From: Spirochaetia bacterium
Lineage (GTDB): Bacteria > Spirochaetota > UBA4802 > UBA5550
Length of the DNA: 64,000 nucleotides
Assembly: GCA_009885955.1 (NCBI GenBank)
Contig: VFJS01000002.1
Location: forward strand, 62,001-126,000
Direction: 5' to 3'
Below, one piece after another: positions 1 through 64,000 of the stretch. The notes under the pieces were generated by a model, which saw nothing but the letters and a program-made list of their open reading frames with translations, searched no databases and was not told the DNA's origin. How positions within the stretch are numbered: position 1 is the stretch's first letter; each line of letters starts with the position of its first letter. The position numbers were made by a program, and so were the translations under genes.

Positions 1-456
1 CACCAGGGGACGCGGCTGGTACCCGCAGATTTCATCGGGTTTGCAAAATCCCTGAACAACACAGGTGACCATCATGATATGCTCGTTGCCAACCTCTTCG
101 CTCAGACTGAGGCCCTTGCGTTCGGCAAAACTGCAGCAGAATTGAAGAACGAGGGGACTGAAGAGAAACTTATCCCCTTTAAAACTTTCGAGGGGAACAG
201 GCCATCGACAACGATAATGGCCGAAAAGCTGTCGCCATACATCCTTGGAAAGCTTATATCCATGTATGAACATAAAATTTTTGTCCAGGGAATAATATGG
301 GACATCTTTTCATTTGACCAGTGGGGAGTAGAATTGGGAAAAATTCTTGCAAAGAAAATTCTGTCTGAACTGAACCCTGCGATGGAATTTAAAGGATCCC
401 ATGATTCCTCAACGAACCGGTTGATGCAATATTACCGGAATACATCCAGATCATAG
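1..456 (+). CDS. pgi: Glucose-6-phosphate isomerase, C-terminal part
   Basis: The reading frame is open from base 1 and ends at 456, so only the last 151 residues are present; the start lies outside the window. The product interconverts glucose 6-phosphate and fructose 6-phosphate in the cytoplasm. Recognition rests on the family C-terminal pattern: an HQGT stretch at the edge, the 'PST' and 'YEH' segments, then 'DQWGVELGK', where the Lys matches the conserved C-terminal active-site region. The tail ends in a GSHDSST-type extension typical of the long bacterial form. Only nine bases separate it from the downstream phosphatase gene, so the two are probably co-transcribed. Confidence 0.95.
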
Positions 457-465
457 AAGCGTTAT

Positions 466-1419
466 ATGGATAAACTGTTCATAGATAAACATTTTCTATC
501 AAAAAAGATGGATTCAATTGAAAACAGGCTGAAGCGGTTTGATATTCTTCAATCTGAAGCAAACACCGTGAGAGAAAACGATAAAATTCTGATTAAGAGC
601 ATGTTCAGGAATTTTTATAATAAGCATCTTAATGTGGGTATTGGTTTTCACCGTGCATACGGTTCAATATTGTCAGGAGATTATTTTGATCTGATTAAAC
701 TTCCCGATGACAATTATCTCTTTGTTTTTGCTGATATCAGCGGGCATGGGCTGCCGGCTTACACGACCCTGATCAGGCTCAGATCTGCAATTACTATAGC
801 AGTAAAGGAGACTGAGTTTATCTTTGGAAATTCAGGATATATAAATACTACGTCCCTTGTAAGGGATATATGTTTAAAATTTACTGATATTATGGATGAG
901 TCTAACTCTGATGATTTTGCTTCTGTCAATTTTACTTTTATATCCTATAAAAATAATAAATTTCACCTGAAATTTTATAACAGGAGCATGCTGTTTCCGG
1001 TAATCATCAGAAAAAAAAATAATGACCTGGTTGAAATAATCAATCTCAATGAAAATGCAAATGAATGGATCCCGAAATTCGGCCTTATACTCGGCAGCAA
1101 TGTCAGGAAAATAATCGGCGCAGGATATCTTGATACCCCATGCGGTGAATACATTCTCGAAGGTACTGATTCGGTTTTATTTTACAGCGATGGGATCATC
1201 GAGGCATATAACCCGGATGCTGATAAGAGCAGCATCGATTTTTTGGAAGATTTTGGAGTTGCCAGGCTGATGGAAATTTTGAAAATTAACATTCACCTTT
1301 CACCTCATGAAATGATAAATAAAATTTTTGATGACGTGTATAATTTTATTGGCGATCCGGAGCATCAAAAGGATGATATGACTGCGGTATTAATCGATTT
1401 CCCATCTTATGAGATGTAA
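466..1419 (+). CDS. PP2C/SpoIIE-family serine phosphatase (RsbU-like)
   Basis: The 317-residue product is a metal-dependent protein phosphatase of the SpoIIE/RsbU class, which usually dephosphorylates anti-sigma-factor antagonists. Visible metal and active-site motifs are SGDYFD near residues 70-75, ADISGHG near 89-95, YSDGIIEA near 240 and DDMTAV near 303. All the acidic metal ligands are present, so it should be active. The first 50 residues look like a short coiled linker rather than a known sensor domain, and there is no membrane segment. It follows pgi closely and lies 34 bases before the CoA-binding gene. No STAS or anti-sigma partner is encoded in the window, so its substrate is unknown. 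Confidence 0.85.
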   Translation: MDKLFIDKHFLSKKMDSIENRLKRFDILQSEANTVRENDKILIKSMFRNFYNKHLNVGIGFHRAYGSILSGDYFDLIKLPDDNYLFVFADISGHGLPAYTTLIRLRSAITIAVKETEFIFGNSGYINTTSLVRDICLKFTDIMDESNSDDFASVNFTFISYKNNKFHLKFYNRSMLFPVIIRKKNNDLVEIINLNENANEWIPKFGLILGSNVRKIIGAGYLDTPCGEYILEGTDSVLFYSDGIIEAYNPDADKSSIDFLEDFGVARLMEILKINIHLSPHEMINKIFDDVYNFIGDPEHQKDDMTAVLIDFPSYEM

Positions 1420-1453
1420 TTTTTTCCAGGCTCGTTATTGATGTCAAGGTTAG

Positions 1454-1906
1454 ATGTATATGGATGAAATTTGCAGAATTCCGGAAGAGCCGGTTTGTGA
1501 AATACAGGATGACCTGCTCAGGGAGATTTTTGCAAACTCAAAAACGATAGCAATTGTCGGGCTGTCGGACAATCCCGAACGTGACAGTCATATAGTGGCG
1601 CGTTATCTCATTGATAAAGGATTTGTTGTTTTGCCGGTAAACCCGCAGAAGAGTGAGATATTAGGATTGATGTGTTATCCGGACCTTGCTTCAATAGGAC
1701 ATAAAATCGATATTGTTAATGTTTTCAGGAATCTCGAAGCCATTCCTGCTGTTGTGAGGGAAGCCATTTCCTTACATCCCGGAACAATCTGGCTGCAGCT
1801 GGGACTGGTTCACAATGAGTCAGCGGTGAATGCCATGAGTGAAGGGATTCACTTTATCCAGACGAAATGCATTAAAATTGAGCATGAAAGATTATTCTGC
1901 CATTAA
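1454..1906 (+). CDS. CoA-binding domain protein (YccU-like)
   Basis: This 150-residue protein is a stand-alone Rossmann CoA-binding domain of the succinyl-CoA-synthetase-alpha type. The nucleotide-binding turn IAIVGLSDNPERDSH lies at about residues 32-46, followed by the strand 'VLPVNPQ' and a 'GLMCYPDL' segment, as in the family. The C-terminus has a conserved 'CIKIEH' segment. Such proteins bind CoA, but their cellular role is not established. The ATG at 1454 leaves a roughly 25-residue lead before the domain; an ATG one codon-pair later (1460) is also possible. A terminator-like hairpin follows the gene. Confidence 0.85.
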   Translation: MYMDEICRIPEEPVCEIQDDLLREIFANSKTIAIVGLSDNPERDSHIVARYLIDKGFVVLPVNPQKSEILGLMCYPDLASIGHKIDIVNVFRNLEAIPAVVREAISLHPGTIWLQLGLVHNESAVNAMSEGIHFIQTKCIKIEHERLFCH

Positions 1907-1928
1907 TATGAAACTTCAATCTATTGAT

Positions 1929-1962
1929 GCCGGGAAGAGATGAAACCCGGGTATATATTTTT
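1929..1962 (+). terminator. Hairpin with T-rich tail after the CoA-binding gene
   Basis: CCGGG at 1930-1934 pairs with CCCGG at 1946-1950 across an 11-base loop and is followed by TATATATTTTT. The stem is short, but position and tail fit a Rho-independent terminator closing the pgi-phosphatase-CoA unit. Confidence 0.5.
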
Positions 1963-1963
1963 C

Positions 1964-1991
1964 TTGACTTTTTATGGAATTTTAGTAAGAT
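1964..1991 (+). promoter_or_regulatory. Sigma-70-like promoter of the zinc operon
   Basis: TTGACT at 1964-1969 and TAAGAT at 1986-1991 are separated by 16 bases, a near-consensus housekeeping promoter. It lies about 85 bases before the zinc-ribbon gene and directly after the upstream terminator. Confidence 0.6.
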
Positions 1992-2000
1992 ATCATTACT
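1984..2000. promoter_or_regulatory. Dyad over the -10 of the zinc operon (possible operator)
   Basis: AGTAA (1984-1988) and TTACT (1996-2000) form a perfect inverted repeat with a seven-base spacer and overlap the -10 hexamer, where a repressor would block transcription. The GTAA/TTAC half-sites recall Gram-positive Zur boxes, but the spacing differs. A link to zinc control is inference. Confidence 0.35.
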
Positions 2001-2075
2001 GTAGGGCAGTATGAGCACCTGGCTGTTTATCAGGATGTCATTATTGATTTATCATAAATTATAAGGAGTCATAAT

Positions 2076-2945
2076 ATGTCTGAAGCAAAGAACCTTGGAT
2101 GCAAGAATTGCGGAGCCAATCTTAATTTTGACCCGGCACAGGTATCAATGAACTGCGCGTTCTGCGGTTCAACCTTTTTTATGGAGATCCCTGAAACCGA
2201 AGAAGACAAAAAGCTGCGGCAGGATGCTGAAATCATTACGTTTAAAGTGACCAAGGAAGATGCTAAACAGAAATTTTCCGAATGGATTAAAAAGGGCCTT
2301 TTAAAACCCTCCAACCTCACTTCAACATTCAAGGAAAAGGAATTTGAAGGGGTATATGTTCCTTTCTTTAAAGTCAGGGCAGATGCAAATACCAGCTGGA
2401 GAGGCAGGGACAAGATTGTCATCAGGGAGGCAGCAAATAATGAGCCTGCCGAATATGAATACATTGACAGGAACGGCAGCCATTCTGATACCTACAAGGA
2501 TTTTATAACTGCTACAAAAGGGCTTCCTCAATCCGAGGTGGACAGTATCATCGACGAAAAAAAGATCGATGATAATGATACAAAACCTTTTAACCAGCAG
2601 CTGATGATGGGGTTTAAAATTGAAAATCCTGCAGTAAAAGAGGAGAATGCAGTAGACATGGCAAAGGAAAGAATAAAGGATAAGGAGAGGGATGCATGCA
2701 GGAGCGGAGTAAATGAACTCCTGGATACTGATACCATGATCTCCAATATCCAGACTAAGCTTATGATGCTGCCTATCTGGATCCTTGTGTACATGTATGA
2801 AAACAAGCCGTTCAGGGTTCTTATTAACGGGCAGACAGGAATAACAAGCGGCCAGAAACCTGTCAGCAAATTCAAAGTGATCATTGCCATTGTAATTGCT
2901 GCTGCAATTATTGCCGGTATATACTTTGTGACAAAAAAGAAATAA
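2076..2945 (+). CDS. Zinc-ribbon protein with C-terminal membrane anchor
   Basis: The 289-residue product starts with a Cys4 zinc ribbon (C9, C12, C27, C30) and ends with one hydrophobic segment at about residues 266-286 followed by three lysines, so the body should be cytoplasmic with a tail anchor. The middle is mixed alpha/beta with no motif I recognise. AAGGAG lies just before the ATG. The gene is first in a set with znuA (13 bases downstream), znuC and znuB, which suggests a role in zinc handling or zinc-dependent assembly. That link rests only on context; similar zinc-ribbon tail-anchored proteins occur in many bacteria without known function. Confidence 0.7.
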   Translation: MSEAKNLGCKNCGANLNFDPAQVSMNCAFCGSTFFMEIPETEEDKKLRQDAEIITFKVTKEDAKQKFSEWIKKGLLKPSNLTSTFKEKEFEGVYVPFFKVRADANTSWRGRDKIVIREAANNEPAEYEYIDRNGSHSDTYKDFITATKGLPQSEVDSIIDEKKIDDNDTKPFNQQLMMGFKIENPAVKEENAVDMAKERIKDKERDACRSGVNELLDTDTMISNIQTKLMMLPIWILVYMYENKPFRVLINGQTGITSGQKPVSKFKVIIAIVIAAAIIAGIYFVTKKK

Positions 2946-2958
2946 ATTTTTTATCCCT

Positions 2959-3906
2959 GTGAGGGTTGTTTTTTTAATTATCCTTTCATCTGCTGTTATC
3001 CTCTGCAATCTTCAGTGCGGAAGGAGCGATACGGGTAGCGGTACAGACCCTGAAAAGCTGGATATTACCGTAAGCATACTTCCGCAAAAGTATTTTGTCG
3101 AACGGATAGGCGGCAACCTGGTTAATGTAACGGTTATTGTCAAACCCGGCCAGAACCATGAGGTATATGAACCAACTCCCCAGCAGATGGAGCAGATGTC
3201 CAAATCTGTGATATATTTCAGAACCGGCGTTTTTTTTGAATCTTATCTGGTCGGGAGGATCTCCTCGGTAAACAGAAAATTGAAAATAGTCGATACGCGT
3301 ACTGGCGTGCCTTTGCGAAAAATAGAGTCTTTTCACTCTATTGAAAATATTTTTAATAAGAGCAAATCCGGGACATCAGTTGTTCAGGAGGGCGATAAGG
3401 GACACAGGCATGCGGAAGGAAATGATCCCCATGTCTGGCTCAATCCCTTATTTGTAAAAATACAGGCAAAGACAATTTTCAATGAACTGTCATCATTGGA
3501 TCCCGGACATTTGGGAGTTTATAAAAAAAATTATGAGAAATTTATTTCTGATCTTGATGAAGCTGATAAGATAATCAGGGAAATATTATCCGGCATCAAA
3601 TCAAACAGGTTGGTTATTTTCCATCCTTCAATGGGCTATTTTGCAGACCGTTACGGCCTTGTTCAGGTACCGATTGAAGTGGAGGGGAAGGATCCGGGCC
3701 AGAGGGAACTTGCATCGATCATAGATTTTTTAAAGAGGGAAAAGATAAAGACGATATTCATCCAGAAAGAAGTCAGCTCAAAAAGCGCATTGACTATTGC
3801 AAGTTCAATAGGAGGAAACCTGGTTATCATTGACCCTATATCCGGGGACTATATAAATAACTTGAAAATTATTGCCGGAGAAATAAAGGTGAACATCGGC
3901 AGATAA
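2959..3906 (+). CDS. znuA: Zinc ABC transporter substrate-binding lipoprotein
   Basis: This is a 315-residue metal-binding receptor of the cluster A-I (ZnuA/TroA) family, which captures Zn(II) or Mn(II) in the periplasm for the membrane pair encoded next. It begins with GTG at 2959. A lipoprotein-type signal ends at 'LQCG' with Cys about 19. Family marks are 'SILPQKYFVERIGG', 'KPGQNHEVYEPTP' (metal His), a His-containing loop near residues 149-159, 'DPHVWLNP', and 'FHPSMGYFADRYGL'. The His-rich loop favours zinc over manganese. It lies 13 bases after the zinc-ribbon gene and 39 bases before the ATPase gene. Confidence 0.9.
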   Translation: MRVVFLIILSSAVILCNLQCGRSDTGSGTDPEKLDITVSILPQKYFVERIGGNLVNVTVIVKPGQNHEVYEPTPQQMEQMSKSVIYFRTGVFFESYLVGRISSVNRKLKIVDTRTGVPLRKIESFHSIENIFNKSKSGTSVVQEGDKGHRHAEGNDPHVWLNPLFVKIQAKTIFNELSSLDPGHLGVYKKNYEKFISDLDEADKIIREILSGIKSNRLVIFHPSMGYFADRYGLVQVPIEVEGKDPGQRELASIIDFLKREKIKTIFIQKEVSSKSALTIASSIGGNLVIIDPISGDYINNLKIIAGEIKVNIGR

Positions 3907-3945
3907 TTTCACAATGGCTGAATTCCAGGGAAAAGAAATCGCAAC

Positions 3946-4695
3946 ATGAATGAAGATCCAAAAAAACAAAAGGTTATCGAGATAAAAAATCTTTTTTTTT
4001 CCTATGACAGGTCACCGGTTCTTGAAGATGTAAATTTGTCCTTCAATCCCAGGGATTTTGCCGCCATTATAGGTCCAAATGGCGGGGGCAAGACAACCCT
4101 TATTAAACTCATCCTGGGGCTCCTGGTCCCTAATTCAGGAAATGTGAATGTGTTCGGCAGGAATCCATGCGTTTCCCTTCCTCCGGCAGGGTATGTCCCT
4201 CAATTTTTCGAATCTGACAGGAATTTTCCCATATCCGTTTTAGATGTGGTCATTAGCGGCCTGCTGAAACCATCATCTTTTTTCCCATGGAACAGTCGCA
4301 TTTCAAAGGATAAAGCCATGACTGCGCTTTCAGGAGTAGGTTTAAACGGGCTGGGCAAAAATGTTTTCGGTACTCTTTCCGGAGGCCAGAGGCAGCGGGC
4401 GCTCATCGCGCGGGCAATTGTTTCGGAACCTGAAATACTCATCCTCGATGAACCTACTGCAAGTGTTGACAACAGCAATGAAAAAGATATTTTTCACCTT
4501 TTTAAATCATTGAATGAGAAAATGACAGTTATGATCGTCACCCATGATATAGGTTTTATATCATCCTTCGTGAACAGGGTTGTCTGCGTAAACAGGAATG
4601 TGAAGATTCATGATCCTTCATCCATCGACGAGGATATCATCCAAAGCACGTATAACATGCCGATGAACAAAATTGTTCATCAGTGCGGGTTATGA
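3946..4695 (+). CDS. znuC: Zinc ABC transporter ATP-binding protein
   Basis: The 249-residue product is the cytoplasmic ATPase of the metal importer. Walker A is GPNGGGKT at residues 43-50, the signature LSGGQRQR is near 145-152, and Walker B with the catalytic Glu is ILILDEP near 164-170, followed by the switch His in 'VTHD'. Length and order are normal for ZnuC/MntB-type ATPases. The permease gene overlaps its 3' end by 13 bases, so translation is probably coupled. Confidence 0.92.
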   Translation: MNEDPKKQKVIEIKNLFFSYDRSPVLEDVNLSFNPRDFAAIIGPNGGGKTTLIKLILGLLVPNSGNVNVFGRNPCVSLPPAGYVPQFFESDRNFPISVLDVVISGLLKPSSFFPWNSRISKDKAMTALSGVGLNGLGKNVFGTLSGGQRQRALIARAIVSEPEILILDEPTASVDNSNEKDIFHLFKSLNEKMTVMIVTHDIGFISSFVNRVVCVNRNVKIHDPSSIDEDIIQSTYNMPMNKIVHQCGL

Positions 4696-5507
4696 TGATG
4701 GAATTTTTCAATGCACTGATCAACCACGGATTCATGCAGAATGCCCTGACAGCAGGTTTACTGGCGAGCATTGCCTGCGGGATAACAGGCACCTTTGTCA
4801 TTGTAAAAAGATTGACATTCATAAGCGGAGGCATTGCCCACACCGCGCTGGGAGGCATGGGTGTTGCCTATTACATGGGGGCAGACCTGATTACCGGGTC
4901 GATAATTTCCGCCCTGATAGCTGCCGTAATACTCGGCTTTGTAAGCATAAAGAGCAATGAACATACGGACACAGTCATTGGAGCACTCTGGGCCGTTGGC
5001 ATGGCCATCGGAATTATTTTCATGTCCATAACCCCGGGTTACAGCGTAAATGTCATTTCATACCTTTTCGGAAATATTCTTATGGTTTCTAGTGCCGACC
5101 TCTGGAAGCTTTTCGCAACAGACATTTTTATTATTATTATGGTGATAATTTTTTACCGTCAGTTCATATCCATATCCTTTGATGAGACGTATTCGAGGAT
5201 AAGGGGCCTATGGGTAAAGACCATATACATCATGCTCCTCTGCCTCATAGCATTAACCGTGGTCATACTCATCAATGTAGTAGGGCTGATCCTGGTGATT
5301 GCCCTGCTTACAATACCTGCTTCCATATCCAGGATATTTACAAGTAATATTAAAAGCATGATGATTGTTTCAACAATCTGCGGGCTCATGTTTACGTTCC
5401 TCGGGCTTGGATTATCCTATCAGCCGAACCTGCCTGCCGGAGCAACCATTATCATCATCAGCGGGATTTTCTACCTGTTGGCACTGGCGGTTAAAAAGGT
5501 TTATTGA
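4683..5507 (+). CDS. znuB: Zinc ABC transporter permease
   Basis: The 274-residue protein has about eight hydrophobic helices and belongs to the ABC-3 permease family, forming the channel for the metal delivered by ZnuA. Family segments include 'GGIAHTALGGMGVAYYMG' after the second helix and 'NVVGLILVIALLTIPAS' near residues 198-214. It begins inside the end of znuC (ATG at 4683); the next ATGs (4692 and 4695) are alternatives. It is the last gene of the zinc operon and converges on pepA. Confidence 0.9.
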   Translation: MRVMMMEFFNALINHGFMQNALTAGLLASIACGITGTFVIVKRLTFISGGIAHTALGGMGVAYYMGADLITGSIISALIAAVILGFVSIKSNEHTDTVIGALWAVGMAIGIIFMSITPGYSVNVISYLFGNILMVSSADLWKLFATDIFIIIMVIIFYRQFISISFDETYSRIRGLWVKTIYIMLLCLIALTVVILINVVGLILVIALLTIPASISRIFTSNIKSMMIVSTICGLMFTFLGLGLSYQPNLPAGATIIIISGIFYLLALAVKKVY

Positions 5508-5541
5508 AATGGGACCGGGAACTGTTATGCTGCCATTTCAA
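5504..5541. repeat. Inverted repeat between znuB and pepA
   Basis: TTGAAATGG (5504-5512, covering the znuB stop) is matched by CCATTTCAA (5533-5541) with a 20-base loop. It sits between convergent genes and could end transcription in both directions, but there is no T-run, so the role is uncertain. Confidence 0.4.
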
Positions 5542-5575
5542 GATGCCGGGAAACCTGACTTGTCCAGAAAAATAT

Positions 5576-7045
5576 TTACGGTTTCCAGTTGTTTAATATG
5601 TCAAAGAGGAGTCTTACTCCATAGCCGGTTGCAAACTTCGGTACATAGCCCCTCGGCTTGGAATACCATGCGGTACCAGCGATATCAATGTGGGCCCATT
5701 TTGTATTTCCTGTAAAATTCTTTAAAAAAACTGCCCCTATGATTGCGCCGGCATTTTTTTCTGACGATATATTATTCAGGTCTGCAATATCGGACTTGAT
5801 GCATTCGTCATATTCGGGAAAAAGAGGAAGCCTCCAGGTCTTTTCTCCAGTCCTGGCAGATGCTGATTCAATCATTGATGCAAGGGTATCATCATTGGAA
5901 AGATACCCTGCGACTGTCTCCCCGAATGTCGCTATGCATGAACCGGTAAGTGTTGCAATATCAATGATATATTCCGGCTTCAGTTTATCTGCGGTAAAGG
6001 CAATGGCATCGGCCAGGATAAGCCTTCCTTCGGCGTCAGTATTGCCGATTTCCACTGTCTTTCCCGTATATGACCTGAAAATGTCGCCAGGCCTGTAGGA
6101 ATTATTGCTCAGCATATTTTCAGTGAGGGGCATTACGGCATAAAGATTTTTCTTTAGCCTTAATTCTGCAGCAGTTTTGATTGCGAAGAGTACTGCAGCA
6201 GCCCCTGACATGTCCATCCGCATCGTTTCCATGTGGCCTGAAGGCTTCAGGTTCATTCCGCCTGAATCAAAGGTTATCCCTTTTCCCACAAGAGCAAGAT
6301 ATTTTTTGTTTTTCGGATTTCCTGTATATGTAATGACAACGAGTTTTGGCGGTATTGAGCTTCCTTTATTGACTGCAAGGAAAAGACCCATTTTCATTTT
6401 TTCTATATCCTTTTTCTCATAGATCTTTACCTGTATCCCTTTTATTCCAGACAGAGTCCCGGCATTTTTCGCTATGGAGAGGGGATTGCAGTTTTCACTT
6501 ACTTCATTGACCAGGTCTCTGCATAAAATTGTGTTTCCGGACAGTGTTTCTATTTCGCGGATATCGTCAGGAGGTATGGTCGTATCGCTTATAAAAATTA
6601 CAGATTCCACGAGAGGTTTAATATCATCACCATTCTTTGTTTTATACTTGGTATATGAATAATTGGAGAGGGCCAGTCCTTCGGCTATCTGTCGTATAGC
6701 ATCGGCCTCAGACAGCCCGTCTATCTGGGGAACATCAACATGAATCCCGGTTATCTCCCGGTTTCTGCAGTTGGAAATTATCCCTGCTGAAACATTTCTC
6801 AGAGTTTCTGAATCTACCAGCTCTTTTTTTCCCAGGCCGCAGATTATAAGGCTTGGATTATCTGTAAAAGGGATAAATAAAATATCTGACACCTTTCCAT
6901 GAAAAACAGCCAGGTCGATGTTCATTAAAAATTTAAATTTATTTACGAATGACGATTTTATCTTTTTATCATCCTCAAAGAAAAAAATTACAACCGTATC
7001 AGTTTTCTTGAATTTAATCGATCTTTTTTGTATTTTAAATTTCAT
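5576..7045 (-). CDS. pepA: Leucyl aminopeptidase (M17)
   Basis: The 489-residue protein is a cytosolic M17 aminopeptidase that removes N-terminal residues from peptides. The variable N-terminal half (about 1-170) is followed by the two-metal catalytic domain with 'VGKGITFDSGG', the 'MRMDMSGAAAV' segment and the signature NTDAEGRLILAD, which supplies metal-binding Asp/Glu and the catalytic Arg. A later 'DIATLTG' also fits. All catalytic positions appear intact. It stands alone, with 132 bases to the upstream envelope cluster, and converges on znuB. Confidence 0.93.
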   Translation of the reverse strand: MKFKIQKRSIKFKKTDTVVIFFFEDDKKIKSSFVNKFKFLMNIDLAVFHGKVSDILFIPFTDNPSLIICGLGKKELVDSETLRNVSAGIISNCRNREITGIHVDVPQIDGLSEADAIRQIAEGLALSNYSYTKYKTKNGDDIKPLVESVIFISDTTIPPDDIREIETLSGNTILCRDLVNEVSENCNPLSIAKNAGTLSGIKGIQVKIYEKKDIEKMKMGLFLAVNKGSSIPPKLVVITYTGNPKNKKYLALVGKGITFDSGGMNLKPSGHMETMRMDMSGAAAVLFAIKTAAELRLKKNLYAVMPLTENMLSNNSYRPGDIFRSYTGKTVEIGNTDAEGRLILADAIAFTADKLKPEYIIDIATLTGSCIATFGETVAGYLSNDDTLASMIESASARTGEKTWRLPLFPEYDECIKSDIADLNNISSEKNAGAIIGAVFLKNFTGNTKWAHIDIAGTAWYSKPRGYVPKFATGYGVRLLFDILNNWKP

Positions 7046-7177
7046 TCATGCACCTGTATCTTTGTAAAAATAGAGTATAACCATTCATCTGCATGTTATA
7101 CTGCGGAATAGAATATGCCTGCATCAAAAATGTCATAGGCCTTAATTGCAAGTAAAAATTTTAAAAAATGAGCCCGG

Positions 7178-8704
7178 TTATTTTTCATCCATTTTTGAAT
7201 TATATTCATGAAGGTGGGAATCCTGCCCGTATACGTCCCTGTAGGGATTCAGGTAGTGTTTGTAGATGTTCCTGCCGGTGAGCTTCATATAGTATTCCCT
7301 GTCATCCTTCCAGTGATAAACGCCGTCCACGTAAATGCTCCTTGAATGTGGAATGACATAGTACTTGAAGTTGTGCGCTGCGAACATAACAATGGCAAAT
7401 AGGGTAATGGCATAAACCGGAATTTGTGAAAAACCGCGTAGCAGAATATTGAGTTTTTCAGCCGTCAAATTCAGGAGAAGGATTATCAGAAAATATATTG
7501 TCATGGCAGGAATAATCCAGAATTCAACATAAAAAGGCTCCCAGTAAACGCCAAGAATTGAAAATAAAAGGCAGTTCAATACAATAGACACAAGGTCTCT
7601 TCCATACCTCCGCACAAGGGAGGGTAACAATACTACTGTCAGGACAATCATGACGATAAAGAAATATGCCAGGAGGTTGAACGTAAATGACTTTCTATTA
7701 AACGGATCATCAAGCCGGTAGTCAAAGTTCATGTTCTGGTTCCACTTGGGCCCATACTCCATGGGTGTGAGAAAGGTATCGGTTAAACCCCTGAAAGATT
7801 CCTGGATTACATTTTTATTATCAGTTTTGCCCCAGGTATTGCTGGTTTTATAAAAGAACAGCCATTCCTGGAAGGTCAGATTTTTGTAAACCCAGTTCCA
7901 TGTAGTATTTTTTTTATCAACTGAAAGGTTGAGGTAGACCATACCCGAGTAGAAATAGGCCATTACCGTGAGTGTGCAAGTGACTGTGGTGAGCATGAGA
8001 GCAGCCGCATATCTTGTTGAATTTTTTTTATCTATGGCGCTGAATGATTCAGGCTTTTTTATCATGAAGGGAGGCTTTTTAAGCTTCAGTGAAAATATCC
8101 ATGACGGTATAACAAGGCTGAGAAATACAGCTGCGCAGCATAGCACCATATACTGGTGGAGGATTACACCGGCAAAGAAAATTATTCCTGAAATTACTGA
8201 AATGATAATGGGCCATTTCTTGCTCCTGCTTATATAATGACCTGCAAGCATCATAACAGGGAGCCATGCAGCGGAAAAAATGGCTGTATCAACCTTCGGC
8301 GCGTAGAGAAGGTATCCATGGGAAAACCCGATAAAAAGCGCTCCTGCCAGTCCCCACAGGACTTTTCCGGTCAGCGAGGCCAGATAGATGATGACCGCTG
8401 CAATTCCTATGGCTCCGAACAGGAGAGAGCGCAGGCGCAGGTTGAATGTAATATCAGTAAAACCATCTGATCCGAACTCACTGTTCATGAAATCGTTAAA
8501 CAGCTTTCCGCTTATTTCATAATGGATATGATGGGGGTTGACAAAGGGTTTTTGATCGGCATAGATTATATTGTATGTATAGACTATTTCATCATGATCG
8601 ATGTAGCGCTGCATGAAGTGAAAATGGAATAAAAAATATATAATCCCGGCAACTAGTGCGATGGCCGGTATTTTGTAGGGGATCCTGAAAGTTTTCGGCA
8701 TCAT
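7178..8704 (-). CDS. GT39-type membrane glycosyltransferase
   Basis: This 508-residue multi-pass protein looks like a GT-C glycosyltransferase of the ArnT/PMT (GT39) superfamily, which uses polyprenyl-phosphate sugars on the outer face of the inner membrane. After the first helix comes 'YIDHDEIVYTYN', matching the acidic (DE) first-loop motif of the fold. At least ten hydrophobic segments follow, and the C-terminus ends in a hydrophilic tail. It is the last gene of a five-gene envelope cluster (GtrA, LTA-synthase-like, methyltransferase upstream). The acceptor and sugar cannot be told from sequence. Confidence 0.65.
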   Translation of the reverse strand: MMPKTFRIPYKIPAIALVAGIIYFLFHFHFMQRYIDHDEIVYTYNIIYADQKPFVNPHHIHYEISGKLFNDFMNSEFGSDGFTDITFNLRLRSLLFGAIGIAAVIIYLASLTGKVLWGLAGALFIGFSHGYLLYAPKVDTAIFSAAWLPVMMLAGHYISRSKKWPIIISVISGIIFFAGVILHQYMVLCCAAVFLSLVIPSWIFSLKLKKPPFMIKKPESFSAIDKKNSTRYAAALMLTTVTCTLTVMAYFYSGMVYLNLSVDKKNTTWNWVYKNLTFQEWLFFYKTSNTWGKTDNKNVIQESFRGLTDTFLTPMEYGPKWNQNMNFDYRLDDPFNRKSFTFNLLAYFFIVMIVLTVVLLPSLVRRYGRDLVSIVLNCLLFSILGVYWEPFYVEFWIIPAMTIYFLIILLLNLTAEKLNILLRGFSQIPVYAITLFAIVMFAAHNFKYYVIPHSRSIYVDGVYHWKDDREYYMKLTGRNIYKHYLNPYRDVYGQDSHLHEYNSKMDEK

Positions 8705-8722
8705 GTAATTCAGGTGTTCGGT

Positions 8723-9331
8723 TCAACCGGATGATATCTGAGATGCCAGGCTGTTAATGTTACCAATCGATGATATCATAATAATTTCACCTGACTTCGT
8801 TGTAAATTGAACTGAGCCGATGTTGAATATCCTGCCCAGGAAAATTATCTGTTTGAACTTCATCGATTTTATTTCGTCAATCCTGAAGGAGTAAAGCTCA
8901 TGCTTGTAGATGCTGTTTTTCAAATAATATATCATCCCTTTTTTTCTGTTAACCGCGATGGAAGACAGGAGGCCGGTAATCTGATAATAAATAAATATTA
9001 ACCCGTGGTATCCCAGGAATAGCAGGATTACTCCCTTTGACAGGCTATAAAAAAATTTTTTTTCAGGAAACTTGAAATTGAAAATGGCGGATAGTTTGAA
9101 AAATTTAAATCCATCTTCAATAATATCTCCTAAAACGGTGTAATAGGAAAAAATTTTATATACAACAAGAAAAAACATTATGAGCTTAATAATAACAAGA
9201 AGCGGGGGCTGCCAGTAGTAACGGCAGACATCATCAACGGCCAGCATCCTGTTAAAGTATCTTTGAAGATATCGATCTCTTAACTCTCTGGCCAGGGTGA
9301 ATGGTCTAATCATTTTTCTTGGGATTGGCAA
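8723..9331 (-). CDS. Membrane protein with bacterial PH-like domain
   Basis: The 202-residue product has two hydrophobic segments (about residues 45-65 and 103-122) followed by a C-terminal beta-rich region resembling bacterial PH domains ('KKGMIYYLKNSIYKHELYSF' then a 'GSVQFTTKSG' segment). Its function is unknown. The start is TTG at 9331 with AGG about 11 bases before; an ATG six codons later (9313) has no ribosome-binding site. It lies 18 bases before the GT39-like gene, so the two are likely co-expressed and membrane partners. Confidence 0.5.
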   Translation of the reverse strand: MPIPRKMIRPFTLARELRDRYLQRYFNRMLAVDDVCRYYWQPPLLVIIKLIMFFLVVYKIFSYYTVLGDIIEDGFKFFKLSAIFNFKFPEKKFFYSLSKGVILLFLGYHGLIFIYYQITGLLSSIAVNRKKGMIYYLKNSIYKHELYSFRIDEIKSMKFKQIIFLGRIFNIGSVQFTTKSGEIIMISSIGNINSLASQISSG

Positions 9332-9407
9332 ATTATCATGACCTCGAAATAATTGTTATTTTCAATAAGTATTCGTCAAGGAAAATAGATATGGATTGGT
9401 ATTTAAA

Positions 9408-9806
9408 TCATGTTTTTTTGAATACAAATCTCTTATCGAGCAGATATTTGATGAGATATCCAATGCATAACCCGATGAATCCTCCCGCATACTTGGCGCC
9501 GGTAAAATCAAAAATGGCATTGAATGTTATTTCAAATCCCCAAAAAATCAGGGTCGTAAAGATCCCCATGAATGAATAGAGCATAAATTTGTATACATTA
9601 TCAGGGGCGCTTTTGGCCTCATAATAAAAAATAAATTTTTTATCAAGAATAAATTTTATAATGAGCCCGGCAATCGTACCCGCAAAAAGTGCCAGATACA
9701 GGCTGTGCGGCCCGCTGTAAGCCATGAAAGATATGTACTGGATGAGCAGATTTACGGCAATTGCGGCAGCGGCAAAGATGCCATATTTAATAGTAAGCAG
9801 AAACAT
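9408..9806 (-). CDS. GtrA-family membrane protein
   Basis: The 132-residue protein has four hydrophobic helices and the GtrA pattern: charged 'DKKFIFYYE' between helices 2 and 3 and a matching 'DKRFVFKK' at the C-terminus. GtrA proteins are proposed to flip polyprenyl-linked sugars or to help a partner glycosyltransferase. It lies four bases after the LTA-synthase-like gene and before the GT39-like gene, so supply of a lipid-linked sugar to that enzyme is the natural inference. Confidence 0.8.
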   Translation of the reverse strand: MFLLTIKYGIFAAAAIAVNLLIQYISFMAYSGPHSLYLALFAGTIAGLIIKFILDKKFIFYYEAKSAPDNVYKFMLYSFMGIFTTLIFWGFEITFNAIFDFTGAKYAGGFIGLCIGYLIKYLLDKRFVFKKT

Positions 9807-9809
9807 TTT

Positions 9810-11861
9810 TTAATGTTTTAAAACTGTTTCATAATATTTTACTTTGTATGACTGTGACTGCAGCAGAAAATTTCTGTAAACCAATACTTTACCGGTCTCA
9901 ACGCCGGCAAGATTATTTTTTTCCCATGGGTCAATGCTGAGGTCAAAGAGTTCTTCATACCTGTCCTTCATTCTGATAATGTATTTCCACCTGCCGTCAC
10001 GTATTGAGTTGTAGTCTTCATCCCAGTATGTATGGAGAAGAGCGAGCTTTTCCCTGCGTGAGGAAATTATTGATTCACCTTCCATGGTCGGGGTAGACGG
10101 GAGGGATAGCATATCAAGCAGCGTGGGAAGGATATCGATGTGCCTGGTTATCCCTTCAAAGTCAGCCGGTTGTTTGAATATTTTTTTGTTATATATCAGG
10201 AACGGGACATGGACATTTTCTTCATACAAAAAGTGCCTGTGAAGGTAGTTCTGGTTATGCTGATAAAAAGCCTGCCCATGGTCTGCAAAGATAAAAATAA
10301 CAGTCCGGTCTAATAGATTCTCCTTTTCAAGCCTGTCAATGAGCATCCCCAGTACCTGGTCTGAAAAATAGACTGAATTGACGTAGTCGAGCCATCTTTT
10401 CTCCTTGTAGGGTGTATCTTCCCCAATGGGGCCAGAGATCCGGAAACTGCTGTCAGGGATGTGGTACGGGCTATGTGGGTTAAGCGGCAGAAAGGTCATA
10501 AAGAACGGCGTTCCGGAATTTTCCTTCATGAATTCCACAGCCGGCTCTATCATTGCCCTGTCATCTATTCCAAGGCCAACCCTCTTGTTATATGGCGGCC
10601 GTGCTGTAAGATCCCGGTCTTCAATGATCCTGTCAAACTTTCTTGTGCTTAAAAATTTTCTCTGCCCCACATATGAGAGGTCCCAGGTATGAATCAGGCA
10701 GGTTCTGTATCCGGCGTCTTTCAGTATTTCAGGGATGGTCCTCAGTCTGATGCCGGGATGATTCTGTACAATGAGGTTGATGTCAAAGGGTGACGTGAAT
10801 ACAGGATCATAGGCCGATGTGAAAACAGAATAAAGGGCATTCGCGGATAAGGGAAAGTTGGCATAGTGATTCTTCATGTTCAGGCTGTTCTTTGACAGCC
10901 TGTCCCATGTCGCGGTGATATTTTTTCCGTTTATCACTTTGTTCATATATCTGCTGTGGAGTGATTCAAAAAAATAAAATATGATATTGTACTTTTCTCC
11001 CCTTGGGAAATTGTTGAAGCGGGGATAAACCTTTTTTGATATCAGGGAATCCGTATCAAGCCTGTATTGGAATGCGGCATCGGGATTGTGTATTCCGGAA
11101 ACTTTTTCCGTCTTTCCCCCTTCACCTGTTGCCGCATTCCTGTTATATTCTGATTGTATTAATATACTATATAGAGGATTGAGGGATATATCGTAGAGAA
11201 TTTTATTAATTTTTTTAACATTCAATTCAGGGAATTTCCCGGACATGCTGGCATAGATGTTCTTCGGGTTTAAAGTGAAAATAATCAGGGCAAAAATGAC
11301 TATGGCCATTGCCGGGACATGAAGAATATTTTTTATCCGGGCCAACCTCCTGTCAAATGCATAGGCCGCATACATGATAAGAGGAAATATAATCATCCCC
11401 GATATAAAGAGCTTGATATAAAATCCCCTGGATGCTTCGGCAAAATATGAAGCTGTCATGTTCAGCCAGTATTCTGAATTTTCTGAACCGATAAACCCCT
11501 TTCTGAATGTTGTTTCATAAACCCTGAAAAATTCTACTCCCGTAAGAAGAGCAATGAAGATTATCATTGCCATGATATACATCACTATGAAAGTAACTTT
11601 TCCAAGTCTGTCCGCCAGGAGCATGATGATACATAAGGGGATGGATAAAAAAAGAAGGATGACGAGATCATAGTAGATGGAGAGTGCGGCGTAATCAAAA
11701 AAATTGAGATTCTTTAAGTCTGCATAGATAGATTTTACCAGGATAAAAATTTCAATCCTGTACCAGGTAAAAACCATGAGATACATGACGATCTGTATCA
11801 CCAGGAGGGATGAATTCCGGCAGTACCGGCTGGCGATATTTTTTGATATTTTTTTTATCAT
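9810..11861 (-). CDS. LTA-synthase-like alkaline phosphatase superfamily protein
   Basis: The 683-residue product has five N-terminal membrane helices (about residues 15-200) and an extracytoplasmic sulfatase-fold domain, the layout of lipoteichoic-acid synthase and periplasmic-glucan phosphoglycerol transferases. Metal-site motifs are 'FFESLHS', 'NPHSPYH' and 'FADHG'. At the nucleophile position there is 'PLSANALYS' rather than the CxPxR motif of formylglycine sulfatases, so transfer of a phospho-group through Ser/Thr is more likely than sulfate-ester hydrolysis. In a diderm the likely job is modifying glycans or lipids in the periplasm. It begins the cluster with GtrA and GT39 and lies 27 bases after the methyltransferase. 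Confidence 0.75.
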   Translation of the reverse strand: MIKKISKNIASRYCRNSSLLVIQIVMYLMVFTWYRIEIFILVKSIYADLKNLNFFDYAALSIYYDLVILLFLSIPLCIIMLLADRLGKVTFIVMYIMAMIIFIALLTGVEFFRVYETTFRKGFIGSENSEYWLNMTASYFAEASRGFYIKLFISGMIIFPLIMYAAYAFDRRLARIKNILHVPAMAIVIFALIIFTLNPKNIYASMSGKFPELNVKKINKILYDISLNPLYSILIQSEYNRNAATGEGGKTEKVSGIHNPDAAFQYRLDTDSLISKKVYPRFNNFPRGEKYNIIFYFFESLHSRYMNKVINGKNITATWDRLSKNSLNMKNHYANFPLSANALYSVFTSAYDPVFTSPFDINLIVQNHPGIRLRTIPEILKDAGYRTCLIHTWDLSYVGQRKFLSTRKFDRIIEDRDLTARPPYNKRVGLGIDDRAMIEPAVEFMKENSGTPFFMTFLPLNPHSPYHIPDSSFRISGPIGEDTPYKEKRWLDYVNSVYFSDQVLGMLIDRLEKENLLDRTVIFIFADHGQAFYQHNQNYLHRHFLYEENVHVPFLIYNKKIFKQPADFEGITRHIDILPTLLDMLSLPSTPTMEGESIISSRREKLALLHTYWDEDYNSIRDGRWKYIIRMKDRYEELFDLSIDPWEKNNLAGVETGKVLVYRNFLLQSQSYKVKYYETVLKH

Positions 11862-11888
11862 GACAGATGTTATATCATAAACCCGGAA

Positions 11889-12797
11889 TTATTTGACGGC
11901 ATATATCACCATTGAGCTGGTCAGAGAGAATTGCCCTGCGCTTATTTTCCCGAGGAGGTGGTATAGAGCAATTCTCAGCCATTTCCTGTAGTCCCGGATA
12001 TTTTTAAAATCGTGCCTCGATTTTAAAAGCTTGGGAAGCAGCCCGAATTCCACAGGATGATAAACCTTTATTTTCCGAAAACCGGTTTTACGGAGCAGCC
12101 CTGTCAGGTTGTTTTCTGTAAAATAAGAGAGGTGCCCGGGCATGTAGTAGGCATATCCGTCTTTAAAAAATTTTGCCTGCATGCCTGCCATATTGGCAGT
12201 CTGAATTACGAGCAGACCCTCGTCTGACAGCAGCCTGAAACATTCCTTCAGAGCTGTTGCCGGATCGGGAAGGTGTTCGATTAGCTCGATCATTGTAATG
12301 ACCGAAAAATAATTACCGGGAAAGGGATGGTCATGCAAGGTCCCGATATGCGATGTTAAACCGGGAATTTTTTTTAACTGTTCCCCGGCATAATCCGACA
12401 CTTCTATTGCGTATGGCGAAAATGACTCCCTTGCAGCATTGAGAAATCCGCCGAAAGAAGCTCCCACATCCAGGAAATTTCCATCTTTTGAATATTTTTT
12501 TATAACTTCGAGTCTTTTCCTCCAGACGTGACTGGAGAAATCTGCAATTTTTCTTTCATCGATATATGAATAACTTGAATTTCCGGTATAATACCCTTCG
12601 CAGTAAAGTTGCTTCAGGGCAGATGCAGTGAACCTGGGATTCATGAAAATGAACGAACAGGAACTGCAGGTGTATATATCGAATGAAGGGTCATATTTTT
12701 TGATTGTAAAAAGTTTTTTAATAGATACTGAGCGGCAAAGGGGGCAGTCTTTCAAAGCCTCTTCGAATAGAATTCCTCCTTCCGGTTTATTTGACAT
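11889..12797 (-). CDS. SAM-dependent methyltransferase with N-terminal zinc fold
   Basis: The 302-residue product begins with CPLC and CSSC pairs (about residues 17-43), a small zinc fold, followed by a class I methyltransferase domain. The SAM-binding loop is 'FLDVGASFGGFL' near residues 107-118, and 'IEVS', 'MIELIEHLPDP' and 'LLVIQTAN' mark the later strands. This form is common next to glycosyltransferases, where it methylates sugars or lipid-linked intermediates. It lies upstream of the LTA-synthase-like gene in the same direction. The substrate is unknown. Confidence 0.82.
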   Translation of the reverse strand: MSNKPEGGILFEEALKDCPLCRSVSIKKLFTIKKYDPSFDIYTCSSCSFIFMNPRFTASALKQLYCEGYYTGNSSYSYIDERKIADFSSHVWRKRLEVIKKYSKDGNFLDVGASFGGFLNAARESFSPYAIEVSDYAGEQLKKIPGLTSHIGTLHDHPFPGNYFSVITMIELIEHLPDPATALKECFRLLSDEGLLVIQTANMAGMQAKFFKDGYAYYMPGHLSYFTENNLTGLLRKTGFRKIKVYHPVEFGLLPKLLKSRHDFKNIRDYRKWLRIALYHLLGKISAGQFSLTSSMVIYAVK

Positions 12798-12865
12798 GAG
12801 AATTAATCCATTTTTGAGATATGTTCATCTCTCTTTATTAGACGGGTATTATTAGAAGTCCCATG

Positions 12866-13783
12866 CTATTTTTCTACTTTCAATAATGGAGAGATATAGC
12901 CGAAAGATTCCGCAATGCTGTTCAATATCCTGGGATTATCAATGGATGATATTTTCTGCCAGTTATCCCTTATGTCTTCCGGCGATATTTCCCCTTTCCC
13001 GTCGCCGATAATAGTTCCCGATGAGCACATAACTGCAGTTCTGCTGTAAAATCCTCCAAAACAGTTGAATATCATGCCGGCATCAATGTTTTCCTCAGAG
13101 GCAAGGTAGAGGACAAGGGGGGTAATATATTCAGGTTTCAGAAGTTTCAGCATGGGGGGCGGTATTAGTTCTTCTGTCATCCTCGATGCAGCATTGGGGG
13201 CAATTGTATTGCATTTGATATTGTACTTGGAAGTTTCAAGGGTAAGCACATGCATGAGGCCTATGAGTCCCATTTTCGCAGCGGCATAATTTGCCTGGCC
13301 GAAATTTCCGTAAAGCGCAGACCCCGATGTAGTGAAAATTATCCTGCCGTAATTTTTTTCCTTCATTATCTTCAGCGCCGGTTTGGTTACGGTGAAAGCG
13401 CCCTTTAAATGGACTGATATAATCCTGTCCCAGTCATCTTCAGTCATCTTGTTCAGCGTACGGTCCCTGATGATTCCGGCGTTGTTCACAAGTATATCAA
13501 CAGATCCAAAGCTGGCTACTGCTGATTGTATGATATTTTCCCCGCCGTCCATGGATGAAACAGAATCAAAATTTGCTACTGCTACACCGCCCATATCCCT
13601 TATCTCTTTTACAACCTTTTCCGCGGCGCTTCTGTTTTCACCATCGCCATTTACAGTGACTCCAAGGTCATTGACTACAACCCTGGCGCCTCTCTTCGCA
13701 AGCTCAATAGCGTGAATTCTGCCTATACCGGCGCCTGCGCCGGTAACAACGGCAACCTTTCCATCAAATTTTATATCAGCCAT
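12866..13783 (-). CDS. Short-chain dehydrogenase, MFE-2-like 3-hydroxyacyl-CoA type
   Basis: The 305-residue NAD(P)-dependent enzyme has the classical SDR cofactor motif 'TGAGAGIG' near residues 15-22, 'NNAG' near 100 and the catalytic Ser with YxxxK ('NYAAAK') near 165. The long insert after the second strand ('VVNDLGVTVNGDG') and the extended C-terminus match the (3R)-hydroxyacyl-CoA dehydrogenase part of multifunctional enzyme 2. The ATG at 13783 has CCGGAGAG before it. It is 30 bases downstream of acyl-CoA dehydrogenase, giving two successive steps of beta-oxidation or a related acyl-CoA pathway. Confidence 0.85.
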   Translation of the reverse strand: MADIKFDGKVAVVTGAGAGIGRIHAIELAKRGARVVVNDLGVTVNGDGENRSAAEKVVKEIRDMGGVAVANFDSVSSMDGGENIIQSAVASFGSVDILVNNAGIIRDRTLNKMTEDDWDRIISVHLKGAFTVTKPALKIMKEKNYGRIIFTTSGSALYGNFGQANYAAAKMGLIGLMHVLTLETSKYNIKCNTIAPNAASRMTEELIPPPMLKLLKPEYITPLVLYLASEENIDAGMIFNCFGGFYSRTAVMCSSGTIIGDGKGEISPEDIRDNWQKISSIDNPRILNSIAESFGYISPLLKVEK

Positions 13784-13813
13784 TTTACTCTCCGGAATAT
13801 CATCATCCTGTTT

Positions 13814-14959
13814 TCAGCCTAACACGTTTGATGCAATAACAATTCTCTGGATCTCTGAAGTCCCTTCATATATCTCGGTAATCCTTGCATCCCGGTAATA
13901 TCTCTCCATGGGATAATCCTTTGTATATCCGTACCCGCCGAATATCTGAAGGGCCTTGTGTGTGACCCTGTGGGACATCTCCGACGCAAAGAGCTTTGCC
14001 ATTGCAGCCTGCTTGGAATACTTCCTCCTGTCCCCGCTGCCGATCAGGACAGCGGCCTGGTAAACCAGGAGCCTGGCAGCCTCAATCTCTGTAGCCATGT
14101 CGGCGATCATCCACTGAATTGCCTGGAAGTTTGAAAGCGACTGATTAAACTGTTTCCTCTCTTTGGAGTATGCTACCGCTTCATCAAATGCCGCCTGCGC
14201 AATACCCAGGGCCTGGGCCCCTATCATTACCCTGCCTCCGTCAAGGGTATGCATGGCTATTTTAAAGCCATCACCTTTTTTCCCGAGGAGGTTTCCCTCG
14301 GGAATTTCGCAATTGTCGAATATCAGCTCCGTGGTCGGAGAAGCGCAAATACCCAGTTTGTCCTCGAGCTTGCCAACGGAGAATCCAGGTGCCCCTTTTT
14401 CAATGATGAAAAAACTTAGCCCCTTGTGGCCAATACCTTTTTCAGTCACGGCTGTTATAACATTTACAGATGCTACGCCGCCGTTTGTGATAAAATTTTT
14501 TGTGCCGTTCAATACCCAGTTGCCATTTTTTAATTCAGCTGTTGTTGTTGTTCCTGCTGCATCGGATCCGGCATTCGATTCCGTTATGCCGAAACATCCT
14601 ATCCATTCCCCGGTTGTAAGCCTGGATAGGTATTTTTTTTTCTGTTCTTCATTCCCGAAATAGTTAATGGGGGAGAGGCAAAGTGAATTATGGGCGCAAA
14701 CGATGACCCCTGTTGACGCGCATCCCCGTGAAAGTTCTTCGACAATTATGGCATAGCTGAGATAATCCATGCCTGCTCCATTATATTCTTCGGGATAGAC
14801 AATACCCATCATTCCCATCCCGCTCAGTTTTTCAATATGTTCCCATGGAAATTCATGGCTCCTGTCGTACTCTGCCGCTTTTGGTTTCAGGTAATTGTCA
14901 GCGAATTTCCTGCAGGTCTCCCTTACCAGCTGCTGTTCATCAGTCAAATTAAAATTCAT
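13814..14959 (-). CDS. Acyl-CoA dehydrogenase
   Basis: This 381-residue flavoprotein oxidises acyl-CoA to enoyl-CoA and passes electrons to ETF. The ATG at 14959 is preferred because family members start close to 'NFNLTDEQQ'; a frame extension to 15007 adds 16 unlikely residues. Visible parts are 'CFGITESNAGSDAA' (FAD/substrate loop), 'FITNGGVA', 'RKQFNQSLSNFQ', 'QIFGGYGYTKDYPMERYYRD', and the C-terminal 'EIYEGTSEIQR', whose Glu is the catalytic base of short/medium-chain enzymes. Substrate chain length is not clear. It is the first gene of the pair with the SDR. Confidence 0.93.
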   Translation of the reverse strand: MNFNLTDEQQLVRETCRKFADNYLKPKAAEYDRSHEFPWEHIEKLSGMGMMGIVYPEEYNGAGMDYLSYAIIVEELSRGCASTGVIVCAHNSLCLSPINYFGNEEQKKKYLSRLTTGEWIGCFGITESNAGSDAAGTTTTAELKNGNWVLNGTKNFITNGGVASVNVITAVTEKGIGHKGLSFFIIEKGAPGFSVGKLEDKLGICASPTTELIFDNCEIPEGNLLGKKGDGFKIAMHTLDGGRVMIGAQALGIAQAAFDEAVAYSKERKQFNQSLSNFQAIQWMIADMATEIEAARLLVYQAAVLIGSGDRRKYSKQAAMAKLFASEMSHRVTHKALQIFGGYGYTKDYPMERYYRDARITEIYEGTSEIQRIVIASNVLG

Positions 14960-15231
14960 AGTATTAAACCCTGTCAAATGTATTCCATTTAATCGGCACG
15001 GCGACATTTTTCCCCTGACCGACCCACCTGGTCTGGATTCAGGGTTTGTAACCGGCTATAAATTATATGCCTAAATATTATCATGATAACCGGTGTGTCA
15101 AGAAATAGTTTAAATATTTTTAAATGAAATAAATGAACCTTAAAAAATTTATCTTGAATTATTAAGACTCCAAGTAAATAATCGTTTTATTGAATGGGAT
15201 CTTATTATTTTAAACAAGGAAACTCTTTATA

Positions 15232-16311
15232 ATGAAAAAATATATTATACCTTTTCTGATGTTTTTTACTTTTATCTCATGCACGCAGTGGAAGGTAAGT
15301 TCCCTTAATTCCACGGAGTATTTGAATATTAAAAATGGGGAAGAGCCAGGAAGCGTTAAAATTGTTTCAGATGATTACGCACTGGAGACCCTTTCCTTCA
15401 GCCTCGGGATATTTAACTCAAATATATGCATTGCTGACAATATTCTAAAGAGAGTACAAATTCTTGAACCCAACGGCAGATTAAAAATTATCATAGGGAA
15501 CCTGAAGGAAATAGATCCAAAAAAAATCAGGGGGGTGAATTTTAATTTCAGGGTCATCGGCTCTTTTACAATGGACAGCAAGGATAATTTATATGTTCAG
15601 AACAGGTTTCCCCAGAGTGATTCAGTAAAAAAATTTACAACCGGTACAGATGATCAGGCGGACGAAACAGATTTTTCACCGTCGTATATTCTTGTTTTTA
15701 ACAGTGAAGGGGAGCTCCAATATACGCTTGGCCAGAGGGGAGCGCCGGATATGCCCTTTTATCATATTGAGAGCCTGGATATCGATGCAAAAGAACGGCT
15801 TTTTGTCATAACTCACTCCTTCAACACCTGGAGCATACATCGTTTTGATAATAAAAAAAGGGATTTTTCAATAGACCTCGGTAAAATCGATTTTGATGAA
15901 AAGGACGGCAATAATATATTCAAAGGGAAACTTGAAAGTGTACGGGCCTACAGGAATGGTGAGTACCTTCTTCTTTCAGTGGCTTATTACCATGACCTCC
16001 GTCTCAAATACAGAAAAATTTTTGAGTTTTCAATCGCGAAGAACGCCATAAACAGGACCGTCCTGAATATACCTGATCCGAGAAATGTACTTTTTAATAT
16101 TATCCAGGATAAGCTGATTTATTTCTGGAATATGAACAACAAAGAGGTCAGGTTCATGATTTCCAACATGGAAGGGAACGTTGTCAATAACATGCAGCTT
16201 AACTTCAGCCACAGCAAGAACTATTATACAAGGCTCATCTCCGATAATTCTGGAACCATATTTTCCTACCATGCCACAAATAAAGGCATAAAAGTCATGA
16301 AATGGGAGTAG
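15232..16311 (+). CDS. Lipoprotein, probable beta-propeller
   Basis: A 359-residue secreted lipoprotein: signal peptide with lipobox ending at 'FISC' (Cys 17). The remainder contains repeats of a pattern such as 'SLDIDAKERLFV' and 'FTMDSKDNLYVQ', typical of NHL or 6-bladed propeller proteins. No catalytic motif is visible. An AAGGAA lies before the ATG. It ends four bases before nnr, so it may be co-transcribed with it, though the pairing carries no obvious functional meaning. Confidence 0.6.
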   Translation: MKKYIIPFLMFFTFISCTQWKVSSLNSTEYLNIKNGEEPGSVKIVSDDYALETLSFSLGIFNSNICIADNILKRVQILEPNGRLKIIIGNLKEIDPKKIRGVNFNFRVIGSFTMDSKDNLYVQNRFPQSDSVKKFTTGTDDQADETDFSPSYILVFNSEGELQYTLGQRGAPDMPFYHIESLDIDAKERLFVITHSFNTWSIHRFDNKKRDFSIDLGKIDFDEKDGNNIFKGKLESVRAYRNGEYLLLSVAYYHDLRLKYRKIFEFSIAKNAINRTVLNIPDPRNVLFNIIQDKLIYFWNMNNKEVRFMISNMEGNVVNNMQLNFSHSKNYYTRLISDNSGTIFSYHATNKGIKVMKWE

Positions 16312-16315
16312 CCTG

Positions 16316-17896
16316 ATGAAAGCAGTTTCTGCGCGGGAGATGCAGGAAATCGACAGAAGCGCAATTCAGGATTATGGAATTCCGCCTGAAGCGCTCATGT
16401 TTAATGCAGGGCAGCGTGTATATGAAATTATTGAAGAGATATATCCCGGCATTGAACGCGCTGCAGTTTTTTCAGGAACGGGAAATAATGGCGGCGACGG
16501 TTTTGTGACGGCCTATCTCCTTTTCAACAGGGGAATTGATGTCGCCCTTTATATTGCAGGCCAAAAGAACAGGCTTTCAAGGGAATCGCTGATATACTAT
16601 AACCTTTGCATAAAAACCGGTATTACAATAGAGGAATTAATTGAAGAAAAGGATCTGGCTGATAAAATCGATCTGTCAGGCGTAGAGCTCATTGTCGACT
16701 CATTAACCGGAACAGGATTTGCGGATGCGCCTCGTGGAATTCTCAGTTCATTGATTGGATATATCAATAATTCCGGCATAGGCGTCCTTTCAATTGATAT
16801 GCCCAGCGGCCTTCCCTCTGACGGCGATTCTCCTGAATGGGAGGTCATCAGGGCCGATTGCACAGTCACTGTCGGACTGCTTAAAATTTCCCTGGCTGCA
16901 TATCCCGGCAGAATTTCCGCCGGTAACATAAAAATTGCCGATATTGGCTTCCCTTCAGTCCTCTTAAATAGTGAAAATATTAAAAATAATGTCATCGATG
17001 AAAATTATGTAAGATGCATAATCAGAAAAGGGGATTCGTGGGATAAACACAAGGGTGACAGCGGGCATCTCCTGATCATAGGAGGATTTGACGGCAGGGA
17101 AGGCGCTGCCATGCTCGCTGCAATGGCTGCTTTTGAATGCGGCGCCGGGCTGTTAACCCTTGTCACTACTGAAAAATCCAGGAATATAATTGCAGGCAGG
17201 ATTCCCGAGCTCATGACTTTCTCATTGAAAGATTTCGGGATAGATGAGACTCCGGGCGGGGGGGATGATATCATTTCAGGAGTGAAAAAACTTTTATCAG
17301 CCAATGAATTTGATTCGCTCATAATCGGCCCGGGCATGGGGAGGGGCGGGCTGTCAAAGATGATCCTGGAATCAGTTATCGGACTCATGGGAGAAACATC
17401 CGTCAAAAATATACTCATTGACGGCGACGGATTATACCATCTCTCTGAAAAGCCTGATATGTACAGGCAGCTTTCGAAAGAAAAATGTATCATCACCCCT
17501 CATTTCAAGGAAGCCTCTTTGCTCATGGATACAGATATAGGGACTCTGAAAAAGAACAGGCTTTCTTCGGCCAAAAAACTGTCTGATGCAATATCGGCAG
17601 TTGCCCTTCTTAAGGGGCCTGGCACAATAATTTCCAACGGAATAGATTCATATATAAATACCACCGGCAACCCGTCCCTTGCCACGGCTGGTTCAGGCGA
17701 TGTCCTTTCGGGAATAATCGGTTCCTTCATGCTCACAAAACCTTTGATGGAATCGGCATGCATCGGAGCATATCTTCATGGCCTGGCCTCGGATTTATAC
17801 TGCAGGGAAGAGGGGGTTGCGCATATGAAGGCTACTCAAATAGTCGAATATTTAAAAAATGCAATTAAGCATGCATCGAGGGAATATCCTTTATGA
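16316..17896 (+). CDS. nnr: Bifunctional NAD(P)H-hydrate repair enzyme
   Basis: The 526-residue protein fuses an N-terminal epimerase (YjeF_N, about 1-215) to a C-terminal ADP/ATP-dependent dehydratase (YjeF_C, about 230-520) and repairs hydrated NADH and NADPH. Evidence includes 'FSGTGNNGGDG' near residues 53-63 and 'IDMPSGLPSDGD' in the first domain, and 'IIGPGMGRGG', 'ILIDGDGLY', 'ITPHFKEASLL' and 'AGSGDVLSGIIG' in the kinase-like second domain. Both active sites look complete. Its last four bases overlap the start of the TonB-type receptor gene (ATGA). Confidence 0.95.
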   Translation: MKAVSAREMQEIDRSAIQDYGIPPEALMFNAGQRVYEIIEEIYPGIERAAVFSGTGNNGGDGFVTAYLLFNRGIDVALYIAGQKNRLSRESLIYYNLCIKTGITIEELIEEKDLADKIDLSGVELIVDSLTGTGFADAPRGILSSLIGYINNSGIGVLSIDMPSGLPSDGDSPEWEVIRADCTVTVGLLKISLAAYPGRISAGNIKIADIGFPSVLLNSENIKNNVIDENYVRCIIRKGDSWDKHKGDSGHLLIIGGFDGREGAAMLAAMAAFECGAGLLTLVTTEKSRNIIAGRIPELMTFSLKDFGIDETPGGGDDIISGVKKLLSANEFDSLIIGPGMGRGGLSKMILESVIGLMGETSVKNILIDGDGLYHLSEKPDMYRQLSKEKCIITPHFKEASLLMDTDIGTLKKNRLSSAKKLSDAISAVALLKGPGTIISNGIDSYINTTGNPSLATAGSGDVLSGIIGSFMLTKPLMESACIGAYLHGLASDLYCREEGVAHMKATQIVEYLKNAIKHASREYPL

Positions 17897-20418
17897 AGAA
17901 TTTTAATGTACTGTTCATTAATTCTATGTTTCGCTATTTTATATGTAAAAAGTTTATCCCGATTTTTATATCAGCCCTTGCCATTGTTTTTTTATCTTTT
18001 GGCATTCTTTCGGGGCAGGAAAAGATAATCTTATCCGGAACTGTCTATGATGACATAACAAAAAAACCTGTGGATTTTGCCACCATATTCATTCCCGAAC
18101 TAAAAATAAAAAAGAGGGTGGGCCTTAACGGGGAATTTTCCATTGTGATTCCTGAAAAGGGGACCTATGATGTATATGTAGTCTCCACGGGACTTGGCAG
18201 CATGCAGGCTAAGGTTGAAATAAACGGGTCACTGGCAAGGGATTTCATCATAAAACCGGCTTATGTCAGGGGGGCGACTCTGACGGTGAAGGACGAGAAG
18301 GAGAAACAGAAAGTTTCGAGAAAGACGATGACCGTTGAAGAGTTGAAGGAGGTTCCCGCCTCCTTCGGCGATTCAATGAATGCCCTCACCTCCATGCCCG
18401 GCATAGACAGGACCAACGGCGGATTTTTCGGCCCCCTGGTTATCCGCGGCGCCAATCCCTACTGGAACAGGTACTATATCGACGGCATCCCGATCAATGA
18501 GCCCATGCATTTCGGCGGGCTTCACGCCGTCATTGCAAATGACCTCATGAGTGAAATTGACGTGTATGCATCGGCCTTCCCGTCGAAATACGGCGGCCCG
18601 CTTGCCGCAGTCATAGACATCAATACCCTTGATACAGTAAAGGAATTCGGCGGGATATTCGATGTCGGACTCATCTCGGCCACGACCCTTCTGAAAATGC
18701 CAATTAAGAAAACAGTCATGGACAGCAAGGGGGAGCTTGAAGAGCAGAACTCGGGATATTTCATCGCGTCGGGGAGGATTGGATACTTAACATTGCTCAT
18801 TCCGCTGATATACAAACTCATTACCAATAATGAACTCACATATCTTCCTGAATATTACGACTACCAGTTCAAGGCCAGGTACTATTTCGACAAGTTTAAT
18901 TCCATATCCTTCCTGGCCCTGGGAAGCTCCGATACCTGGAAAATAGCATATAAACAGGTCTCCGGAAAGAGTGAATATGACAAAGGCGAGGACCCCCTTC
19001 ATATCGGCTCAAACTTCATGTTTGACCAGTCATTTCATAATTTTGGAACATATTACACCTTTGATACGGGCCTCTTTAAAAATACCCTGATGGCCTATGC
19101 TTCACTCAGCAGGCAGTATTTTTACATCAATTCCGGCCCCGATGCTGCCGCATGGGCCAAGGATCTCTATATGGATTCAAAACCCTATATTTACGGCATA
19201 AAGGACAATTTCAGCTTTGAATGGATTAAGAAAGTCGCTGAAATAAGGGGGGCCTTTGAATATACCTACTACAAGTTCATGGCAAAGGGAAAATCCCTTG
19301 TTGCAATGGAGCAACGGCCCACCGGGGGTGAGCCGGATCTGGGGAACGCCGGCCTTTTCACAACACTTCCCGTGGATCTTGATACTGTCAACATAACCTA
19401 CAGCGCTTTTGTAGACAATAAATTCACTTTCGGCGATTTTAAATTCATCCCCGGCGTTCATTGGGACTATCTTGAAAGGGCAAAGGAGTCCATCGTCTCT
19501 CCCAGGGGGATGGCAAGTTATAAATTTCCTACTGAAACCACAATTTCTCTGGCAGGCGGTTTGTATAAATCCTTTTTCCAGACAAACCCCTATTTTTTCG
19601 CTCAGAATCCTGAATACAGCACCTATGGAAATTTCCTTCAGCCGGAAAAGGCCGTACACACGGTAGCCGGCATTGAGCAGAAATATGACCTCTATACCTT
19701 CAGCATTGAAGGGTACTATAATTATTTTTATAACCTGGCCGTCGCATATGGTCATCTTGATGCAAAGCATGGATTTGTTGAAGGGCAGAACAGCGGTGAG
19801 TTGAAAGCCATGGGATTTGAAATCATGATCAGGAAAGATAAGCGCCAGGGTTTCAGCGACTATTTCGGCTGGGTAAGCTATACCTACAATCAATCCGTGT
19901 ACAGAAGCGGAATTACCGGGAGCGTTTATGACAAGGCATCAGAGACCTATCTGAATGAAAAATTTGACCCCAACGGCGACAGGTGGATTAGAAATGATTT
20001 TGAGAGGGTGCATACCCTGAAGCTCGTTGGCGGGTACAAATGGGAAAATTTTACTATAAGCGGCAGGTTCCAGCTCTACACCTCGTTCCCCTTTACCCCC
20101 ATTGTAGGCAACGAACCTCCTACCATGGTGGGCGATCGTACCAGGTATGCACCGGTCTATGGCACCGATGTGAACTCAAAACATTTTCCCGTGGATCACA
20201 GGCTGGATATCAGGTTAAGCTACCAGAGCAATTATAAGTGGGGCTATATTAAATGGTATATTGAAGTTATCAATGCCTATGGATACTGGTATACTGCAAA
20301 GGATGAGTATTTCTGGGCATTCAATAAACCCTATTCCAGCGGGGAAAATCCCAGGATTAAGCAGTCAGACCAGAGCCTCCCCTTTATCCCGAATTTCGGA
20401 ATCGAGGTGAAGTTCTGA
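17893..20418 (+). CDS. TonB-dependent receptor-like outer-membrane protein
   Basis: The 841-residue product has an N-terminal signal region (helix about 24-40 after a long charged lead; an internal ATG at codon 12 is an alternative start), a carboxypeptidase-regulatory-like domain (about 47-125), a plug domain ('MPGIDRTNGGFFG', 'IRGANPYWNRYYIDGIPI') and a large beta-barrel. The final residue is Phe, as expected for BAM-assembled barrels. The architecture is that of SusC/TonB receptors for nutrients or metal chelates. No SusD partner, TonB or ExbBD genes are nearby. The ligand is unknown. A strong hairpin follows. Confidence 0.85.
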   Translation: MKNFNVLFINSMFRYFICKKFIPIFISALAIVFLSFGILSGQEKIILSGTVYDDITKKPVDFATIFIPELKIKKRVGLNGEFSIVIPEKGTYDVYVVSTGLGSMQAKVEINGSLARDFIIKPAYVRGATLTVKDEKEKQKVSRKTMTVEELKEVPASFGDSMNALTSMPGIDRTNGGFFGPLVIRGANPYWNRYYIDGIPINEPMHFGGLHAVIANDLMSEIDVYASAFPSKYGGPLAAVIDINTLDTVKEFGGIFDVGLISATTLLKMPIKKTVMDSKGELEEQNSGYFIASGRIGYLTLLIPLIYKLITNNELTYLPEYYDYQFKARYYFDKFNSISFLALGSSDTWKIAYKQVSGKSEYDKGEDPLHIGSNFMFDQSFHNFGTYYTFDTGLFKNTLMAYASLSRQYFYINSGPDAAAWAKDLYMDSKPYIYGIKDNFSFEWIKKVAEIRGAFEYTYYKFMAKGKSLVAMEQRPTGGEPDLGNAGLFTTLPVDLDTVNITYSAFVDNKFTFGDFKFIPGVHWDYLERAKESIVSPRGMASYKFPTETTISLAGGLYKSFFQTNPYFFAQNPEYSTYGNFLQPEKAVHTVAGIEQKYDLYTFSIEGYYNYFYNLAVAYGHLDAKHGFVEGQNSGELKAMGFEIMIRKDKRQGFSDYFGWVSYTYNQSVYRSGITGSVYDKASETYLNEKFDPNGDRWIRNDFERVHTLKLVGGYKWENFTISGRFQLYTSFPFTPIVGNEPPTMVGDRTRYAPVYGTDVNSKHFPVDHRLDIRLSYQSNYKWGYIKWYIEVINAYGYWYTAKDEYFWAFNKPYSSGENPRIKQSDQSLPFIPNFGIEVKF

Positions 20419-20425
20419 TAACAAC

Positions 20426-20454
20426 AAACCCGGATAATGTAATTATCCGGGTTT
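20426..20454. terminator. Strong bidirectional hairpin terminator
   Basis: AAACCCGGATAAT (20426-20438) and ATTATCCGGGTTT (20442-20454) form a perfect 13-bp stem with a three-base loop. A/T-rich ends on both sides let it act for the receptor gene (+) and the M23 peptidase gene (-), which converge here. Confidence 0.75.
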
Positions 20455-20511
20455 CCGGTATGCAGGGTAGTCATGCCCTATGAAAAGCATAATTACCGGT
20501 CAAAATAATAT

Positions 20512-21495
20512 TTACCTGGGAATAAACTGATTCGGATCCAGGGCCGTCTGTCCCTTTCTCACTTCAAAATGCAGGTGGTTCCCGGTGGAAGCCCCTGTTG
20601 TTCCAACTTTACCTATGAGCTGGCCCTTGTTTACCTGCTGGCCGACATTTACTAATCGTTTGCTCTGGTGGGCATAATAGGTGCACAGGTCTTTCTCATG
20701 GGTAACTATTATCAGGTTTCCGTATCCATTCTGGTTGAATTCAGAGTAGGTGACCTTTCCCGTTGCCGCAGCAACTATCGGGGTGCCTTCCGGGGCGGCA
20801 ATGTCAATGCCGCTGTGAAAGGCTCCAGGTTTTTTAGTAATGGGATCCACCCGGTAGCCGAAATTGCTGGACCTGTTGCCCGATGCAAGGGGTACCATGT
20901 ATCCGCTCTTTGACGAAGCGGTAGTATCCGTCCCGGGATCATCGGGTGTTACCTTTTTTTCCGGTTTTGTCTTTGAGAGGTAAAATCCGAAAATCCATCC
21001 TTCATCTTCGTTCTCTTTTCTTATCAATACCCAGCGGCTTTTATGTCCGTCGATTTCATCCATATTATCGGATTGAACGACAACTTCCACTTTCTCCCCG
21101 AAAGTACCTTTGCCTACTATGTTTTCGTTTGTTGATCCTGCCGACCTCAGGTTGACGCCATCGCCGCTGACATAGGCGTAGACCTTCGGTTTCTTATCAT
21201 CAACAAAGGAGTTTTTATGCTTTTTCTCGTCTATATCGGTTACATCATTTATATCTATCGGCAGGTCAATATTTGTCTTGCCGCCGCCCCTTTTAACCCT
21301 TTTATTAATTTCGTCCATGTATACCCTCATTTTTCTCAGAAGGGCCTCTTTTCTTTCTATGTCGCTGTCATGCTGTTTTTTAACATTATCCTTGAAACTG
21401 GACTTGAAATCATCAACGCCCCCGGTAATTCCGGATACAGGATATAAGAATATGATACATAACAAAAATTTAACCAAGTTTTTTGAAATTTTCAT
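20512..21495 (-). CDS. M23 family peptidase with SH3-like domain
   Basis: The 327-residue secreted protein has a signal peptide (about 1-25), a charged coil, a bacterial SH3 domain (about 105-175, 'GDGVNLRSAGSTNENIVGKG') and a C-terminal LytM/M23 zinc endopeptidase (about 200-325). Zinc and active-site residues are visible in 'HSGIDIAAPEG', 'YYAHQS' and 'NHLHFEVR'. It should cut peptidoglycan cross-bridges during envelope growth, or activate an amidase if degenerate, but its motifs look intact. It is monocistronic, with a 165-base leader region shared with the divergent rhomboid gene. Confidence 0.9.
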   Translation of the reverse strand: MKISKNLVKFLLCIIFLYPVSGITGGVDDFKSSFKDNVKKQHDSDIERKEALLRKMRVYMDEINKRVKRGGGKTNIDLPIDINDVTDIDEKKHKNSFVDDKKPKVYAYVSGDGVNLRSAGSTNENIVGKGTFGEKVEVVVQSDNMDEIDGHKSRWVLIRKENEDEGWIFGFYLSKTKPEKKVTPDDPGTDTTASSKSGYMVPLASGNRSSNFGYRVDPITKKPGAFHSGIDIAAPEGTPIVAAATGKVTYSEFNQNGYGNLIIVTHEKDLCTYYAHQSKRLVNVGQQVNKGQLIGKVGTTGASTGNHLHFEVRKGQTALDPNQFIPR

Positions 21496-21660
21496 AACAC
21501 GACCTTTATTTTAAAATTTTTATACTTTTTCAATTTAATCCCCATAATTTAAATAGTCAAGAAATATATTGTACAAAAAGGGGGTATGATAGATAAATGA
21601 TCAATATTCATTGACAGTTTTATGCATATTAAAAACAATTAATCGGATAAGAATACTGCT

Positions 21661-22395
21661 GTGGGGAAAATAATTAAATTGCATAAAGAAAATCAAAAGG
21701 ATGATTTTTCAGATGAATACCCTCAGGGCGGCAATGAAGAGTATGCCGGCCCTAAAGGTCCCCTGTCAAAGATTCCGTCTGTTAAATATACAATACCAAC
21801 TGTCATCATATTATGCACCTTTTCAGTATTTACCATAATCAGTTCAGGCAGCATAACCGGGAATTATTTTTTTGTAAGCGGAACTTCACTTTTTGCAGAT
21901 CTGGAAATATGGCGACCGCTCACCGCTATCCTTGTCCACTCTGACATTCAGCACCTCATGTCAAATTCACTCCTTTTTATAGTTTTCGGATGGATGCTGA
22001 GGGCGTATTTCGGTTTTAAAATATTCCCCGTGGCATCAATAGTAATAGGGATTATTGCAAATATTATTACCGTTGCTTTTTACAACCCGTCAATTCGCTT
22101 AATAGGCGCATCGGGCATGGTATATGGAATGGCGGCGCAATGGCTTGTTTTTTATGTCAGATTTGATAAAAACTATACAATTTCAAAAAAGATATTCAGA
22201 GCAGCGGGTTTCAGCATGGCGCTGCTATTCCCCACGACGGTTTATCCGAATGTAAGTTATCTTGCCCATGGGGCAGGTTTTGTAACTGGGATAATAGTAT
22301 CAATAATCATTCTGCCGGTAGCTGAAAAATATTACAATCTCCTGGATGATAAAAATAACAGAGATACCGGTATTTTATCTGATAAAATATCTTGA
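21661..22395 (+). CDS. Rhomboid-family intramembrane serine protease
   Basis: The 244-residue product (GTG start) has a hydrophilic N-terminal 35 residues and six helices. The catalytic dyad is visible as Ser near 151 in 'GASGMVYG' and His near 203 in 'LAHGAGF', and the conserved 'HSDIQHLMSN' lies before helix 2. It should cleave membrane-anchored proteins within the bilayer. It lies 55 bases before the FKBP gene in the same direction. The substrate is unknown. Confidence 0.85.
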   Translation: MGKIIKLHKENQKDDFSDEYPQGGNEEYAGPKGPLSKIPSVKYTIPTVIILCTFSVFTIISSGSITGNYFFVSGTSLFADLEIWRPLTAILVHSDIQHLMSNSLLFIVFGWMLRAYFGFKIFPVASIVIGIIANIITVAFYNPSIRLIGASGMVYGMAAQWLVFYVRFDKNYTISKKIFRAAGFSMALLFPTTVYPNVSYLAHGAGFVTGIIVSIIILPVAEKYYNLLDDKNNRDTGILSDKIS

Positions 22396-22418
22396 CTAAT
22401 ATTTATAGGGAATTTTTT

Positions 22419-22454
22419 ATGAAAAAAAATATTTTAAGGAAAGGAAAAATATGA
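22419..22454 (+). CDS. Possible 11-codon leader ORF before the FKBP gene
   Basis: An ATG at 22419, preceded by AGGG, opens an 11-codon frame rich in Lys and Ile that ends with TGA overlapping the FKBP start codon (ATGA arrangement). The FKBP ribosome-binding site lies inside it. This could couple translation or be chance in A-rich DNA. Confidence 0.25.
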   Translation: MKKNILRKGKI

Positions 22455-23131
22455 TAAAAAAAAGCATACTGCTTTTTGCAGCACTACTGATTTTTTCAGA
22501 AATTTCATGTAATAAAGGTGATCTATCAACAGACAAGGGAAAATACAGCTATGCCATAGGTCTGCAGATCGGTTCAAACATGAAGAAGCAGGGCCTGGAT
22601 ATTGATATTCATGCCCTCAGCCTCGCAATTGAGGATTCGCTGAGCGGGAAATCTGCCAGAGTCGGCGAGGAAGATATCCGTAAAGCCTTTGACGCGCTTC
22701 AGAAGAAAATGGAAGGCGACAGGAAGAACAATTCTGAAAAAAGCCGGACAGAGAGTGATGAATACCTGTCAAAAAATAAATCAAAGCCTGGAGTAATTAT
22801 CACAAAGTCGGGGCTTCAGTATGAAGTGTTGACAAAAGGGGCAGGGCCCTATCCGAAGGCCGAGGACAAAGTTAAGGTTAATTACAGAGGCATGCTTATT
22901 AACGGGACTGAATTCGACAGCTCGTATAAAAGGAATCAGCCTGCGGAATTCAACGTTAACATGGTAATTCCCGGATGGACCGAAGCCCTTCAGTTAATGA
23001 ACAAAGGGGCAAAGTACAAGCTTCATATACCAAGTGAACTGGCTTATGGAGAGGGCGGGACTCAGGGTATACCGGGAAACTCGGTTCTTGTTTTTGAAGT
23101 TGAATTACTGGAAATATTGAATAAAAAGTAA
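22451..23131 (+). CDS. FKBP-type peptidyl-prolyl isomerase lipoprotein
   Basis: The 226-residue product has a lipoprotein signal ('ISC', Cys about 19), an N-terminal dimerisation region of the FkpA/Mip type (about 28-110, 'YAIGLQIGSNMKKQGLDID') and a C-terminal FKBP domain (about 120-225) with 'VKVNYRGMLINGTEFDSSY', 'VIPGWTEAL' and 'IPSELAYGE'. It should catalyse Xaa-Pro isomerisation in the periplasm and assist folding of outer-membrane proteins. It follows the rhomboid gene and converges on the barrel gene. Confidence 0.92.
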   Translation: MIKKSILLFAALLIFSEISCNKGDLSTDKGKYSYAIGLQIGSNMKKQGLDIDIHALSLAIEDSLSGKSARVGEEDIRKAFDALQKKMEGDRKNNSEKSRTESDEYLSKNKSKPGVIITKSGLQYEVLTKGAGPYPKAEDKVKVNYRGMLINGTEFDSSYKRNQPAEFNVNMVIPGWTEALQLMNKGAKYKLHIPSELAYGEGGTQGIPGNSVLVFEVELLEILNKK

Positions 23132-23145
23132 TATTTTAATCAGGT

Positions 23146-23937
23146 CTACTGGTATCTGAAAACAATACCGGCACCAATATATTTATTGTTGCCGGTATTG
23201 GTCAACCCCCTTCCTCCATATATGTCAATGCGGGCAATGCGGAGGGGGGTTATGATAATCCCTCCCTTTATATAGTCCGTTCTGCCGGAATGTATTGTTT
23301 CCTGTCTGTACCCGTAATATTCTGTAAAAAGGCTGAATATACCGGAGTAATTCAATCTCAATGATACTCCGCCCGAGGGCTGGCTGAACCTAATATTATT
23401 TTCTATCTTGTAAGAATAGTTTAAATTTGTTCCCAGTTCCATTATCCTGTTCAATGGCCATGAAATAATAATTTTACCCAGCGGCTGGAAAGCATTCTGC
23501 CTTGTATCGGTCTCTGATTTTCCTGTGGGCAGCATGGTACCCATGAGTATTGCCATATTAGGCTCCCATAACACGAAACGATTTGGCGAACTAACCAGTT
23601 TAATTTTCAGGGCGATTGACGGGTCATCTTTCCCCGAGGTTGTTTTATCTTCTGTTTCAGCAACCCTGTATGAGTTAATACCAAAAATCCATTCAAGGCT
23701 GGAAATAAGCCCCAGTCTTACATTAATCTCACCGATTTTATGCTCATTTTCATTAAATTTTTTTGTATAGGTATAACCGGTTTCAGACTGCACCTGTCCG
23801 GCAGGGATGATATCAGTATTCAAAGTAAATTCAGGCCTGTCCGCTCTGAGAATAACTGCAGAGGCCGGGCTGATAAAAATTAATAAATAAATTAATATAA
23901 AAATTTTCTGATATTTGATTATTATCATATCATTCAT
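23146..23937 (-). CDS. Putative outer-membrane beta-barrel (MetA-like transporter family)
   Basis: About 263 residues. A signal peptide ('ILIYLLIFISPASA') is followed by 'RADRPEFTLNTDIIPAGQVQSE', close to the opening of the barrel family annotated as phenol-degradation MetA-like transporters. The rest alternates polar and aromatic residues as in a barrel and ends 'GIVFRYQ'. The open frame extends to 24027, but the added residues lack sense before a signal peptide; ATG at 23937 or 23928 is preferred. The substrate is unknown. Confidence 0.6.
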   Translation of the reverse strand: MNDMIIIKYQKIFILIYLLIFISPASAVILRADRPEFTLNTDIIPAGQVQSETGYTYTKKFNENEHKIGEINVRLGLISSLEWIFGINSYRVAETEDKTTSGKDDPSIALKIKLVSSPNRFVLWEPNMAILMGTMLPTGKSETDTRQNAFQPLGKIIISWPLNRIMELGTNLNYSYKIENNIRFSQPSGGVSLRLNYSGIFSLFTEYYGYRQETIHSGRTDYIKGGIIITPLRIARIDIYGGRGLTNTGNNKYIGAGIVFRYQ

Positions 23938-24202
23938 ACCCGGATCAATATTACTAGAATAAATATTTGAAAAGAAAATTTCAATAAAAAAATAATGGTA
24001 AATCCATAAATTCAAAAATATGATCATTTAATCCTATTTGGAAGACAATTAATTTTAACCTATTGGGAAGATAGGGATATATAAATTGAAATTTTATCAA
24101 ATATATACTTGATTTTTTTTTGCATTTTTTAAAATATTTATGACAGGGTATTCAATTGCATATTTAACTCTAATGCCATAAAATATTTTTTCGGGGAAAA
24201 TT

Positions 24203-24523
24203 ATGAAACTTTTTTTTATTGTAATATCAGCAGCCGTCATGCTTTCATCCTGTACCAGCAGAGAAAAATCATTCATCGGCAATCCGGCATCGCAGAAATG
24301 CATTAATGCAGGGGGAAAAGTGATTACAATACAGGGCCAGGGGGGAGAATCGGCGGTCTGTATTTTTAGTGATAACAGCGTCTGTGATGAATGGAAATTT
24401 TTCAGGAAACAATGTCAGCCGGGCGCGTGCATGCTTTTGTGCAAAGAGTCGGGGAGTGAAAATGAGGGATGGTATGACTGTAATAATTTGTTGATTGTAA
24501 GGGAAAAATGCAGTTCCAAATAG
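24203..24523 (+). CDS. DUF333-type small lipoprotein
   Basis: This 106-residue product has a lipobox ending 'LSSC' (Cys 17) and a DUF333-like core with 'NPASQKCINAGGKV', 'AVCIFSDNSVCDEWKFFRKQC' and two further C-terminal Cys pairs. Such domains are short, secreted and Cys-rich, often joined to protease-inhibitor or haemolysin-like proteins; function is not established. It may be co-transcribed with the TPR gene 130 bases downstream. Confidence 0.75.
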   Translation: MKLFFIVISAAVMLSSCTSREKSFIGNPASQKCINAGGKVITIQGQGGESAVCIFSDNSVCDEWKFFRKQCQPGACMLLCKESGSENEGWYDCNNLLIVREKCSSK

Positions 24524-24654
24524 CAGGATGATTATACCGGCTTTGAAATTTTTTTATTGACATGCTTCATAGGCCGGTTATCATTTATAGGCAGCTTTAT
24601 ATGTTGGTTAATTTAAGTTTTTTGACAAAAAATAAAAATTTATGGAAAAGTAAA

Positions 24655-26313
24655 ATGAAAAAGCCAATCACAATTCTTTCAATATTTTTTTTGCTGGTGA
24701 TAATCAGCAACAGCCTTTTTGCGGAAAAGGTCATCGGTGTTACTAAATTTGAAAATTTAACAAAAAACCAGGAGTTGGAATGGCTCGGCTCAGGAATTGC
24801 CGATGCAATAACGTTCAAATACAGCAAGGTAAAGGACATAATTATTGTAGACCGGACAAATGTGGAAAAGATAATGCAGGAAATTGAATTAGGGCAATAC
24901 GGCCTGGTTGATAAAAAATCAGCCAAGAATGTGGGGAAAGCCCTTGGCGCAGATATGCTTGTTTCCGGAAGTTTTGTAAAGATGGGCAACAATGTGAGGA
25001 TAAGCGCAAAACTTGTGGAAGTTGAAAGCCATAAAATAATCAACCAGGTACAGATTGACGGTACCATAGATGATATATTTAAACTTCAGGATGATGTTGC
25101 CATAAATCTCATCAAGGGCGAGGGGAGTGAAGTCAGACTGTCCGATGCTGAAGAGAAAAGGATTACCTCATCACATAAAGCCAAAAATCTTTCTGCCTAT
25201 GAGTTCTATTCCAAAGGACAGGATTTTTATATCAAAAACCAGTATTATGAAGGAATAGAGATGTTTACGAAAGCGATTGAGATTGATTCCAACTATGATC
25301 TCGCGTATACAGGGCTGAGCAAATCCTATTCGAGCCTTTTCTGGCATGTATCTGCAATACTTGAAAAACCTGAAGATCCCTCACTCCTTGATAAATCATA
25401 TGAATATGCAAATAAGGCCCTGAAACTGAATCCCGACCTTGATGAGGCGCATATATCCCTGTCAAAATATTATCAGAATGTGAAAATCGAAAAAGTTTCA
25501 AATAAATGGGAAATGTGCGAGCGTGAGGCTAAAAAGGCATTAAGCATAAATTCAAATAATGCCGAGGGCCTGTATATACTCAGCCGAGTCTATGCAACAA
25601 ATCAGGTTAAAGAGGAGGAATATCTGAAAAAGGCCCTTGATAAGAACAGGTTTCTTGTCGGTGCGCAATTGAGCATGGGGATACTCTACTATAACCAGAA
25701 TAAATATAATCTCGCTGAATCATATATGAAAAAAACTATTGAAATTGAACCAAAATATTTCCTTGCATATTCATGGCTCGGATTTCTTTACAATAAAAAA
25801 GGCGAGCTCAACAAGGCTGTTGAGCTGTATGAGTCCGTACTCAAAAAATACCCTGACTACACATATATCATTAGAAACCTCGGCATTTATTACCGGGACC
25901 TAAAAAGAACAGATGATGCCATGGCACAGTTCCGCAAGGCTGTACGATTAAAGGAAAATGACCATATGTCATGGCATGAAATTGGAAGCATATACATGAA
26001 TAAAGGTGAATATGATGAAAGTATAGGATACTTTAAAAAAGCATTGAAAATCCAGCCCGAATATTATTATTCTCTTGCGAACATGGGCTATTCCCTTTCC
26101 ATGAAGGGGGACTACGATGGAGCATTTACATTTCTTGAAAAGGCCTATAATCTCCATTCGGACAAGGACTGGCCTGCCGGGCATATTGGCTGGATTTATA
26201 AGAACAAGCGTATTGATAAGAGTAAGGCCAGAATATGGTATGAAAGAGCATCAAAAAGAAATCCCAATGACAGCAGTTATAAAAAGTATCTGAATGAGTT
26301 AGATGGCAATTAG
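24655..26313 (+). CDS. CsgG/FlgO-like domain with TPR repeats
   Basis: The start at 24655 (GGAAAAG before it) gives 552 residues with a clean signal peptide; a frame extension to 24562 would bury it. Residues about 24-150 form a CsgG/FlgO/TolB-N-like domain ('VIGVTKFENLTKNQELEWLG', 'DRTNVEKIMQE', 'LGADMLVSGSF'). Residues about 175-545 carry some nine to ten TPR units ('YYEGIEMFTKAIEIDSNYDLAY' style). The protein is probably periplasmic and scaffolds an envelope complex. The partner is unknown; in related proteins such a domain pair is often linked to adenylate-cyclase or signalling outputs, but none is fused here. Confidence 0.75.
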   Translation: MKKPITILSIFFLLVIISNSLFAEKVIGVTKFENLTKNQELEWLGSGIADAITFKYSKVKDIIIVDRTNVEKIMQEIELGQYGLVDKKSAKNVGKALGADMLVSGSFVKMGNNVRISAKLVEVESHKIINQVQIDGTIDDIFKLQDDVAINLIKGEGSEVRLSDAEEKRITSSHKAKNLSAYEFYSKGQDFYIKNQYYEGIEMFTKAIEIDSNYDLAYTGLSKSYSSLFWHVSAILEKPEDPSLLDKSYEYANKALKLNPDLDEAHISLSKYYQNVKIEKVSNKWEMCEREAKKALSINSNNAEGLYILSRVYATNQVKEEEYLKKALDKNRFLVGAQLSMGILYYNQNKYNLAESYMKKTIEIEPKYFLAYSWLGFLYNKKGELNKAVELYESVLKKYPDYTYIIRNLGIYYRDLKRTDDAMAQFRKAVRLKENDHMSWHEIGSIYMNKGEYDESIGYFKKALKIQPEYYYSLANMGYSLSMKGDYDGAFTFLEKAYNLHSDKDWPAGHIGWIYKNKRIDKSKARIWYERASKRNPNDSSYKKYLNELDGN

Positions 26314-26337
26314 AAAATAAAAAAACAGGAGGAATAC

Positions 26338-26550
26338 ATGAATATCAACAAAGCAGTGGACAAGGCTTACGAAAATAAAAGCTTGAAGGAGATCGCGAAT
26401 GCTCCGGTTGATGCGCTTCAGGGAGTGAGCGCTGGCGATGCAAAGCTTCTGAAGGAGGCATTTAACGTAAATACAGTAAAGGACCTTGCAAATTTAAAAT
26501 ATGTTAAATGGGCCCAGGCGATAGTTACTCTGGCAGAATCAGAATCATAA
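26338..26550 (+). CDS. Small helix-hairpin-helix-like protein
   Basis: The 70-residue protein has a strong AGGAGG site before its ATG, so it is probably well expressed. 'ALQGVSAGDAKLLKEAFNVN' and 'TVKDLANLKYVKWAQAI' resemble the small HhH domain that often reads 'GVG..A..L...GI.TV.DLA'. It lacks membrane or signal sequences. It lies 24 bases after the TPR gene. Function is unknown; DNA or protein binding is possible. Confidence 0.7.
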   Translation: MNINKAVDKAYENKSLKEIANAPVDALQGVSAGDAKLLKEAFNVNTVKDLANLKYVKWAQAIVTLAESES

Positions 26551-26564
26551 AAAATGACATTGAT

Positions 26565-26607
26565 ATTAGATTTTATTTTTAGGCGCCTTTAAAAATCTAA
26601 TTTTTCC
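26565..26607 (+). terminator. Hairpin with T-run after the small HhH gene
   Basis: ATTAGATTTT (26565-26574) pairs with AAAATCTAAT (26592-26601), followed by TTTTTCC. Position, 15 bases after the stop, and the T-run fit a terminator. Confidence 0.5.
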
Positions 26608-26620
26608 AAATGATTATGCC

Positions 26621-26657
26621 TTCAAGGGAGCCAGAAATTATTCCTGGCTCCCTTGAA
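26621..26657. terminator. 14-bp perfect hairpin between convergent genes
   Basis: TTCAAGGGAGCCAG (26621-26634) and CTGGCTCCCTTGAA (26644-26657) flank a nine-base loop. It lies 23 bases past the rubrerythrin stop (minus strand) and after the small HhH gene, so it likely ends transcription from one or both sides, although no long T-run follows. Confidence 0.6.
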
Positions 26658-26679
26658 GCATTATTCATTTCATTTGAAC

Positions 26680-27255
26680 TTACAACATTTCCGATAAAAC
26701 CTCGAAATGCTCTCTTGGATGATCGCATGCCGGGCATTTATCCAATGGGCTGCTCCCCTCGTGGATATATCCGCAATTACGGCATTTCCATTTAACCTTG
26801 CCGTCTCTTTTGAAAACGCTCCCGTTTTTTATACTGTTCATGAGTTTTAAATACCTTGATTCATGATAGGTCTCAGCATTTGCTATACTGCGGAAAACAA
26901 CGGCAATTAAATTAAAGCCCTCTTCCTCGGCAATCCTGGCAAATCCAGGGTACATTGTTGTATGTTCATATTTTTCACCATCTGCTGCCATCTGAAGATT
27001 ATCAATTGTCTTACCCAGCGGGCCCGTAGGGAAAGCTGCGTTAATTTCCACATCGCCTCCTTCCAGGAATTTAAAAAGACGTTTTGCATGCTCCTTTTCA
27101 TGAGTTGCTGTTTCTTCGAATATAGATGCAATCTGCCGGTAACCCTCTTTCTTCGCTATAGAAGCAAAATAGGTGTATTTGTTTCTGGCCTGGGACTCGC
27201 CGATAAATGCAGTTAAGATGTTTTTTTCTGTTTTGGAACCCTTTATGCTTTTCAT
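26680..27255 (-). CDS. rbr: Rubrerythrin
   Basis: The 191-residue product is a di-iron peroxidase that reduces H2O2 to water in anaerobes. The N-terminal ferritin-like bundle (about 1-145) shows 'FIGESQARNKY', 'EETATHEKEHAKRLF', 'EGFNLIAVVF' and 'ANAETYHESRY', supplying the Glu/His ligands. The C-terminal rubredoxin-like domain has CRNCG and CPACDHP near 158-178. The upstream 91 bases hold a PerR-box-like sequence. It lies downstream of ftn and dfx in the same direction but probably has its own promoter. Confidence 0.95.
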   Translation of the reverse strand: MKSIKGSKTEKNILTAFIGESQARNKYTYFASIAKKEGYRQIASIFEETATHEKEHAKRLFKFLEGGDVEINAAFPTGPLGKTIDNLQMAADGEKYEHTTMYPGFARIAEEEGFNLIAVVFRSIANAETYHESRYLKLMNSIKNGSVFKRDGKVKWKCRNCGYIHEGSSPLDKCPACDHPREHFEVLSEML

Positions 27256-27312
27256 ACATTTCTCCTATGATAAATCTCTTGAGCCTAACGGGATAAAGTT
27301 ATTTATATGAGT

Positions 27313-27327
27313 CTCTAATAATTATAG
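27313..27327. promoter_or_regulatory. Candidate PerR box before rubrerythrin
   Basis: CTCTAATAATTATAG matches the Bacillus PerR box TTATAATNATTATAA at 11 of 14 defined positions, and lies inside a 17-base near-palindrome (27313-27329), 58 bases before the start codon. A PerR-type gene stands 4 kb upstream in the same block. The match was scored by eye in AT-rich DNA. Confidence 0.5.
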
Positions 27328-27346
27328 AGTTTTCAAACCACTTTTC

Positions 27347-27865
27347 TCATCCGGTCAGGCCCTGAAATACCAGCGGATTCAGCAGCCTCACGCCAAACTC
27401 CTTGTCGAGCATGAATAGGCCGTTCCCGTCATTTCCTATCAGCTTCAGCTTGTTGATAATATCTGTAGCTGTTGCCTCCTCTTCGACCTGTTCGGCAACA
27501 AACCACTGGAGCATGTTATTTGTCGCATGGTCTTTTTCAGAAAGGGCAAGGTCAACAATAGTATGTATCAGGGAAGTCACCTTCTCCTCATGTTTTAAAA
27601 CATCGGTAAATACCTGTTCTGTGGATTTCCATTCAACGGGCGGGCCATCAATGGCCCGGAGTTTAAGCTTCCCGCCTTTATGGAATATATAGTCATAAAA
27701 TCTTTTGGCATGTGAAAATTCTTCAGCTGCCTGAATTTCCATCCATTTCGCAAAGCCAGTAAGACCTATTGACTGGAAATAAGCTGACATGGATAGATAA
27801 AGATATGCGGAATAGATTTCCGCATTTACCTGGTCATTCAGGGCTTTTTCAATTTTTTCATTCAT
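27347..27865 (-). CDS. ftnA: Bacterial non-haem ferritin
   Basis: The 172-residue protein stores iron in a 24-mer shell and oxidises Fe(II) at a di-iron centre. Helices begin at 'LNDQVNAEIYSAYLYLSMSA'; ferroxidase ligands are Glu in 'QVNAEIY', 'EEFSHAKRFYDY' and 'QWFVAEQVEEEA'. ATG at 27865 is chosen because GGAGG lies eight bases upstream; an extension to 27907 runs over the dfx stop. It follows dfx closely (22 bases) and probably shares its promoter, linking iron storage to superoxide removal. Confidence 0.94.
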   Translation of the reverse strand: MNEKIEKALNDQVNAEIYSAYLYLSMSAYFQSIGLTGFAKWMEIQAAEEFSHAKRFYDYIFHKGGKLKLRAIDGPPVEWKSTEQVFTDVLKHEEKVTSLIHTIVDLALSEKDHATNNMLQWFVAEQVEEEATATDIINKLKLIGNDGNGLFMLDKEFGVRLLNPLVFQGLTG

Positions 27866-27887
27866 ATGTTCCTCCGGTTGAGTTTTA

Positions 27888-28265
27888 TTAAGCCTTCCAC
27901 AGTCCATGAAGGTTGCAATACTCCCTGATTGTTACTGTTGAGCCGTCTGTCTTGAAAATAGTTTCCGGCTTATCGCCAGGGTTCAGAAACTGCCTGTATG
28001 ATTTCCCGTCAGCAATCAGCTGAATCCATTCAATGAAGTGCTTATCCTCCATGGGATGGGCAACGCTTCCAACCTTAACTTTAATTCCATCGGGAGTTTT
28101 TTCATAAACAGGGACATGCTTTTCCCTGGCTGCATCAGTTGAATTTTCTTTCAGAAGCGTCATGGGATTCCCGCAGCAGACAAGTTCCCCGCCGCCTGCA
28201 TGAACTACTTCAACCATGTTCCCGCACGTTTGACATTTATACACTTCCAATTTTTCTTTAACCAT
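27888..28265 (-). CDS. dfx: Desulfoferrodoxin (superoxide reductase)
   Basis: The 125-residue two-iron protein reduces superoxide to peroxide without producing oxygen. Centre I is a desulforedoxin-like Cys4 site (C10, C13 and the adjacent pair C29-C30). Centre II ligands are His in 'KHVPVYE', '[12 protein letters not shown]' and the C-terminal 'CNLHG'. AGGAGA precedes the ATG. Gene order dfx-ftn, then rbr, gives superoxide to peroxide to water, with iron stored. Confidence 0.95.
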
Positions 28266-28295
28266 ATTGAATCTCCTTTGTTGTGGTTTATTAGA

Positions 28296-28310
28296 TTAAA
28301 TTTAATATAC
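28296..28310. promoter_or_regulatory. Weak PerR-box-like sequence before dfx
   Basis: A 15-base A/T sequence matches the PerR consensus at about 10 of 14 positions and overlaps the palindrome ATTAAATTTAAT, some 31-45 bases before the start codon of dfx. Chance similarity is quite possible in this AT-rich gap. Confidence 0.25.
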
Positions 28311-28338
28311 ATTATTCCAATAGCAAAGGGCAACAGAA

Positions 28339-29328
28339 TTATGATTTCCTGAAAACCCAGTATATATAAAACTTATATGCCAGAACCAGAGGCATTCCGA
28401 TAAAAGCAATAATGAGAAGGATTTTCAGACTAAGAGCGCTTGATGATGAATTAAATATAGTGAGGCTCAGCTCTTTGCCGTTTATACTGCTCACAAGATT
28501 AGGGTAATGGATGGATGCAGCTATTCCCCATAAAAAAGCCATGGACAGGGATGACAGTATGAACACCAGGGCTTTTTTTGTTCCATTGATTAGAGTCTTA
28601 ATCAATGCCATGGATATGATATATGCTGTAGCAAAAAACCAGGCCAGCGGCTTTGAAAAATTTTCAGGCATGAATATCAATGTTCCAAGGGCAGACAATA
28701 TGAACAGGATAAGGGTAACCATCCATACTTTACTTAATACTGTTCTCGATGTATCTTCAAGTGTCCCATCTCCTTTTAGAAAAGCAAACGTGCAGCCCTG
28801 CATCATCATTGCCGAAAGGCCCAGGGTGCCGATTATCAGCGGATAGGGCCTTATCAGGGTAAAAAAACTTCCGGTAAATTCCATTTTATCATCAAGCGGT
28901 ATTCCATATAGTACATTTCCAAGTCCAATGCCCATCAGGAGAGGCGGAATAATGCTGCCGATGACAAATGACCATTTCCATATAGATTTTCTTTTCTCTT
29001 CCAGCATCCAGAATTCCAGGGACACGGCCCTGAAGATCAATCCGAAAAGTATAAGCATGAATGCCAGGTAAAAACCGCTGAAAACTGTCGCATAGGCATT
29101 CGGGAATGCGGCAAACAGGGCGCCGCCTCCAAGGAGCAGCCATACCTCATTTCCATCCCATACCGGTCCGATCATGGTAAACAATTTTTTTGTGTCATTG
29201 TCATCCTGCGACAGGAAAGGGAGAAGGGACCCGATCCCCAGATCAAAGCCGTCCAGAATGGAGAAAATGATGAAAATGATTCCCAGAATTATGTACCATG
29301 TTAACTGCAGATGCTCTAATGTATCCAT
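28339..29328 (-). CDS. cydB: Cytochrome bd quinol oxidase subunit II
   Basis: The 329-residue membrane protein has about eight helices and pairs with CydA. Family segments are 'DGFDLGIGSLLPFL' in helix 1, 'GPVWDGNEVWLLLGGGALFAAFP' region, and 'LRIDL'-like loops. The complex oxidises quinol and reduces O2 with high affinity, protecting anaerobic metabolism. The start is eight bases after the cydA stop. Length is slightly under the enterobacterial form but usual for the family. Confidence 0.94.
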   Translation of the reverse strand: MDTLEHLQLTWYIILGIIFIIFSILDGFDLGIGSLLPFLSQDDNDTKKLFTMIGPVWDGNEVWLLLGGGALFAAFPNAYATVFSGFYLAFMLILFGLIFRAVSLEFWMLEEKRKSIWKWSFVIGSIIPPLLMGIGLGNVLYGIPLDDKMEFTGSFFTLIRPYPLIIGTLGLSAMMMQGCTFAFLKGDGTLEDTSRTVLSKVWMVTLILFILSALGTLIFMPENFSKPLAWFFATAYIISMALIKTLINGTKKALVFILSSLSMAFLWGIAASIHYPNLVSSINGKELSLTIFNSSSSALSLKILLIIAFIGMPLVLAYKFYIYWVFRKS

Positions 29329-29336
29329 GATAAACC

Positions 29337-30671
29337 CTAGTATCCGTCTTCAGCGGCAATAACTTCATCAGACCACTGGTTTAAAATTTTTTTCAGATAG
29401 GTAATGAAAAAGAAAAAGAGTATAATATATATGATGGTGAACATTATGATGGAAAATAAAATCTGTCCGGCCGGGACAACAATTGATACTGCGTCCCGTG
29501 TGCGGAGAATGCCGTATATTGCCCATGGCTGCCTTCCAACTTCAGCTGCAATCCAGCCTGACTCATTGGCAAGAAAGGGTACAGGTATGGAATAGAGAAG
29601 AATCTTCATGAACCTCTTCGATTCAAAAATTTTTTTCCGTATGAGCAGTATGATACTGAAGATTGACAGAGATGCAAAGAATACTCCGGAAGCAATCATG
29701 AAATGATATGACATAAAAGGGAGTAACACCGGGGGCTGGTCTTCTTCAGCGAATTCATTGAGCCCCTTCACGGTGGCATCAGGATCAAAATGTATCATCA
29801 TGCTCAGCAATTTCGGTATAGCGATTTCAAAATGGGTTACCCGGTTTTTTTCATCAGGGATCCCGAAGAGCGTCATGGGGGCCCCTTTTGTTGTAGCCCA
29901 CAACCCTTCGAAAGCCGCCATCTTGGCAGGCTGGGTTATTGCGACCTGAATGGAATGGCCGTGACCCGCTGCGAATTGAAGCATGGATGAAAATACAAAT
30001 ACCAGCAGGGCAATTTTCAGCAGTATGCGGGCGCTCTTGACATTTTTCTCTTTGAGAAGGTACCAGGAACTAATCCCGGCCGCGAATAGTGAACCGGTAA
30101 TCCATGCTCCGATGATCGTATGAATAAAGCGGATAAGGGTTGAGTGGTTAAATGTCGCAGCAAAAAAATCCGTTAAGAATATCCTGCCGTCGATTATTTT
30201 ATATCCATCAGGAGTCTGCATCCAGGAATTTGCTATGATGATCCAGAATCCTGATAAATGAGAGCCTATAAGTACAAGAATTGCTGAAATAAGGTATGCT
30301 CTTTGTGAAACCTTTTTCCTGCCGAACATGAGTATACCGAGGAAAATGGATTCAAGAAAGAATGCGAAAATTGCCTCTGCAGCAAGGGGCGCTCCGAAAA
30401 TATCACCCACCTTTCTGGAAAAATTTGACCAGTTGGTGCCAAAGGCAAATTCAAGAACAATTCCCGTGGCAACACCGATGGTAAAAACAAGGCCGAATAT
30501 CTTTACAAGAAAGGTCGAAATATTTTCATAAAATTCTTCACCTGTTTTCAGGTGAAGGGATTCAATGATGACTATTATCAGTATAAGGCCAATACTCAAT
30601 GGAGGGAATAGAAAGTGAAATCCAGCTGTCAGGCCGAATTGAATCCTTGATAATAGAACTGCGTCCATCAT
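29337..30671 (-). CDS. cydA: Cytochrome bd quinol oxidase subunit I
   Basis: The 444-residue subunit carries haems b558, b595 and d. Visible are His19 in 'GFHFLFPPLSIG', the 'NSWMQTPDGY' segment, the quinol-binding loop beginning near residue 240, and 'AEVGRQPWAIYG', a hallmark near residue 385. The Q-loop is of the short type. It lies 22 bases after the PerR-type gene and eight before cydB, forming one operon. CydDC exporter genes were not seen in the window. Confidence 0.95.
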   Translation of the reverse strand: MMDAVLLSRIQFGLTAGFHFLFPPLSIGLILIIVIIESLHLKTGEEFYENISTFLVKIFGLVFTIGVATGIVLEFAFGTNWSNFSRKVGDIFGAPLAAEAIFAFFLESIFLGILMFGRKKVSQRAYLISAILVLIGSHLSGFWIIIANSWMQTPDGYKIIDGRIFLTDFFAATFNHSTLIRFIHTIIGAWITGSLFAAGISSWYLLKEKNVKSARILLKIALLVFVFSSMLQFAAGHGHSIQVAITQPAKMAAFEGLWATTKGAPMTLFGIPDEKNRVTHFEIAIPKLLSMMIHFDPDATVKGLNEFAEEDQPPVLLPFMSYHFMIASGVFFASLSIFSIILLIRKKIFESKRFMKILLYSIPVPFLANESGWIAAEVGRQPWAIYGILRTRDAVSIVVPAGQILFSIIMFTIIYIILFFFFITYLKKILNQWSDEVIAAEDGY

Positions 30672-30693
30672 TTATTCATCCTGTTATACACCA

Positions 30694-31104
30694 TTATTTC
30701 ATCTGGCAGTATCTGCATATTCCCATAAAATATATATGACTGTCAATGATAATATGCTCATCAATCTTTTTTCGTCCTTTGAGCGGATTGATAATCGAAA
30801 TATCATATAATTGGCTGCAGTATATGCATTTCAGGTGAGCATGATCATCCATGGCCGCATCAAATTTTACCTCTTTCTCCTCTATTGTTAACATTTTAAC
30901 AATATGCCTGTCATTGAGCAGTTTCAACGTATTGTAAACTGTAGTTTTCGAGAGAGTAGGTATTTCACTGGAGATATCCCTGTGAATGGTGTCAACTGTA
31001 GGGTGGTTCCTGGATGTAAGAAGGTATTTAAGGATTTTAATCCTGTGAAAGGACGGTTTTACTCCTTTTTCATAAAGAATGCTTTTTATTTCTGTGTCTT
31101 TCAT
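30694..31104 (-). CDS. perR: Fur-family regulator, PerR type
   Basis: The 136-residue repressor has an N-terminal winged helix and a C-terminal dimerisation domain. Structural zinc Cys pairs are C93-C96 and C130-C133. Regulatory metal ligands can be placed at H34, D82, H88, H90 and D101; Asp (not Glu) at the last position is what separates H2O2-sensing PerR from Fur. It heads the cydAB operon and lies in a block with dfx, ftn and rbr, its expected targets. In this family, metal-catalysed oxidation of a His releases the repressor from DNA. Confidence 0.85.
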   Translation of the reverse strand: MKDTEIKSILYEKGVKPSFHRIKILKYLLTSRNHPTVDTIHRDISSEIPTLSKTTVYNTLKLLNDRHIVKMLTIEEKEVKFDAAMDDHAHLKCIYCSQLYDISIINPLKGRKKIDEHIIIDSHIYFMGICRYCQMK

Positions 31105-31152
31105 AATTTTTTATATTTATTCATACAATTAACTTAATAAGATAAAAAGCAA

Positions 31153-31167
31153 TTATTATATTTATCA
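31153..31167. promoter_or_regulatory. Possible PerR self-operator
   Basis: TTATTATATTTATCA matches the PerR box at 11 of 14 positions, about 48 bases before the perR start. The surroundings are very AT-rich, so support is weak without footprint or conservation data. Confidence 0.25.
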
Positions 31168-31331
31168 AATTTTAAATAATTAAATATCTGAAATATATCA
31201 TATGAGTTGAATATGAATACTGATTAAAATTTTTCTTAGAATATTTAAATTTAATATAAAATTAGTTTGATTTTTTTGAATATGAATAGTAATCAATGAT
31301 TATGATTAAGATTATAGATGCCGGAGCAAAA

Positions 31332-32801
31332 ATGACAAAAGTTGAACATCAGTTAAATGATAAATGGGAAAAGCCGGCTATAAAATTTTTCAAAAGTATT
31401 TCTGTCAGGGTGACTATTCTTGTAATAGGAATACTTTCCATAGGTATAGGAATTACAATAACATACTATCTAAAATCACAAAATGCGACAGTCATTGAAT
31501 CAAGGGAGAGCGCCATCAGGGAGGAGGTGAATGTACTCTACCTTGCTATTAAAAATAATATGCTCGCCGGAGAGGCCCCCATTGCTGTGGAACTGTTCAG
31601 GGAGCTTGCCAGGATAGAGGATATTGGTGATATCAGGCTCTACAGGGCAAATGGTATCAGCGCATTTTCGGACAATAGCACTCTCGACTATGTGAACAGC
31701 TATCTGAGGACGGATAAATTTGCCAGGAAATCATCATTCCTTCCCAGGGATGTAATTGATGATGAAAACTTTAAAAAGGCTGTGAAAAATGTTGATGATG
31801 TTACGGTTCAGGATGTGGACGGGGCTCAAAAAAAGCTTATAATCTACAAAACCCTTATCAATCAGCCAAAATGCTCCAGGTGTCATGGGCTGGACCATGT
31901 AATCAGGGGGGTAATCAGGATATCCTCCCCGCTTGATACCATGTACATGAAGACCAGGGGGAATCTTATACTTTCGATAGTAATTTACAGCATTGTTGTA
32001 TTTATTTTATCTTTATCAATCATCTATTTTATAAATAAAATTGTCATTAGAAGAATTTATGGAATTGGAAGGCTGGTACAGGGTGTTGGTTCCGGTGATT
32101 TTAAAACAAAAATCAAGGTCGTCCAGAACGATGAACTCGGGATGCTTGGAAACCAGATAAACAGGATGATAGACGGCCTCAATGAACATTTTAAGCTTTC
32201 AAAGTTTGTTTCGAAATCGACAATGGACCATATCAGATCGACCGATGAAATCAAACTAGGCGGCGAGAAAAGGATTATGACCGTCCTCTTTACCGATATC
32301 AGGGGATTCACATCTTATTCAGAAAGCAGGGATCCCGACGAAATAATGAAAATGCTGAATATTGTTATGAACATGCAGGCGGAAATAATCGACAGGCATG
32401 GCGGCGATATAGATAAATATGTGGGCGATGAGATCATGGCAACTTTTTATGGCGAGGATATGGTATTGAATGCTGCTGCTGCGGCAGTTGAAATAAAAAA
32501 AATGTTCAAGGAAAGATTCTCAGAACCTGGAAATGAGGTGCATATCGGTATAGGAATAAATACCGGAGAGATGATCTCGGGAAATCTCGGTTCAGGTAAC
32601 AGGATGGACAGGACTGTCATTGGTGATTCTGTTAATGTAGGTTCAAGACTGTGCTCTGTTGCAGGAAAAAATGTAATTGTTCTTTCTGAATACAGCTACG
32701 CATACATTCAGGAGAGGGTAACTGTCAGGGAGCATGAACCTATAAAGGTAAAAGGGAAATCAGTGCCAGTAAAAATTTATATTCTCAGGGATATCGTATG
32801 A
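31332..32801 (+). CDS. Membrane adenylate cyclase with periplasmic c-haem sensor domain
   Basis: From ATG 31332 (GGAG six bases before; the frame opens at 31296) the product is 489 residues. Order: helix about 20-45, periplasmic domain about 46-205 with a CxxCH haem site at C181-C184-H185, helix about 210-235, HAMP about 235-290, class III cyclase about 315-485. Catalytic features are complete: metal Asp in 'FTDIRGFT', Lys and Asp in 'DKYVGDE', and 'DSVNVGSRL' with the transition-state Asn/Arg. The Lys favours ATP, so cAMP is the expected product. Periplasmic c-haem sensors are known from Geobacter chemoreceptors. Its stop overlaps the next gene (ATGA). Confidence 0.85.
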   Translation: MTKVEHQLNDKWEKPAIKFFKSISVRVTILVIGILSIGIGITITYYLKSQNATVIESRESAIREEVNVLYLAIKNNMLAGEAPIAVELFRELARIEDIGDIRLYRANGISAFSDNSTLDYVNSYLRTDKFARKSSFLPRDVIDDENFKKAVKNVDDVTVQDVDGAQKKLIIYKTLINQPKCSRCHGLDHVIRGVIRISSPLDTMYMKTRGNLILSIVIYSIVVFILSLSIIYFINKIVIRRIYGIGRLVQGVGSGDFKTKIKVVQNDELGMLGNQINRMIDGLNEHFKLSKFVSKSTMDHIRSTDEIKLGGEKRIMTVLFTDIRGFTSYSESRDPDEIMKMLNIVMNMQAEIIDRHGGDIDKYVGDEIMATFYGEDMVLNAAAAAVEIKKMFKERFSEPGNEVHIGIGINTGEMISGNLGSGNRMDRTVIGDSVNVGSRLCSVAGKNVIVLSEYSYAYIQERVTVREHEPIKVKGKSVPVKIYILRDIV

Positions 32802-33310
32802 AAAAGTTGATTATATGTATGGCGGTAGTTTTTATAGGTGGATGCTCTCAAAAGAAACAGGAAATTTTCTTTGCCCTTCCCGATGATTATAAAAAATGGA
32901 AAAAAACTGTTGATAAAGTTCTGGATTATACTGTCCCCGGGCATGGCGCAACTTTCAGGGTAATATATGCCAATGATATAGCTTTCAAGCCTGCAAGGGA
33001 GAAGGATCTGCAGGGGAGGGAGAGAGTTGTCATGAAAGAAGGGTCAATCATAATCAAGGAAATATATAAAAGACGGGAGGATATAAACCGTGAGATCCCG
33101 CTTCTCACTATCATGAAAAAAGAGAGCGCAAATGAACTTGCCATAAAAAACTGGCTTTTTATTCTGAAAAAGCCGGGACAGAAGGCTGAAGCCGTTACTG
33201 GAAGAATGTGTATAGGGTGCCATGAATCGGCAAATGAAGCCCACCCGTATTTTGATAATAATCCTGGAAACCTTTTCAGGGATTATCTTTTTGCCCCTAT
33301 TCTTAAATAA
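32798..33310 (+). CDS. Cytochrome P460-like c-haem lipoprotein
   Basis: The 170-residue lipoprotein has a lipobox ending at 'GGCS' (Cys about 16) and one c-type haem motif CIGCH starting at residue 138. The core 'DYTVPGHGATFRVIYAND' and 'IIIKEIYK' match the cytochrome P460 family. It overlaps the cyclase by four bases, so both are made together; the natural inference is a periplasmic redox or ligand partner of the sensor domain. The family's cross-linking Lys cannot be verified by eye. Confidence 0.75.
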   Translation: MKKLIICMAVVFIGGCSQKKQEIFFALPDDYKKWKKTVDKVLDYTVPGHGATFRVIYANDIAFKPAREKDLQGRERVVMKEGSIIIKEIYKRREDINREIPLLTIMKKESANELAIKNWLFILKKPGQKAEAVTGRMCIGCHESANEAHPYFDNNPGNLFRDYLFAPILK

Positions 33311-33326
33311 CGGATTTCCGTTATTT
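33305..33326 (+). terminator. Hairpin at the cytochrome gene stop
   Basis: AAATAACGG (33305-33313) pairs with CCGTTATTT (33318-33326), beginning within the stop region. A T-run is lacking, so it is a terminator candidate only. Confidence 0.4.
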
Positions 33327-33378
33327 ACAACCAAGTTTCCTCCCGTTTCGGGTATTATTTCAAAATAATGTATTAGTG

Positions 33379-33407
33379 TTGACAAAAAATAATAGTATCA
33401 TTGTGAT
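33379..33407 (+). promoter_or_regulatory. Promoter of the ferredoxin-like gene
   Basis: TTGACA (33379-33384) is exact consensus; TGTGAT (33402-33407) is a fair -10 with 17-base spacing. It lies 53 bases before the chosen start. Confidence 0.5.
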
Positions 33408-33410
33408 GTC

Positions 33411-33431
33411 ATTGTTAGAAATCCTAACAAT
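33411..33431. promoter_or_regulatory. Operator-like inverted repeat at the transcription start
   Basis: ATTGTTAG (33411-33418) and CTAACAAT (33424-33431) are perfect arms with a five-base centre, located just after the -10, where a MarR-type dimer would block initiation. The nearby MarR gene (34332) is the obvious candidate binder. Confidence 0.5.
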
Positions 33432-33459
33432 AAAATATTATAGTTGCAGGGATAAGATT

Positions 33460-34296
33460 ATGGAAAGAGATATTATTACAATAGATGAAAAATTATGCAA
33501 CGGCTGCGGCCAGTGCGTTCCAGGATGCCCTGAGGGGGCGCTTCAGATCATTGACGGAAAAGCCAGGCTCATCAGCGATCTTTTCTGCGATGGCCTGGGC
33601 GCATGTATAGGGGAGTGTCCCGAAGGCGCAATTTTTATTGAAAAAAGGGAAGCAGAACCATATAATGAAGTAATAGTCATGGGTAATATTGTGAAACACG
33701 GGGAATCGACAATCCGCGCGCATCTGCTTCATTTAAGAGACCACAATGAAACAGTCTACCTGAATACAGCCATCAAGTTTTTGAAAGATAATGGGTTAAA
33801 AGTGCCTGATGATTTGACAGGAGAGAGCAGGCCACCGGAAAAGCATCCGCACAAACATGGTGAATGCCAGGGTTCGGCTGAAAAAGAAATCCATCATTCC
33901 GGCACCAGTTCAGGCCCGGTTTCTGCGCAATCGCACCTGAGCCAGTGGCCCATACAGCTCCAGCTGGTGAATTCCAAGGCTCCATATTTTAATGGCGCAG
34001 ATCTGCTGATTGCAGCGGACTGTGTCCCGTTCAGCATTGCCGATTTCCATGAAAAATTTTTAAAGGATAAAAAGCTGATCATATTCTGCCCGAAACTTGA
34101 TTCAACAATAGACAATTATATCGAAAAACTTAAGGATATCTTCACCAATCAGAATATAAAATCCATCACAATAGCCCATATGGAGGTTCCCTGCTGTTTC
34201 GGTATCAGTAAAATTGTTGAAACTTCATTGCAGAAAGCGGGAGTGACAATTCCTGTTAAGGATTTAACAATTTCCATAGACGGAAAAGTAAAATAG
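33460..34296 (+). CDS. 4Fe-4S ferredoxin-domain protein
   Basis: ATG at 33460 with CAGGG upstream gives 278 residues; the upstream frame extension covers promoter and operator. Two 4Fe-4S motifs lie at about residues 13-65 ('CNGCGQCVPGCPEGAL' and 'CDGLGACIGECPEGAI'). A His/Cys-rich linker (about 145-175) joins a C-terminal domain with 'LIAADCVPF', 'FCPKLD' and 'VPCCFGI', whose cysteines may bind another metal centre. This is a common anaerobe family without a settled function; a redox or nitrogen-oxide related role is possible. A MarR-type gene follows 35 bases later. Confidence 0.8.
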   Translation: MERDIITIDEKLCNGCGQCVPGCPEGALQIIDGKARLISDLFCDGLGACIGECPEGAIFIEKREAEPYNEVIVMGNIVKHGESTIRAHLLHLRDHNETVYLNTAIKFLKDNGLKVPDDLTGESRPPEKHPHKHGECQGSAEKEIHHSGTSSGPVSAQSHLSQWPIQLQLVNSKAPYFNGADLLIAADCVPFSIADFHEKFLKDKKLIIFCPKLDSTIDNYIEKLKDIFTNQNIKSITIAHMEVPCCFGISKIVETSLQKAGVTIPVKDLTISIDGKVK

Positions 34297-34331
34297 TAAA
34301 AAACTAATAACGGTAGTGTTGATTTTATCAT

Positions 34332-34925
34332 ATGAATAAAGATTCAGTCCATATAGATGAAAGTATTGTTTTGATACTCGAAAAATTAAACCAGATCCAG
34401 CGTTCCCTGATGTGGGAAATTGCCATAAAGGAGAAGGTCAGCCCGGTTCAGATGCAGTTCCTCGTTTATATTGAAAAGAATCCTGACAGCCTCTGCAAAG
34501 TAAGTGTGTTGTCAAGGGAATTTGAGTTGACCAAGGCGACTGTCAGCGACGCAATCACCACACTTGTTAGCAAGAAGTTAGTCGTAAGGGTAAAGGAAAA
34601 AGAAGACAAAAGATCTTTTCACATTGTGCTGACAGGAATGGGAAAGAAAGTTGTTAAAAAGGTTTCCAGGTGGTCAGATGTTTTAAAGTCGCAAATTGAA
34701 AATTTTCCTGCTCATCAGAAGGAGACGGTTTTTTTGTTTCTTATGGAACTTGTTAAGTCATTGTTTGATGAAGGTGCCATTAATACGCCGAGAATATGCC
34801 TTACATGCGGTAATTTTCAAAAAAATGCAGATACTGACATATCAACTCCTTACCGGTGTAACCTTACAGGCAAAAATATTTCAATCAACGACCTGAATGT
34901 GGGATGCAGCAATTTCGTAAAGTAA
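34332..34925 (+). CDS. MarR-family regulator with Cys-rich C-terminus
   Basis: The 197-residue protein has a MarR winged-helix domain (about 10-145, wing 'KEKEDKRSFHIVLTGMG') and an added tail with CLTCGNF, YRCNLTG and GCSNF (about 157-195). Four cysteines there could hold zinc or an Fe-S cluster and give redox or metal control of DNA binding. It is downstream of the ferredoxin-like gene and probably controls that unit, including itself, through the inverted repeat at 33411. Confidence 0.8.
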   Translation: MNKDSVHIDESIVLILEKLNQIQRSLMWEIAIKEKVSPVQMQFLVYIEKNPDSLCKVSVLSREFELTKATVSDAITTLVSKKLVVRVKEKEDKRSFHIVLTGMGKKVVKKVSRWSDVLKSQIENFPAHQKETVFLFLMELVKSLFDEGAINTPRICLTCGNFQKNADTDISTPYRCNLTGKNISINDLNVGCSNFVK

Positions 34926-34949
34926 AAGGTATTTGCCGGATACTGTTTT

Positions 34950-35759
34950 TCAGCTTTGAAAAAGTTTGTTAAGATTATCAAAATTCAATTCATTTCTTAT
35001 CCCGAATCTTGTAATTGAAAAATCATATTTCACGGGATCTTCCGGGGAAATCATCCTGAACCCTTCAGTAACCTCCAGGGCTGTTTTTAAATCTCCGTTT
35101 ATTCTCGCGGTAAAATTATACATGCTCCCGAACCTGTGCATATGGGTGTCGAGTGGAATGATCAGCTTGGATGCATCAACACCGGCCCATCCGCCTGGAT
35201 CCACTTTATCTTTTCTGACCATCCATCTTAAATAGAGATTGAGCCTTTTGCATGCGCTTTTTTTTTCAGGATCCGGAAGCAGGGTGTTGCTTTTTTGAAA
35301 AGATTCACCCTTCAATTCTTTCACAAAAAAAGTCATCGCAGGTAATATATTTTTATCAGCGGGATTATAGCCTTTAAGAAAACAGTCATGAAGTGTGCCA
35401 TGGAGATGCAGTACTTTCCTGATGCCGGATAAAAAATCAGCAATATCACAGCCGGATGTGAATCTGTGTTTAAAATCTTTACAGAACGTACTGAATTTCC
35501 CGCTTCTGCTGGCCGTAATAAAATTTTTGGGCCTATGACCCAGGAGGTTTAATATTTTTCCCACAGATACGAGGATTTGGGATACCCTGCCATAGGCAAG
35601 GGATGATGCGATTAATCCGACAATCTCTCTATCTTCAATTTTTTTATATTCAGATAAAAATTGGAGGGGATCAGGTGAGATATATTTTTTCCTGTTGTAT
35701 ATTGTATAAATCTTTTCAAGGGACTGCCGGTCAATTATATGCATTTCAAAGGATTGCAT
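34950..35759 (-). CDS. DUF2400/TIGR02757 family protein
   Basis: The 269-residue cytoplasmic protein matches the TIGR02757 family, seen by its 'DREIVGLIASSLAYGRVSQI' N-terminal segment, 'FKHRFTSGCDI', 'LRWMVRKDKVDPGGW' and the C-terminal 'KYDFSITRFGIR'. The family is thought to adopt a helix-hairpin-helix glycosylase-like fold, but no function has been shown. It stands between the convergent MarR gene and the MerR gene, 32 bases after the latter, in a likely two-gene unit. Confidence 0.85.
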   Translation of the reverse strand: MQSFEMHIIDRQSLEKIYTIYNRKKYISPDPLQFLSEYKKIEDREIVGLIASSLAYGRVSQILVSVGKILNLLGHRPKNFITASRSGKFSTFCKDFKHRFTSGCDIADFLSGIRKVLHLHGTLHDCFLKGYNPADKNILPAMTFFVKELKGESFQKSNTLLPDPEKKSACKRLNLYLRWMVRKDKVDPGGWAGVDASKLIIPLDTHMHRFGSMYNFTARINGDLKTALEVTEGFRMISPEDPVKYDFSITRFGIRNELNFDNLNKLFQS

Positions 35760-35791
35760 CAGATTGAATTATCTGGAAACAAAACAGCTGT

Positions 35792-36217
35792 TCACATATT
35801 TATTATATGATTTATATCATCAATGGATATAAGTTTCTGGTAAACCTGGCACTCCCGGCACGGAACCATCTGAAGCTTGCATTTTTCACTTGTAGCCCAG
35901 CAGGGCCTGATCCTGGTCTCATTGTTGCTGCAATTGAGCCATTGATCTCTTTCGCAGCCCCGGATTTTCCAGCATGGAGCGAGGGCAAGCATCCTTCTTA
36001 TACCTTCAAAATTGTTTCCGTAGACCTGGATCATCTCTCTGATATTTTTAACTTTATCCAGTTCAAGATCTGAATACAATCTCCTTCCGGTATCGGTTCT
36101 ATAGGGTATAATCAGGCCCTCAGCTTCATATAATCTTAAAGTATGCGTAGATACTCCAAGCTTGTTTGCAGCAACAGCCGGAGTATATATTGGTTCAAAA
36201 TAATTGTGATTAGACAT
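35792..36217 (-). CDS. MerR-family regulator with Cys-rich C-terminus
   Basis: The 141-residue product has a MerR-type helix-turn-helix with wing (about 10-80, 'AANKLGVSTHTLRLYEAEGL' then 'GRRLYSD') and a short C-terminal region with eight cysteines in 'APCWKIRGC', 'LNC', 'RPCW', 'EKC', 'VPCREC'. The Cys pattern suggests a metal or Fe-S site rather than a single-ligand metal sensor. The start has weak sequence support. A 532-base AT-rich gap with an inverted repeat lies upstream and may hold its operator. Confidence 0.8.
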   Translation of the reverse strand: MSNHNYFEPIYTPAVAANKLGVSTHTLRLYEAEGLIIPYRTDTGRRLYSDLELDKVKNIREMIQVYGNNFEGIRRMLALAPCWKIRGCERDQWLNCSNNETRIRPCWATSEKCKLQMVPCRECQVYQKLISIDDINHIINM

Positions 36218-36749
36218 GTAAAATCATCCGGAAAAAGGTTCTTTCAGCCGGTTTGTATTGCGCTTTTAATAAACCGGTTGATGAATTTTGAAAAGAATTT
36301 GAAATTTACTGATTAACTATAAGAGAATTTCGAATAATTAAAATAACTATTTCCAATATGAGCGCAAACATTCAGGAATATTATTATTTGTTAAATTATA
36401 TTATTAAAATCTAATTTTTAAAGCGCTTAAAATGAAAATTATTTATATTGTATGATTATAATTTTATATTTTGAAAATGTCAAGAAATATGATTAATTTT
36501 AGTATATTTTTTAAATTAATATTGGATAAAATTATATTGACTAAAAAAAGAATGATTATAATTATAATTTAATTTTCAGTTATAAAATGAAATTTGATAA
36601 ATCATAATGTATTTATTGATGTATTTATCAATGATTAATTAATTCAATACACTGTTTATTTGATTTTTTAATGATCAATAAAAAATCCTGGTAATCGGCC
36701 GTTTGCAATTAACGAATAACTGATACACTATTTTACTATGAGGTAAATC
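36218..36749. other. AT-rich intergenic region between merR-like and RRM genes
   Basis: No supported gene is present. An inverted repeat CCGGTTT (36248-36254) / AAACCGG (36271-36277) lies 31 bases before the MerR-like start. The middle is almost pure A/T with many short TAATTATAAT-type stretches, possibly bent DNA. Divergent promoters for the two flanking genes must lie here, but I cannot place them with confidence. Confidence 0.5.
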
Positions 36750-37022
36750 ATGTCAGCAAATATTTATGTCGGGAATCTCTCATACGATATTACAGAAAAA
36801 CAGCTGGAAGAACTTTTCAGACAACACGGTGAAGTGATATCTGTAAAAATTATTACAGATCAGTATTCCGGTAAATCAAAAGGATTTGGATTTATTGAAA
36901 TGACAAATAGTAATGAAGCGGAAACAGCAATTCAGCAAATTGATGGCAAACAGGTTTTGAACCGGAATTTGAAGGTTAATATTGCGAAACCCAGGAATGA
37001 TACTAAAAAATTTAACAGATAG
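36750..37022 (+). CDS. RRM RNA-binding protein
   Basis: The 90-residue product is one RNA-recognition motif with RNP2 'IYVGNLSYD' near residues 5-13 and RNP1 'KGFGFIEM' near 44-51. GAGG precedes the ATG. Bacterial single-RRM proteins (cyanobacteria, spirochaetes, Bacteroidota) bind U-rich RNA and often respond to cold or act as RNA chaperones. There is no glycine-rich tail. It appears monocistronic, with long AT-rich gaps on both sides, which suggests regulation in the leader. Confidence 0.92.
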   Translation: MSANIYVGNLSYDITEKQLEELFRQHGEVISVKIITDQYSGKSKGFGFIEMTNSNEAETAIQQIDGKQVLNRNLKVNIAKPRNDTKKFNR

Positions 37023-37340
37023 ATTTTCTGAGTAATTCATTATTCCAGGTTTCCTTATTTTAGTAGAACAAATTTTTATAGTCATTCTTCATAATATGTT
37101 TTTTTAGCCGGTATAAATGGCTGTTTCTGAAAGATTATCTTGAATTATATCATAAATAAAATTTTTATCTTCATAAAACTATTTTTTTTACAATTCCTTC
37201 ATTCAGCATATAACCATCTGACAGATTAGGATTTAGAAGATTTTTCAAACTGAATCTAATATTTAAAAAAATTTGTTGTAATTTTTATAATTTTATATCA
37301 ACATTAACTATCATGCGTGATTATAAAAGAGAGGTATTAG
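37023..37340. other. AT-rich gap before glycogen phosphorylase
   Basis: No gene is supported. The sequence is rich in T-runs and short A/T repeats; I see no clear terminator for the RRM gene and no convincing promoter hexamers for glgP apart from GAGAGG before its start codon. Confidence 0.4.
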
Positions 37341-39854
37341 ATGCCGAAAAATAATGATGATTTAAAAAAAAGACTTCATGAGTCCAAGAATCAATTCTAT
37401 GGAATGGATCTCAATTCAATCAAGGAGTCATTCATCAATCACCTTGAATATTCTCTGGCAAAAGATGAATATACATGCACAGATAATGACTGCTATGCCA
37501 GCATGGCCTATCTGACCAGGGACAGGCTTATAGAGAGATGGATTGAAACACAGCAGACCTATTATAACCAGGATATCAAGAGAGTGTACTACCTGTCGCT
37601 GGAATACCTGATAGGCAGAACACTGGGCAACAGCCTTATGAACCTGGGATTATTCGATACAGGAAATGACGCAATGAAGGATCTTGGCTACAGCCTTGAG
37701 GAGTTAAGGGAAAATGAATGGGATGCAGGCCTGGGTAACGGGGGGCTCGGGAGACTCGCGGCATGTTTCATAGATTCCCTGTCCACCCTTGAGATTCCTG
37801 CTGTGGGATACGGGATTAGATATGAATATGGGATATTTTTTCAGAATATTGTAAACGGCTACCAGATGGAGAGCCCTGACAACTGGCTCCGCTACGGTAA
37901 CTTCTGGGAGTTCCCGAGACCGGAATTCTTATACAGGATTAAATTTTACGGCAGGGTAAACCAGTATACTGACTCGGACGGCAAATTAAAAAGTGAATGG
38001 GTAAATGCTGAAGAGGTAATGGCAATGGCCTATGACACTCCAATTCCGGGATACAGGAACAATACCGTCAATAATTTAAGGCTGTGGTCTGCCAAATCTA
38101 CAAGGGAATTTAACCTGGATTATTTTAATGACGGAGATTATAACAAGGCAGTTCTTGAAAGGTCCATTTCAGAAAATATAACCAGGGTGCTCTATCCAAA
38201 GGACAATGTGTATGAAGGGAAGGAACTGCGCCTGAAACAGCAGTATTTATTTGTTTCAGCGACCCTTCAGGATATTATTCGCCGATACAAAAAAACTCAC
38301 ACTACCTTTGATGCATTTCCCGACAAGGTGGCCATTCAGCTTAATGATACCCATCCTGCCATAGCCATCTCCGATTTAATGAGGATATTGCTTGATGAGG
38401 AAGGGCTTGGATGGGAATATGCATGGGATATCACAACAAGGACTTTCGGATATACAAATCATACTGTTCTCCCTGAGGCTCTGGAAAAATGGAGCGTAAG
38501 TCTCCTGGGGAACCTTCTCCCCAGGCATTTACAAATTATATATGAGATAAACCATCAGTTTCTTGAATACGTGACAAAGAGATTCCCCGGTAATCATGAT
38601 ATGCTCGGGAAAGTATCTATTATTGAGGAGGGGGGGGGTGATAAAAAAGTACGGATGGCAAACCTGGCCATTGTCGGGAGCCATTCTGTTAACGGTGTCG
38701 CGGCTCTTCACACGGATATATTGAAAAGCAGGGTGTTTCAGGAATTTCATGCAATATGGCCTGATAAAATAAATAACAAGACAAATGGCATTACCCAGAG
38801 AAGATGGCTGAAGCTGTGCAACAGGGAACTCTCCGGATTAATCAGCAAAAAAATCGGAGAAAAATGGGTAGTAGATCTTTATGAACTCAAGAAAATAATT
38901 CCCCTGGCAACTGATACAAGCTTCCAGAAAGAATGGGCGGATATAAAAAAGAGTAACAAGGAGGCACTGGCAGTATATATTAAAAGTCACAACGGAATAA
39001 CGGTGAACCCCGACTCCATGTTCGATATACAGGTAAAAAGGATTCATGAATACAAGCGCCAGCTTCTGAATGTGTTCCATGTTATAACTCTTTATAAGAG
39101 AATAAAGGAGCAAAAAGATTTAATCCAGGTGCCAAGGACCGTTATTTTTGCCGGGAAGGCGGCGCCGGGATATTATATGGCCAAGCTGATTATAAAGCTG
39201 ATAAATGCTGTTGGTGAAGTGGTAAACCGGGATACAGATATTCGCGATATGCTCAAAGTTATTTTTCTGAGAAATTATGCAGTCTCAAATGCTGAAAAAA
39301 TTATTCCCGCTGCTGACCTTTCCCAGCAGATTTCTACAGCCGGGACTGAAGCCTCTGGAACAGGAAACATGAAATTCGCTCTGAATGGCGCCCTTACCAT
39401 TGGTACACTGGATGGAGCTAATGTTGAGATGCTTGAGGAGATCGGGAAGGATAATTTTTTTATTTTTGGCATGAACGCTGATGAGGTAGTGAATCTGAAA
39501 AATTCAGGATACAACCCTGTAAAATATTACAATGATAATAAAGAATTAAAAGAAGTAATTGATATGATCAGCAGTGGTTATTTTTCCCCTGATAATCCAG
39601 GACTTTTTAGACCACTTACCGATTCCCTCCTGTACCAGGGAGATACATATATGCTCCTTGCTGATTATTCATCATATATCAAATGTCAGGAGGAAGTTGG
39701 CAGGACATTCAGGAACAGGGAAGAATGGACAAGGAAAAGCATCCTGAACTCGGCAAATACCGGTAAATTTTCTGCCGACAGAACAATTCTGGAGTATGCC
39801 AGGGATATATGGGGCGTTAAACCGGTACCAATAAAAGTATCCTCAGGGAAGTAG
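37341..39854 (+). CDS. glgP: Glycogen/maltodextrin phosphorylase
   Basis: The 837-residue enzyme releases glucose 1-phosphate from alpha-1,4-glucan. The N-terminal half shows '[17 protein letters not shown]' and '[16 protein letters not shown]'; the catalytic half has 'NDTHPAIAI', '[15 protein letters not shown]'-type residues and the PLP site '[14 protein letters not shown]', whose Lys forms the Schiff base. Length is standard. It stands alone and ends three bases before the convergent acyl-CoA synthetase gene. Together with pgi at the other end of the window it suggests stored glucan is used through glycolysis. Confidence 0.96.
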
Positions 39855-39857
39855 GGA

Positions 39858-41507
39858 TTATTTACCCTTTTTTTCAAGTTTGCGGATCTCTTCGTCGCGG
39901 ATTTCCCTCCGGAGGAGTTTGCCGACTTTTGATTTAGGCAGCATATCGCGGAATTCTATGTAGCTCGGAACTTTGTAGGAGGCAAGTCTGTCCCTGCACC
40001 ACAGGGTCAGTTCAGAACTTCCAACACCCTTGACATCATTTTTCAACACTACAATTGCCTTGATCCTTTCACCAATTTTTTCATCAGGCACTCCGACAAC
40101 ACACGCGCCTGTTACCGCATGATGGTCCTGCAGGGTGGCTTCAATTTCAGAAGCAGAAACCCTGTACCCTTTATGCTTAATGATATCAGCTGTTCTTTCT
40201 ATGAATTCAAGCTCTCCATCCTCAGTGATTCTCATGAAATCACCCATCCGGTAATAGATCGTCCCGTTAATATCTATAAATGATACCGCACTCTCCCCGG
40301 GTTTTTTCCAGTATTTTTTTACTGTGAACAGTGACGTCACAGCCAGCTCACCTATTTCACCCTGGGGGAGCTGCTCAACCGTATCCGGCGAAATAATAAT
40401 ACAAATTCTTGATTTAAGAGGGGTACCAACAGCTTTTATGTTCGGGGCTTTTCCAATGAGACTGTAGGAAACATGTCCCACTTCAGTGGATCCGTAAACC
40501 TGGTAAATCGGGATTTTCAGCTTATGCATCCATTTTTTATACATCTCTGCCGGAAGGACATCCCCTCCGCAGTAACAGTATTTCAATGATGACAGGTCAT
40601 ACTGATCCAGCCTGTCATTGTCAAGGATCATCCGGTAAAGGGCAGGTACTCCGAGCATCCACCGTACCCTGTATTTTCCGATGAAGTGGAGCATCGGGTC
40701 GATTTCAGGAACAGGCATGAGGACTATAGTGTTCCCCTTGTTAAGGCCCACCCCGAGGGCATAGCCCTTGGCCATGATATGGAACATGGGATTGACCATT
40801 ATCAGAACATCCCCCCCGTCACTGAGATGCCCTTTCAGAACATCATCCTCCAGATCTTTAATATAGGAGACTTCCCCCATGTGGGTGCCAGGGACTCCTT
40901 TCGGGAAGCCTGTTGTTCCGCCTGTGTACATGATATATGCCAGGTCATTATAAGGATCGATATTCACCTTGGGCGGGGAAGTTTTGCCTTTTTTGATTAT
41001 TTCCTTAAATGTAAAAACTATACTGCTTTTTTCCACTGAGCCGCCCGGGATCTTATCAAATAGGTGACCAAGTACCCTTTTCCATGGAGCGAGCAGATCG
41101 GCAATTCCTGTCACAATAATCCTTTTGATTTTGGTCTTCGGAATGACCTCTTTCACATAGGAGAAATTAGTTTCAAGGCAAATGATGGTTTCCACATCAG
41201 CATCATTGATGATATATTCAATTTCATAGGAGGTATATATGGGAGAGATGGGGACGACAATGGCACCGATTTTATTGATTGCAAAATTTGCGATGATCCA
41301 CTGCGGACAATTCGGTATATACAACATTACCTTGTCCCCTGCCCGGACGCCGGTTTCATAAAGGCCTGCAGCAAACTTTTCAACCAATGTACCCAGCCTC
41401 GTGTATGAGTACCTGTCGCCAAGGTATATGAGCGCCGTATTATCAGGGAATTTTTTACATGCTTCTTCAAATCCTGTAAACGTGCATTCTGATCTATATT
41501 CCGACAT
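39858..41507 (-). CDS. AMP-forming acyl-CoA synthetase
   Basis: The 549-residue member of the ANL superfamily activates a carboxylic acid to its CoA thioester. The P-loop-like 'YTGGTTGFPKG' lies near residues 193-203, the adenylate motif 'YGSTEVGH' near 335, 'YRMGDF' near 418, and the C-terminal 'SKVGKLLRREIR' holds the catalytic Lys. The substrate may be a fatty, branched or aromatic acid. It is 11 bases downstream of a Liv-type importer in the same direction, so it most likely activates the transported acid on entry. Confidence 0.9.
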   Translation of the reverse strand: MSEYRSECTFTGFEEACKKFPDNTALIYLGDRYSYTRLGTLVEKFAAGLYETGVRAGDKVMLYIPNCPQWIIANFAINKIGAIVVPISPIYTSYEIEYIINDADVETIICLETNFSYVKEVIPKTKIKRIIVTGIADLLAPWKRVLGHLFDKIPGGSVEKSSIVFTFKEIIKKGKTSPPKVNIDPYNDLAYIMYTGGTTGFPKGVPGTHMGEVSYIKDLEDDVLKGHLSDGGDVLIMVNPMFHIMAKGYALGVGLNKGNTIVLMPVPEIDPMLHFIGKYRVRWMLGVPALYRMILDNDRLDQYDLSSLKYCYCGGDVLPAEMYKKWMHKLKIPIYQVYGSTEVGHVSYSLIGKAPNIKAVGTPLKSRICIIISPDTVEQLPQGEIGELAVTSLFTVKKYWKKPGESAVSFIDINGTIYYRMGDFMRITEDGELEFIERTADIIKHKGYRVSASEIEATLQDHHAVTGACVVGVPDEKIGERIKAIVVLKNDVKGVGSSELTLWCRDRLASYKVPSYIEFRDMLPKSKVGKLLRREIRDEEIRKLEKKGK

Positions 41508-41518
41508 TCTATGACCGC

Positions 41519-42265
41519 CTATACTCCAAAGTAAGCCGATTTCACATCGGGATTATCCAGAAGTTCATTACCGGTTCCCTCCAGCACGCTGCTCCCGTTT
41601 TCAATAATGTATCCGTATTCTATTATCGGGATGATGGGCCTTGCATACTGCTCGGTTATGATTATTGCAATTTTTTTGGAATTCCTTATCTCTTTGATTG
41701 CTGTAACAACAATTTTCTGATAGAGTGGGCTGAGCCCCAGGAGAGGTTCATCAAGGAGGAGAAGTTTTGGTTTAGCCATGATTGCCCTGCCTATGGCGAG
41801 CATCTGCTGTTCACCGCCGCTTAAAAATCCCCCCTGCCTGTGGAGGTGTTTTGTCAAATGGGGGAATATATGGAGTACATAATCCAAATTCTCCTTTGTT
41901 TCAGCGCTGGTGGAAAGGAAAGCGCCAATTTTGAGATTTTCCATCACTGAGCTTTCGGCAAATATTCTTCTCCTCTCGGGACAAAGTATAATGCCCATGC
42001 GTGCCCTTTCATGGGGCTTTAGCTTTGATATCTCCTGATGTTCAAAATCTATAGTGCCATAGGAGGAAATCCTTTCGCCCCCTTTCATCTCCTCTTTTTT
42101 CTGCATGTCCAGGATAATGCCCGAGATCATGTGCATGAGTGTGCTTTTCCCGGCGCTATTGGACCCGAAAATTCCTGTGATGCTATTGCTTTTAATATCA
42201 ATGGTAACATTATTCAGAGCAAGCATATTTTCATAAAAAACCATGAGATCCGAGGCTTTCAGCAT
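41519..42265 (-). CDS. livF: Liv-type ABC transporter ATPase
   Basis: ATG at 42265 (CGAGG six bases before, one base after the livG stop) gives 248 residues; a longer frame to 42298 would overlap livG by 32 bases. Walker A is 'GSNSAGKST', the signature is LSGGEQQML, and Walker B is 'LLLLDEPLLGLSP'; this last form is typical of LivF rather than LivG. It pairs with LivG as the ATPase dimer of the amino-acid or carboxylate importer. Confidence 0.9.
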   Translation of the reverse strand: MLKASDLMVFYENMLALNNVTIDIKSNSITGIFGSNSAGKSTLMHMISGIILDMQKKEEMKGGERISSYGTIDFEHQEISKLKPHERARMGIILCPERRRIFAESSVMENLKIGAFLSTSAETKENLDYVLHIFPHLTKHLHRQGGFLSGGEQQMLAIGRAIMAKPKLLLLDEPLLGLSPLYQKIVVTAIKEIRNSKKIAIIITEQYARPIIPIIEYGYIIENGSSVLEGTGNELLDNPDVKSAYFGV

Positions 42266-42266
42266 A

Positions 42267-43025
42267 TCATACCTCGTCGCTGCCGAGATAGGCTTCACGA
42301 ACCCTGCTGTCTTCTATAACATCATAGGGTTTGCCTTCAGCAATTTTTTCACCGAACTGCAGGGCCATAACCCTGTCTGCCACTTTGAAGAGCTCGCGCA
42401 GCCTGTGCTCAACCATTATTATTGTTACGCCTTCAAGTTTAAGCTTTTCTAATAGCGGAATAAGTCCGCCGATTTCTCCGACACTGAGGCCTGAAAATAT
42501 TTCATCACAGAGTATCACTTCCGGTCTCATGGCAATGCAGCGGGCAAGCTCAAGCCTTTTCAGGTAACCGGTAGGGAGGGTGGATGCAAGTTTATACGGA
42601 ACCCGTGAGTCCCTTTCAAATCCTATCTCCTCAAGGATATCGATAGCTACGGTGTCTCTGTCCCCATGTTTGCCGCCGCCTCTCCATCCCCCCAGTTTTC
42701 TGGCCCTGGGGCCCCACAATGGTATAACCAGGTTTTTATATGCCGGAAGTGAGAAATAGGGCCTCATAATCTGAAAGGTCCTTGTTATCCCCATGCGTGC
42801 AATTTTGTGTGGAGGTAACTTTGTTATATTCTTATCCCTGAAAAATACTTTACCTTTTTCATGCCGTATAAAGCCGGTTATGCAGTTAATCAGCGTGGTC
42901 TTGCCCGATCCATTGGGACCTATGATTCCATATACCTCGCCTTCTTCTACCTGGAAGCTTACAGAGTCGAGGGCTTTAAGCCCTTTAAATGTCTTGCTGA
43001 TATTTTCTGCTGACAGTATTATCAT
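42267..43025 (-). CDS. livG: Liv-type ABC transporter ATPase
   Basis: The 252-residue ATPase has Walker A 'GPNGSGKTT', a 'GITRTFQIMRPYFSLPAYKNL' Q-loop region typical of LivG, and Walker B 'VILCDEIFSG'. The signature region reads 'LPTGYLKRLELAR' rather than LSGGQ, a degenerate form sometimes seen in this subfamily. Its start overlaps the livM stop by four bases. It is part of the livHMGF order. Confidence 0.88.
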   Translation of the reverse strand: MIILSAENISKTFKGLKALDSVSFQVEEGEVYGIIGPNGSGKTTLINCITGFIRHEKGKVFFRDKNITKLPPHKIARMGITRTFQIMRPYFSLPAYKNLVIPLWGPRARKLGGWRGGGKHGDRDTVAIDILEEIGFERDSRVPYKLASTLPTGYLKRLELARCIAMRPEVILCDEIFSGLSVGEIGGLIPLLEKLKLEGVTIIMVEHRLRELFKVADRVMALQFGEKIAEGKPYDVIEDSRVREAYLGSDEV

Positions 43026-44026
43026 ACATCAACCCATCTTTCAAATTGATGATACCTGCGAGAGATATACATCATAATCCCTTCGCTTTTGAATACAATG
43101 AAAAGAGTAAGAACTACGCAGTATATGACAATGCGGAATGATCCGAAAAATCTCAGGAATTCCGAGAGCGGGACCAGTATGAAGCTCCCCACGACTGCGC
43201 CTATGAGGAAACCGCTTCCTCCGATGGTCACTGCAGCTATAGGGATGATGGAGAAATCCAGTGCGAAAAGCGACAGGCCGGCCCAGATATACAGGTGGAC
43301 GAGATATGATCCTGCAAAGCAGCCGATTAACGAGGCGATAAATACTGCCTGAGTTTTTATCCAGGTGACGTTGATTCCCGATGCTCTGATTGACTGGTCA
43401 TTGTCCTTCACGCCTCTCATAACAAGTCCGATGTCCTGGTTCACAAAACGCCTGAGCCCGAAAAGTATGGCAAGCATTACAACAATTATTATGTAATTTT
43501 CAAGATCATTTCCAGGTAGGCTTTCAATTCCTGATATTCCGTTTGTCCCTCCAAAAATATTGAGTGCTTCGATTACCCGTGTAAGAAGGAGAGGGTACAT
43601 GAGCGTGATAATGGCAAAATAGACTCCGCGGAGCCACAGGCACGGGAGAAGGAGCAGTGTACAGATAACAGCCCCGAGCACCGACGCCAGCGGTATGGAG
43701 AGGTATATGGGCACATGGAGGTACGAATTCAGAATGGCTGATGTATACCCGCCGACCCCCACAAAAAAAGAGCACCCCAGACATACAAGGCCCACATAGT
43801 TTGCAAGAAAATCAAATGATATGGCAAGGAGGGAATAGACCAGCATAATGTTCACAACCCGTTTCCAGTAGGGGACGCTGTCAAGTACAACAGGCAGAAG
43901 AAAAAGAATTAGTACAAGCGCCATCCTGGGGCCTGCAAGATATAATATTTCTTTTAAAGAAGAGATGGCATAAATTCCCTCACTCCTGACATTTATTCCC
44001 CTGTCTACCCGTTCACTTCTTTTCAT
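43022..44026 (-). CDS. livM: Liv-type ABC transporter permease
   Basis: The 334-residue protein has about ten membrane helices and the LivM pattern ('ISFDFLANYVGLVCLGCS', 'GGTNGISGIESLPG', 'GLVMRGVKDNDQSIRASGIN'). ATG at 44026 is preferred, with GAGGAAAGGG upstream; a TTG at 44050 is an alternative that would overlap livH. With LivH it forms the transmembrane path of the importer. Confidence 0.88.
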   Translation of the reverse strand: MKRSERVDRGINVRSEGIYAISSLKEILYLAGPRMALVLILFLLPVVLDSVPYWKRVVNIMLVYSLLAISFDFLANYVGLVCLGCSFFVGVGGYTSAILNSYLHVPIYLSIPLASVLGAVICTLLLLPCLWLRGVYFAIITLMYPLLLTRVIEALNIFGGTNGISGIESLPGNDLENYIIIVVMLAILFGLRRFVNQDIGLVMRGVKDNDQSIRASGINVTWIKTQAVFIASLIGCFAGSYLVHLYIWAGLSLFALDFSIIPIAAVTIGGSGFLIGAVVGSFILVPLSEFLRFFGSFRIVIYCVVLTLFIVFKSEGIMMYISRRYHQFERWVDV

Positions 44027-44033
44027 AAAATTA

Positions 44034-44900
44034 TTATACCCTTTCCTCAAGCTCTTTCTGCTTACCCATGATCCCGGAAGGTTTTATCAGGAGTGTCACG
44101 ATAATTGCCAGAAGGGCGACAACCATCTGGTAATGAGATGATAAAAAAACCTCGGTCAGTATCTGGGCAAAGCCGATGATGAACGAAGCAACAACGACCC
44201 CGCTCCAGCTTCCCAGCCCGCCGATGATGCTTACGGCTATGGAAAATATAAGGACATTGTATCCTGTTTCAACGACAATATTCCCGAGCGGAAGGAGTAT
44301 AACGGCTGACAGGCCTGCAAGTCCTGATCCAATTGCGAGAGACAGGATTGCGGTGAAATCGGAATCGATGCCAAGCATCATTGAAGCCCTTTCATCCTGG
44401 GCAATCCCCCTGAAGGCCAGTCCTGTTTTAGTAAAGCGGGTGAACAGATACAGCATAACAAATACGGCAAATCCCGTTACCATTATTATAAGCCGCTGGT
44501 AGTCGATGCTGACATCGAAGAATGTAATGGAACCGGACATGAAAGATGGAAGGGTAAAGGTTGACCCGCGGAGCCCACCCCACCTGAGTCCTTCAATAAT
44601 TGCAAGGCCGATGGCATACGAGGCTATGACCTCGGAAATTTCCATGCCCCTGACTCGAATGAGGGCGAACCTGTATATCAGCGCGCCGGATGCAGCAGTT
44701 CCCAGGATGCCAATCAGTATTGCAAGGGGGTAGCTCAGTTCCAGGCTGTTTAAGAGCATCCAGACAGTATATCCAGTGGCAATATAAAGCGCACCATGCG
44801 CAAAGTTGGGAAGCCTGCTTATGCTGTAGACCAGTGTAAATCCCAGCGACATGAGAGCAAGAATTATGCTGTTTATCGTGCCGTAAACAAGTATGTCCAA
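44034..44900 (-). CDS. livH: Liv-type ABC transporter permease
   Basis: The 288-residue protein has about eight helices and the LivH pattern ('LPNFAHGALYIATGYTVW', 'GIAQDERASMMLGI', 'IGGLGSWSG'). It starts with TTG at 44900 with GAGGG six bases before. It lies after two binding-protein genes and begins the livHMGF block. The 62-base gap from the binding protein holds no clear terminator. Confidence 0.88.
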   Translation of the reverse strand: MDILVYGTINSIILALMSLGFTLVYSISRLPNFAHGALYIATGYTVWMLLNSLELSYPLAILIGILGTAASGALIYRFALIRVRGMEISEVIASYAIGLAIIEGLRWGGLRGSTFTLPSFMSGSITFFDVSIDYQRLIIMVTGFAVFVMLYLFTRFTKTGLAFRGIAQDERASMMLGIDSDFTAILSLAIGSGLAGLSAVILLPLGNIVVETGYNVLIFSIAVSIIGGLGSWSGVVVASFIIGFAQILTEVFLSSHYQMVVALLAIIVTLLIKPSGIMGKQKELEERV

Positions 44901-44962
44901 GATAATCCCTCTATTATGGAATATATCAGGATGCCGGTTTTAAAACCGGCATCCTGGATAGA

Positions 44963-46234
44963 TCAATTCATCCAGGGCGGCAGAAGAATCTTTCCGTCGG
45001 CTGTTTTTAACGGGAATATTTGGACCCTGGTCTCTTTTTGCCATTGTATGATTCCGGTTACAACACCCTTTTCTGGATCATCGGATGGTATAACCTGGTG
45101 TGATTTCTTATCAAAAGCGATTCTGCCGTAGGCGCCCATGAGGCTCAGGTTTTCCAGCGCCTTAATAACATCATCCGTTTCAGTGGTGCCGGCTTTTTCT
45201 ATTGCTTCTTTCAATGTATATACAGCCATGTAGCTTGATGATGTCCCGTATCCTTCGGGTTCGAGGCCGTATTTTTTCTTATATGCCTCGACAAACTTCG
45301 ATGTCCATGGCGATATTTTATTTGCCGGGGCGTTCCCTCCATTAACCAGGTTAACGATGAGGTATTCCCCTTTTCCCCCGGTGGCTTTCCAGAAACCCGG
45401 CTGCTGGCCGGCATTGACATATCCCATGGGCAGGGCTTTCAGTTTCATGTCGCTCCACTGCTTAAGTAGAATTGAGCTCTCGGGCATATCCATCCACAGG
45501 AAAATTATATCGGCACCTTTATTTTTCGCATCATTGAGGCCTATTGAGAAATCCGAGGCCCCGGTTGGATATATTTTTGTGTCAAGGACATTCCATTTTT
45601 TTTCCGTAAGGAGTTTTTTAATATTGTCGGCTGCTCTTTTTGCGTGCTCCACATCCTGTACCATGATATAGACGTTGTTGAAGCCGCTGCTCTTTTTAAT
45701 CTCTTCAAAAATTGCCATGAAATCAGCTGACATGATCCCGACATGGCTGGTGATCCTGAAACAATATTTATACTTAGTATAGTCGCTCTCCACCTTCTTA
45801 TGGTAGGCCGGGGTAAGAACTCCGATTGAAAGAATGCTTATTTTTTTATGTTTGCTCAACAGGTCCATTGCTGCCAGGGCAGCTTCCGAGCGGGCAGGGC
45901 CGCCGATGATAAAATCAGCCTTTTTTTCAAGAATAAGTTTCTCAAGGCCCATGAGCGCGTCATTCACAGGGACATTCATCTCCAGGTCCCTTGTGTCAAT
46001 CATCTCGACCTGGAAGGGGAGTTTTTTGCCTCCAATGGAAACACCGCCTGCAGCATTAATTTCTTCAACAGCCAGTTTTATTCCCCTTTCTCCCACCCAG
46101 CCTTCAAGAAAGGCAGTTGGAAGCGGGGCACCGATTACTATTGAAGTTTTTGCAGGTTTGCAGGAAATAGAAAATACTGAAACGGATAAGATGATGCTGA
46201 AAATTATTGATTGTTTAAAAAATATTTTAATCAT
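44963..46234 (-). CDS. Liv-type substrate-binding lipoprotein, copy 1
   Basis: ATG at 46234 (GGAAGTGA before it) gives 423 residues with a lipobox ending 'SISC' (Cys about 22). The periplasmic part is a type I binding protein of the Leu/Ile/Val family ('GERGIKLAVEEINAAGGV', 'IIGGPARSEAALAAMDLL', 'GTSSSYMAVYTLKEAIEKAG'). It is very similar throughout to the upstream gene, showing a tandem duplication. Residues lining the ligand cleft cannot be assigned, so whether both bind the same compound is open. Confidence 0.9.
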   Translation of the reverse strand: MIKIFFKQSIIFSIILSVSVFSISCKPAKTSIVIGAPLPTAFLEGWVGERGIKLAVEEINAAGGVSIGGKKLPFQVEMIDTRDLEMNVPVNDALMGLEKLILEKKADFIIGGPARSEAALAAMDLLSKHKKISILSIGVLTPAYHKKVESDYTKYKYCFRITSHVGIMSADFMAIFEEIKKSSGFNNVYIMVQDVEHAKRAADNIKKLLTEKKWNVLDTKIYPTGASDFSIGLNDAKNKGADIIFLWMDMPESSILLKQWSDMKLKALPMGYVNAGQQPGFWKATGGKGEYLIVNLVNGGNAPANKISPWTSKFVEAYKKKYGLEPEGYGTSSSYMAVYTLKEAIEKAGTTETDDVIKALENLSLMGAYGRIAFDKKSHQVIPSDDPEKGVVTGIIQWQKETRVQIFPLKTADGKILLPPWMN

Positions 46235-46278
46235 AACATCACTTCCATTATTTAGAATTTTACCAGGCAATCCGTTAT

Positions 46279-46301
46279 ATATAATACAATATGTATTATA
46301 T
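46279..46301. promoter_or_regulatory. Perfect palindrome before binding-protein copy 1
   Basis: ATATAATAC (46279-46287) and GTATTATAT (46293-46301) flank a five-base centre, 45 bases before the start codon. A related dyad precedes copy 2, suggesting a shared regulator. Confidence 0.45.
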
Positions 46302-46312
46302 TAAACACTATT

Positions 46313-46370
46313 TTTTAATGAAACTGCTTTCCCTTTATTCTTGCTGAGGGTAAAAACAGTTTCATTAAAA
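46313..46370. repeat. 14-bp inverted repeat between the two binding-protein genes
   Basis: TTTTAATGAAACTG (46313-46326) and CAGTTTCATTAAAA (46357-46370) enclose 30 bases containing CCCT/AGGG that could pair inside. It begins 40 bases after the copy 2 stop. It may attenuate or stabilise the copy 2 transcript ahead of the rest of the operon. Confidence 0.55.
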
Positions 46371-46409
46371 TTTATCAGGCAAACTTATTTTAAAAAATAA
46401 TTTTGATAA

Positions 46410-47675
46410 TTACATCCAGGGGGGAAGCAGTACTTTCCCTTCAGCTGTCTTCGGCGGGAAAATCTGGACACGCTTGCCTTTCTGCCACTGGATAATACTT
46501 GTCACAGCGCCTTTCTCTGGATCAAGTGACGATATGACCTGGTGTGATTTTTTATCAAAGCTGATTTTTCCGTACACGCCCATGAGGTCAATATTTTCCA
46601 ATTCTTTTATCACCGCGTCAGTGTCAAGGCTGCCGGCTTTTTCTATTGCTGCCTTTAAAGTGTAAATTGCCATATAGCTCGAAGACGTGCCGTAACCTTC
46701 AGGTTCAAGGCCGTATTTTTTCTTATAAGCTTCGACAAATTTCATTGTCCAGGGGGTGATATTGGACGGGGCGTTGCCGCCATTAACCAGGTTAACCAGG
46801 AGAAATTCCCCTTTTCCTTCTGTGGCTTTCCAGAATCCCGGCTGTTCTGCAGCGTTGACGAATCCCATGGGCAGGGCTTTCAGCTTCATCCCGCTCCACT
46901 GCTTCAGCAGAATGGAACTTTCAGGCATATCCATCCACAGGAAGAGTATATTTGCGCCTTTGTTTTTTGCATCATTGAGGCCAACTGAAAAGTCTGATGC
47001 TCCGGTGGGATAAATCTTCGTATCGATAACATTCCAGCCCTTGTCGGTCAGGAGCTTTTTCATGTATTCGCCGCCCTTCCTGGCATGCTCCACGTCCTGG
47101 ACCATGATATATACATTATTAAATCCGTGTCCCTTTTTTATATCCTCAAAAAGCATCATGAATTCATTGGCCATAACGCCTACATGGCTCGTAATCCTGA
47201 AGCAGTACTTGTATTTATCATAATTTTCCGAAACTTTTTTCGTGTAGGCCGGTGTGAGGGCCCCTGTTGTGAGGATGCTTATTTTTTTATGCTTGCTCAG
47301 CAGATCCATAGCTGCAAGAGCGGCTTCGGAACGGATTGGGCCTCCCACGATAAAATCAGCCTTTTTTTCAAGGATGAGTTTCTCCATTCCCATGAGCGCA
47401 TCATTGACAGGAACATTCATTTCCAGATCCCTGGTATCGATAACCTCAACTTTAAAGGGAATTTTTTTCCCTCCCACCGAGACCCCGCCTGCAGTATTGA
47501 TCTCTTCAACGGCAAGTTTGATCCCCTTTTCAGCGTCCCAGCCGTAAAGAAATGCAGTGGCGAGAGGAGATCCAATTACTATCTCTGTTTTTGCTGATTT
47601 GCACATGACAAAAAGCAGTGCAACAGAAAATAGGATAAAAATTCTGAGAAAACTCTTAATAATTTTATTGTTCAT
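46410..47675 (-). CDS. Liv-type substrate-binding lipoprotein, copy 2
   Basis: ATG at 47675 gives 421 residues with a lipobox at 'FVMC' (Cys about 25). Sequence runs parallel to copy 1 with most residues identical ('TAFLYGWDAEKGIKLAVEEI', 'IVGGPIRSEAALAAMDLL', 'GTSSSYMAIYTLKAAIEKAG'). Differences include the loop after the signal and 'GHGFNNVYIM'. It is first in the liv operon; a promoter and dyad lie directly upstream. Amounts of binding protein usually exceed transporter, which the intergenic hairpin may help achieve. Confidence 0.9.
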   Translation of the reverse strand: MNNKIIKSFLRIFILFSVALLFVMCKSAKTEIVIGSPLATAFLYGWDAEKGIKLAVEEINTAGGVSVGGKKIPFKVEVIDTRDLEMNVPVNDALMGMEKLILEKKADFIVGGPIRSEAALAAMDLLSKHKKISILTTGALTPAYTKKVSENYDKYKYCFRITSHVGVMANEFMMLFEDIKKGHGFNNVYIMVQDVEHARKGGEYMKKLLTDKGWNVIDTKIYPTGASDFSVGLNDAKNKGANILFLWMDMPESSILLKQWSGMKLKALPMGFVNAAEQPGFWKATEGKGEFLLVNLVNGGNAPSNITPWTMKFVEAYKKKYGLEPEGYGTSSSYMAIYTLKAAIEKAGSLDTDAVIKELENIDLMGVYGKISFDKKSHQVISSLDPEKGAVTSIIQWQKGKRVQIFPPKTAEGKVLLPPWM

Positions 47676-47709
47676 GGTAAAACATCCTTGATTAAAATAA
47701 TTCATTATT

Positions 47710-47731
47710 CTACAATATAGTTATATTATAG
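47710..47731. promoter_or_regulatory. Near-palindrome over the liv operon promoter
   Basis: CTACAATATA and TATATTATAG (one mismatch, two-base centre) overlap a TATAAT-like -10 (47725-47730, minus strand). TTGACA lies at 47751-47756 (minus), giving a 20-base spacer, longer than ideal. The core resembles the palindrome before copy 1. Confidence 0.45.
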
Positions 47732-47756
47732 CTTCAAAATAATCATAAATTGTCAA

Positions 47757-48413
47757 TCAAATTTTTTTATTATTTTTAGATTCCATCCGCATTTTAATGA
47801 TTTCATAAACAATAGGCATAATTGAAATGATAACTATGGCTGCAATGACAATTGAGAAATATTGTTTCACAATGGGCAGATTACCGAAGAAATATCCGGC
47901 AGAAATAAATATTACCGGCCAGGCAATGCCCCCGATTATATTAAACATGATGAATTCCCAGTAGGACATCCGCGCTATGCCTGCGACAAATGGGGCAAAA
48001 GTCCTGATGATCGGCGCGAAGCGGGCAAGGATGATCGCCTTTCCCCCATGCTTTTCATAAAATTGATGCGCCCTCTCAAGATGTTTTTTGTTAAGCCACC
48101 TGACATCATCCCGGTGAAAGACTTTTGGCCCGATAAAATGCCCGATCCAGTAATTTACCGTGTCACCGATAATTGCAGCCACTGCTATGACAGCTGTGAG
48201 TAAAAAGGGATCAAAAGACCCGGTCCCTGCCAGGGCCCCTGCTGCGAACAGGAGGGAATCCCCGGGCAGAAAGGGGGTAACAACGAGTCCGGTCTCACAG
48301 AAAATAATGATAAAAATTACTACATATGACCAGTATCCGAATTTGAGTATTATCACATTCAGGTATTTATCTATATGAAGCAGAAAATCGAGTATTTGAA
48401 AATCATCAAACAT
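47757..48413 (-). CDS. DedA-family membrane protein
   Basis: The 218-residue protein matches the DedA/VTT family: 'FCETGLVVTPFLPGDSLLFAAG' in the first re-entrant region and 'FIMFNIIGGIAWPVIFISAGYFFG' later, with 'RFAPIIRTFAPFVAGIARM' carrying the conserved Arg residues. Members move lipid carriers such as undecaprenyl phosphate across the membrane. It has five to six helices and normal length. The liv promoter lies right at its stop codon. Confidence 0.9.
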   Translation of the reverse strand: MFDDFQILDFLLHIDKYLNVIILKFGYWSYVVIFIIIFCETGLVVTPFLPGDSLLFAAGALAGTGSFDPFLLTAVIAVAAIIGDTVNYWIGHFIGPKVFHRDDVRWLNKKHLERAHQFYEKHGGKAIILARFAPIIRTFAPFVAGIARMSYWEFIMFNIIGGIAWPVIFISAGYFFGNLPIVKQYFSIVIAAIVIISIMPIVYEIIKMRMESKNNKKI

Positions 48414-48460
48414 GTATGAACTCCTGTTTTTTTTTATTGATCCGGCAATAATCTATGTAT

Positions 48461-49384
48461 TCACTTGTCAGTGAGTCTGACTCCAGGGCTATGACCCTCT
48501 GACAACGTTTCTCCATATTTTTCTTTCAGTTCCAGGGGTATGCCGCTTTCGCATGGCACCGCAGTTGAGCAGAGCCCGCATCCGTATATCTCCAGCTTGT
48601 AATCATCCCTGCAGATTTTTCTTGATTCCTGGACCCTGTCGCTGCAGGTATCCTTGTCATGGCCGGTTTCGCTTATTGCCCCCACCGGGCATCTTTCAGC
48701 GCATTTAAGGCAGGGGATTTTCTGGTAATGGAGGCAGAAGGCATGGATGTCCTCATGTCTTCTGTGCACCGGTTCGATTTTAAGATTCACAATGAAACTC
48801 CCGCACCTGTGGGCCGAGCCTTTTCGTGTAATAAAAAAATCATGCATGCCGAAGGTGCCCAGGCCTGCTGCATAGGCTATATGCCTGTGAGACCATGTGG
48901 AGGCAATCCCTGAAGTCTCTGTTCTTACCCTTTTAAAAAGCGGTGTCTGTTCCGGCGGTACTGCCAGAATGCCTCGATTTATCAGGCTCTCGGACATCTC
49001 CCTTGCGAGCAGCTGGTTGAAGTCTTCGCCAAAAAGTCTTGTCTGCGCCCATCTTTCCGAAAGCCACAGATCACTGGAGGCATTGTCTCTTACCGTGTTT
49101 CTATTAAGAGGGAGGATGTATGATATAACGGTAATTTCTTCCGGAAGGGGAGGTGTGGTCCCCTTTGAATCTGCCAGCCATGTCATGGCCTCAACAGGTG
49201 TGATATGTTCCGGCGACACCACCTCCCTGAATTTTTCAAAAATGGGGTCGTTGCCCGGGGTAAAGCCTATGAGAGGGGGCTCATAATACCTGCCTCCATC
49301 CTTCTGCAAGCCCATGATATTGCCGTTGTGTTTTTCCACCATATCAATGAGTTCACCTGTTATCGCTTCACCCGTAATTTTCAT
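48461..49384 (-). CDS. QueG/RdhA-like iron-sulfur protein
   Basis: ATG at 49384 (AGAGGAGA before it) gives 307 residues. The N-terminal domain includes 'WSHRHIAYAAGLGTFGMHDF', which resembles the cobalamin-binding part of epoxyqueuosine reductase and reductive dehalogenases. The C-terminal ferredoxin part has 'CLKCAERCPVGAI' and a second Cys set ending 'YGCGLCSTAVPC', enough for two 4Fe-4S clusters. There is no twin-arginine signal, so it is cytoplasmic and not a classical respiratory dehalogenase. QueG itself has a C-terminal HEAT-like region that is lacking here, so substrate is open. It lies 22 bases after the methyltransferase. Confidence 0.7.
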   Translation of the reverse strand: MKITGEAITGELIDMVEKHNGNIMGLQKDGGRYYEPPLIGFTPGNDPIFEKFREVVSPEHITPVEAMTWLADSKGTTPPLPEEITVISYILPLNRNTVRDNASSDLWLSERWAQTRLFGEDFNQLLAREMSESLINRGILAVPPEQTPLFKRVRTETSGIASTWSHRHIAYAAGLGTFGMHDFFITRKGSAHRCGSFIVNLKIEPVHRRHEDIHAFCLHYQKIPCLKCAERCPVGAISETGHDKDTCSDRVQESRKICRDDYKLEIYGCGLCSTAVPCESGIPLELKEKYGETLSEGHSPGVRLTDK

Positions 49385-49406
49385 GTAAATTCTCCTCTGG
49401 AAATAT

Positions 49407-49991
49407 TCAAGGCGTACATATATACCAGACATTATTGGGCGCGACTGTTACTATTTCAACCTGGGAGAACACTTCTTCCATTGATTTGGCTCCATCCGCT
49501 ATGAAATTAAAATAGTCGCCGCCCTCAAGATATTCAATGATAGCAGTAAAAAGGTGTTTCTCTACGCCGAAATCGTGTATAATCACCCTTGACCTGGCCA
49601 GCCTGGATGCTTCCCTGAAAAGCGACATCCTGAGCTGATAATCAAGTCCATGGGCAACAAAGGCTGCGGTTACAAAGTCAAAACTTTTGTCCTTAAACGG
49701 GAGTGATGACGATGCATCGCAGTTAATGCACGGGATCCCCCGGTTTTTTGCCTTGCGGAGCATGGAGAACGCGGCATCGGCACCGGTTGCCTCCCTTCCG
49801 TTTTTAATGAAGGCATAAGCAAAAGCCCCGGTGCCGCACCCAATGTCGAGGAGAGTGCTGCTGCCGCCGCCCCCCATACGGTGTATGTTTTTTTCAACAA
49901 TTAAAGAATAATACGCTACCTGGTAGTTGAAAAATAAGTCATAAATACCGGAGATCCTGTTGAAGAGCCTGATATGTTTTTTGAGATTCAT
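49407..49991 (-). CDS. Class I SAM-dependent methyltransferase
   Basis: The 194-residue enzyme has the SAM loop 'LLDIGCGTGAFAYAF' near residues 43-57, acidic 'GADAAFSML' and 'SFDFVTAAFVAHGLDY'. It has the length and style of UbiE-like small-molecule methyltransferases. It lies just upstream of the QueG/RdhA-like gene. The substrate is unknown. Confidence 0.8.
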   Translation of the reverse strand: MNLKKHIRLFNRISGIYDLFFNYQVAYYSLIVEKNIHRMGGGGSSTLLDIGCGTGAFAYAFIKNGREATGADAAFSMLRKAKNRGIPCINCDASSSLPFKDKSFDFVTAAFVAHGLDYQLRMSLFREASRLARSRVIIHDFGVEKHLFTAIIEYLEGGDYFNFIADGAKSMEEVFSQVEIVTVAPNNVWYICTP

Positions 49992-50081
49992 TATAATTTT
50001 TCTTTTTTATATTTACCATGTTAATACAGGTTTATCTTCTGCAGGGTTGGAGACTGAAAAATATTGTCAACACATAAACAT

Positions 50082-51449
50082 TCAGAATACCAGCCTCTTT
50101 ATGAAATCCATGAGCTGTGAAACCTTCCAGCATTCCAGCACTTCAGTGCAGTGCTTTTTATAGATGAGAACCGCCGAATCTCCAAATCCCCAGGTCATCG
50201 TCTCCTCGGGGTTAAGCCAGAATATCCTTTTTGCCCTGGATTTCATTTTTTCCAGAACCCACTCCATGGTATGGGAATAATTGTTCCTGCCGTCACCGAT
50301 GATGATGACCGTTGTCCTGGAATTTATTGTATCCATATAGTTTTCGTGGAACCGGAGGAGTACATTCCCGTAATCGGTATAGGAATTGTAACTGATACCG
50401 GCATCGGTGAGTGCCATGGCGATCCCGGTATGTATATCATGGTCTTTAAAAAAATCCGTTACTTCTCCAAGATCGTTCACAAAGACAAAGCTCCGCACCT
50501 TGCTGAACTGATCTTGTAAAGAATAAAGGAGAGTGAGCATGAATTGTGAAGCATTCTTCACAGAGTTTGATACATCGCACAGGGCAACGATTTTTCCCTT
50601 TGATTTTTTTCTTTTTTTCCAGATGAGTTCGAACGGTATTCCTCCATACTGCTGGCTGCGCCGGATAGTGCGCTTGATATCGATCCTGCCATGACTGTTC
50701 CTTTTTTCACGCCGTGCGATTTCGTCCCGTATCCTCCTGACAAGCTCATGTACAGCCCGTTTCATCTCTTCGGCATCATCAATGTTCAGGGCCCTGAATC
50801 CCGTGTTCATCAGCCTGGAATTCCCCTGACGGGTCTTGTACGCTTTCCAGTTATTTTTTTCGTTTTCCAAAAGATCCCGGGAAAGGGCCTTCAGCTTTGC
50901 CGTTCTTTCCCCGATTATTCTGCGGATATAGGCAATGTCATCAATTTCCTCCCCATGGCTTTCGAGAAGTTCAAGAAGGAGTGATAGCTGTTCACCCCAT
51001 TTATCTTTCTCCATCCTTTCCCCGGCTTTCATGGACCTGTATGCCGGCATGATGGTATAGGGATTGCTCTCCCCGGTATTGGCGCCGGGCAAACTGAAAA
51101 GATACGGCATCATGCCTTCTATCCCGCTGAGCATAAAGTCCCTGAACTCAGAGGTGAAATCGTCACCCCGTTCTGAAAAGATATCAGCTATTCTTCCCAT
51201 GGTGCCGGATAGAATATCATCGGTGCCCGAATGTTCATGCTTCTCAAAGTAGAGATGAAAGAGCCGGTGGAATTCGGGGATATCTCCCGATTTTTTTATG
51301 AGAGTGGATTCAAGGAGTGCCCTGAATTGCCCCTTGTCAAGCAGGTCTATATGTTCCAGGCCTCTGAGGCAATCCAGTGTTTCCGAAGGAGATATCCTTA
51401 TGCCGGGCTTTCTCAGCTGGTGTACAAATTCTTCTATGGTTTTTTTCAC
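50082..51449 (-). CDS. VWA-domain (CoxE-like) protein
   Basis: The 455-residue protein (GTG start, GAGAGGGG upstream) has a helical N-terminal part and a C-terminal von Willebrand A domain of the CoxE type. The MIDAS pattern appears as 'CDVSNSVKNASQF' near residue 295, with a later Thr and 'IIGDGRNN' near 397. It follows the MoxR-type ATPase by 15 bases. In CO dehydrogenase clusters CoxD/CoxE insert metal or sulfur into the enzyme, but no coxSLM genes lie in the window. Confidence 0.85.
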   Translation of the reverse strand: MKKTIEEFVHQLRKPGIRISPSETLDCLRGLEHIDLLDKGQFRALLESTLIKKSGDIPEFHRLFHLYFEKHEHSGTDDILSGTMGRIADIFSERGDDFTSEFRDFMLSGIEGMMPYLFSLPGANTGESNPYTIMPAYRSMKAGERMEKDKWGEQLSLLLELLESHGEEIDDIAYIRRIIGERTAKLKALSRDLLENEKNNWKAYKTRQGNSRLMNTGFRALNIDDAEEMKRAVHELVRRIRDEIARREKRNSHGRIDIKRTIRRSQQYGGIPFELIWKKRKKSKGKIVALCDVSNSVKNASQFMLTLLYSLQDQFSKVRSFVFVNDLGEVTDFFKDHDIHTGIAMALTDAGISYNSYTDYGNVLLRFHENYMDTINSRTTVIIIGDGRNNYSHTMEWVLEKMKSRAKRIFWLNPEETMTWGFGDSAVLIYKKHCTEVLECWKVSQLMDFIKRLVF

Positions 51450-51464
51450 CGGCCCCTCTCCGGT

Positions 51465-52394
51465 CTATCCGATTGTTGCGGAACGCGCCTGACGCGCCAG
51501 GTCGTTTATATTTTCAAGGGCCTTATTCAGATCAGAGCGGTGCTTGATTACAGTTGCAAGAGTCGATTGAATTGTATTGTGGTCGAGCTCAAGGGAATTC
51601 AGGTGTACCATTGCCCTGGCCCAGTCAATGGATTCGCTTATGCTGGGAAGCTTCTTTAGATCCATTTTTCTGAGAGCGTTGACTGCAGCGACAACCTGCT
51701 TCGCGGCAGCAGGAGCTATACCAGGGACCCTGCTTTCGATGATCCTTGACTCCAGCGCCGGTTCCGGAAAATCGAGATAGAGATGGAGGCACCTTCTCTT
51801 CAAGGCATCGCTCATCTCCCTTGTATCGTTGCTTGTAAGGACAACAAGGGGTATGTGCTTGGCCTTCAGCGTTCCCAGTTCCGGAATGCTGACCTGGAAG
51901 TCGCTGAGAACCTCCAGGAGGAATGCCTCGAATTCAGGGTCAGACTTGTCTATTTCGTCAATGAGGAGGACCGATGGACGGTCTGAGAGAATTGCCTTTA
52001 ACAGGGGCCTGGGCAGGATGAAGCGCGGTGAAAAAAAAGCGTCTTCATGCCCGGCAATCGTCTCCACACCGTCGGAAAGGTTCTTCGAGTTTTTAAGGAG
52101 GTCGCCGATTTTTTCTTTAAGCATCTGGGTGTAGAGGATCTGTTTTGCATACTCCCATTCATAAAGGGCCTTGCTTTCATCGAGCCCTTCATAGCACTGA
52201 AGCCGTATGAGTTCCTGGCCCTCTGAAATTGCCAGTGCCTTGGCCAGTTCGGTTTTGCCCACGCCTGCAGGGCCTTCCACAAATAGGGGCTTCCCCAGTT
52301 TGTACGAAAGGAAAACTACCGTTGCTATCTGTACGGAGCAGATATATCCGGCGCTCTCCAATTTCTCATGGACGTCTTTAATCGTATCAAACAT
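51465..52394 (-). CDS. MoxR-type AAA+ ATPase (CoxD-like)
   Basis: The 309-residue ATPase has Walker A GPAGVGKT (41-48), Walker B 'VLLIDEIDKSD', sensor 1 'VVLTSNDTREM' and arginine-finger region 'ALKRRCLH'. The 'CYEGLDESKALYEWEY' stretch after Walker A is typical of the CoxD-like MoxR branch. AAGGG lies six bases before the ATG. With the VWA protein it should form a chaperone that matures an unknown partner enzyme. Confidence 0.9.
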   Translation of the reverse strand: MFDTIKDVHEKLESAGYICSVQIATVVFLSYKLGKPLFVEGPAGVGKTELAKALAISEGQELIRLQCYEGLDESKALYEWEYAKQILYTQMLKEKIGDLLKNSKNLSDGVETIAGHEDAFFSPRFILPRPLLKAILSDRPSVLLIDEIDKSDPEFEAFLLEVLSDFQVSIPELGTLKAKHIPLVVLTSNDTREMSDALKRRCLHLYLDFPEPALESRIIESRVPGIAPAAAKQVVAAVNALRKMDLKKLPSISESIDWARAMVHLNSLELDHNTIQSTLATVIKHRSDLNKALENINDLARQARSATIG

Positions 52395-52545
52395 ATTAAT
52401 CCCTTAACAGGCCGCATTGACCCGTTTAGGAAAATAAATATATGTTAAAGTTAAACTGTCAAGGATAAAAGAGCGCGCGGTGTGAAAGAAATGTATTTCA
52501 ATCTATATGCTGATTTGTGAGGAGTATATCATTGGATGAGGATGA

Positions 52546-52686
52546 TTAAAGTTTTTTCAATTCATCAATACATTTTTTAAGCTGCCTGTATTCAAAAGAA
52601 TCCCTGCTGAAAAGATCGAGACAGCTTGTAAAGCATTCTATGTGGTCATTTTTCCATTCTTTTAAAGATATGTTTTTTCTGTTCAT
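52546..52686 (-). CDS. Small hypothetical protein, 46 residues
   Basis: From ATG 52686, with GAGGAG five bases upstream, the frame gives 46 residues, rich in Lys and acidic residues with three Cys. It has no signal or membrane segment and no family I recognise. The strong ribosome-binding site is the main support for it being real. Upstream frame to 52737 lacks a comparable site. Confidence 0.5.
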   Translation of the reverse strand: MNRKNISLKEWKNDHIECFTSCLDLFSRDSFEYRQLKKCIDELKKL

Positions 52687-52770
52687 AAAGGGCTCCTCAA
52701 TGGTAAAATAATTAACAGTAATATATGTTCGGCACAAATGATTATGAATATGAAGTCATAAGTTTTGTTT

Positions 52771-52806
52771 CCCTGAATAATTTTCATATATTTCTGTAAT
52801 TCAGGG
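52771..52806. repeat. Inverted repeat upstream of the corrinoid operon
   Basis: CCCTGAAT (52771-52778) and ATTCAGGG (52799-52806) are perfect 8-bp arms separated by 20 bases, 107 bases before the corrinoid gene. It could be an operator. Confidence 0.4.
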
Positions 52807-52845
52807 TAGGATGTAAAATTCAGATAGTAAAAATTTTTTTAATGA

Positions 52846-52880
52846 CAGAAAAAATTTCTTTGAAAATAAAGAAATTTCTG
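52846..52880 (+). promoter_or_regulatory. Long hairpin in the corrinoid operon leader
   Basis: AATTTCTTT (52853-52861) pairs with AAAGAAATT (52868-52876), and the outer CAGAAA / TTTCTG can extend it with a short A bulge. It ends 32 bases before the start codon. It may be an attenuator or protein-binding site; no cobalamin-riboswitch core was seen. Confidence 0.4.
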
Positions 52881-52912
52881 GTTATATTGCATATTATCAT
52901 AGAGGCAGGTTG

Positions 52913-53560
52913 ATGAACATGGAAAATATACATCAAGTGTTAAGCAGTTTTGAGAGAGCTCTTGTTGCCGTTGACAGGGTTGCGGCAGAAAAAATTTTAG
53001 CAGAGTATGGCCCGGGTTTTGATCCGGTAAACTTCGTTGACACTGTAATCGTACAAACCCTGGACAATATAGGGAATGCATGGGCAAAAGGGGATGTCTC
53101 CCTGTCCCAGGTATACATGAGCGGGAAGATATGTGAATCACTTGTTAATTCCATAATGCCTTCAGGCGGGATGAAGCGTATAGAACACCCTCCCATGGCC
53201 ATAGCCGTTCTTGAAGATATGCATATGCTGGGAAAACGGATAGTCTATTCCGTGCTTAAATCAAAGGGCTACGACATTATCGATTACTCATCAATGAAGA
53301 CCGGGGAACTGGTTGGCCGGGTAATAAGGGACGGAATCAGGATACTGCTCCTGTCTGTACTCATGCTCCCGTCAGCCCTGCATATAAAGGAAGTGAGGAA
53401 AAGGCTCGATAATGCCGGCCATGAGGTAAAAATAATAGTCGGCGGCGCCCCATTCAATTTTGACGCAGAACTCTGGAGAGAGACCGGGGCGGATGCCATG
53501 GGGAGGAGTGCATCGCAGGCCGTGGAAATAATTAATCGGTTGTATGAGAGGCCCCAATGA
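52913..53560 (+). CDS. Corrinoid-binding protein (MtaC/MtbC-like)
   Basis: ATG at 52913 with GAGG seven bases before gives 215 residues. The N-terminal four-helix cap (about 5-90) carries 'TLDNIGNAWAKGDVSLSQVY', and the C-terminal Rossmann domain has the cobalamin triad: DMHMLG (DxHxxG, about 102-107, His being the cobalt ligand), 'LLLSVLML' and 'VGGAPF'. Such proteins carry a methyl group on cobalt between a substrate methyltransferase and an acceptor methyltransferase. It overlaps the next gene by four bases. Neither a substrate methyltransferase nor a RamA-like activase is present in the window. Confidence 0.88.
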   Translation: MNMENIHQVLSSFERALVAVDRVAAEKILAEYGPGFDPVNFVDTVIVQTLDNIGNAWAKGDVSLSQVYMSGKICESLVNSIMPSGGMKRIEHPPMAIAVLEDMHMLGKRIVYSVLKSKGYDIIDYSSMKTGELVGRVIRDGIRILLLSVLMLPSALHIKEVRKRLDNAGHEVKIIVGGAPFNFDAELWRETGADAMGRSASQAVEIINRLYERPQ

Positions 53561-54600
53561 CAGTAAAAACGATGACCTCCATGGAGCGTGTCATGACAGC
53601 GCTCCAGTTTAAAGAGCCCGACCGTGTCCCCCTGTTCCTGCTGCTCACCATGCATGGAGCCAGAGAACTGGGAATGAGCATTAGAGACTATTTTTCAAGC
53701 GGTGAGAATGTTGCTCTTGGCCAGATGATGCTCCTGAAAAAATATGGTCATGATTGTGTATACCCTTTTTTTTATGCCCCGGTAGAAGTAGAAGCAAGGG
53801 GAGGCGAGGTTATCTACCGCGATGACGGGCCGCCGAATTCCGGAGAGCCGATCATAAAAAAATACGACGACATCATGAAGCTTAAACAGGTAAGCGTAAA
53901 GGATAGCCCGCCGCTGGTAAAGGTTTTAAAAGCTATTGAACTTTTAAAATCAGAGGCCGGGGATCAGGTACCCATCATTGGCGTTGTCATGTCGCCTTTT
54001 TCTGTTCCGGTCATGCAGATGGGTTTTGACAGGTATATAGAGCTCATGTATGAAAATGAGGCATATTTTAATAAGCTAATGGAAATTAATGAAGAATTCT
54101 GCGTTGAATGGGCAAACGCCCAGCTTGATGCAGGGGCCGCTGCAATTTGCTATTTCGACCCGGTCTCATCAACATCCATTATCCCCAGGTCTAAATACCT
54201 GGAAACAGGTTTTAAAATTGCCAAACGCACAATAGGCAGGATAAAGGGCCCCACTGCAACTCATATGGCTTCGGGAAGGTGCTTTGAAATAACAGGTGAC
54301 CTTGCGGAAACGGGCACTGCCGCAGTGGGTGTCAGCGTCGATGAGGATCTATCTATATTGAAATCAAGGTGCCGGGGGAGGCTGTCGATTATCGGCAATC
54401 TCAACGGCATAGAGATGAGGCGGTGGTCCGCTGAAAAGGCCAGGGATACGGTACGCCAGGCTATAGTTGATGCCGGCGCAGGCGGTGGATTTATCCTTTC
54501 CGATAACCATGGGGAAATTCCCTTCCAGGTTCCCGAGGAGGTCCTTTTTTCCATAACAGAAGCCGTGGAACAGTTCGGATATTATCCCCTGAATAAATGA
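53557..54600 (+). CDS. UroD-family methyltransferase (MtaA-like)
   Basis: The 347-residue protein belongs to the UroD/MtaA/MtbA superfamily, a TIM barrel that moves methyl groups between corrinoid proteins and a thiol. N-terminal 'ERVMTALQFKEPDRVPLF' and 'IGVVMSPFSVPVMQMGFDRY' fit. In MtaA/MtbA zinc is bound by an HxC pair and a C-terminal Cys; here the first site reads 'THMASGRC' (near 234-241) and the second 'LSDNHGE', so the classical ligands are not evident. It may be a changed or non-thiol enzyme. Both ends overlap neighbours by four bases, giving strong coupling to the corrinoid protein and kinase. Confidence 0.8.
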   Translation: MTVKTMTSMERVMTALQFKEPDRVPLFLLLTMHGARELGMSIRDYFSSGENVALGQMMLLKKYGHDCVYPFFYAPVEVEARGGEVIYRDDGPPNSGEPIIKKYDDIMKLKQVSVKDSPPLVKVLKAIELLKSEAGDQVPIIGVVMSPFSVPVMQMGFDRYIELMYENEAYFNKLMEINEEFCVEWANAQLDAGAAAICYFDPVSSTSIIPRSKYLETGFKIAKRTIGRIKGPTATHMASGRCFEITGDLAETGTAAVGVSVDEDLSILKSRCRGRLSIIGNLNGIEMRRWSAEKARDTVRQAIVDAGAGGGFILSDNHGEIPFQVPEEVLFSITEAVEQFGYYPLNK

Positions 54601-56660
54601 AAAAACATAAAAAATACTCCATTGCCCTCTGCGCCTACTATAAAAAAGAGGCTTCGGAAATAATTAAAAACAGCGGAATCTCTGATGTTGATATTATCAC
54701 ATTTGCTCCCAAATGCGACCGGGGCAGGTTTGACTGGAAAGAACTTGAAACACTGTTTAAGAAAACCGGCACAGGCAGCCATGTCCATATCATTGGAAGC
54801 TGCTGTATTTCGGGAATTGAAGTCCCTGACAGTTTAAAAAGCCGCTATTCACTCCATGAAATAAAGAACTGTTTACATCTACTCTTAAACAACAATCTGG
54901 TAGACAGTTATGTAGCTAAAGGCTCCTATATCATGTCGCCGGGATGGCTTGTCCAGTGGCGATCCATAATGAAAATGTGGGGATTCAGCGAATCCGGGCT
55001 CAATTGTTTTTTTCACGATACGGTAAACAGGCTCACACTCCTCGACACCGGCGTTTATCCGGATATCACAAAGTATCTGGATGACTTTTCACAGCATGTA
55101 AAATTACCTGTCCAGACCATCCCTGCGGGACTTGATTACATGGAATTATTCCTGAAAAATATACTCTCTTCAAACCATAGAGACGGTACGAAAGAAAATC
55201 CCGGCCGCGAATTTGAATTCTCACGGAAAGTTCATGCTGATTATGCCATGTCAGTTGATCTTTTTTTTGATTTAACAGAGAAAAAAAGTGAACCTGAACT
55301 TGTATCTTCGATATATGAATTTTTCCATATGCTCTTCGCACCGGCCAGGTCTCTGTATATCTCCCACAGGGACGGTACTGAAAAAATTGAAAGATCCTCG
55401 GGGATGGATGAGGGCATGAGCCTGGAGTATTTTGGCCTCGCCTTTCATGAGAATTTCAAAATTACCGGGCACGGTGACGGGTTGTATGTAAAAATCATCA
55501 ATAACGGCGAGATACTGGGAATGATTTTCCTTGAAGAGCTGAAATTTCCCGATTACATGAATCACTACCTTAACCTCGTTCTGCAGATTGCGCCGGTATG
55601 CGCACTTTCCATCAGAAACATGCGAAAAACCGATGAGATACTTCAGGCGAGACACAGCCTTGCTGAGAGTGAAAAGAAATTCCGGACACTTGCCACCCTC
55701 TCCCCTGCAGGCATTTTTCTTACCGATGCCGCGGGAAAGTTTCTCTATGTCAATCCGGGATGGGAGAAAATAACAGGGCTTTCGCTGGAAGAGATGCAGG
55801 CCCCCGATTGGATTTCACTTATTGATCCTGATGACAGGGAAAAATTCAGGGATTCTTTCATCAGTCACCTGACTGACGGAAAAGAATGGAGCATGAATTT
55901 CAGGATGATCAATAAAGACGGGATCAGAAAGTGGGTTCTCGGATTAACTACATCCCTGTTGAGTGATGATAAAAATTTTGACGGATATGTGGGAATACTA
56001 TTTGACATTACAGAGATAAAGAAAAACGAGATCAAACTGAAGGAAGCGCTTACCGAAAAGGAATTTCTTATGAAGGAGATTCACCACAGGGTTAAGAACA
56101 ATCTTCAGCTCGTTTCAAGCATGCTCAGCCTTCAGGAAATTATTTCTGAGAAGGGGGAAATTAAAGCCTTTACCGAAGCAAAAAACCGGATTAGATCCAT
56201 CGCGTCGGTGCATGAACTCCTGTATAAATCCGACAGCCTCGGTAAAATTGATTTGATGGGGTATCTTTCAAACATCATTGAAAACCTTGAGGTCAGCCTT
56301 GGAATCGGGTTCAAGGTCAGTATTAAATTTGAAACCCCGGAAATTAGCCTGGGCATCAGGCAGGCGGTACCCCTGGGCATTATTATTAATGAACTTGTGA
56401 CAAACTCCATGAAATATGCCTTTCCTGCAGGATTTGCAGATCCCGGTATTTCTCTTGTATTCAGGCAGATGGACGAAATTATAGAGATTAGCATCAGTGA
56501 TAATGGAATCGGCCTCCCCGAAGGTTTTAATATAGAAAAAAGTGAAACCCTGGGCCTCAGGCTTGTGCATATGCTCCTGAAGCAGCTGAAGGGAAATATC
56601 AGGATCAATCGTGGGAATGGCACGCAGTTTATCATTGACTTCATGAAGAAACTCCAGTGA
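54597..56660 (+). CDS. Sensor histidine kinase with novel N-terminal domain
   Basis: The 687-residue kinase is soluble. Residues about 1-190 form a domain I do not recognise with 'HIIGSCCISG'; it loosely recalls DUF1638 in layout, tentatively. A GAF-like segment (about 235-340), a PAS domain (about 355-470, 'LSPAGIFLTDAAGKFLYVN') and a HisKA_2 domain ('EIHHRVKNNLQL', His near 496) follow, then a HATPase with 'NELVTNSMKYAFP' and 'ISDNGIGLPEG'. All kinase motifs are intact. No response regulator lies nearby. Coupling to the corrinoid and methyltransferase genes suggests it reads methyl or corrinoid status. Confidence 0.85.
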   Translation: MKKHKKYSIALCAYYKKEASEIIKNSGISDVDIITFAPKCDRGRFDWKELETLFKKTGTGSHVHIIGSCCISGIEVPDSLKSRYSLHEIKNCLHLLLNNNLVDSYVAKGSYIMSPGWLVQWRSIMKMWGFSESGLNCFFHDTVNRLTLLDTGVYPDITKYLDDFSQHVKLPVQTIPAGLDYMELFLKNILSSNHRDGTKENPGREFEFSRKVHADYAMSVDLFFDLTEKKSEPELVSSIYEFFHMLFAPARSLYISHRDGTEKIERSSGMDEGMSLEYFGLAFHENFKITGHGDGLYVKIINNGEILGMIFLEELKFPDYMNHYLNLVLQIAPVCALSIRNMRKTDEILQARHSLAESEKKFRTLATLSPAGIFLTDAAGKFLYVNPGWEKITGLSLEEMQAPDWISLIDPDDREKFRDSFISHLTDGKEWSMNFRMINKDGIRKWVLGLTTSLLSDDKNFDGYVGILFDITEIKKNEIKLKEALTEKEFLMKEIHHRVKNNLQLVSSMLSLQEIISEKGEIKAFTEAKNRIRSIASVHELLYKSDSLGKIDLMGYLSNIIENLEVSLGIGFKVSIKFETPEISLGIRQAVPLGIIINELVTNSMKYAFPAGFADPGISLVFRQMDEIIEISISDNGIGLPEGFNIEKSETLGLRLVHMLLKQLKGNIRINRGNGTQFIIDFMKKLQ

Positions 56661-56719
56661 CTGAAAGTTACATGCCGTTTATATCCCTTTAGTATTGATA
56701 ACTAATATGAGAATGATTA

Positions 56720-57856
56720 ATGGAAGAAATTAAAAAAAATCCCATGTACCGGTATCTTATCCTGCTCACCGCAAGCTCCATGCTCGGGCTGCAGGCATGG
56801 CAGACAATGTTTAATAATTTTGCCGTTGATGTTGCCTCTCTTGACGGGAATCATGTGGGGATGATTCAGACGGTCAGGGAAATCCCCGGCCTCCTTGCCC
56901 TCCTGGCAATTTTTGTCATGAGGGTCATGCATGAACACAGCCTTGCAGCTTTTTCAATAATTATTCTCGGGGCAGGCATGGCCATAACCGGCCTTTTCCC
57001 GTCATATCCGGGTTTACTTGCCACAACCCTTTTTATGAGTTTCGGATTTCATTACTATGAGACTGCTAATCAGTCCCTGACACTCCAGTATTTTGACAGT
57101 AGGTCATCGCCAAAAGTTTTAGGAAAGCAGAGGAGCCTGGGCGCCCTTTCGAATATATTTGCCAGTGCTATCATATTTTTTATCGCAGGCGTAATTGACT
57201 ACAGCCATATGTACATTTTTTTCGGTTTGATTATTATAGCTGCCGGAGTCTGGGCATTGTCGCAGAATCCCTCAGACAGTAAAAAGGCAAAGCAGCATAA
57301 GAAATTCATCATGAAGAGGAAATACACCCTGTTCTACATCCTCACTTTCCTGGCAGGGGCGCGGAGGCAGATTTTCATTGCCTTTGCCGGGTTTCTTCTT
57401 GTAAAAAATTTTCATTACAGCATTAAAGAGATAGCGGCTCTTTTTGTAATAAACAATGTAATAAATTATTTTTTAAGCCCGGTCATTGGCAGGGCAATTG
57501 TCAGGTTTGGCGAACGAAGGATTATGACACTGGAATATTTGTCTCTTATTCTAATATTTCTGTCCTATGCATATACAGATTCCAGGGTAACGGCCGGCGC
57601 GCTGTACATACTGGATAACATATTCCTGAATTTTAATATTACGGTGAACACCTATTTCCAGAAAATAGGCGCCAGGGAGGATATTGCTCCGAGCATGGCC
57701 ATCGGCTTCACGATAAATCACATTGCTGCAGTTATCATTCCTGTAACCGGGGGCATCCTCTGGCTGATGAATTACCGTATCCCTTTCATAACAGGCGCAT
57801 GCCTGTGTGCGGTTTCATTATTTGCAGCCCAGTTTATCAAAACGAAAGAAATCTGA
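56720..57856 (+). CDS. MFS transporter
   Basis: The 378-residue protein has about ten to twelve helices and major-facilitator traits, with a charged central loop ('PSDSKKAKQHKKF', near 190-205) between its halves. The motif A region is weak. It may be the exporter or importer of the compound sensed or used by the upstream corrinoid set, from which it is separated by 59 bases. It ends six bases before the convergent tlpA-like gene. Confidence 0.8.
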   Translation: MEEIKKNPMYRYLILLTASSMLGLQAWQTMFNNFAVDVASLDGNHVGMIQTVREIPGLLALLAIFVMRVMHEHSLAAFSIIILGAGMAITGLFPSYPGLLATTLFMSFGFHYYETANQSLTLQYFDSRSSPKVLGKQRSLGALSNIFASAIIFFIAGVIDYSHMYIFFGLIIIAAGVWALSQNPSDSKKAKQHKKFIMKRKYTLFYILTFLAGARRQIFIAFAGFLLVKNFHYSIKEIAALFVINNVINYFLSPVIGRAIVRFGERRIMTLEYLSLILIFLSYAYTDSRVTAGALYILDNIFLNFNITVNTYFQKIGAREDIAPSMAIGFTINHIAAVIIPVTGGILWLMNYRIPFITGACLCAVSLFAAQFIKTKEI

Positions 57857-57862
57857 AATATT

Positions 57863-58399
57863 CTATTTTCGAAGTTTGGATATGAAATTGATAACCTTGT
57901 TTGAATCCCATTTTTCCGGGCCCAGTTTAATTTCGGTGATTATCCCTTTTTTATCAATGATGTATGTTTCCGGAACACCGGTTAAGCCGAAACTTGCTGC
58001 TGCTGCTCCGCCCGGATCAATATATACAGGAATATTAAAACCGGATTTTTCGAGAAAGGATAATGAAATTTTCGGATCTTCATTGAAAATCACTGTTACC
58101 ATCTGAAAATCCTCATATTTTGACATGACGCGGTTGAGATTACTGATGGAAGGCATTTCACTGATGCATGGCTGACACCAGGAGGCCCAGAAATTTATGA
58201 AAACGACTTTCCCCTTCAACGATGCCAGGGACAGGGGGCTGTTTTTTCTGATATCAATTAATTTTAATTCAGGAGCTGCCATGCCTATGGCGAGAGTTGC
58301 ATGTTTGTTATCCATTTTCAAAAAGGTCTTTAAATTCCATATCAGGAATATAGCAGTGAATAATAATAATATCAGGGGGAATGCGGCCTTTTTACTCAT
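57863..58399 (-). CDS. TlpA/ResA-type thioredoxin-like protein
   Basis: The 178-residue product has an N-terminal signal-anchor helix (about 6-25) and a periplasmic thioredoxin fold with 'FINFWASWCQPCISEMPS' (active CxxC), the central 'NEDPKISLSFLEKSG' insert and cis-Pro in 'LTGVPETYIID'. It should reduce disulfides in the periplasm, typically to keep apo-cytochrome c haem motifs reduced, which fits the CxxCH proteins in this window. No other ccm genes are nearby. Confidence 0.88.
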   Translation of the reverse strand: MSKKAAFPLILLLFTAIFLIWNLKTFLKMDNKHATLAIGMAAPELKLIDIRKNSPLSLASLKGKVVFINFWASWCQPCISEMPSISNLNRVMSKYEDFQMVTVIFNEDPKISLSFLEKSGFNIPVYIDPGGAAAASFGLTGVPETYIIDKKGIITEIKLGPEKWDSNKVINFISKLRK

Positions 58400-58638
58400 A
58401 ACAGTATCCTTAAAAATAATTTATGTATATCCGGTATAAAGTTGTTAACTTCATATTATGAATATTGAATTCCATCCATTTCATGTCAATTATTATCTTA
58501 TGAGCGCCATTAAAAATCATAATTATCAACCCCCTTTTTTTTTATCCGGAGTACTTGAAAATATTTATTGACACATTAAAGTTTTACCCGATAAACATGA
58601 TTGATGACAGAGGCATGTCAGATCCTGAGGTAATTTCT

Positions 58639-59205
58639 ATGGACGATTTAACAATTCTGGGTATAGCCGTAAGCCTTGCCATGGATGCTTTTTCGGTTAG
58701 TATCATAGCCGGCGTTGTAATCGATAAACCCGATTTCAGGCACTACTTCCGGCTGGCCTTTCATTTCGGCCTTTTCCAGTTTTTCATGCCGATAATCGGG
58801 TATGCCGGCGGGGTGATGCTGGAAAAAGTGGTTGGGATGTATGATCACTGGATTGCCCTGATACTTCTGTCCATTGTCGGAATAAAGATGATACGCGAAT
58901 CATTCAGCCGGGATTCCGGGGAAGAAAGAAAAAATGCCAGAGACCCGTCACGGGGGGCAAGCCTTATCCTTCTTTCAATCGCCACAAGCATAGATGCCAT
59001 AGCTATCGGGTTCAGTTTCGGTATGATGAACGCCCCGATACTCTATCCGAGCGTTATAATCGGAGTTACCTGCGCTCTGTTTTCCGTTCTGGGTATTCTG
59101 ATCGGCAAGAAAGCCGGTAAATATCTGGGGAGGTGGGTTGAACGGGCTGGAGGAATAATTCTGATTTCCATAGGGTTTAAAATTTTATATGAACATTTGA
59201 AATGA
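58639..59205 (+). CDS. mntP: Manganese efflux pump MntP
   Basis: ATG at 58639 is chosen because GAGG lies nine bases upstream and the family starts near 'DDLTILGIAVSLAMDAFSVS'; a frame to 58555 would add 28 residues. The 188-residue protein has six helices in two repeats, each with the acidic motif ('AMDAF', 'SIDAIAIGFSFG'). It exports Mn(II) from the cytoplasm. No yybP-ykoY motif was recognised upstream. With the TerC-type gene next door it suggests a local manganese-export locus. Confidence 0.93.
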   Translation: MDDLTILGIAVSLAMDAFSVSIIAGVVIDKPDFRHYFRLAFHFGLFQFFMPIIGYAGGVMLEKVVGMYDHWIALILLSIVGIKMIRESFSRDSGEERKNARDPSRGASLILLSIATSIDAIAIGFSFGMMNAPILYPSVIIGVTCALFSVLGILIGKKAGKYLGRWVERAGGIILISIGFKILYEHLK

Positions 59206-59317
59206 TACACCGCGTAACATTTTTTTCCCATAATTATTAAGAGTTAATAAAAATTGCAACACGCGGAGACATAAATTGAGTATATTTGCGCAAATGGGAT
59301 TCTGAAAAAAATAATTA

Positions 59318-59372
59318 CCCGATATTGCCATGATTCCATGATGACTGATAAAATCAGAATCAAAAATTCGGG
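59318..59372 (+). ncRNA. Candidate structured leader before the TerC-type gene
   Basis: An outer stem CCCGA (59318-59322) / TCGGG (59368-59372) encloses GATTC/GAATC (59332-59336, 59357-59361) and CTGAT/ATCAG (59345-59349, 59353-59357). It ends 61 bases before the start codon. Nested pairings suggest an RNA element; it does not show the yybP-ykoY core. Confidence 0.3.
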
Positions 59373-59433
59373 ATAGTGTACACTCTCTAATTGAAATTGA
59401 AAGTAGTAACAATAGGTTAATGGAGGTTCTATA

Positions 59434-60369
59434 ATGAATGAAAATCTCTGGTGGATCGGTTTTGGACTATTGATAGTAATCCTTCTCGCCATGGACATCA
59501 TGGTCTTTAACCGGAAGGCCCATGAAATAAAACTGAAAGAAGCGCTCTGGTGGTCGGCATTCTGGATCAGCATTGGCCTCTTATTTAACATTGTTGTTTA
59601 TTACTTCAGGGATCATGAAAGCGCCCTGCAGTATTTTACCGCTTATATTGTCGAAAAATCACTGAGCATGGACAACCTTTTTGTTTTCCTGATGATTTTC
59701 ACCTATTTTAAAGTCCCGGAGAAATATCAGCACAAAGTTCTTTTCTGGGGAATTTTAGGAGCGCTGCTGATGAGGATGGGTTTCATTTTTGCCGGTATCG
59801 CGCTGATTAAAAAATTTCACTGGATACTGTATGTATTCGGCGCCATGCTGATCTATTCGGGGATAAAGATGATCAGTGAAAAAGATAAGGAGATCCATCC
59901 TGAAAAAAACCCTGTCATAAGATTATTCAGAAAAATAATGCCCATTACAAAAGATTATGTTGATGGGAAATTTTTTATTAAAAAAGACTCTCTGTGGCAT
60001 GCCACCCCGTTATTTGTTGTTCTCCTTGTCATTGAAACATCGGATGTAATTTTTGCCGTTGATTCAATTCCCGCGGTCCTTGCTATCTCTAATGACACCT
60101 TTATCGTGTATACGTCTAATATCATGGCTATCCTGGGGCTCAGGGCATTATATTTTGCGCTTTCCGGTGTAATGAAAATATTCCGGTATCTCCATTTCGG
60201 CCTCTCTTTTATCCTTATTTTCATAGGAATTAAAATGGTCATAGCCGATTTTTATAATATACCGATATATATTTCACTGGGAGTTATCTGTTTTGTCCTT
60301 GTCATATCAATTGCAATTTCGGTGATATTAATGAAAAAAGAAGGGGAATCAAAAAACGGCAGAACATGA
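59434..60369 (+). CDS. TerC/Alx-family membrane protein
   Basis: The 311-residue protein has about nine helices with family motifs 'EKSLSMDNLFVFLMIF' and 'VVLLVIETSDVIFAVDSIPAV', whose acidic residues line the metal path. Alx/TerC proteins export Mn(II), often to load exoenzymes or relieve toxicity. GGAGG precedes the ATG. It stands 228 bases after mntP in the same direction, and a possible structured leader lies between. It ends four bases before the next gene's start. Confidence 0.92.
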   Translation: MNENLWWIGFGLLIVILLAMDIMVFNRKAHEIKLKEALWWSAFWISIGLLFNIVVYYFRDHESALQYFTAYIVEKSLSMDNLFVFLMIFTYFKVPEKYQHKVLFWGILGALLMRMGFIFAGIALIKKFHWILYVFGAMLIYSGIKMISEKDKEIHPEKNPVIRLFRKIMPITKDYVDGKFFIKKDSLWHATPLFVVLLVIETSDVIFAVDSIPAVLAISNDTFIVYTSNIMAILGLRALYFALSGVMKIFRYLHFGLSFILIFIGIKMVIADFYNIPIYISLGVICFVLVISIAISVILMKKEGESKNGRT

Positions 60370-60373
60370 ACAT

Positions 60374-60988
60374 ATGAAAATTAAATATTTTCTCATCACC
60401 ATCCTTTCCATGCTTATAATCACCTGCATAGTACAGTTATTTCCAATTCATCCCGGGGCAGGTAATATATATGAATATTACAAATCGGGCTATTTTATCG
60501 AACTTGATAAGGAGTTCAGTATAATTAAGGATTCCTATATTGCAGTTAAATCAATGGGAAATCCTGAATATGGATGGGTCTACCTTGCTGATATTGGAAA
60601 AAAATTTAAAATTTTAATAAAGGTATATGATGACAGTGGAGCGGTTATAAATCTGCCGGGCGAAAAGGGAAATACTCGCGAGACTGATATTGTAAATGTA
60701 ATTAACACCCCGAACCCTGTACCCTTTAGCAGGATAAAAGAAAACAGGTATTATTCCGCGATACCGGTAATTTCTGATAATTCGTGTAAATTCTGTCATA
60801 AGAATAAAAATAACGGCGACATCATCGGGGTAATAACTTTTGAAAGTGAATTTGACAGCCATATCTATTATTCATCTGAAAGGATTATTATCTTTTCATT
60901 TTTGTCCTTAATCTTCCTTATTTTTATCTGGATAATAATAAAATGGGAGCCCGGGAAAAAGATTAAAGAAATGTTTGACAATAAATGA
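60374..60988 (+). CDS. Membrane protein with periplasmic c-haem sensor-like domain
   Basis: The 204-residue product has helices near 5-22 and 170-192 around a periplasmic domain that holds one CxxCH site (C138-H142, 'CKFCH') followed by 'GDIIGVITFES'. Layout and the residues around the haem site parallel the sensor domain of the cyclase at 31332 ('CSRCHG' then 'RGVIRIS'). No HAMP, kinase or cyclase domain follows; the protein ends in about 14 cytoplasmic residues. It may be a stand-alone haem sensor or electron carrier. It follows the TerC-type gene by four bases. Confidence 0.65.
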   Translation: MKIKYFLITILSMLIITCIVQLFPIHPGAGNIYEYYKSGYFIELDKEFSIIKDSYIAVKSMGNPEYGWVYLADIGKKFKILIKVYDDSGAVINLPGEKGNTRETDIVNVINTPNPVPFSRIKENRYYSAIPVISDNSCKFCHKNKNNGDIIGVITFESEFDSHIYYSSERIIIFSFLSLIFLIFIWIIIKWEPGKKIKEMFDNK

Positions 60989-61039
60989 TACCCTGTATGG
61001 TAGTGATGAAATTAATTTTATGCAGACAAGGAATAGGTA

Positions 61040-63181
61040 ATGGCGAAAAATTCTAAGAGGAAAAAGATACTGGTCATAGTAGAATCGCCATCAAAGGCCA
61101 AAACAATTAACAAATATCTCGGCTCAGAATATATCGTTACATCATCGGTAGGGCATGTTATCGATCTTCCCAAGTCGAGGCTTGCCGTGGATGTTAACAA
61201 CAATTTTAAACCTGAATACATCACCATACGGGGCAAGGCAAAAATTTTAAATCAGCTGAGAAAACAGGCATCGGAGACATCTCAGGTGCTGATTGCAACA
61301 GACCCTGACCGGGAAGGGGAGGCAATTTCATGGCACCTGGCAAATTCCCTGGCATCAAAAAATGATAATATTAAAAGGATCGAATTCAATGAAATAACTA
61401 AAGCGGCAGTTCTGGAGGCAATTTCTCATCCCAGAGGAATCGACCTGGACAGGGTTTATGCGCAACAGGCCAGGAGGATACTGGACAGAATCGTCGGTTA
61501 TAATATAAGCCCGCTGTTATGGAAAAAAGTTAAAAGGGGGCTCTCGGCAGGGCGTGTACAATCGGTTGCGCTCATGGTTGTTTGTGAAAGAGAAGAGATC
61601 ATTGACGTTTTTACACCGGTGGAATACTGGACCCTGGACATAGACTGTTCCCGGGATAAAAAGAAATTTACTTCATCATTCTATTCATTAAACAAACAGA
61701 AGATCGCATTAAAAACGAAGGATGAAGTTGATAATATAGTAAAGGACATTTCAGGAAAAAAATTAGTAGTTGAAGATATCAGAAAAAAGGAGAGAAAGAG
61801 GAATCCTTCTCCACCCTATATAACCAGCAGGCTTCAGCAGGATGCATCCAACAGGCTCGGCTTTACATCTCAGAAGACCATGATCATAGCGCAGCAGCTC
61901 TACGAAGGCATCAATATTACCGGTGAAGGCCCCATAGGGCTGATAACATACATGAGAACCGATTCAGTGAGGATATCCGGGCCCGCATTGAATTCAGCAC
62001 GGCAGTACATCCTTGATAATTTCGGCGCGGATAATCTTCCTGAAAGGCCGGTTTATTATAAGAATAAAAAAGGGTCACAGGATGCCCACGAAGCAGTGCG
62101 GCCATCGGATATAAACAGGTTTCCTGATTCCATCAAGGATGATCTTACAAAGGACCAGTACCGGCTTTACGAAATGATCTGGAAAAAATTTATCGCTTCG
62201 CAGATGCTCCCTGAAATTTCTGAGGTCATCACAGCAGACCTTGCAACAGGGGACTATATATTCAGGGCAACAGGAAGCAGGGTATTATTCAGGGGATTCA
62301 CCCTGATTGATAAAAATGAAAAAACTGAAAAAAATGTTCTCCCCTCACTGCAGACAGGTGATGATGTATTGATGGAAAAATTTAATCCTGAACAGCATTT
62401 TACATCGCCGCCGCCAAGATTTAATGATGCGTCTCTTGTGAAATTTCTTGAAGAATCGGGTATCGGAAGGCCCTCGACCTATGCGCCGACAATAAATACA
62501 TTGATTAAGAGGTTTTACGTCACACGGTCCGGGAAACAGTTTGTACCCACTGTCCTTGGCAAGCTTGTAAATAAAATCATGGTAAAGCATTTTTCAAATT
62601 TATTATCAATTAACTTTACCGCTAACATGGAGGAAAAACTTGACCTCATAGAAGAGGCAAAATTTAATTGGGAAAAAATGCTTCATGAATTTTATGACCC
62701 GTTCAAGAACGATGTTGACAAGGCCAGAGAAGATATGGAGGAGATGAAAAATATCTTCGATGAAGAGACGTCGATAGTATGCGAAAAATGCGGGAAAAAG
62801 ATGCTGAAGAGGATAGGCAGGTATGGTTATTTTCTTGCCTGTTCCGGATTCCCTGATTGCAGAAATGCAAAATCACTGCCGCTGGGGAAATGTCCCAAAT
62901 GTGAAGGGAATGTTGTAAAACGTGAATCCAAGAAAGGGAAGGGGAAGGGTGCCTTTTATTCCTGCAGTACCTATCCTGATTGTGATTTCATTTCACGTGA
63001 AAGCCCCTCCGGCAAGCCCTGCCCCAAATGCGGCAGGCTTTTATTCATACAGAGAAAAAAGGGATTCGGCGAAAAATTGACATGTCTCAGGGAAACATGC
63101 GGTTTTTCAGTTGATCTTCTTGATGAGAAAGACGATAAAAATGATAGCAGTGAAAATGCCAACAATGTAAACGAAGATTAA
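61040..63181 (+). CDS. topA: DNA topoisomerase I
   Basis: The 713-residue type IA enzyme relaxes negative supercoils. The Toprim domain ('VIVESPSKAKTINKYLG', 'ATDPDREGEAI') occupies about residues 8-125; the active-site Tyr is in 'GLITYMRTDS' near 302; and 'GIGRPSTYAPTI' lies further on. Three C-terminal zinc fingers (CEKCG, CPKCEG and CPKCGR series) span about 575-690. The acidic Asn-rich tail is unusual but short. It is followed by xerC seven bases later, an order seen in several phyla. Confidence 0.96.
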   Translation: MAKNSKRKKILVIVESPSKAKTINKYLGSEYIVTSSVGHVIDLPKSRLAVDVNNNFKPEYITIRGKAKILNQLRKQASETSQVLIATDPDREGEAISWHLANSLASKNDNIKRIEFNEITKAAVLEAISHPRGIDLDRVYAQQARRILDRIVGYNISPLLWKKVKRGLSAGRVQSVALMVVCEREEIIDVFTPVEYWTLDIDCSRDKKKFTSSFYSLNKQKIALKTKDEVDNIVKDISGKKLVVEDIRKKERKRNPSPPYITSRLQQDASNRLGFTSQKTMIIAQQLYEGINITGEGPIGLITYMRTDSVRISGPALNSARQYILDNFGADNLPERPVYYKNKKGSQDAHEAVRPSDINRFPDSIKDDLTKDQYRLYEMIWKKFIASQMLPEISEVITADLATGDYIFRATGSRVLFRGFTLIDKNEKTEKNVLPSLQTGDDVLMEKFNPEQHFTSPPPRFNDASLVKFLEESGIGRPSTYAPTINTLIKRFYVTRSGKQFVPTVLGKLVNKIMVKHFSNLLSINFTANMEEKLDLIEEAKFNWEKMLHEFYDPFKNDVDKAREDMEEMKNIFDEETSIVCEKCGKKMLKRIGRYGYFLACSGFPDCRNAKSLPLGKCPKCEGNVVKRESKKGKGKGAFYSCSTYPDCDFISRESPSGKPCPKCGRLLFIQRKKGFGEKLTCLRETCGFSVDLLDEKDDKNDSSENANNVNED

Positions 63182-63187
63182 ACTGTC

Positions 63188-64000
63188 ATGAATAATGAAA
63201 TTGATTCATTTTTGGATTATCTTGCAATCGAAAAAAACTGCTCCCCGCATACGATTAAATCATACAGCCGTGACCTGTGTCAATTCACAGATTTTATTGT
63301 CGAGGTTTCCATTAATAATATGGAGTATGAAGTCAGCGCATCTGTTTATAATGGAGATGTTATACTTGATTCAATTGCAAAATGCGATATCACAGGCTTT
63401 ATCGAATACCTCTATGATAACCATTATAAGAGAATATCAATAGAAAGAAAAATCGCAGCAATCAGGTCGTTCTTTAAATATCTTGTAAACAGGGAACTGA
63501 TTCAACAAAATCCCGCCCTGGAGATATCCTATCCGCTGAAGGAAAGAAGACTCCCGAAATTTCTTTACATAGCTCAGATTAACAGGATACTCGATTTTTC
63601 TCCATCAACATTTATTGATTACAGGGACATGGCTATTTTATGCTCACTCTATTCAACCGGCACCAGGGTATCAGAACTTTCTGAATCTATCATAAATGAT
63701 CTGGACATGGCTAATGGCAGGCTTAAGGTTAAAGGGAAGGGCGGGGTTGAGAGAATTGTATTTTTAACAGGAGAAACCTGCATAGCGGTCAGGCTGTATC
63801 TTGCTGAAAGGAGCAGGAAATTCGGAGAAGTCAAGGGGCCCCTTTTCGTCAATAACAGGGGTTCAAGGATTTCGGTGAGAGGCATTTTTAATATTGTGCA
63901 TGGTAGGGTGGGGGATTCCGGCATCCTGGAAAAAGTTACTCCGCATACATACAGGCACAGTTTCGCGACAGAAATGCTGAACCAGGGAGCAGACATAAGG
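63188..64000 (+). CDS. xerC: Tyrosine recombinase XerC/XerD, 5' part
   Basis: The frame runs from ATG 63188 to the window end (271 residues shown, incomplete). The N-terminal SAM-like domain ('EKNCSPHTIKSYSRDLCQF') is followed by the catalytic domain with Arg in 'STGTRVSEL', Lys in 'KGKGGVERIVFL' and 'HTYRHSFATEML'. The second conserved His/Trp and the Tyr nucleophile lie beyond the edge. The topA-xerC order favours the chromosome-dimer recombinase XerC over a mobile integrase. The N-terminal region carries about 25 more residues than usual between helices. Confidence 0.93.
   Translation, partial: MNNEIDSFLDYLAIEKNCSPHTIKSYSRDLCQFTDFIVEVSINNMEYEVSASVYNGDVILDSIAKCDITGFIEYLYDNHYKRISIERKIAAIRSFFKYLVNRELIQQNPALEISYPLKERRLPKFLYIAQINRILDFSPSTFIDYRDMAILCSLYSTGTRVSELSESIINDLDMANGRLKVKGKGGVERIVFLTGETCIAVRLYLAERSRKFGEVKGPLFVNNRGSRISVRGIFNIVHGRVGDSGILEKVTPHTYRHSFATEMLNQGADIR

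Follow-up and report, generated by a model that had tools for sequence, protein, structure and literature searches.

Conserved genes for a corrinoid protein, a UroD-superfamily protein and a DUF1638-linked histidine kinase in Spirochaetota: a candidate methyl-donor sensor

Introduction

Why should a corrinoid protein and a UroD-superfamily protein be encoded in one coupled unit with a soluble histidine kinase, and does the kinase regulate an enzyme or read its chemistry? The question is raised by an operon in a 64-kb stretch of DNA from a Spirochaetia bacterium (hereafter, the window), for which the initial annotation had suggested that methyl-donor or corrinoid state is sensed and signaled. 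Known bacterial sensors of methylated compounds mostly bind their ligand. In the literature covered, which includes few subscription papers and is therefore weak evidence of absence, no description was found of a corrinoid methyltransferase pair acting as the input of a sensor.

The operon and its recurrence in the phylum

The features of the operon are listed in Table 1. The initial annotation had described three open reading frames that overlap by four bases, and this is borne out at both junctions, each of which consists of an ATGA in which stop and start codons are combined. A TTG at 52910 is also open in frame with the corrinoid gene; the ATG at 52913 fits the start given in the table. 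When the three genes are compared with those of the nearest relative, dN lies between 0.3 and 0.7 and synonymous sites are saturated; this saturation, together with the conservation of the proteins, indicates that all three genes are real and under purifying selection. Neither the window nor the region upstream of the operon gave a riboswitch or other Rfam match, and promoter and terminator scans gave matches at chance level only.

Table 1. Features of the operon in the window
Feature	Position	Strand	Characteristics
Corrinoid (B12-binding) protein, 215 aa	52913..53560	+	Cap domain and B12-binding domain, His-on DxHxxG motif
UroD-superfamily protein, 347 aa	53557..54600	+	PF01208; MtaA-like fold without the MtaA zinc cysteines
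Kinase open reading frame	54597..56660	+	DUF1638 N-terminal part and kinase part
DUF1638 domain of the kinase, residues 1 to ~190	54597..55196	+	PF07796; domain model
GAF-like region, PAS, HisKA_2 and HATPase_c (soluble histidine kinase)	55197..56660	+	Pfam, motifs, hydropathy
ATGA stop/start overlap, corrinoid protein to UroD	53557..53560	+	Four bases
ATGA stop/start overlap, UroD to DUF1638-kinase	54597..54600	+	Four bases

A search of 393 genomes of the phylum gave DUF1638 in 32, whose neighborhoods were then scanned for partner genes. The same order, corrinoid protein, UroD, DUF1638 and kinase, recurs in nine of the 393 genomes, which belong to seven genera and four families: G000 (the window), G004 (locus L077), G059 (L111), G070 (L101), G102 (L104), G270 (L105), G320 (L100), G342 (L099), and G344 (L103). 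Across these genomes, the identity of the UroD protein to the window's copy falls from 59% to 16% and the GC content of the loci ranges from 27 to 70%, which indicates that the gene order has been kept over a long divergence. The junctions in the relatives mostly overlap or lie a few bases apart: the −4 spacing between the corrinoid and UroD genes is found again in L077, L101, L104, and L105, and the spacing between UroD and DUF1638 is −4 in L099 and L100 and −11 in L104. The earlier view of the operon as one translationally coupled unit is upheld.

The position of DUF1638 within this order varies. L099, L100, L101, L103, and L111 carry it as a gene of its own, and three of the nine genomes (the window, L104 and L105) have a fusion of DUF1638 and kinase. 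In L077 it is joined to the end of UroD, and a frameshift may account for the break that precedes the kinase. Fusion to the kinase in three genomes and to UroD in another thus links UroD, DUF1638 and kinase into a chain. A genome-wide contig search with the kinase as query returned kinase relatives only, mainly matching in the C-terminal half, and no module; a plasmid search with a DUF1638-kinase likewise gave kinase relatives only and no module.

An MFS transporter gene (56720-57856), itself a real gene, starts 59 bp past the end of the kinase, and the initial annotation had included it in the arrangement. However, this gene was not found beside the module in the relatives (the locus of the nearest relative lies near a contig end), and the transporter was rejected as a part of the module because it is not conserved.

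The corrinoid protein and the UroD protein

The corrinoid protein has the features expected of the methyl carrier that it had been called: a B12-binding_2 cap (PF02607, 3.3e-7) and a B12-binding domain (PF02310, 6.6e-15) with an intact DxHxxG motif (D102/H104/G107), which is invariant in 8/8 corrinoid copies of the module. The copy in L099 carries an in-frame stop. The closest curated families are TIGR02370 and MtgC, both below cut-off, with 70.2 bits against the 215.3 required for TIGR02370 and lower scores for MtgC, MtbC, and MtaC. Relatives in the PDB are MttC (7xcn) and MtmC (3ezx).

The second protein matches Pfam URO-D (PF01208) at 2e-55, and its AF2 model (pLDDT 90.6) has MtaA as its best PDB match (4ay7, TM 0.87); it scores 119.6 bits against the NCBIfam cut-off of 235.4 for mtaA_cmuA. 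The zinc ligands of MtaA, which we take to be His237, Cys239, and Cys316, can be followed in the alignment, where the H-I-C stretch of MtaA is visible. The position of Cys239 is occupied by Ala, Gly or Asn in 9/9 UroD proteins of the module, none of which has a Cys in the 316 region (n = 9). Since the zinc/thiol cysteine positions are missing throughout, a role as a thiol-methylating acceptor is unlikely, and the initial description of this protein as the acceptor enzyme has to be given up. The UroD superfamily also includes donor-side (MTI) enzymes, namely MtvB, OdmB, VdmB, CdmB, and CmuA, and both CdmB and the Moorella O-demethylase are donor-side members that work without zinc (PMC13222342). 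The missing acceptor cysteines and these zinc-free relatives lead us to read the UroD protein as probably a donor-side methyltransferase. Its profile match to CdmB (9rui) is weak (1.3e-6). A tree of the UroD proteins gives good support to each of two groupings, the window/L077 pair and the f35/L111 group, and leaves the backbone unresolved. This small tree does not unite the subgroups (window/L077, L101, and the rest), whose sequences are so divergent that they may use different donors.

The absence of the zinc cysteines would also fit a sensor of cobamide or redox state, in which the corrinoid protein binds a cobamide and UroD serves as a non-catalytic scaffold or tetrapyrrole-binding partner, with no methyl transfer. 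Corrinoid-binding domains act as sensors in CarH-type regulators, and most module genomes have no HemE match, which suggests that the UroD fold is kept for another purpose. However, the deep conservation of UroD beside a methyltransferase-type corrinoid protein is more easily explained by methyl transfer, and CdmB and the Moorella enzyme demonstrate that UroD methyltransferases can do without zinc (PMC13222342), so that we hold this explanation to be improbable.

The missing partners

The initial annotation had remarked that the cluster includes neither a dedicated substrate methyltransferase nor an activase, and this mostly extends to the genomes. A search for MttB-family substrate methyltransferases found none in the nine module genomes, so clusters of this kind are not always accompanied by an MttB-type enzyme; RACo, the RamA-type corrinoid activase, was found in none of eight of the nine. 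Absence from a draft genome is never certain, but completeness reaches 95% or more in eight of the nine. The UroD protein of the module is the only UroD-superfamily protein found in 7/9 genomes; G000 has HemE in addition, and G344 has one further member. For PF00809, each genome has one strong dihydropteroate-synthase-like match, and the others may represent methionine synthase or possible acceptor enzymes, two classes that the search does not separate. With no MttB in any of the nine genomes, no RACo in eight, and no other UroD protein in seven, the module appears to stand alone.

The genome of the window has a single RACo, and also a pair of the Wood-Ljungdahl type that we ourselves assign as AcsC/AcsE-like. 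Because this pair is the usual client of RACo, it is less likely that this RACo serves as the activase of the module.

The kinase and its DUF1638 domain

The kinase is a soluble sensor kinase, as had been proposed. It matches HisKA_2 (2.9e-23), PAS_3 (1.4e-16) and HATPase_c (2.4e-9), has H, N and G boxes at 496, 598 and 635, and shows no transmembrane-like stretch in its hydropathy profile. The term "GAF-like" is our own label, given from position and similarity to L077, for a region with no Pfam GAF match. The type of kinase varies among the modules, with HisKA in L111 and HisKA_2 in the others; the presence of DUF1638 beside the kinase is constant. No receiver gene lies within the 64-kb window. 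In L099, L100, and L101, the gene after that of the kinase encodes a single-domain receiver; in L077, a receiver-PAS-kinase hybrid comes after the module, and the HisKA kinase of L111 carries a receiver of its own.

The N-terminus of the kinase contains a DUF1638 domain that had escaped mention, matched at residues 68-183 (PF07796, 8.4e-8, 32.7 bits against a Pfam gathering cut-off of 27). In the alignment of the family (n = 26), every sequence has Cys69 and Cys92, and nearly all have Cys12, Glu18 and Gly67; the domain of the window keeps all three cysteines. Its AF2 model has a pLDDT of 89.8 and no convincing fold match in the PDB. In Phaeobacter, a DUF1638 gene adjoins the gene for the corrinoid-binding part of a split methionine synthase; DUF1638 and a RamA-like protein are both needed for B12-dependent methionine synthesis, with the same mutant phenotype, and the authors offer no specific role for DUF1638 (PMC5764234). 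The same link was repeated in 2025 for glycine betaine demethylation (PMC12478193). Outside the module, the neighbors of DUF1638 in this phylum are mixed (histone-deacetylase-like, lactamase-like, acyl-CoA dehydrogenase, CobW, and RACo genes), and its link to corrinoid proteins is thus not universal here.

Association with hgcA

The module could be tied to mercury methylation, supporting or monitoring HgcAB, itself a corrinoid methyltransferase. The gene hgcA is present in 8/9 module genomes versus 46/393 in the survey (p = 1.6e-7, a value that ignores the kinship of the genomes), and in G059 the genes MarR-hgcA-hgcB immediately precede the module in the same orientation. However, this adjacency was sought beyond G059 and is confined to that genome, G270 has the module without hgcA, and hgcA is also associated, more weakly (p = 1e-4), with DUF1638 where the module is absent. 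This last association makes a common anaerobic lifestyle the simplest explanation, and we consider a link to mercury methylation very improbable. The HgcA cap-helix motif was present in most of the hgcA copies inspected, with three high-GC loci not cleanly called.

A candidate sensor of methyl donors

The module combines coupled genes, conserved order and fusions with an intact ligand motif, intact kinase boxes and a UroD protein in which acceptor-type cysteines are missing. The coupled unit, the kept order, the missing partners and the presence on the kinase of an N-terminal domain from a corrinoid-associated family make it reasonable to infer that the module signals corrinoid or methyl state. 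The most economical arrangement would have the corrinoid/UroD pair as the input of the kinase and DUF1638 as the adaptor. We give a probability of about 0.5 to the reading that this pair and the DUF1638-kinase form a reaction-based two-component sensor of methyl donors; recurrence in nine distantly related bacteria suggests that a methylated compound is sensed by reaction and not only by binding.

In such a sensor, the UroD protein would move a methyl group from a donor to the Co(I) of the corrinoid protein, or in the reverse direction. DUF1638 would dock on the corrinoid/UroD pair and read its state, whether methylated, Co(II) or Co(I), and the attached GAF-like/PAS/HisKA_2 kinase would alter its autophosphorylation accordingly. 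The phosphate would then be handed to a receiver, whose gene adjoins that of the kinase in three relatives and presumably lies elsewhere in the genome of the window. More tentatively, we propose that a working corrinoid half-reaction is itself the sensor, with the donor demethylated onto cobalt and the DUF1638-kinase reading the methyl-cobalt or redox state.

The strongest counter-example, by analogy, is the mec cassette of anaerobic dichloromethane degraders, in which the genes for the histidine kinase MecA, the corrinoid protein MecB, the UroD-superfamily MTI MecC and the receiver MecD adjoin within a cluster of catabolic function (PMC9768040). The module might similarly be an ordinary corrinoid methyltransferase with its own two-component regulator: the PAS/GAF-like region would sense the substrate and control expression, and DUF1638, a functional partner of methionine synthase elsewhere, would only help to keep the corrinoid protein active. 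However, mec also has the acceptor MecF and a PocR kinase, and the module has no recognized acceptor gene or PocR; among its annotated neighbors, there is no MTII, PocR kinase or further methyltransferase. The lack of RACo in 8/9 genomes and of MttB in 9/9 also speaks against a regulated enzyme, and a mere role in activation leaves the fusion of DUF1638 to the kinase in three sampled genomes unexplained. The fusions of DUF1638 on both sides, the swap of kinase type with DUF1638 retained, and the lack of an adjacent acceptor gene, an activase and other methyltransferases favor a sensor, and we regard a regulated enzyme, the main rival, as less likely.

Some points weigh against the sensor. Gene neighborhood alone cannot separate a sensor from a regulated enzyme, and the GAF-like and PAS regions of the kinase could receive another input. 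With no activase, a corrinoid oxidized to Co(II) could return to the active state only through DUF1638 or another reductant. Divergence among the UroD subgroups is large, and the corrinoid gene of L099 is interrupted by its stop codon.

If the reaction-based sensor is real, gene control would be coupled directly to methyl-group chemistry through the covalent state of a methyl-cobalt carrier. It would account for bacteria that keep a corrinoid methyltransferase pair with no adjacent acceptor enzyme, and DUF1638 would gain a function in signaling. Because several relatives encode DUF1638 and the kinase as free-standing genes, the proposal could be tested with the purified proteins.

Comparison with known systems

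The corrinoid protein shares its two-domain architecture and DxHxxG motif with MtgC, MttC, and MtbC (TIGR02370), but it scores far under every curated cut-off and its genome has no MttB partner. Likewise, the UroD protein has the fold of the MtaA/MtbA methylcobamide:coenzyme M methyltransferases, whereas their HxC...C zinc site is absent from it and its scores lie far under the NCBIfam cut-offs.

A UroD fold encoded beside a corrinoid protein is also found in the systems of the MTI enzymes MtvB, OdmB, VdmB, and CdmB, and zinc is dispensable for CdmB and the Moorella enzyme. However, an acceptor (MTII) and in most cases an activase belong to these systems, and no such genes are recognized in the module.

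The DUF1638 protein of Phaeobacter belongs to the same Pfam family and is encoded beside the gene for a corrinoid-binding protein (PMC5764234). It is free-standing, in a genome with a RamA-like activase, whereas DUF1638 of the module is fused or adjacent to a histidine kinase, in genomes of which eight of nine have no RACo.

The mec cassette (mecABCD...) of Dehalobacterium and Formimonas is alike in that a kinase, a corrinoid protein, a UroD-superfamily MTI and a receiver are encoded together (PMC9768040; PMC10344839). It also contains an MTII (MecF), further UroD proteins, a transporter, a PocR kinase and, mostly, reactivation genes, whereas the module consists only of the corrinoid protein, UroD, DUF1638 and the kinase, joined in some relatives by a receiver.

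Mercury methylation genes

Because its genome encodes both hgcA and hgcB (L136:8729-10069, G000:C76), the window's organism is a putative mercury methylator. In the relative G059, the module (corrinoid protein, UroD, DUF1638 and histidine kinase) is preceded directly, on the same strand, by MarR–hgcA–hgcB (L111:7308-13564), and the HgcA of this genome contains the NVWCAAGK cap helix. In two relatives outside the nine module genomes, G048 (L150:6083-10327) and G081 (L155:6513-10232), hgcA and the gene of an Acr3-resembling transporter have two neighbours: one encodes a UroD protein that carries an HxC motif, the other is ArsR-like. G048 also encodes at least 21 MttB-family methyltransferases.

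Irregular module copies and DUF1638 elsewhere

In the G342 copy of the module, the corrinoid gene (L099:11113-11763) is interrupted by a single in-frame TGA at codon 67; this stop results either from nonsense mutation or from an error in sequencing. In G004, DUF1638 is joined in frame to UroD (L077:945-3571), after which the open frame continues as a GAF-like kinase in a different frame; this is perhaps a frameshift within one long UroD–DUF1638–kinase fusion. Outside the module, G017 has a DUF1638 gene immediately downstream of one for a member of the histone-deacetylase family (L106:7866-10333).

Other genes in the window

Genes of the window outside the operon
Feature	Position	Strand	Remark
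Two periplasmic amino-acid-type binding proteins	44963-47705	-	Tandem, closely similar
MoxR-type AAA ATPase and CoxE-like VWA protein	50082-52394	-	Pair, divergent from the operon
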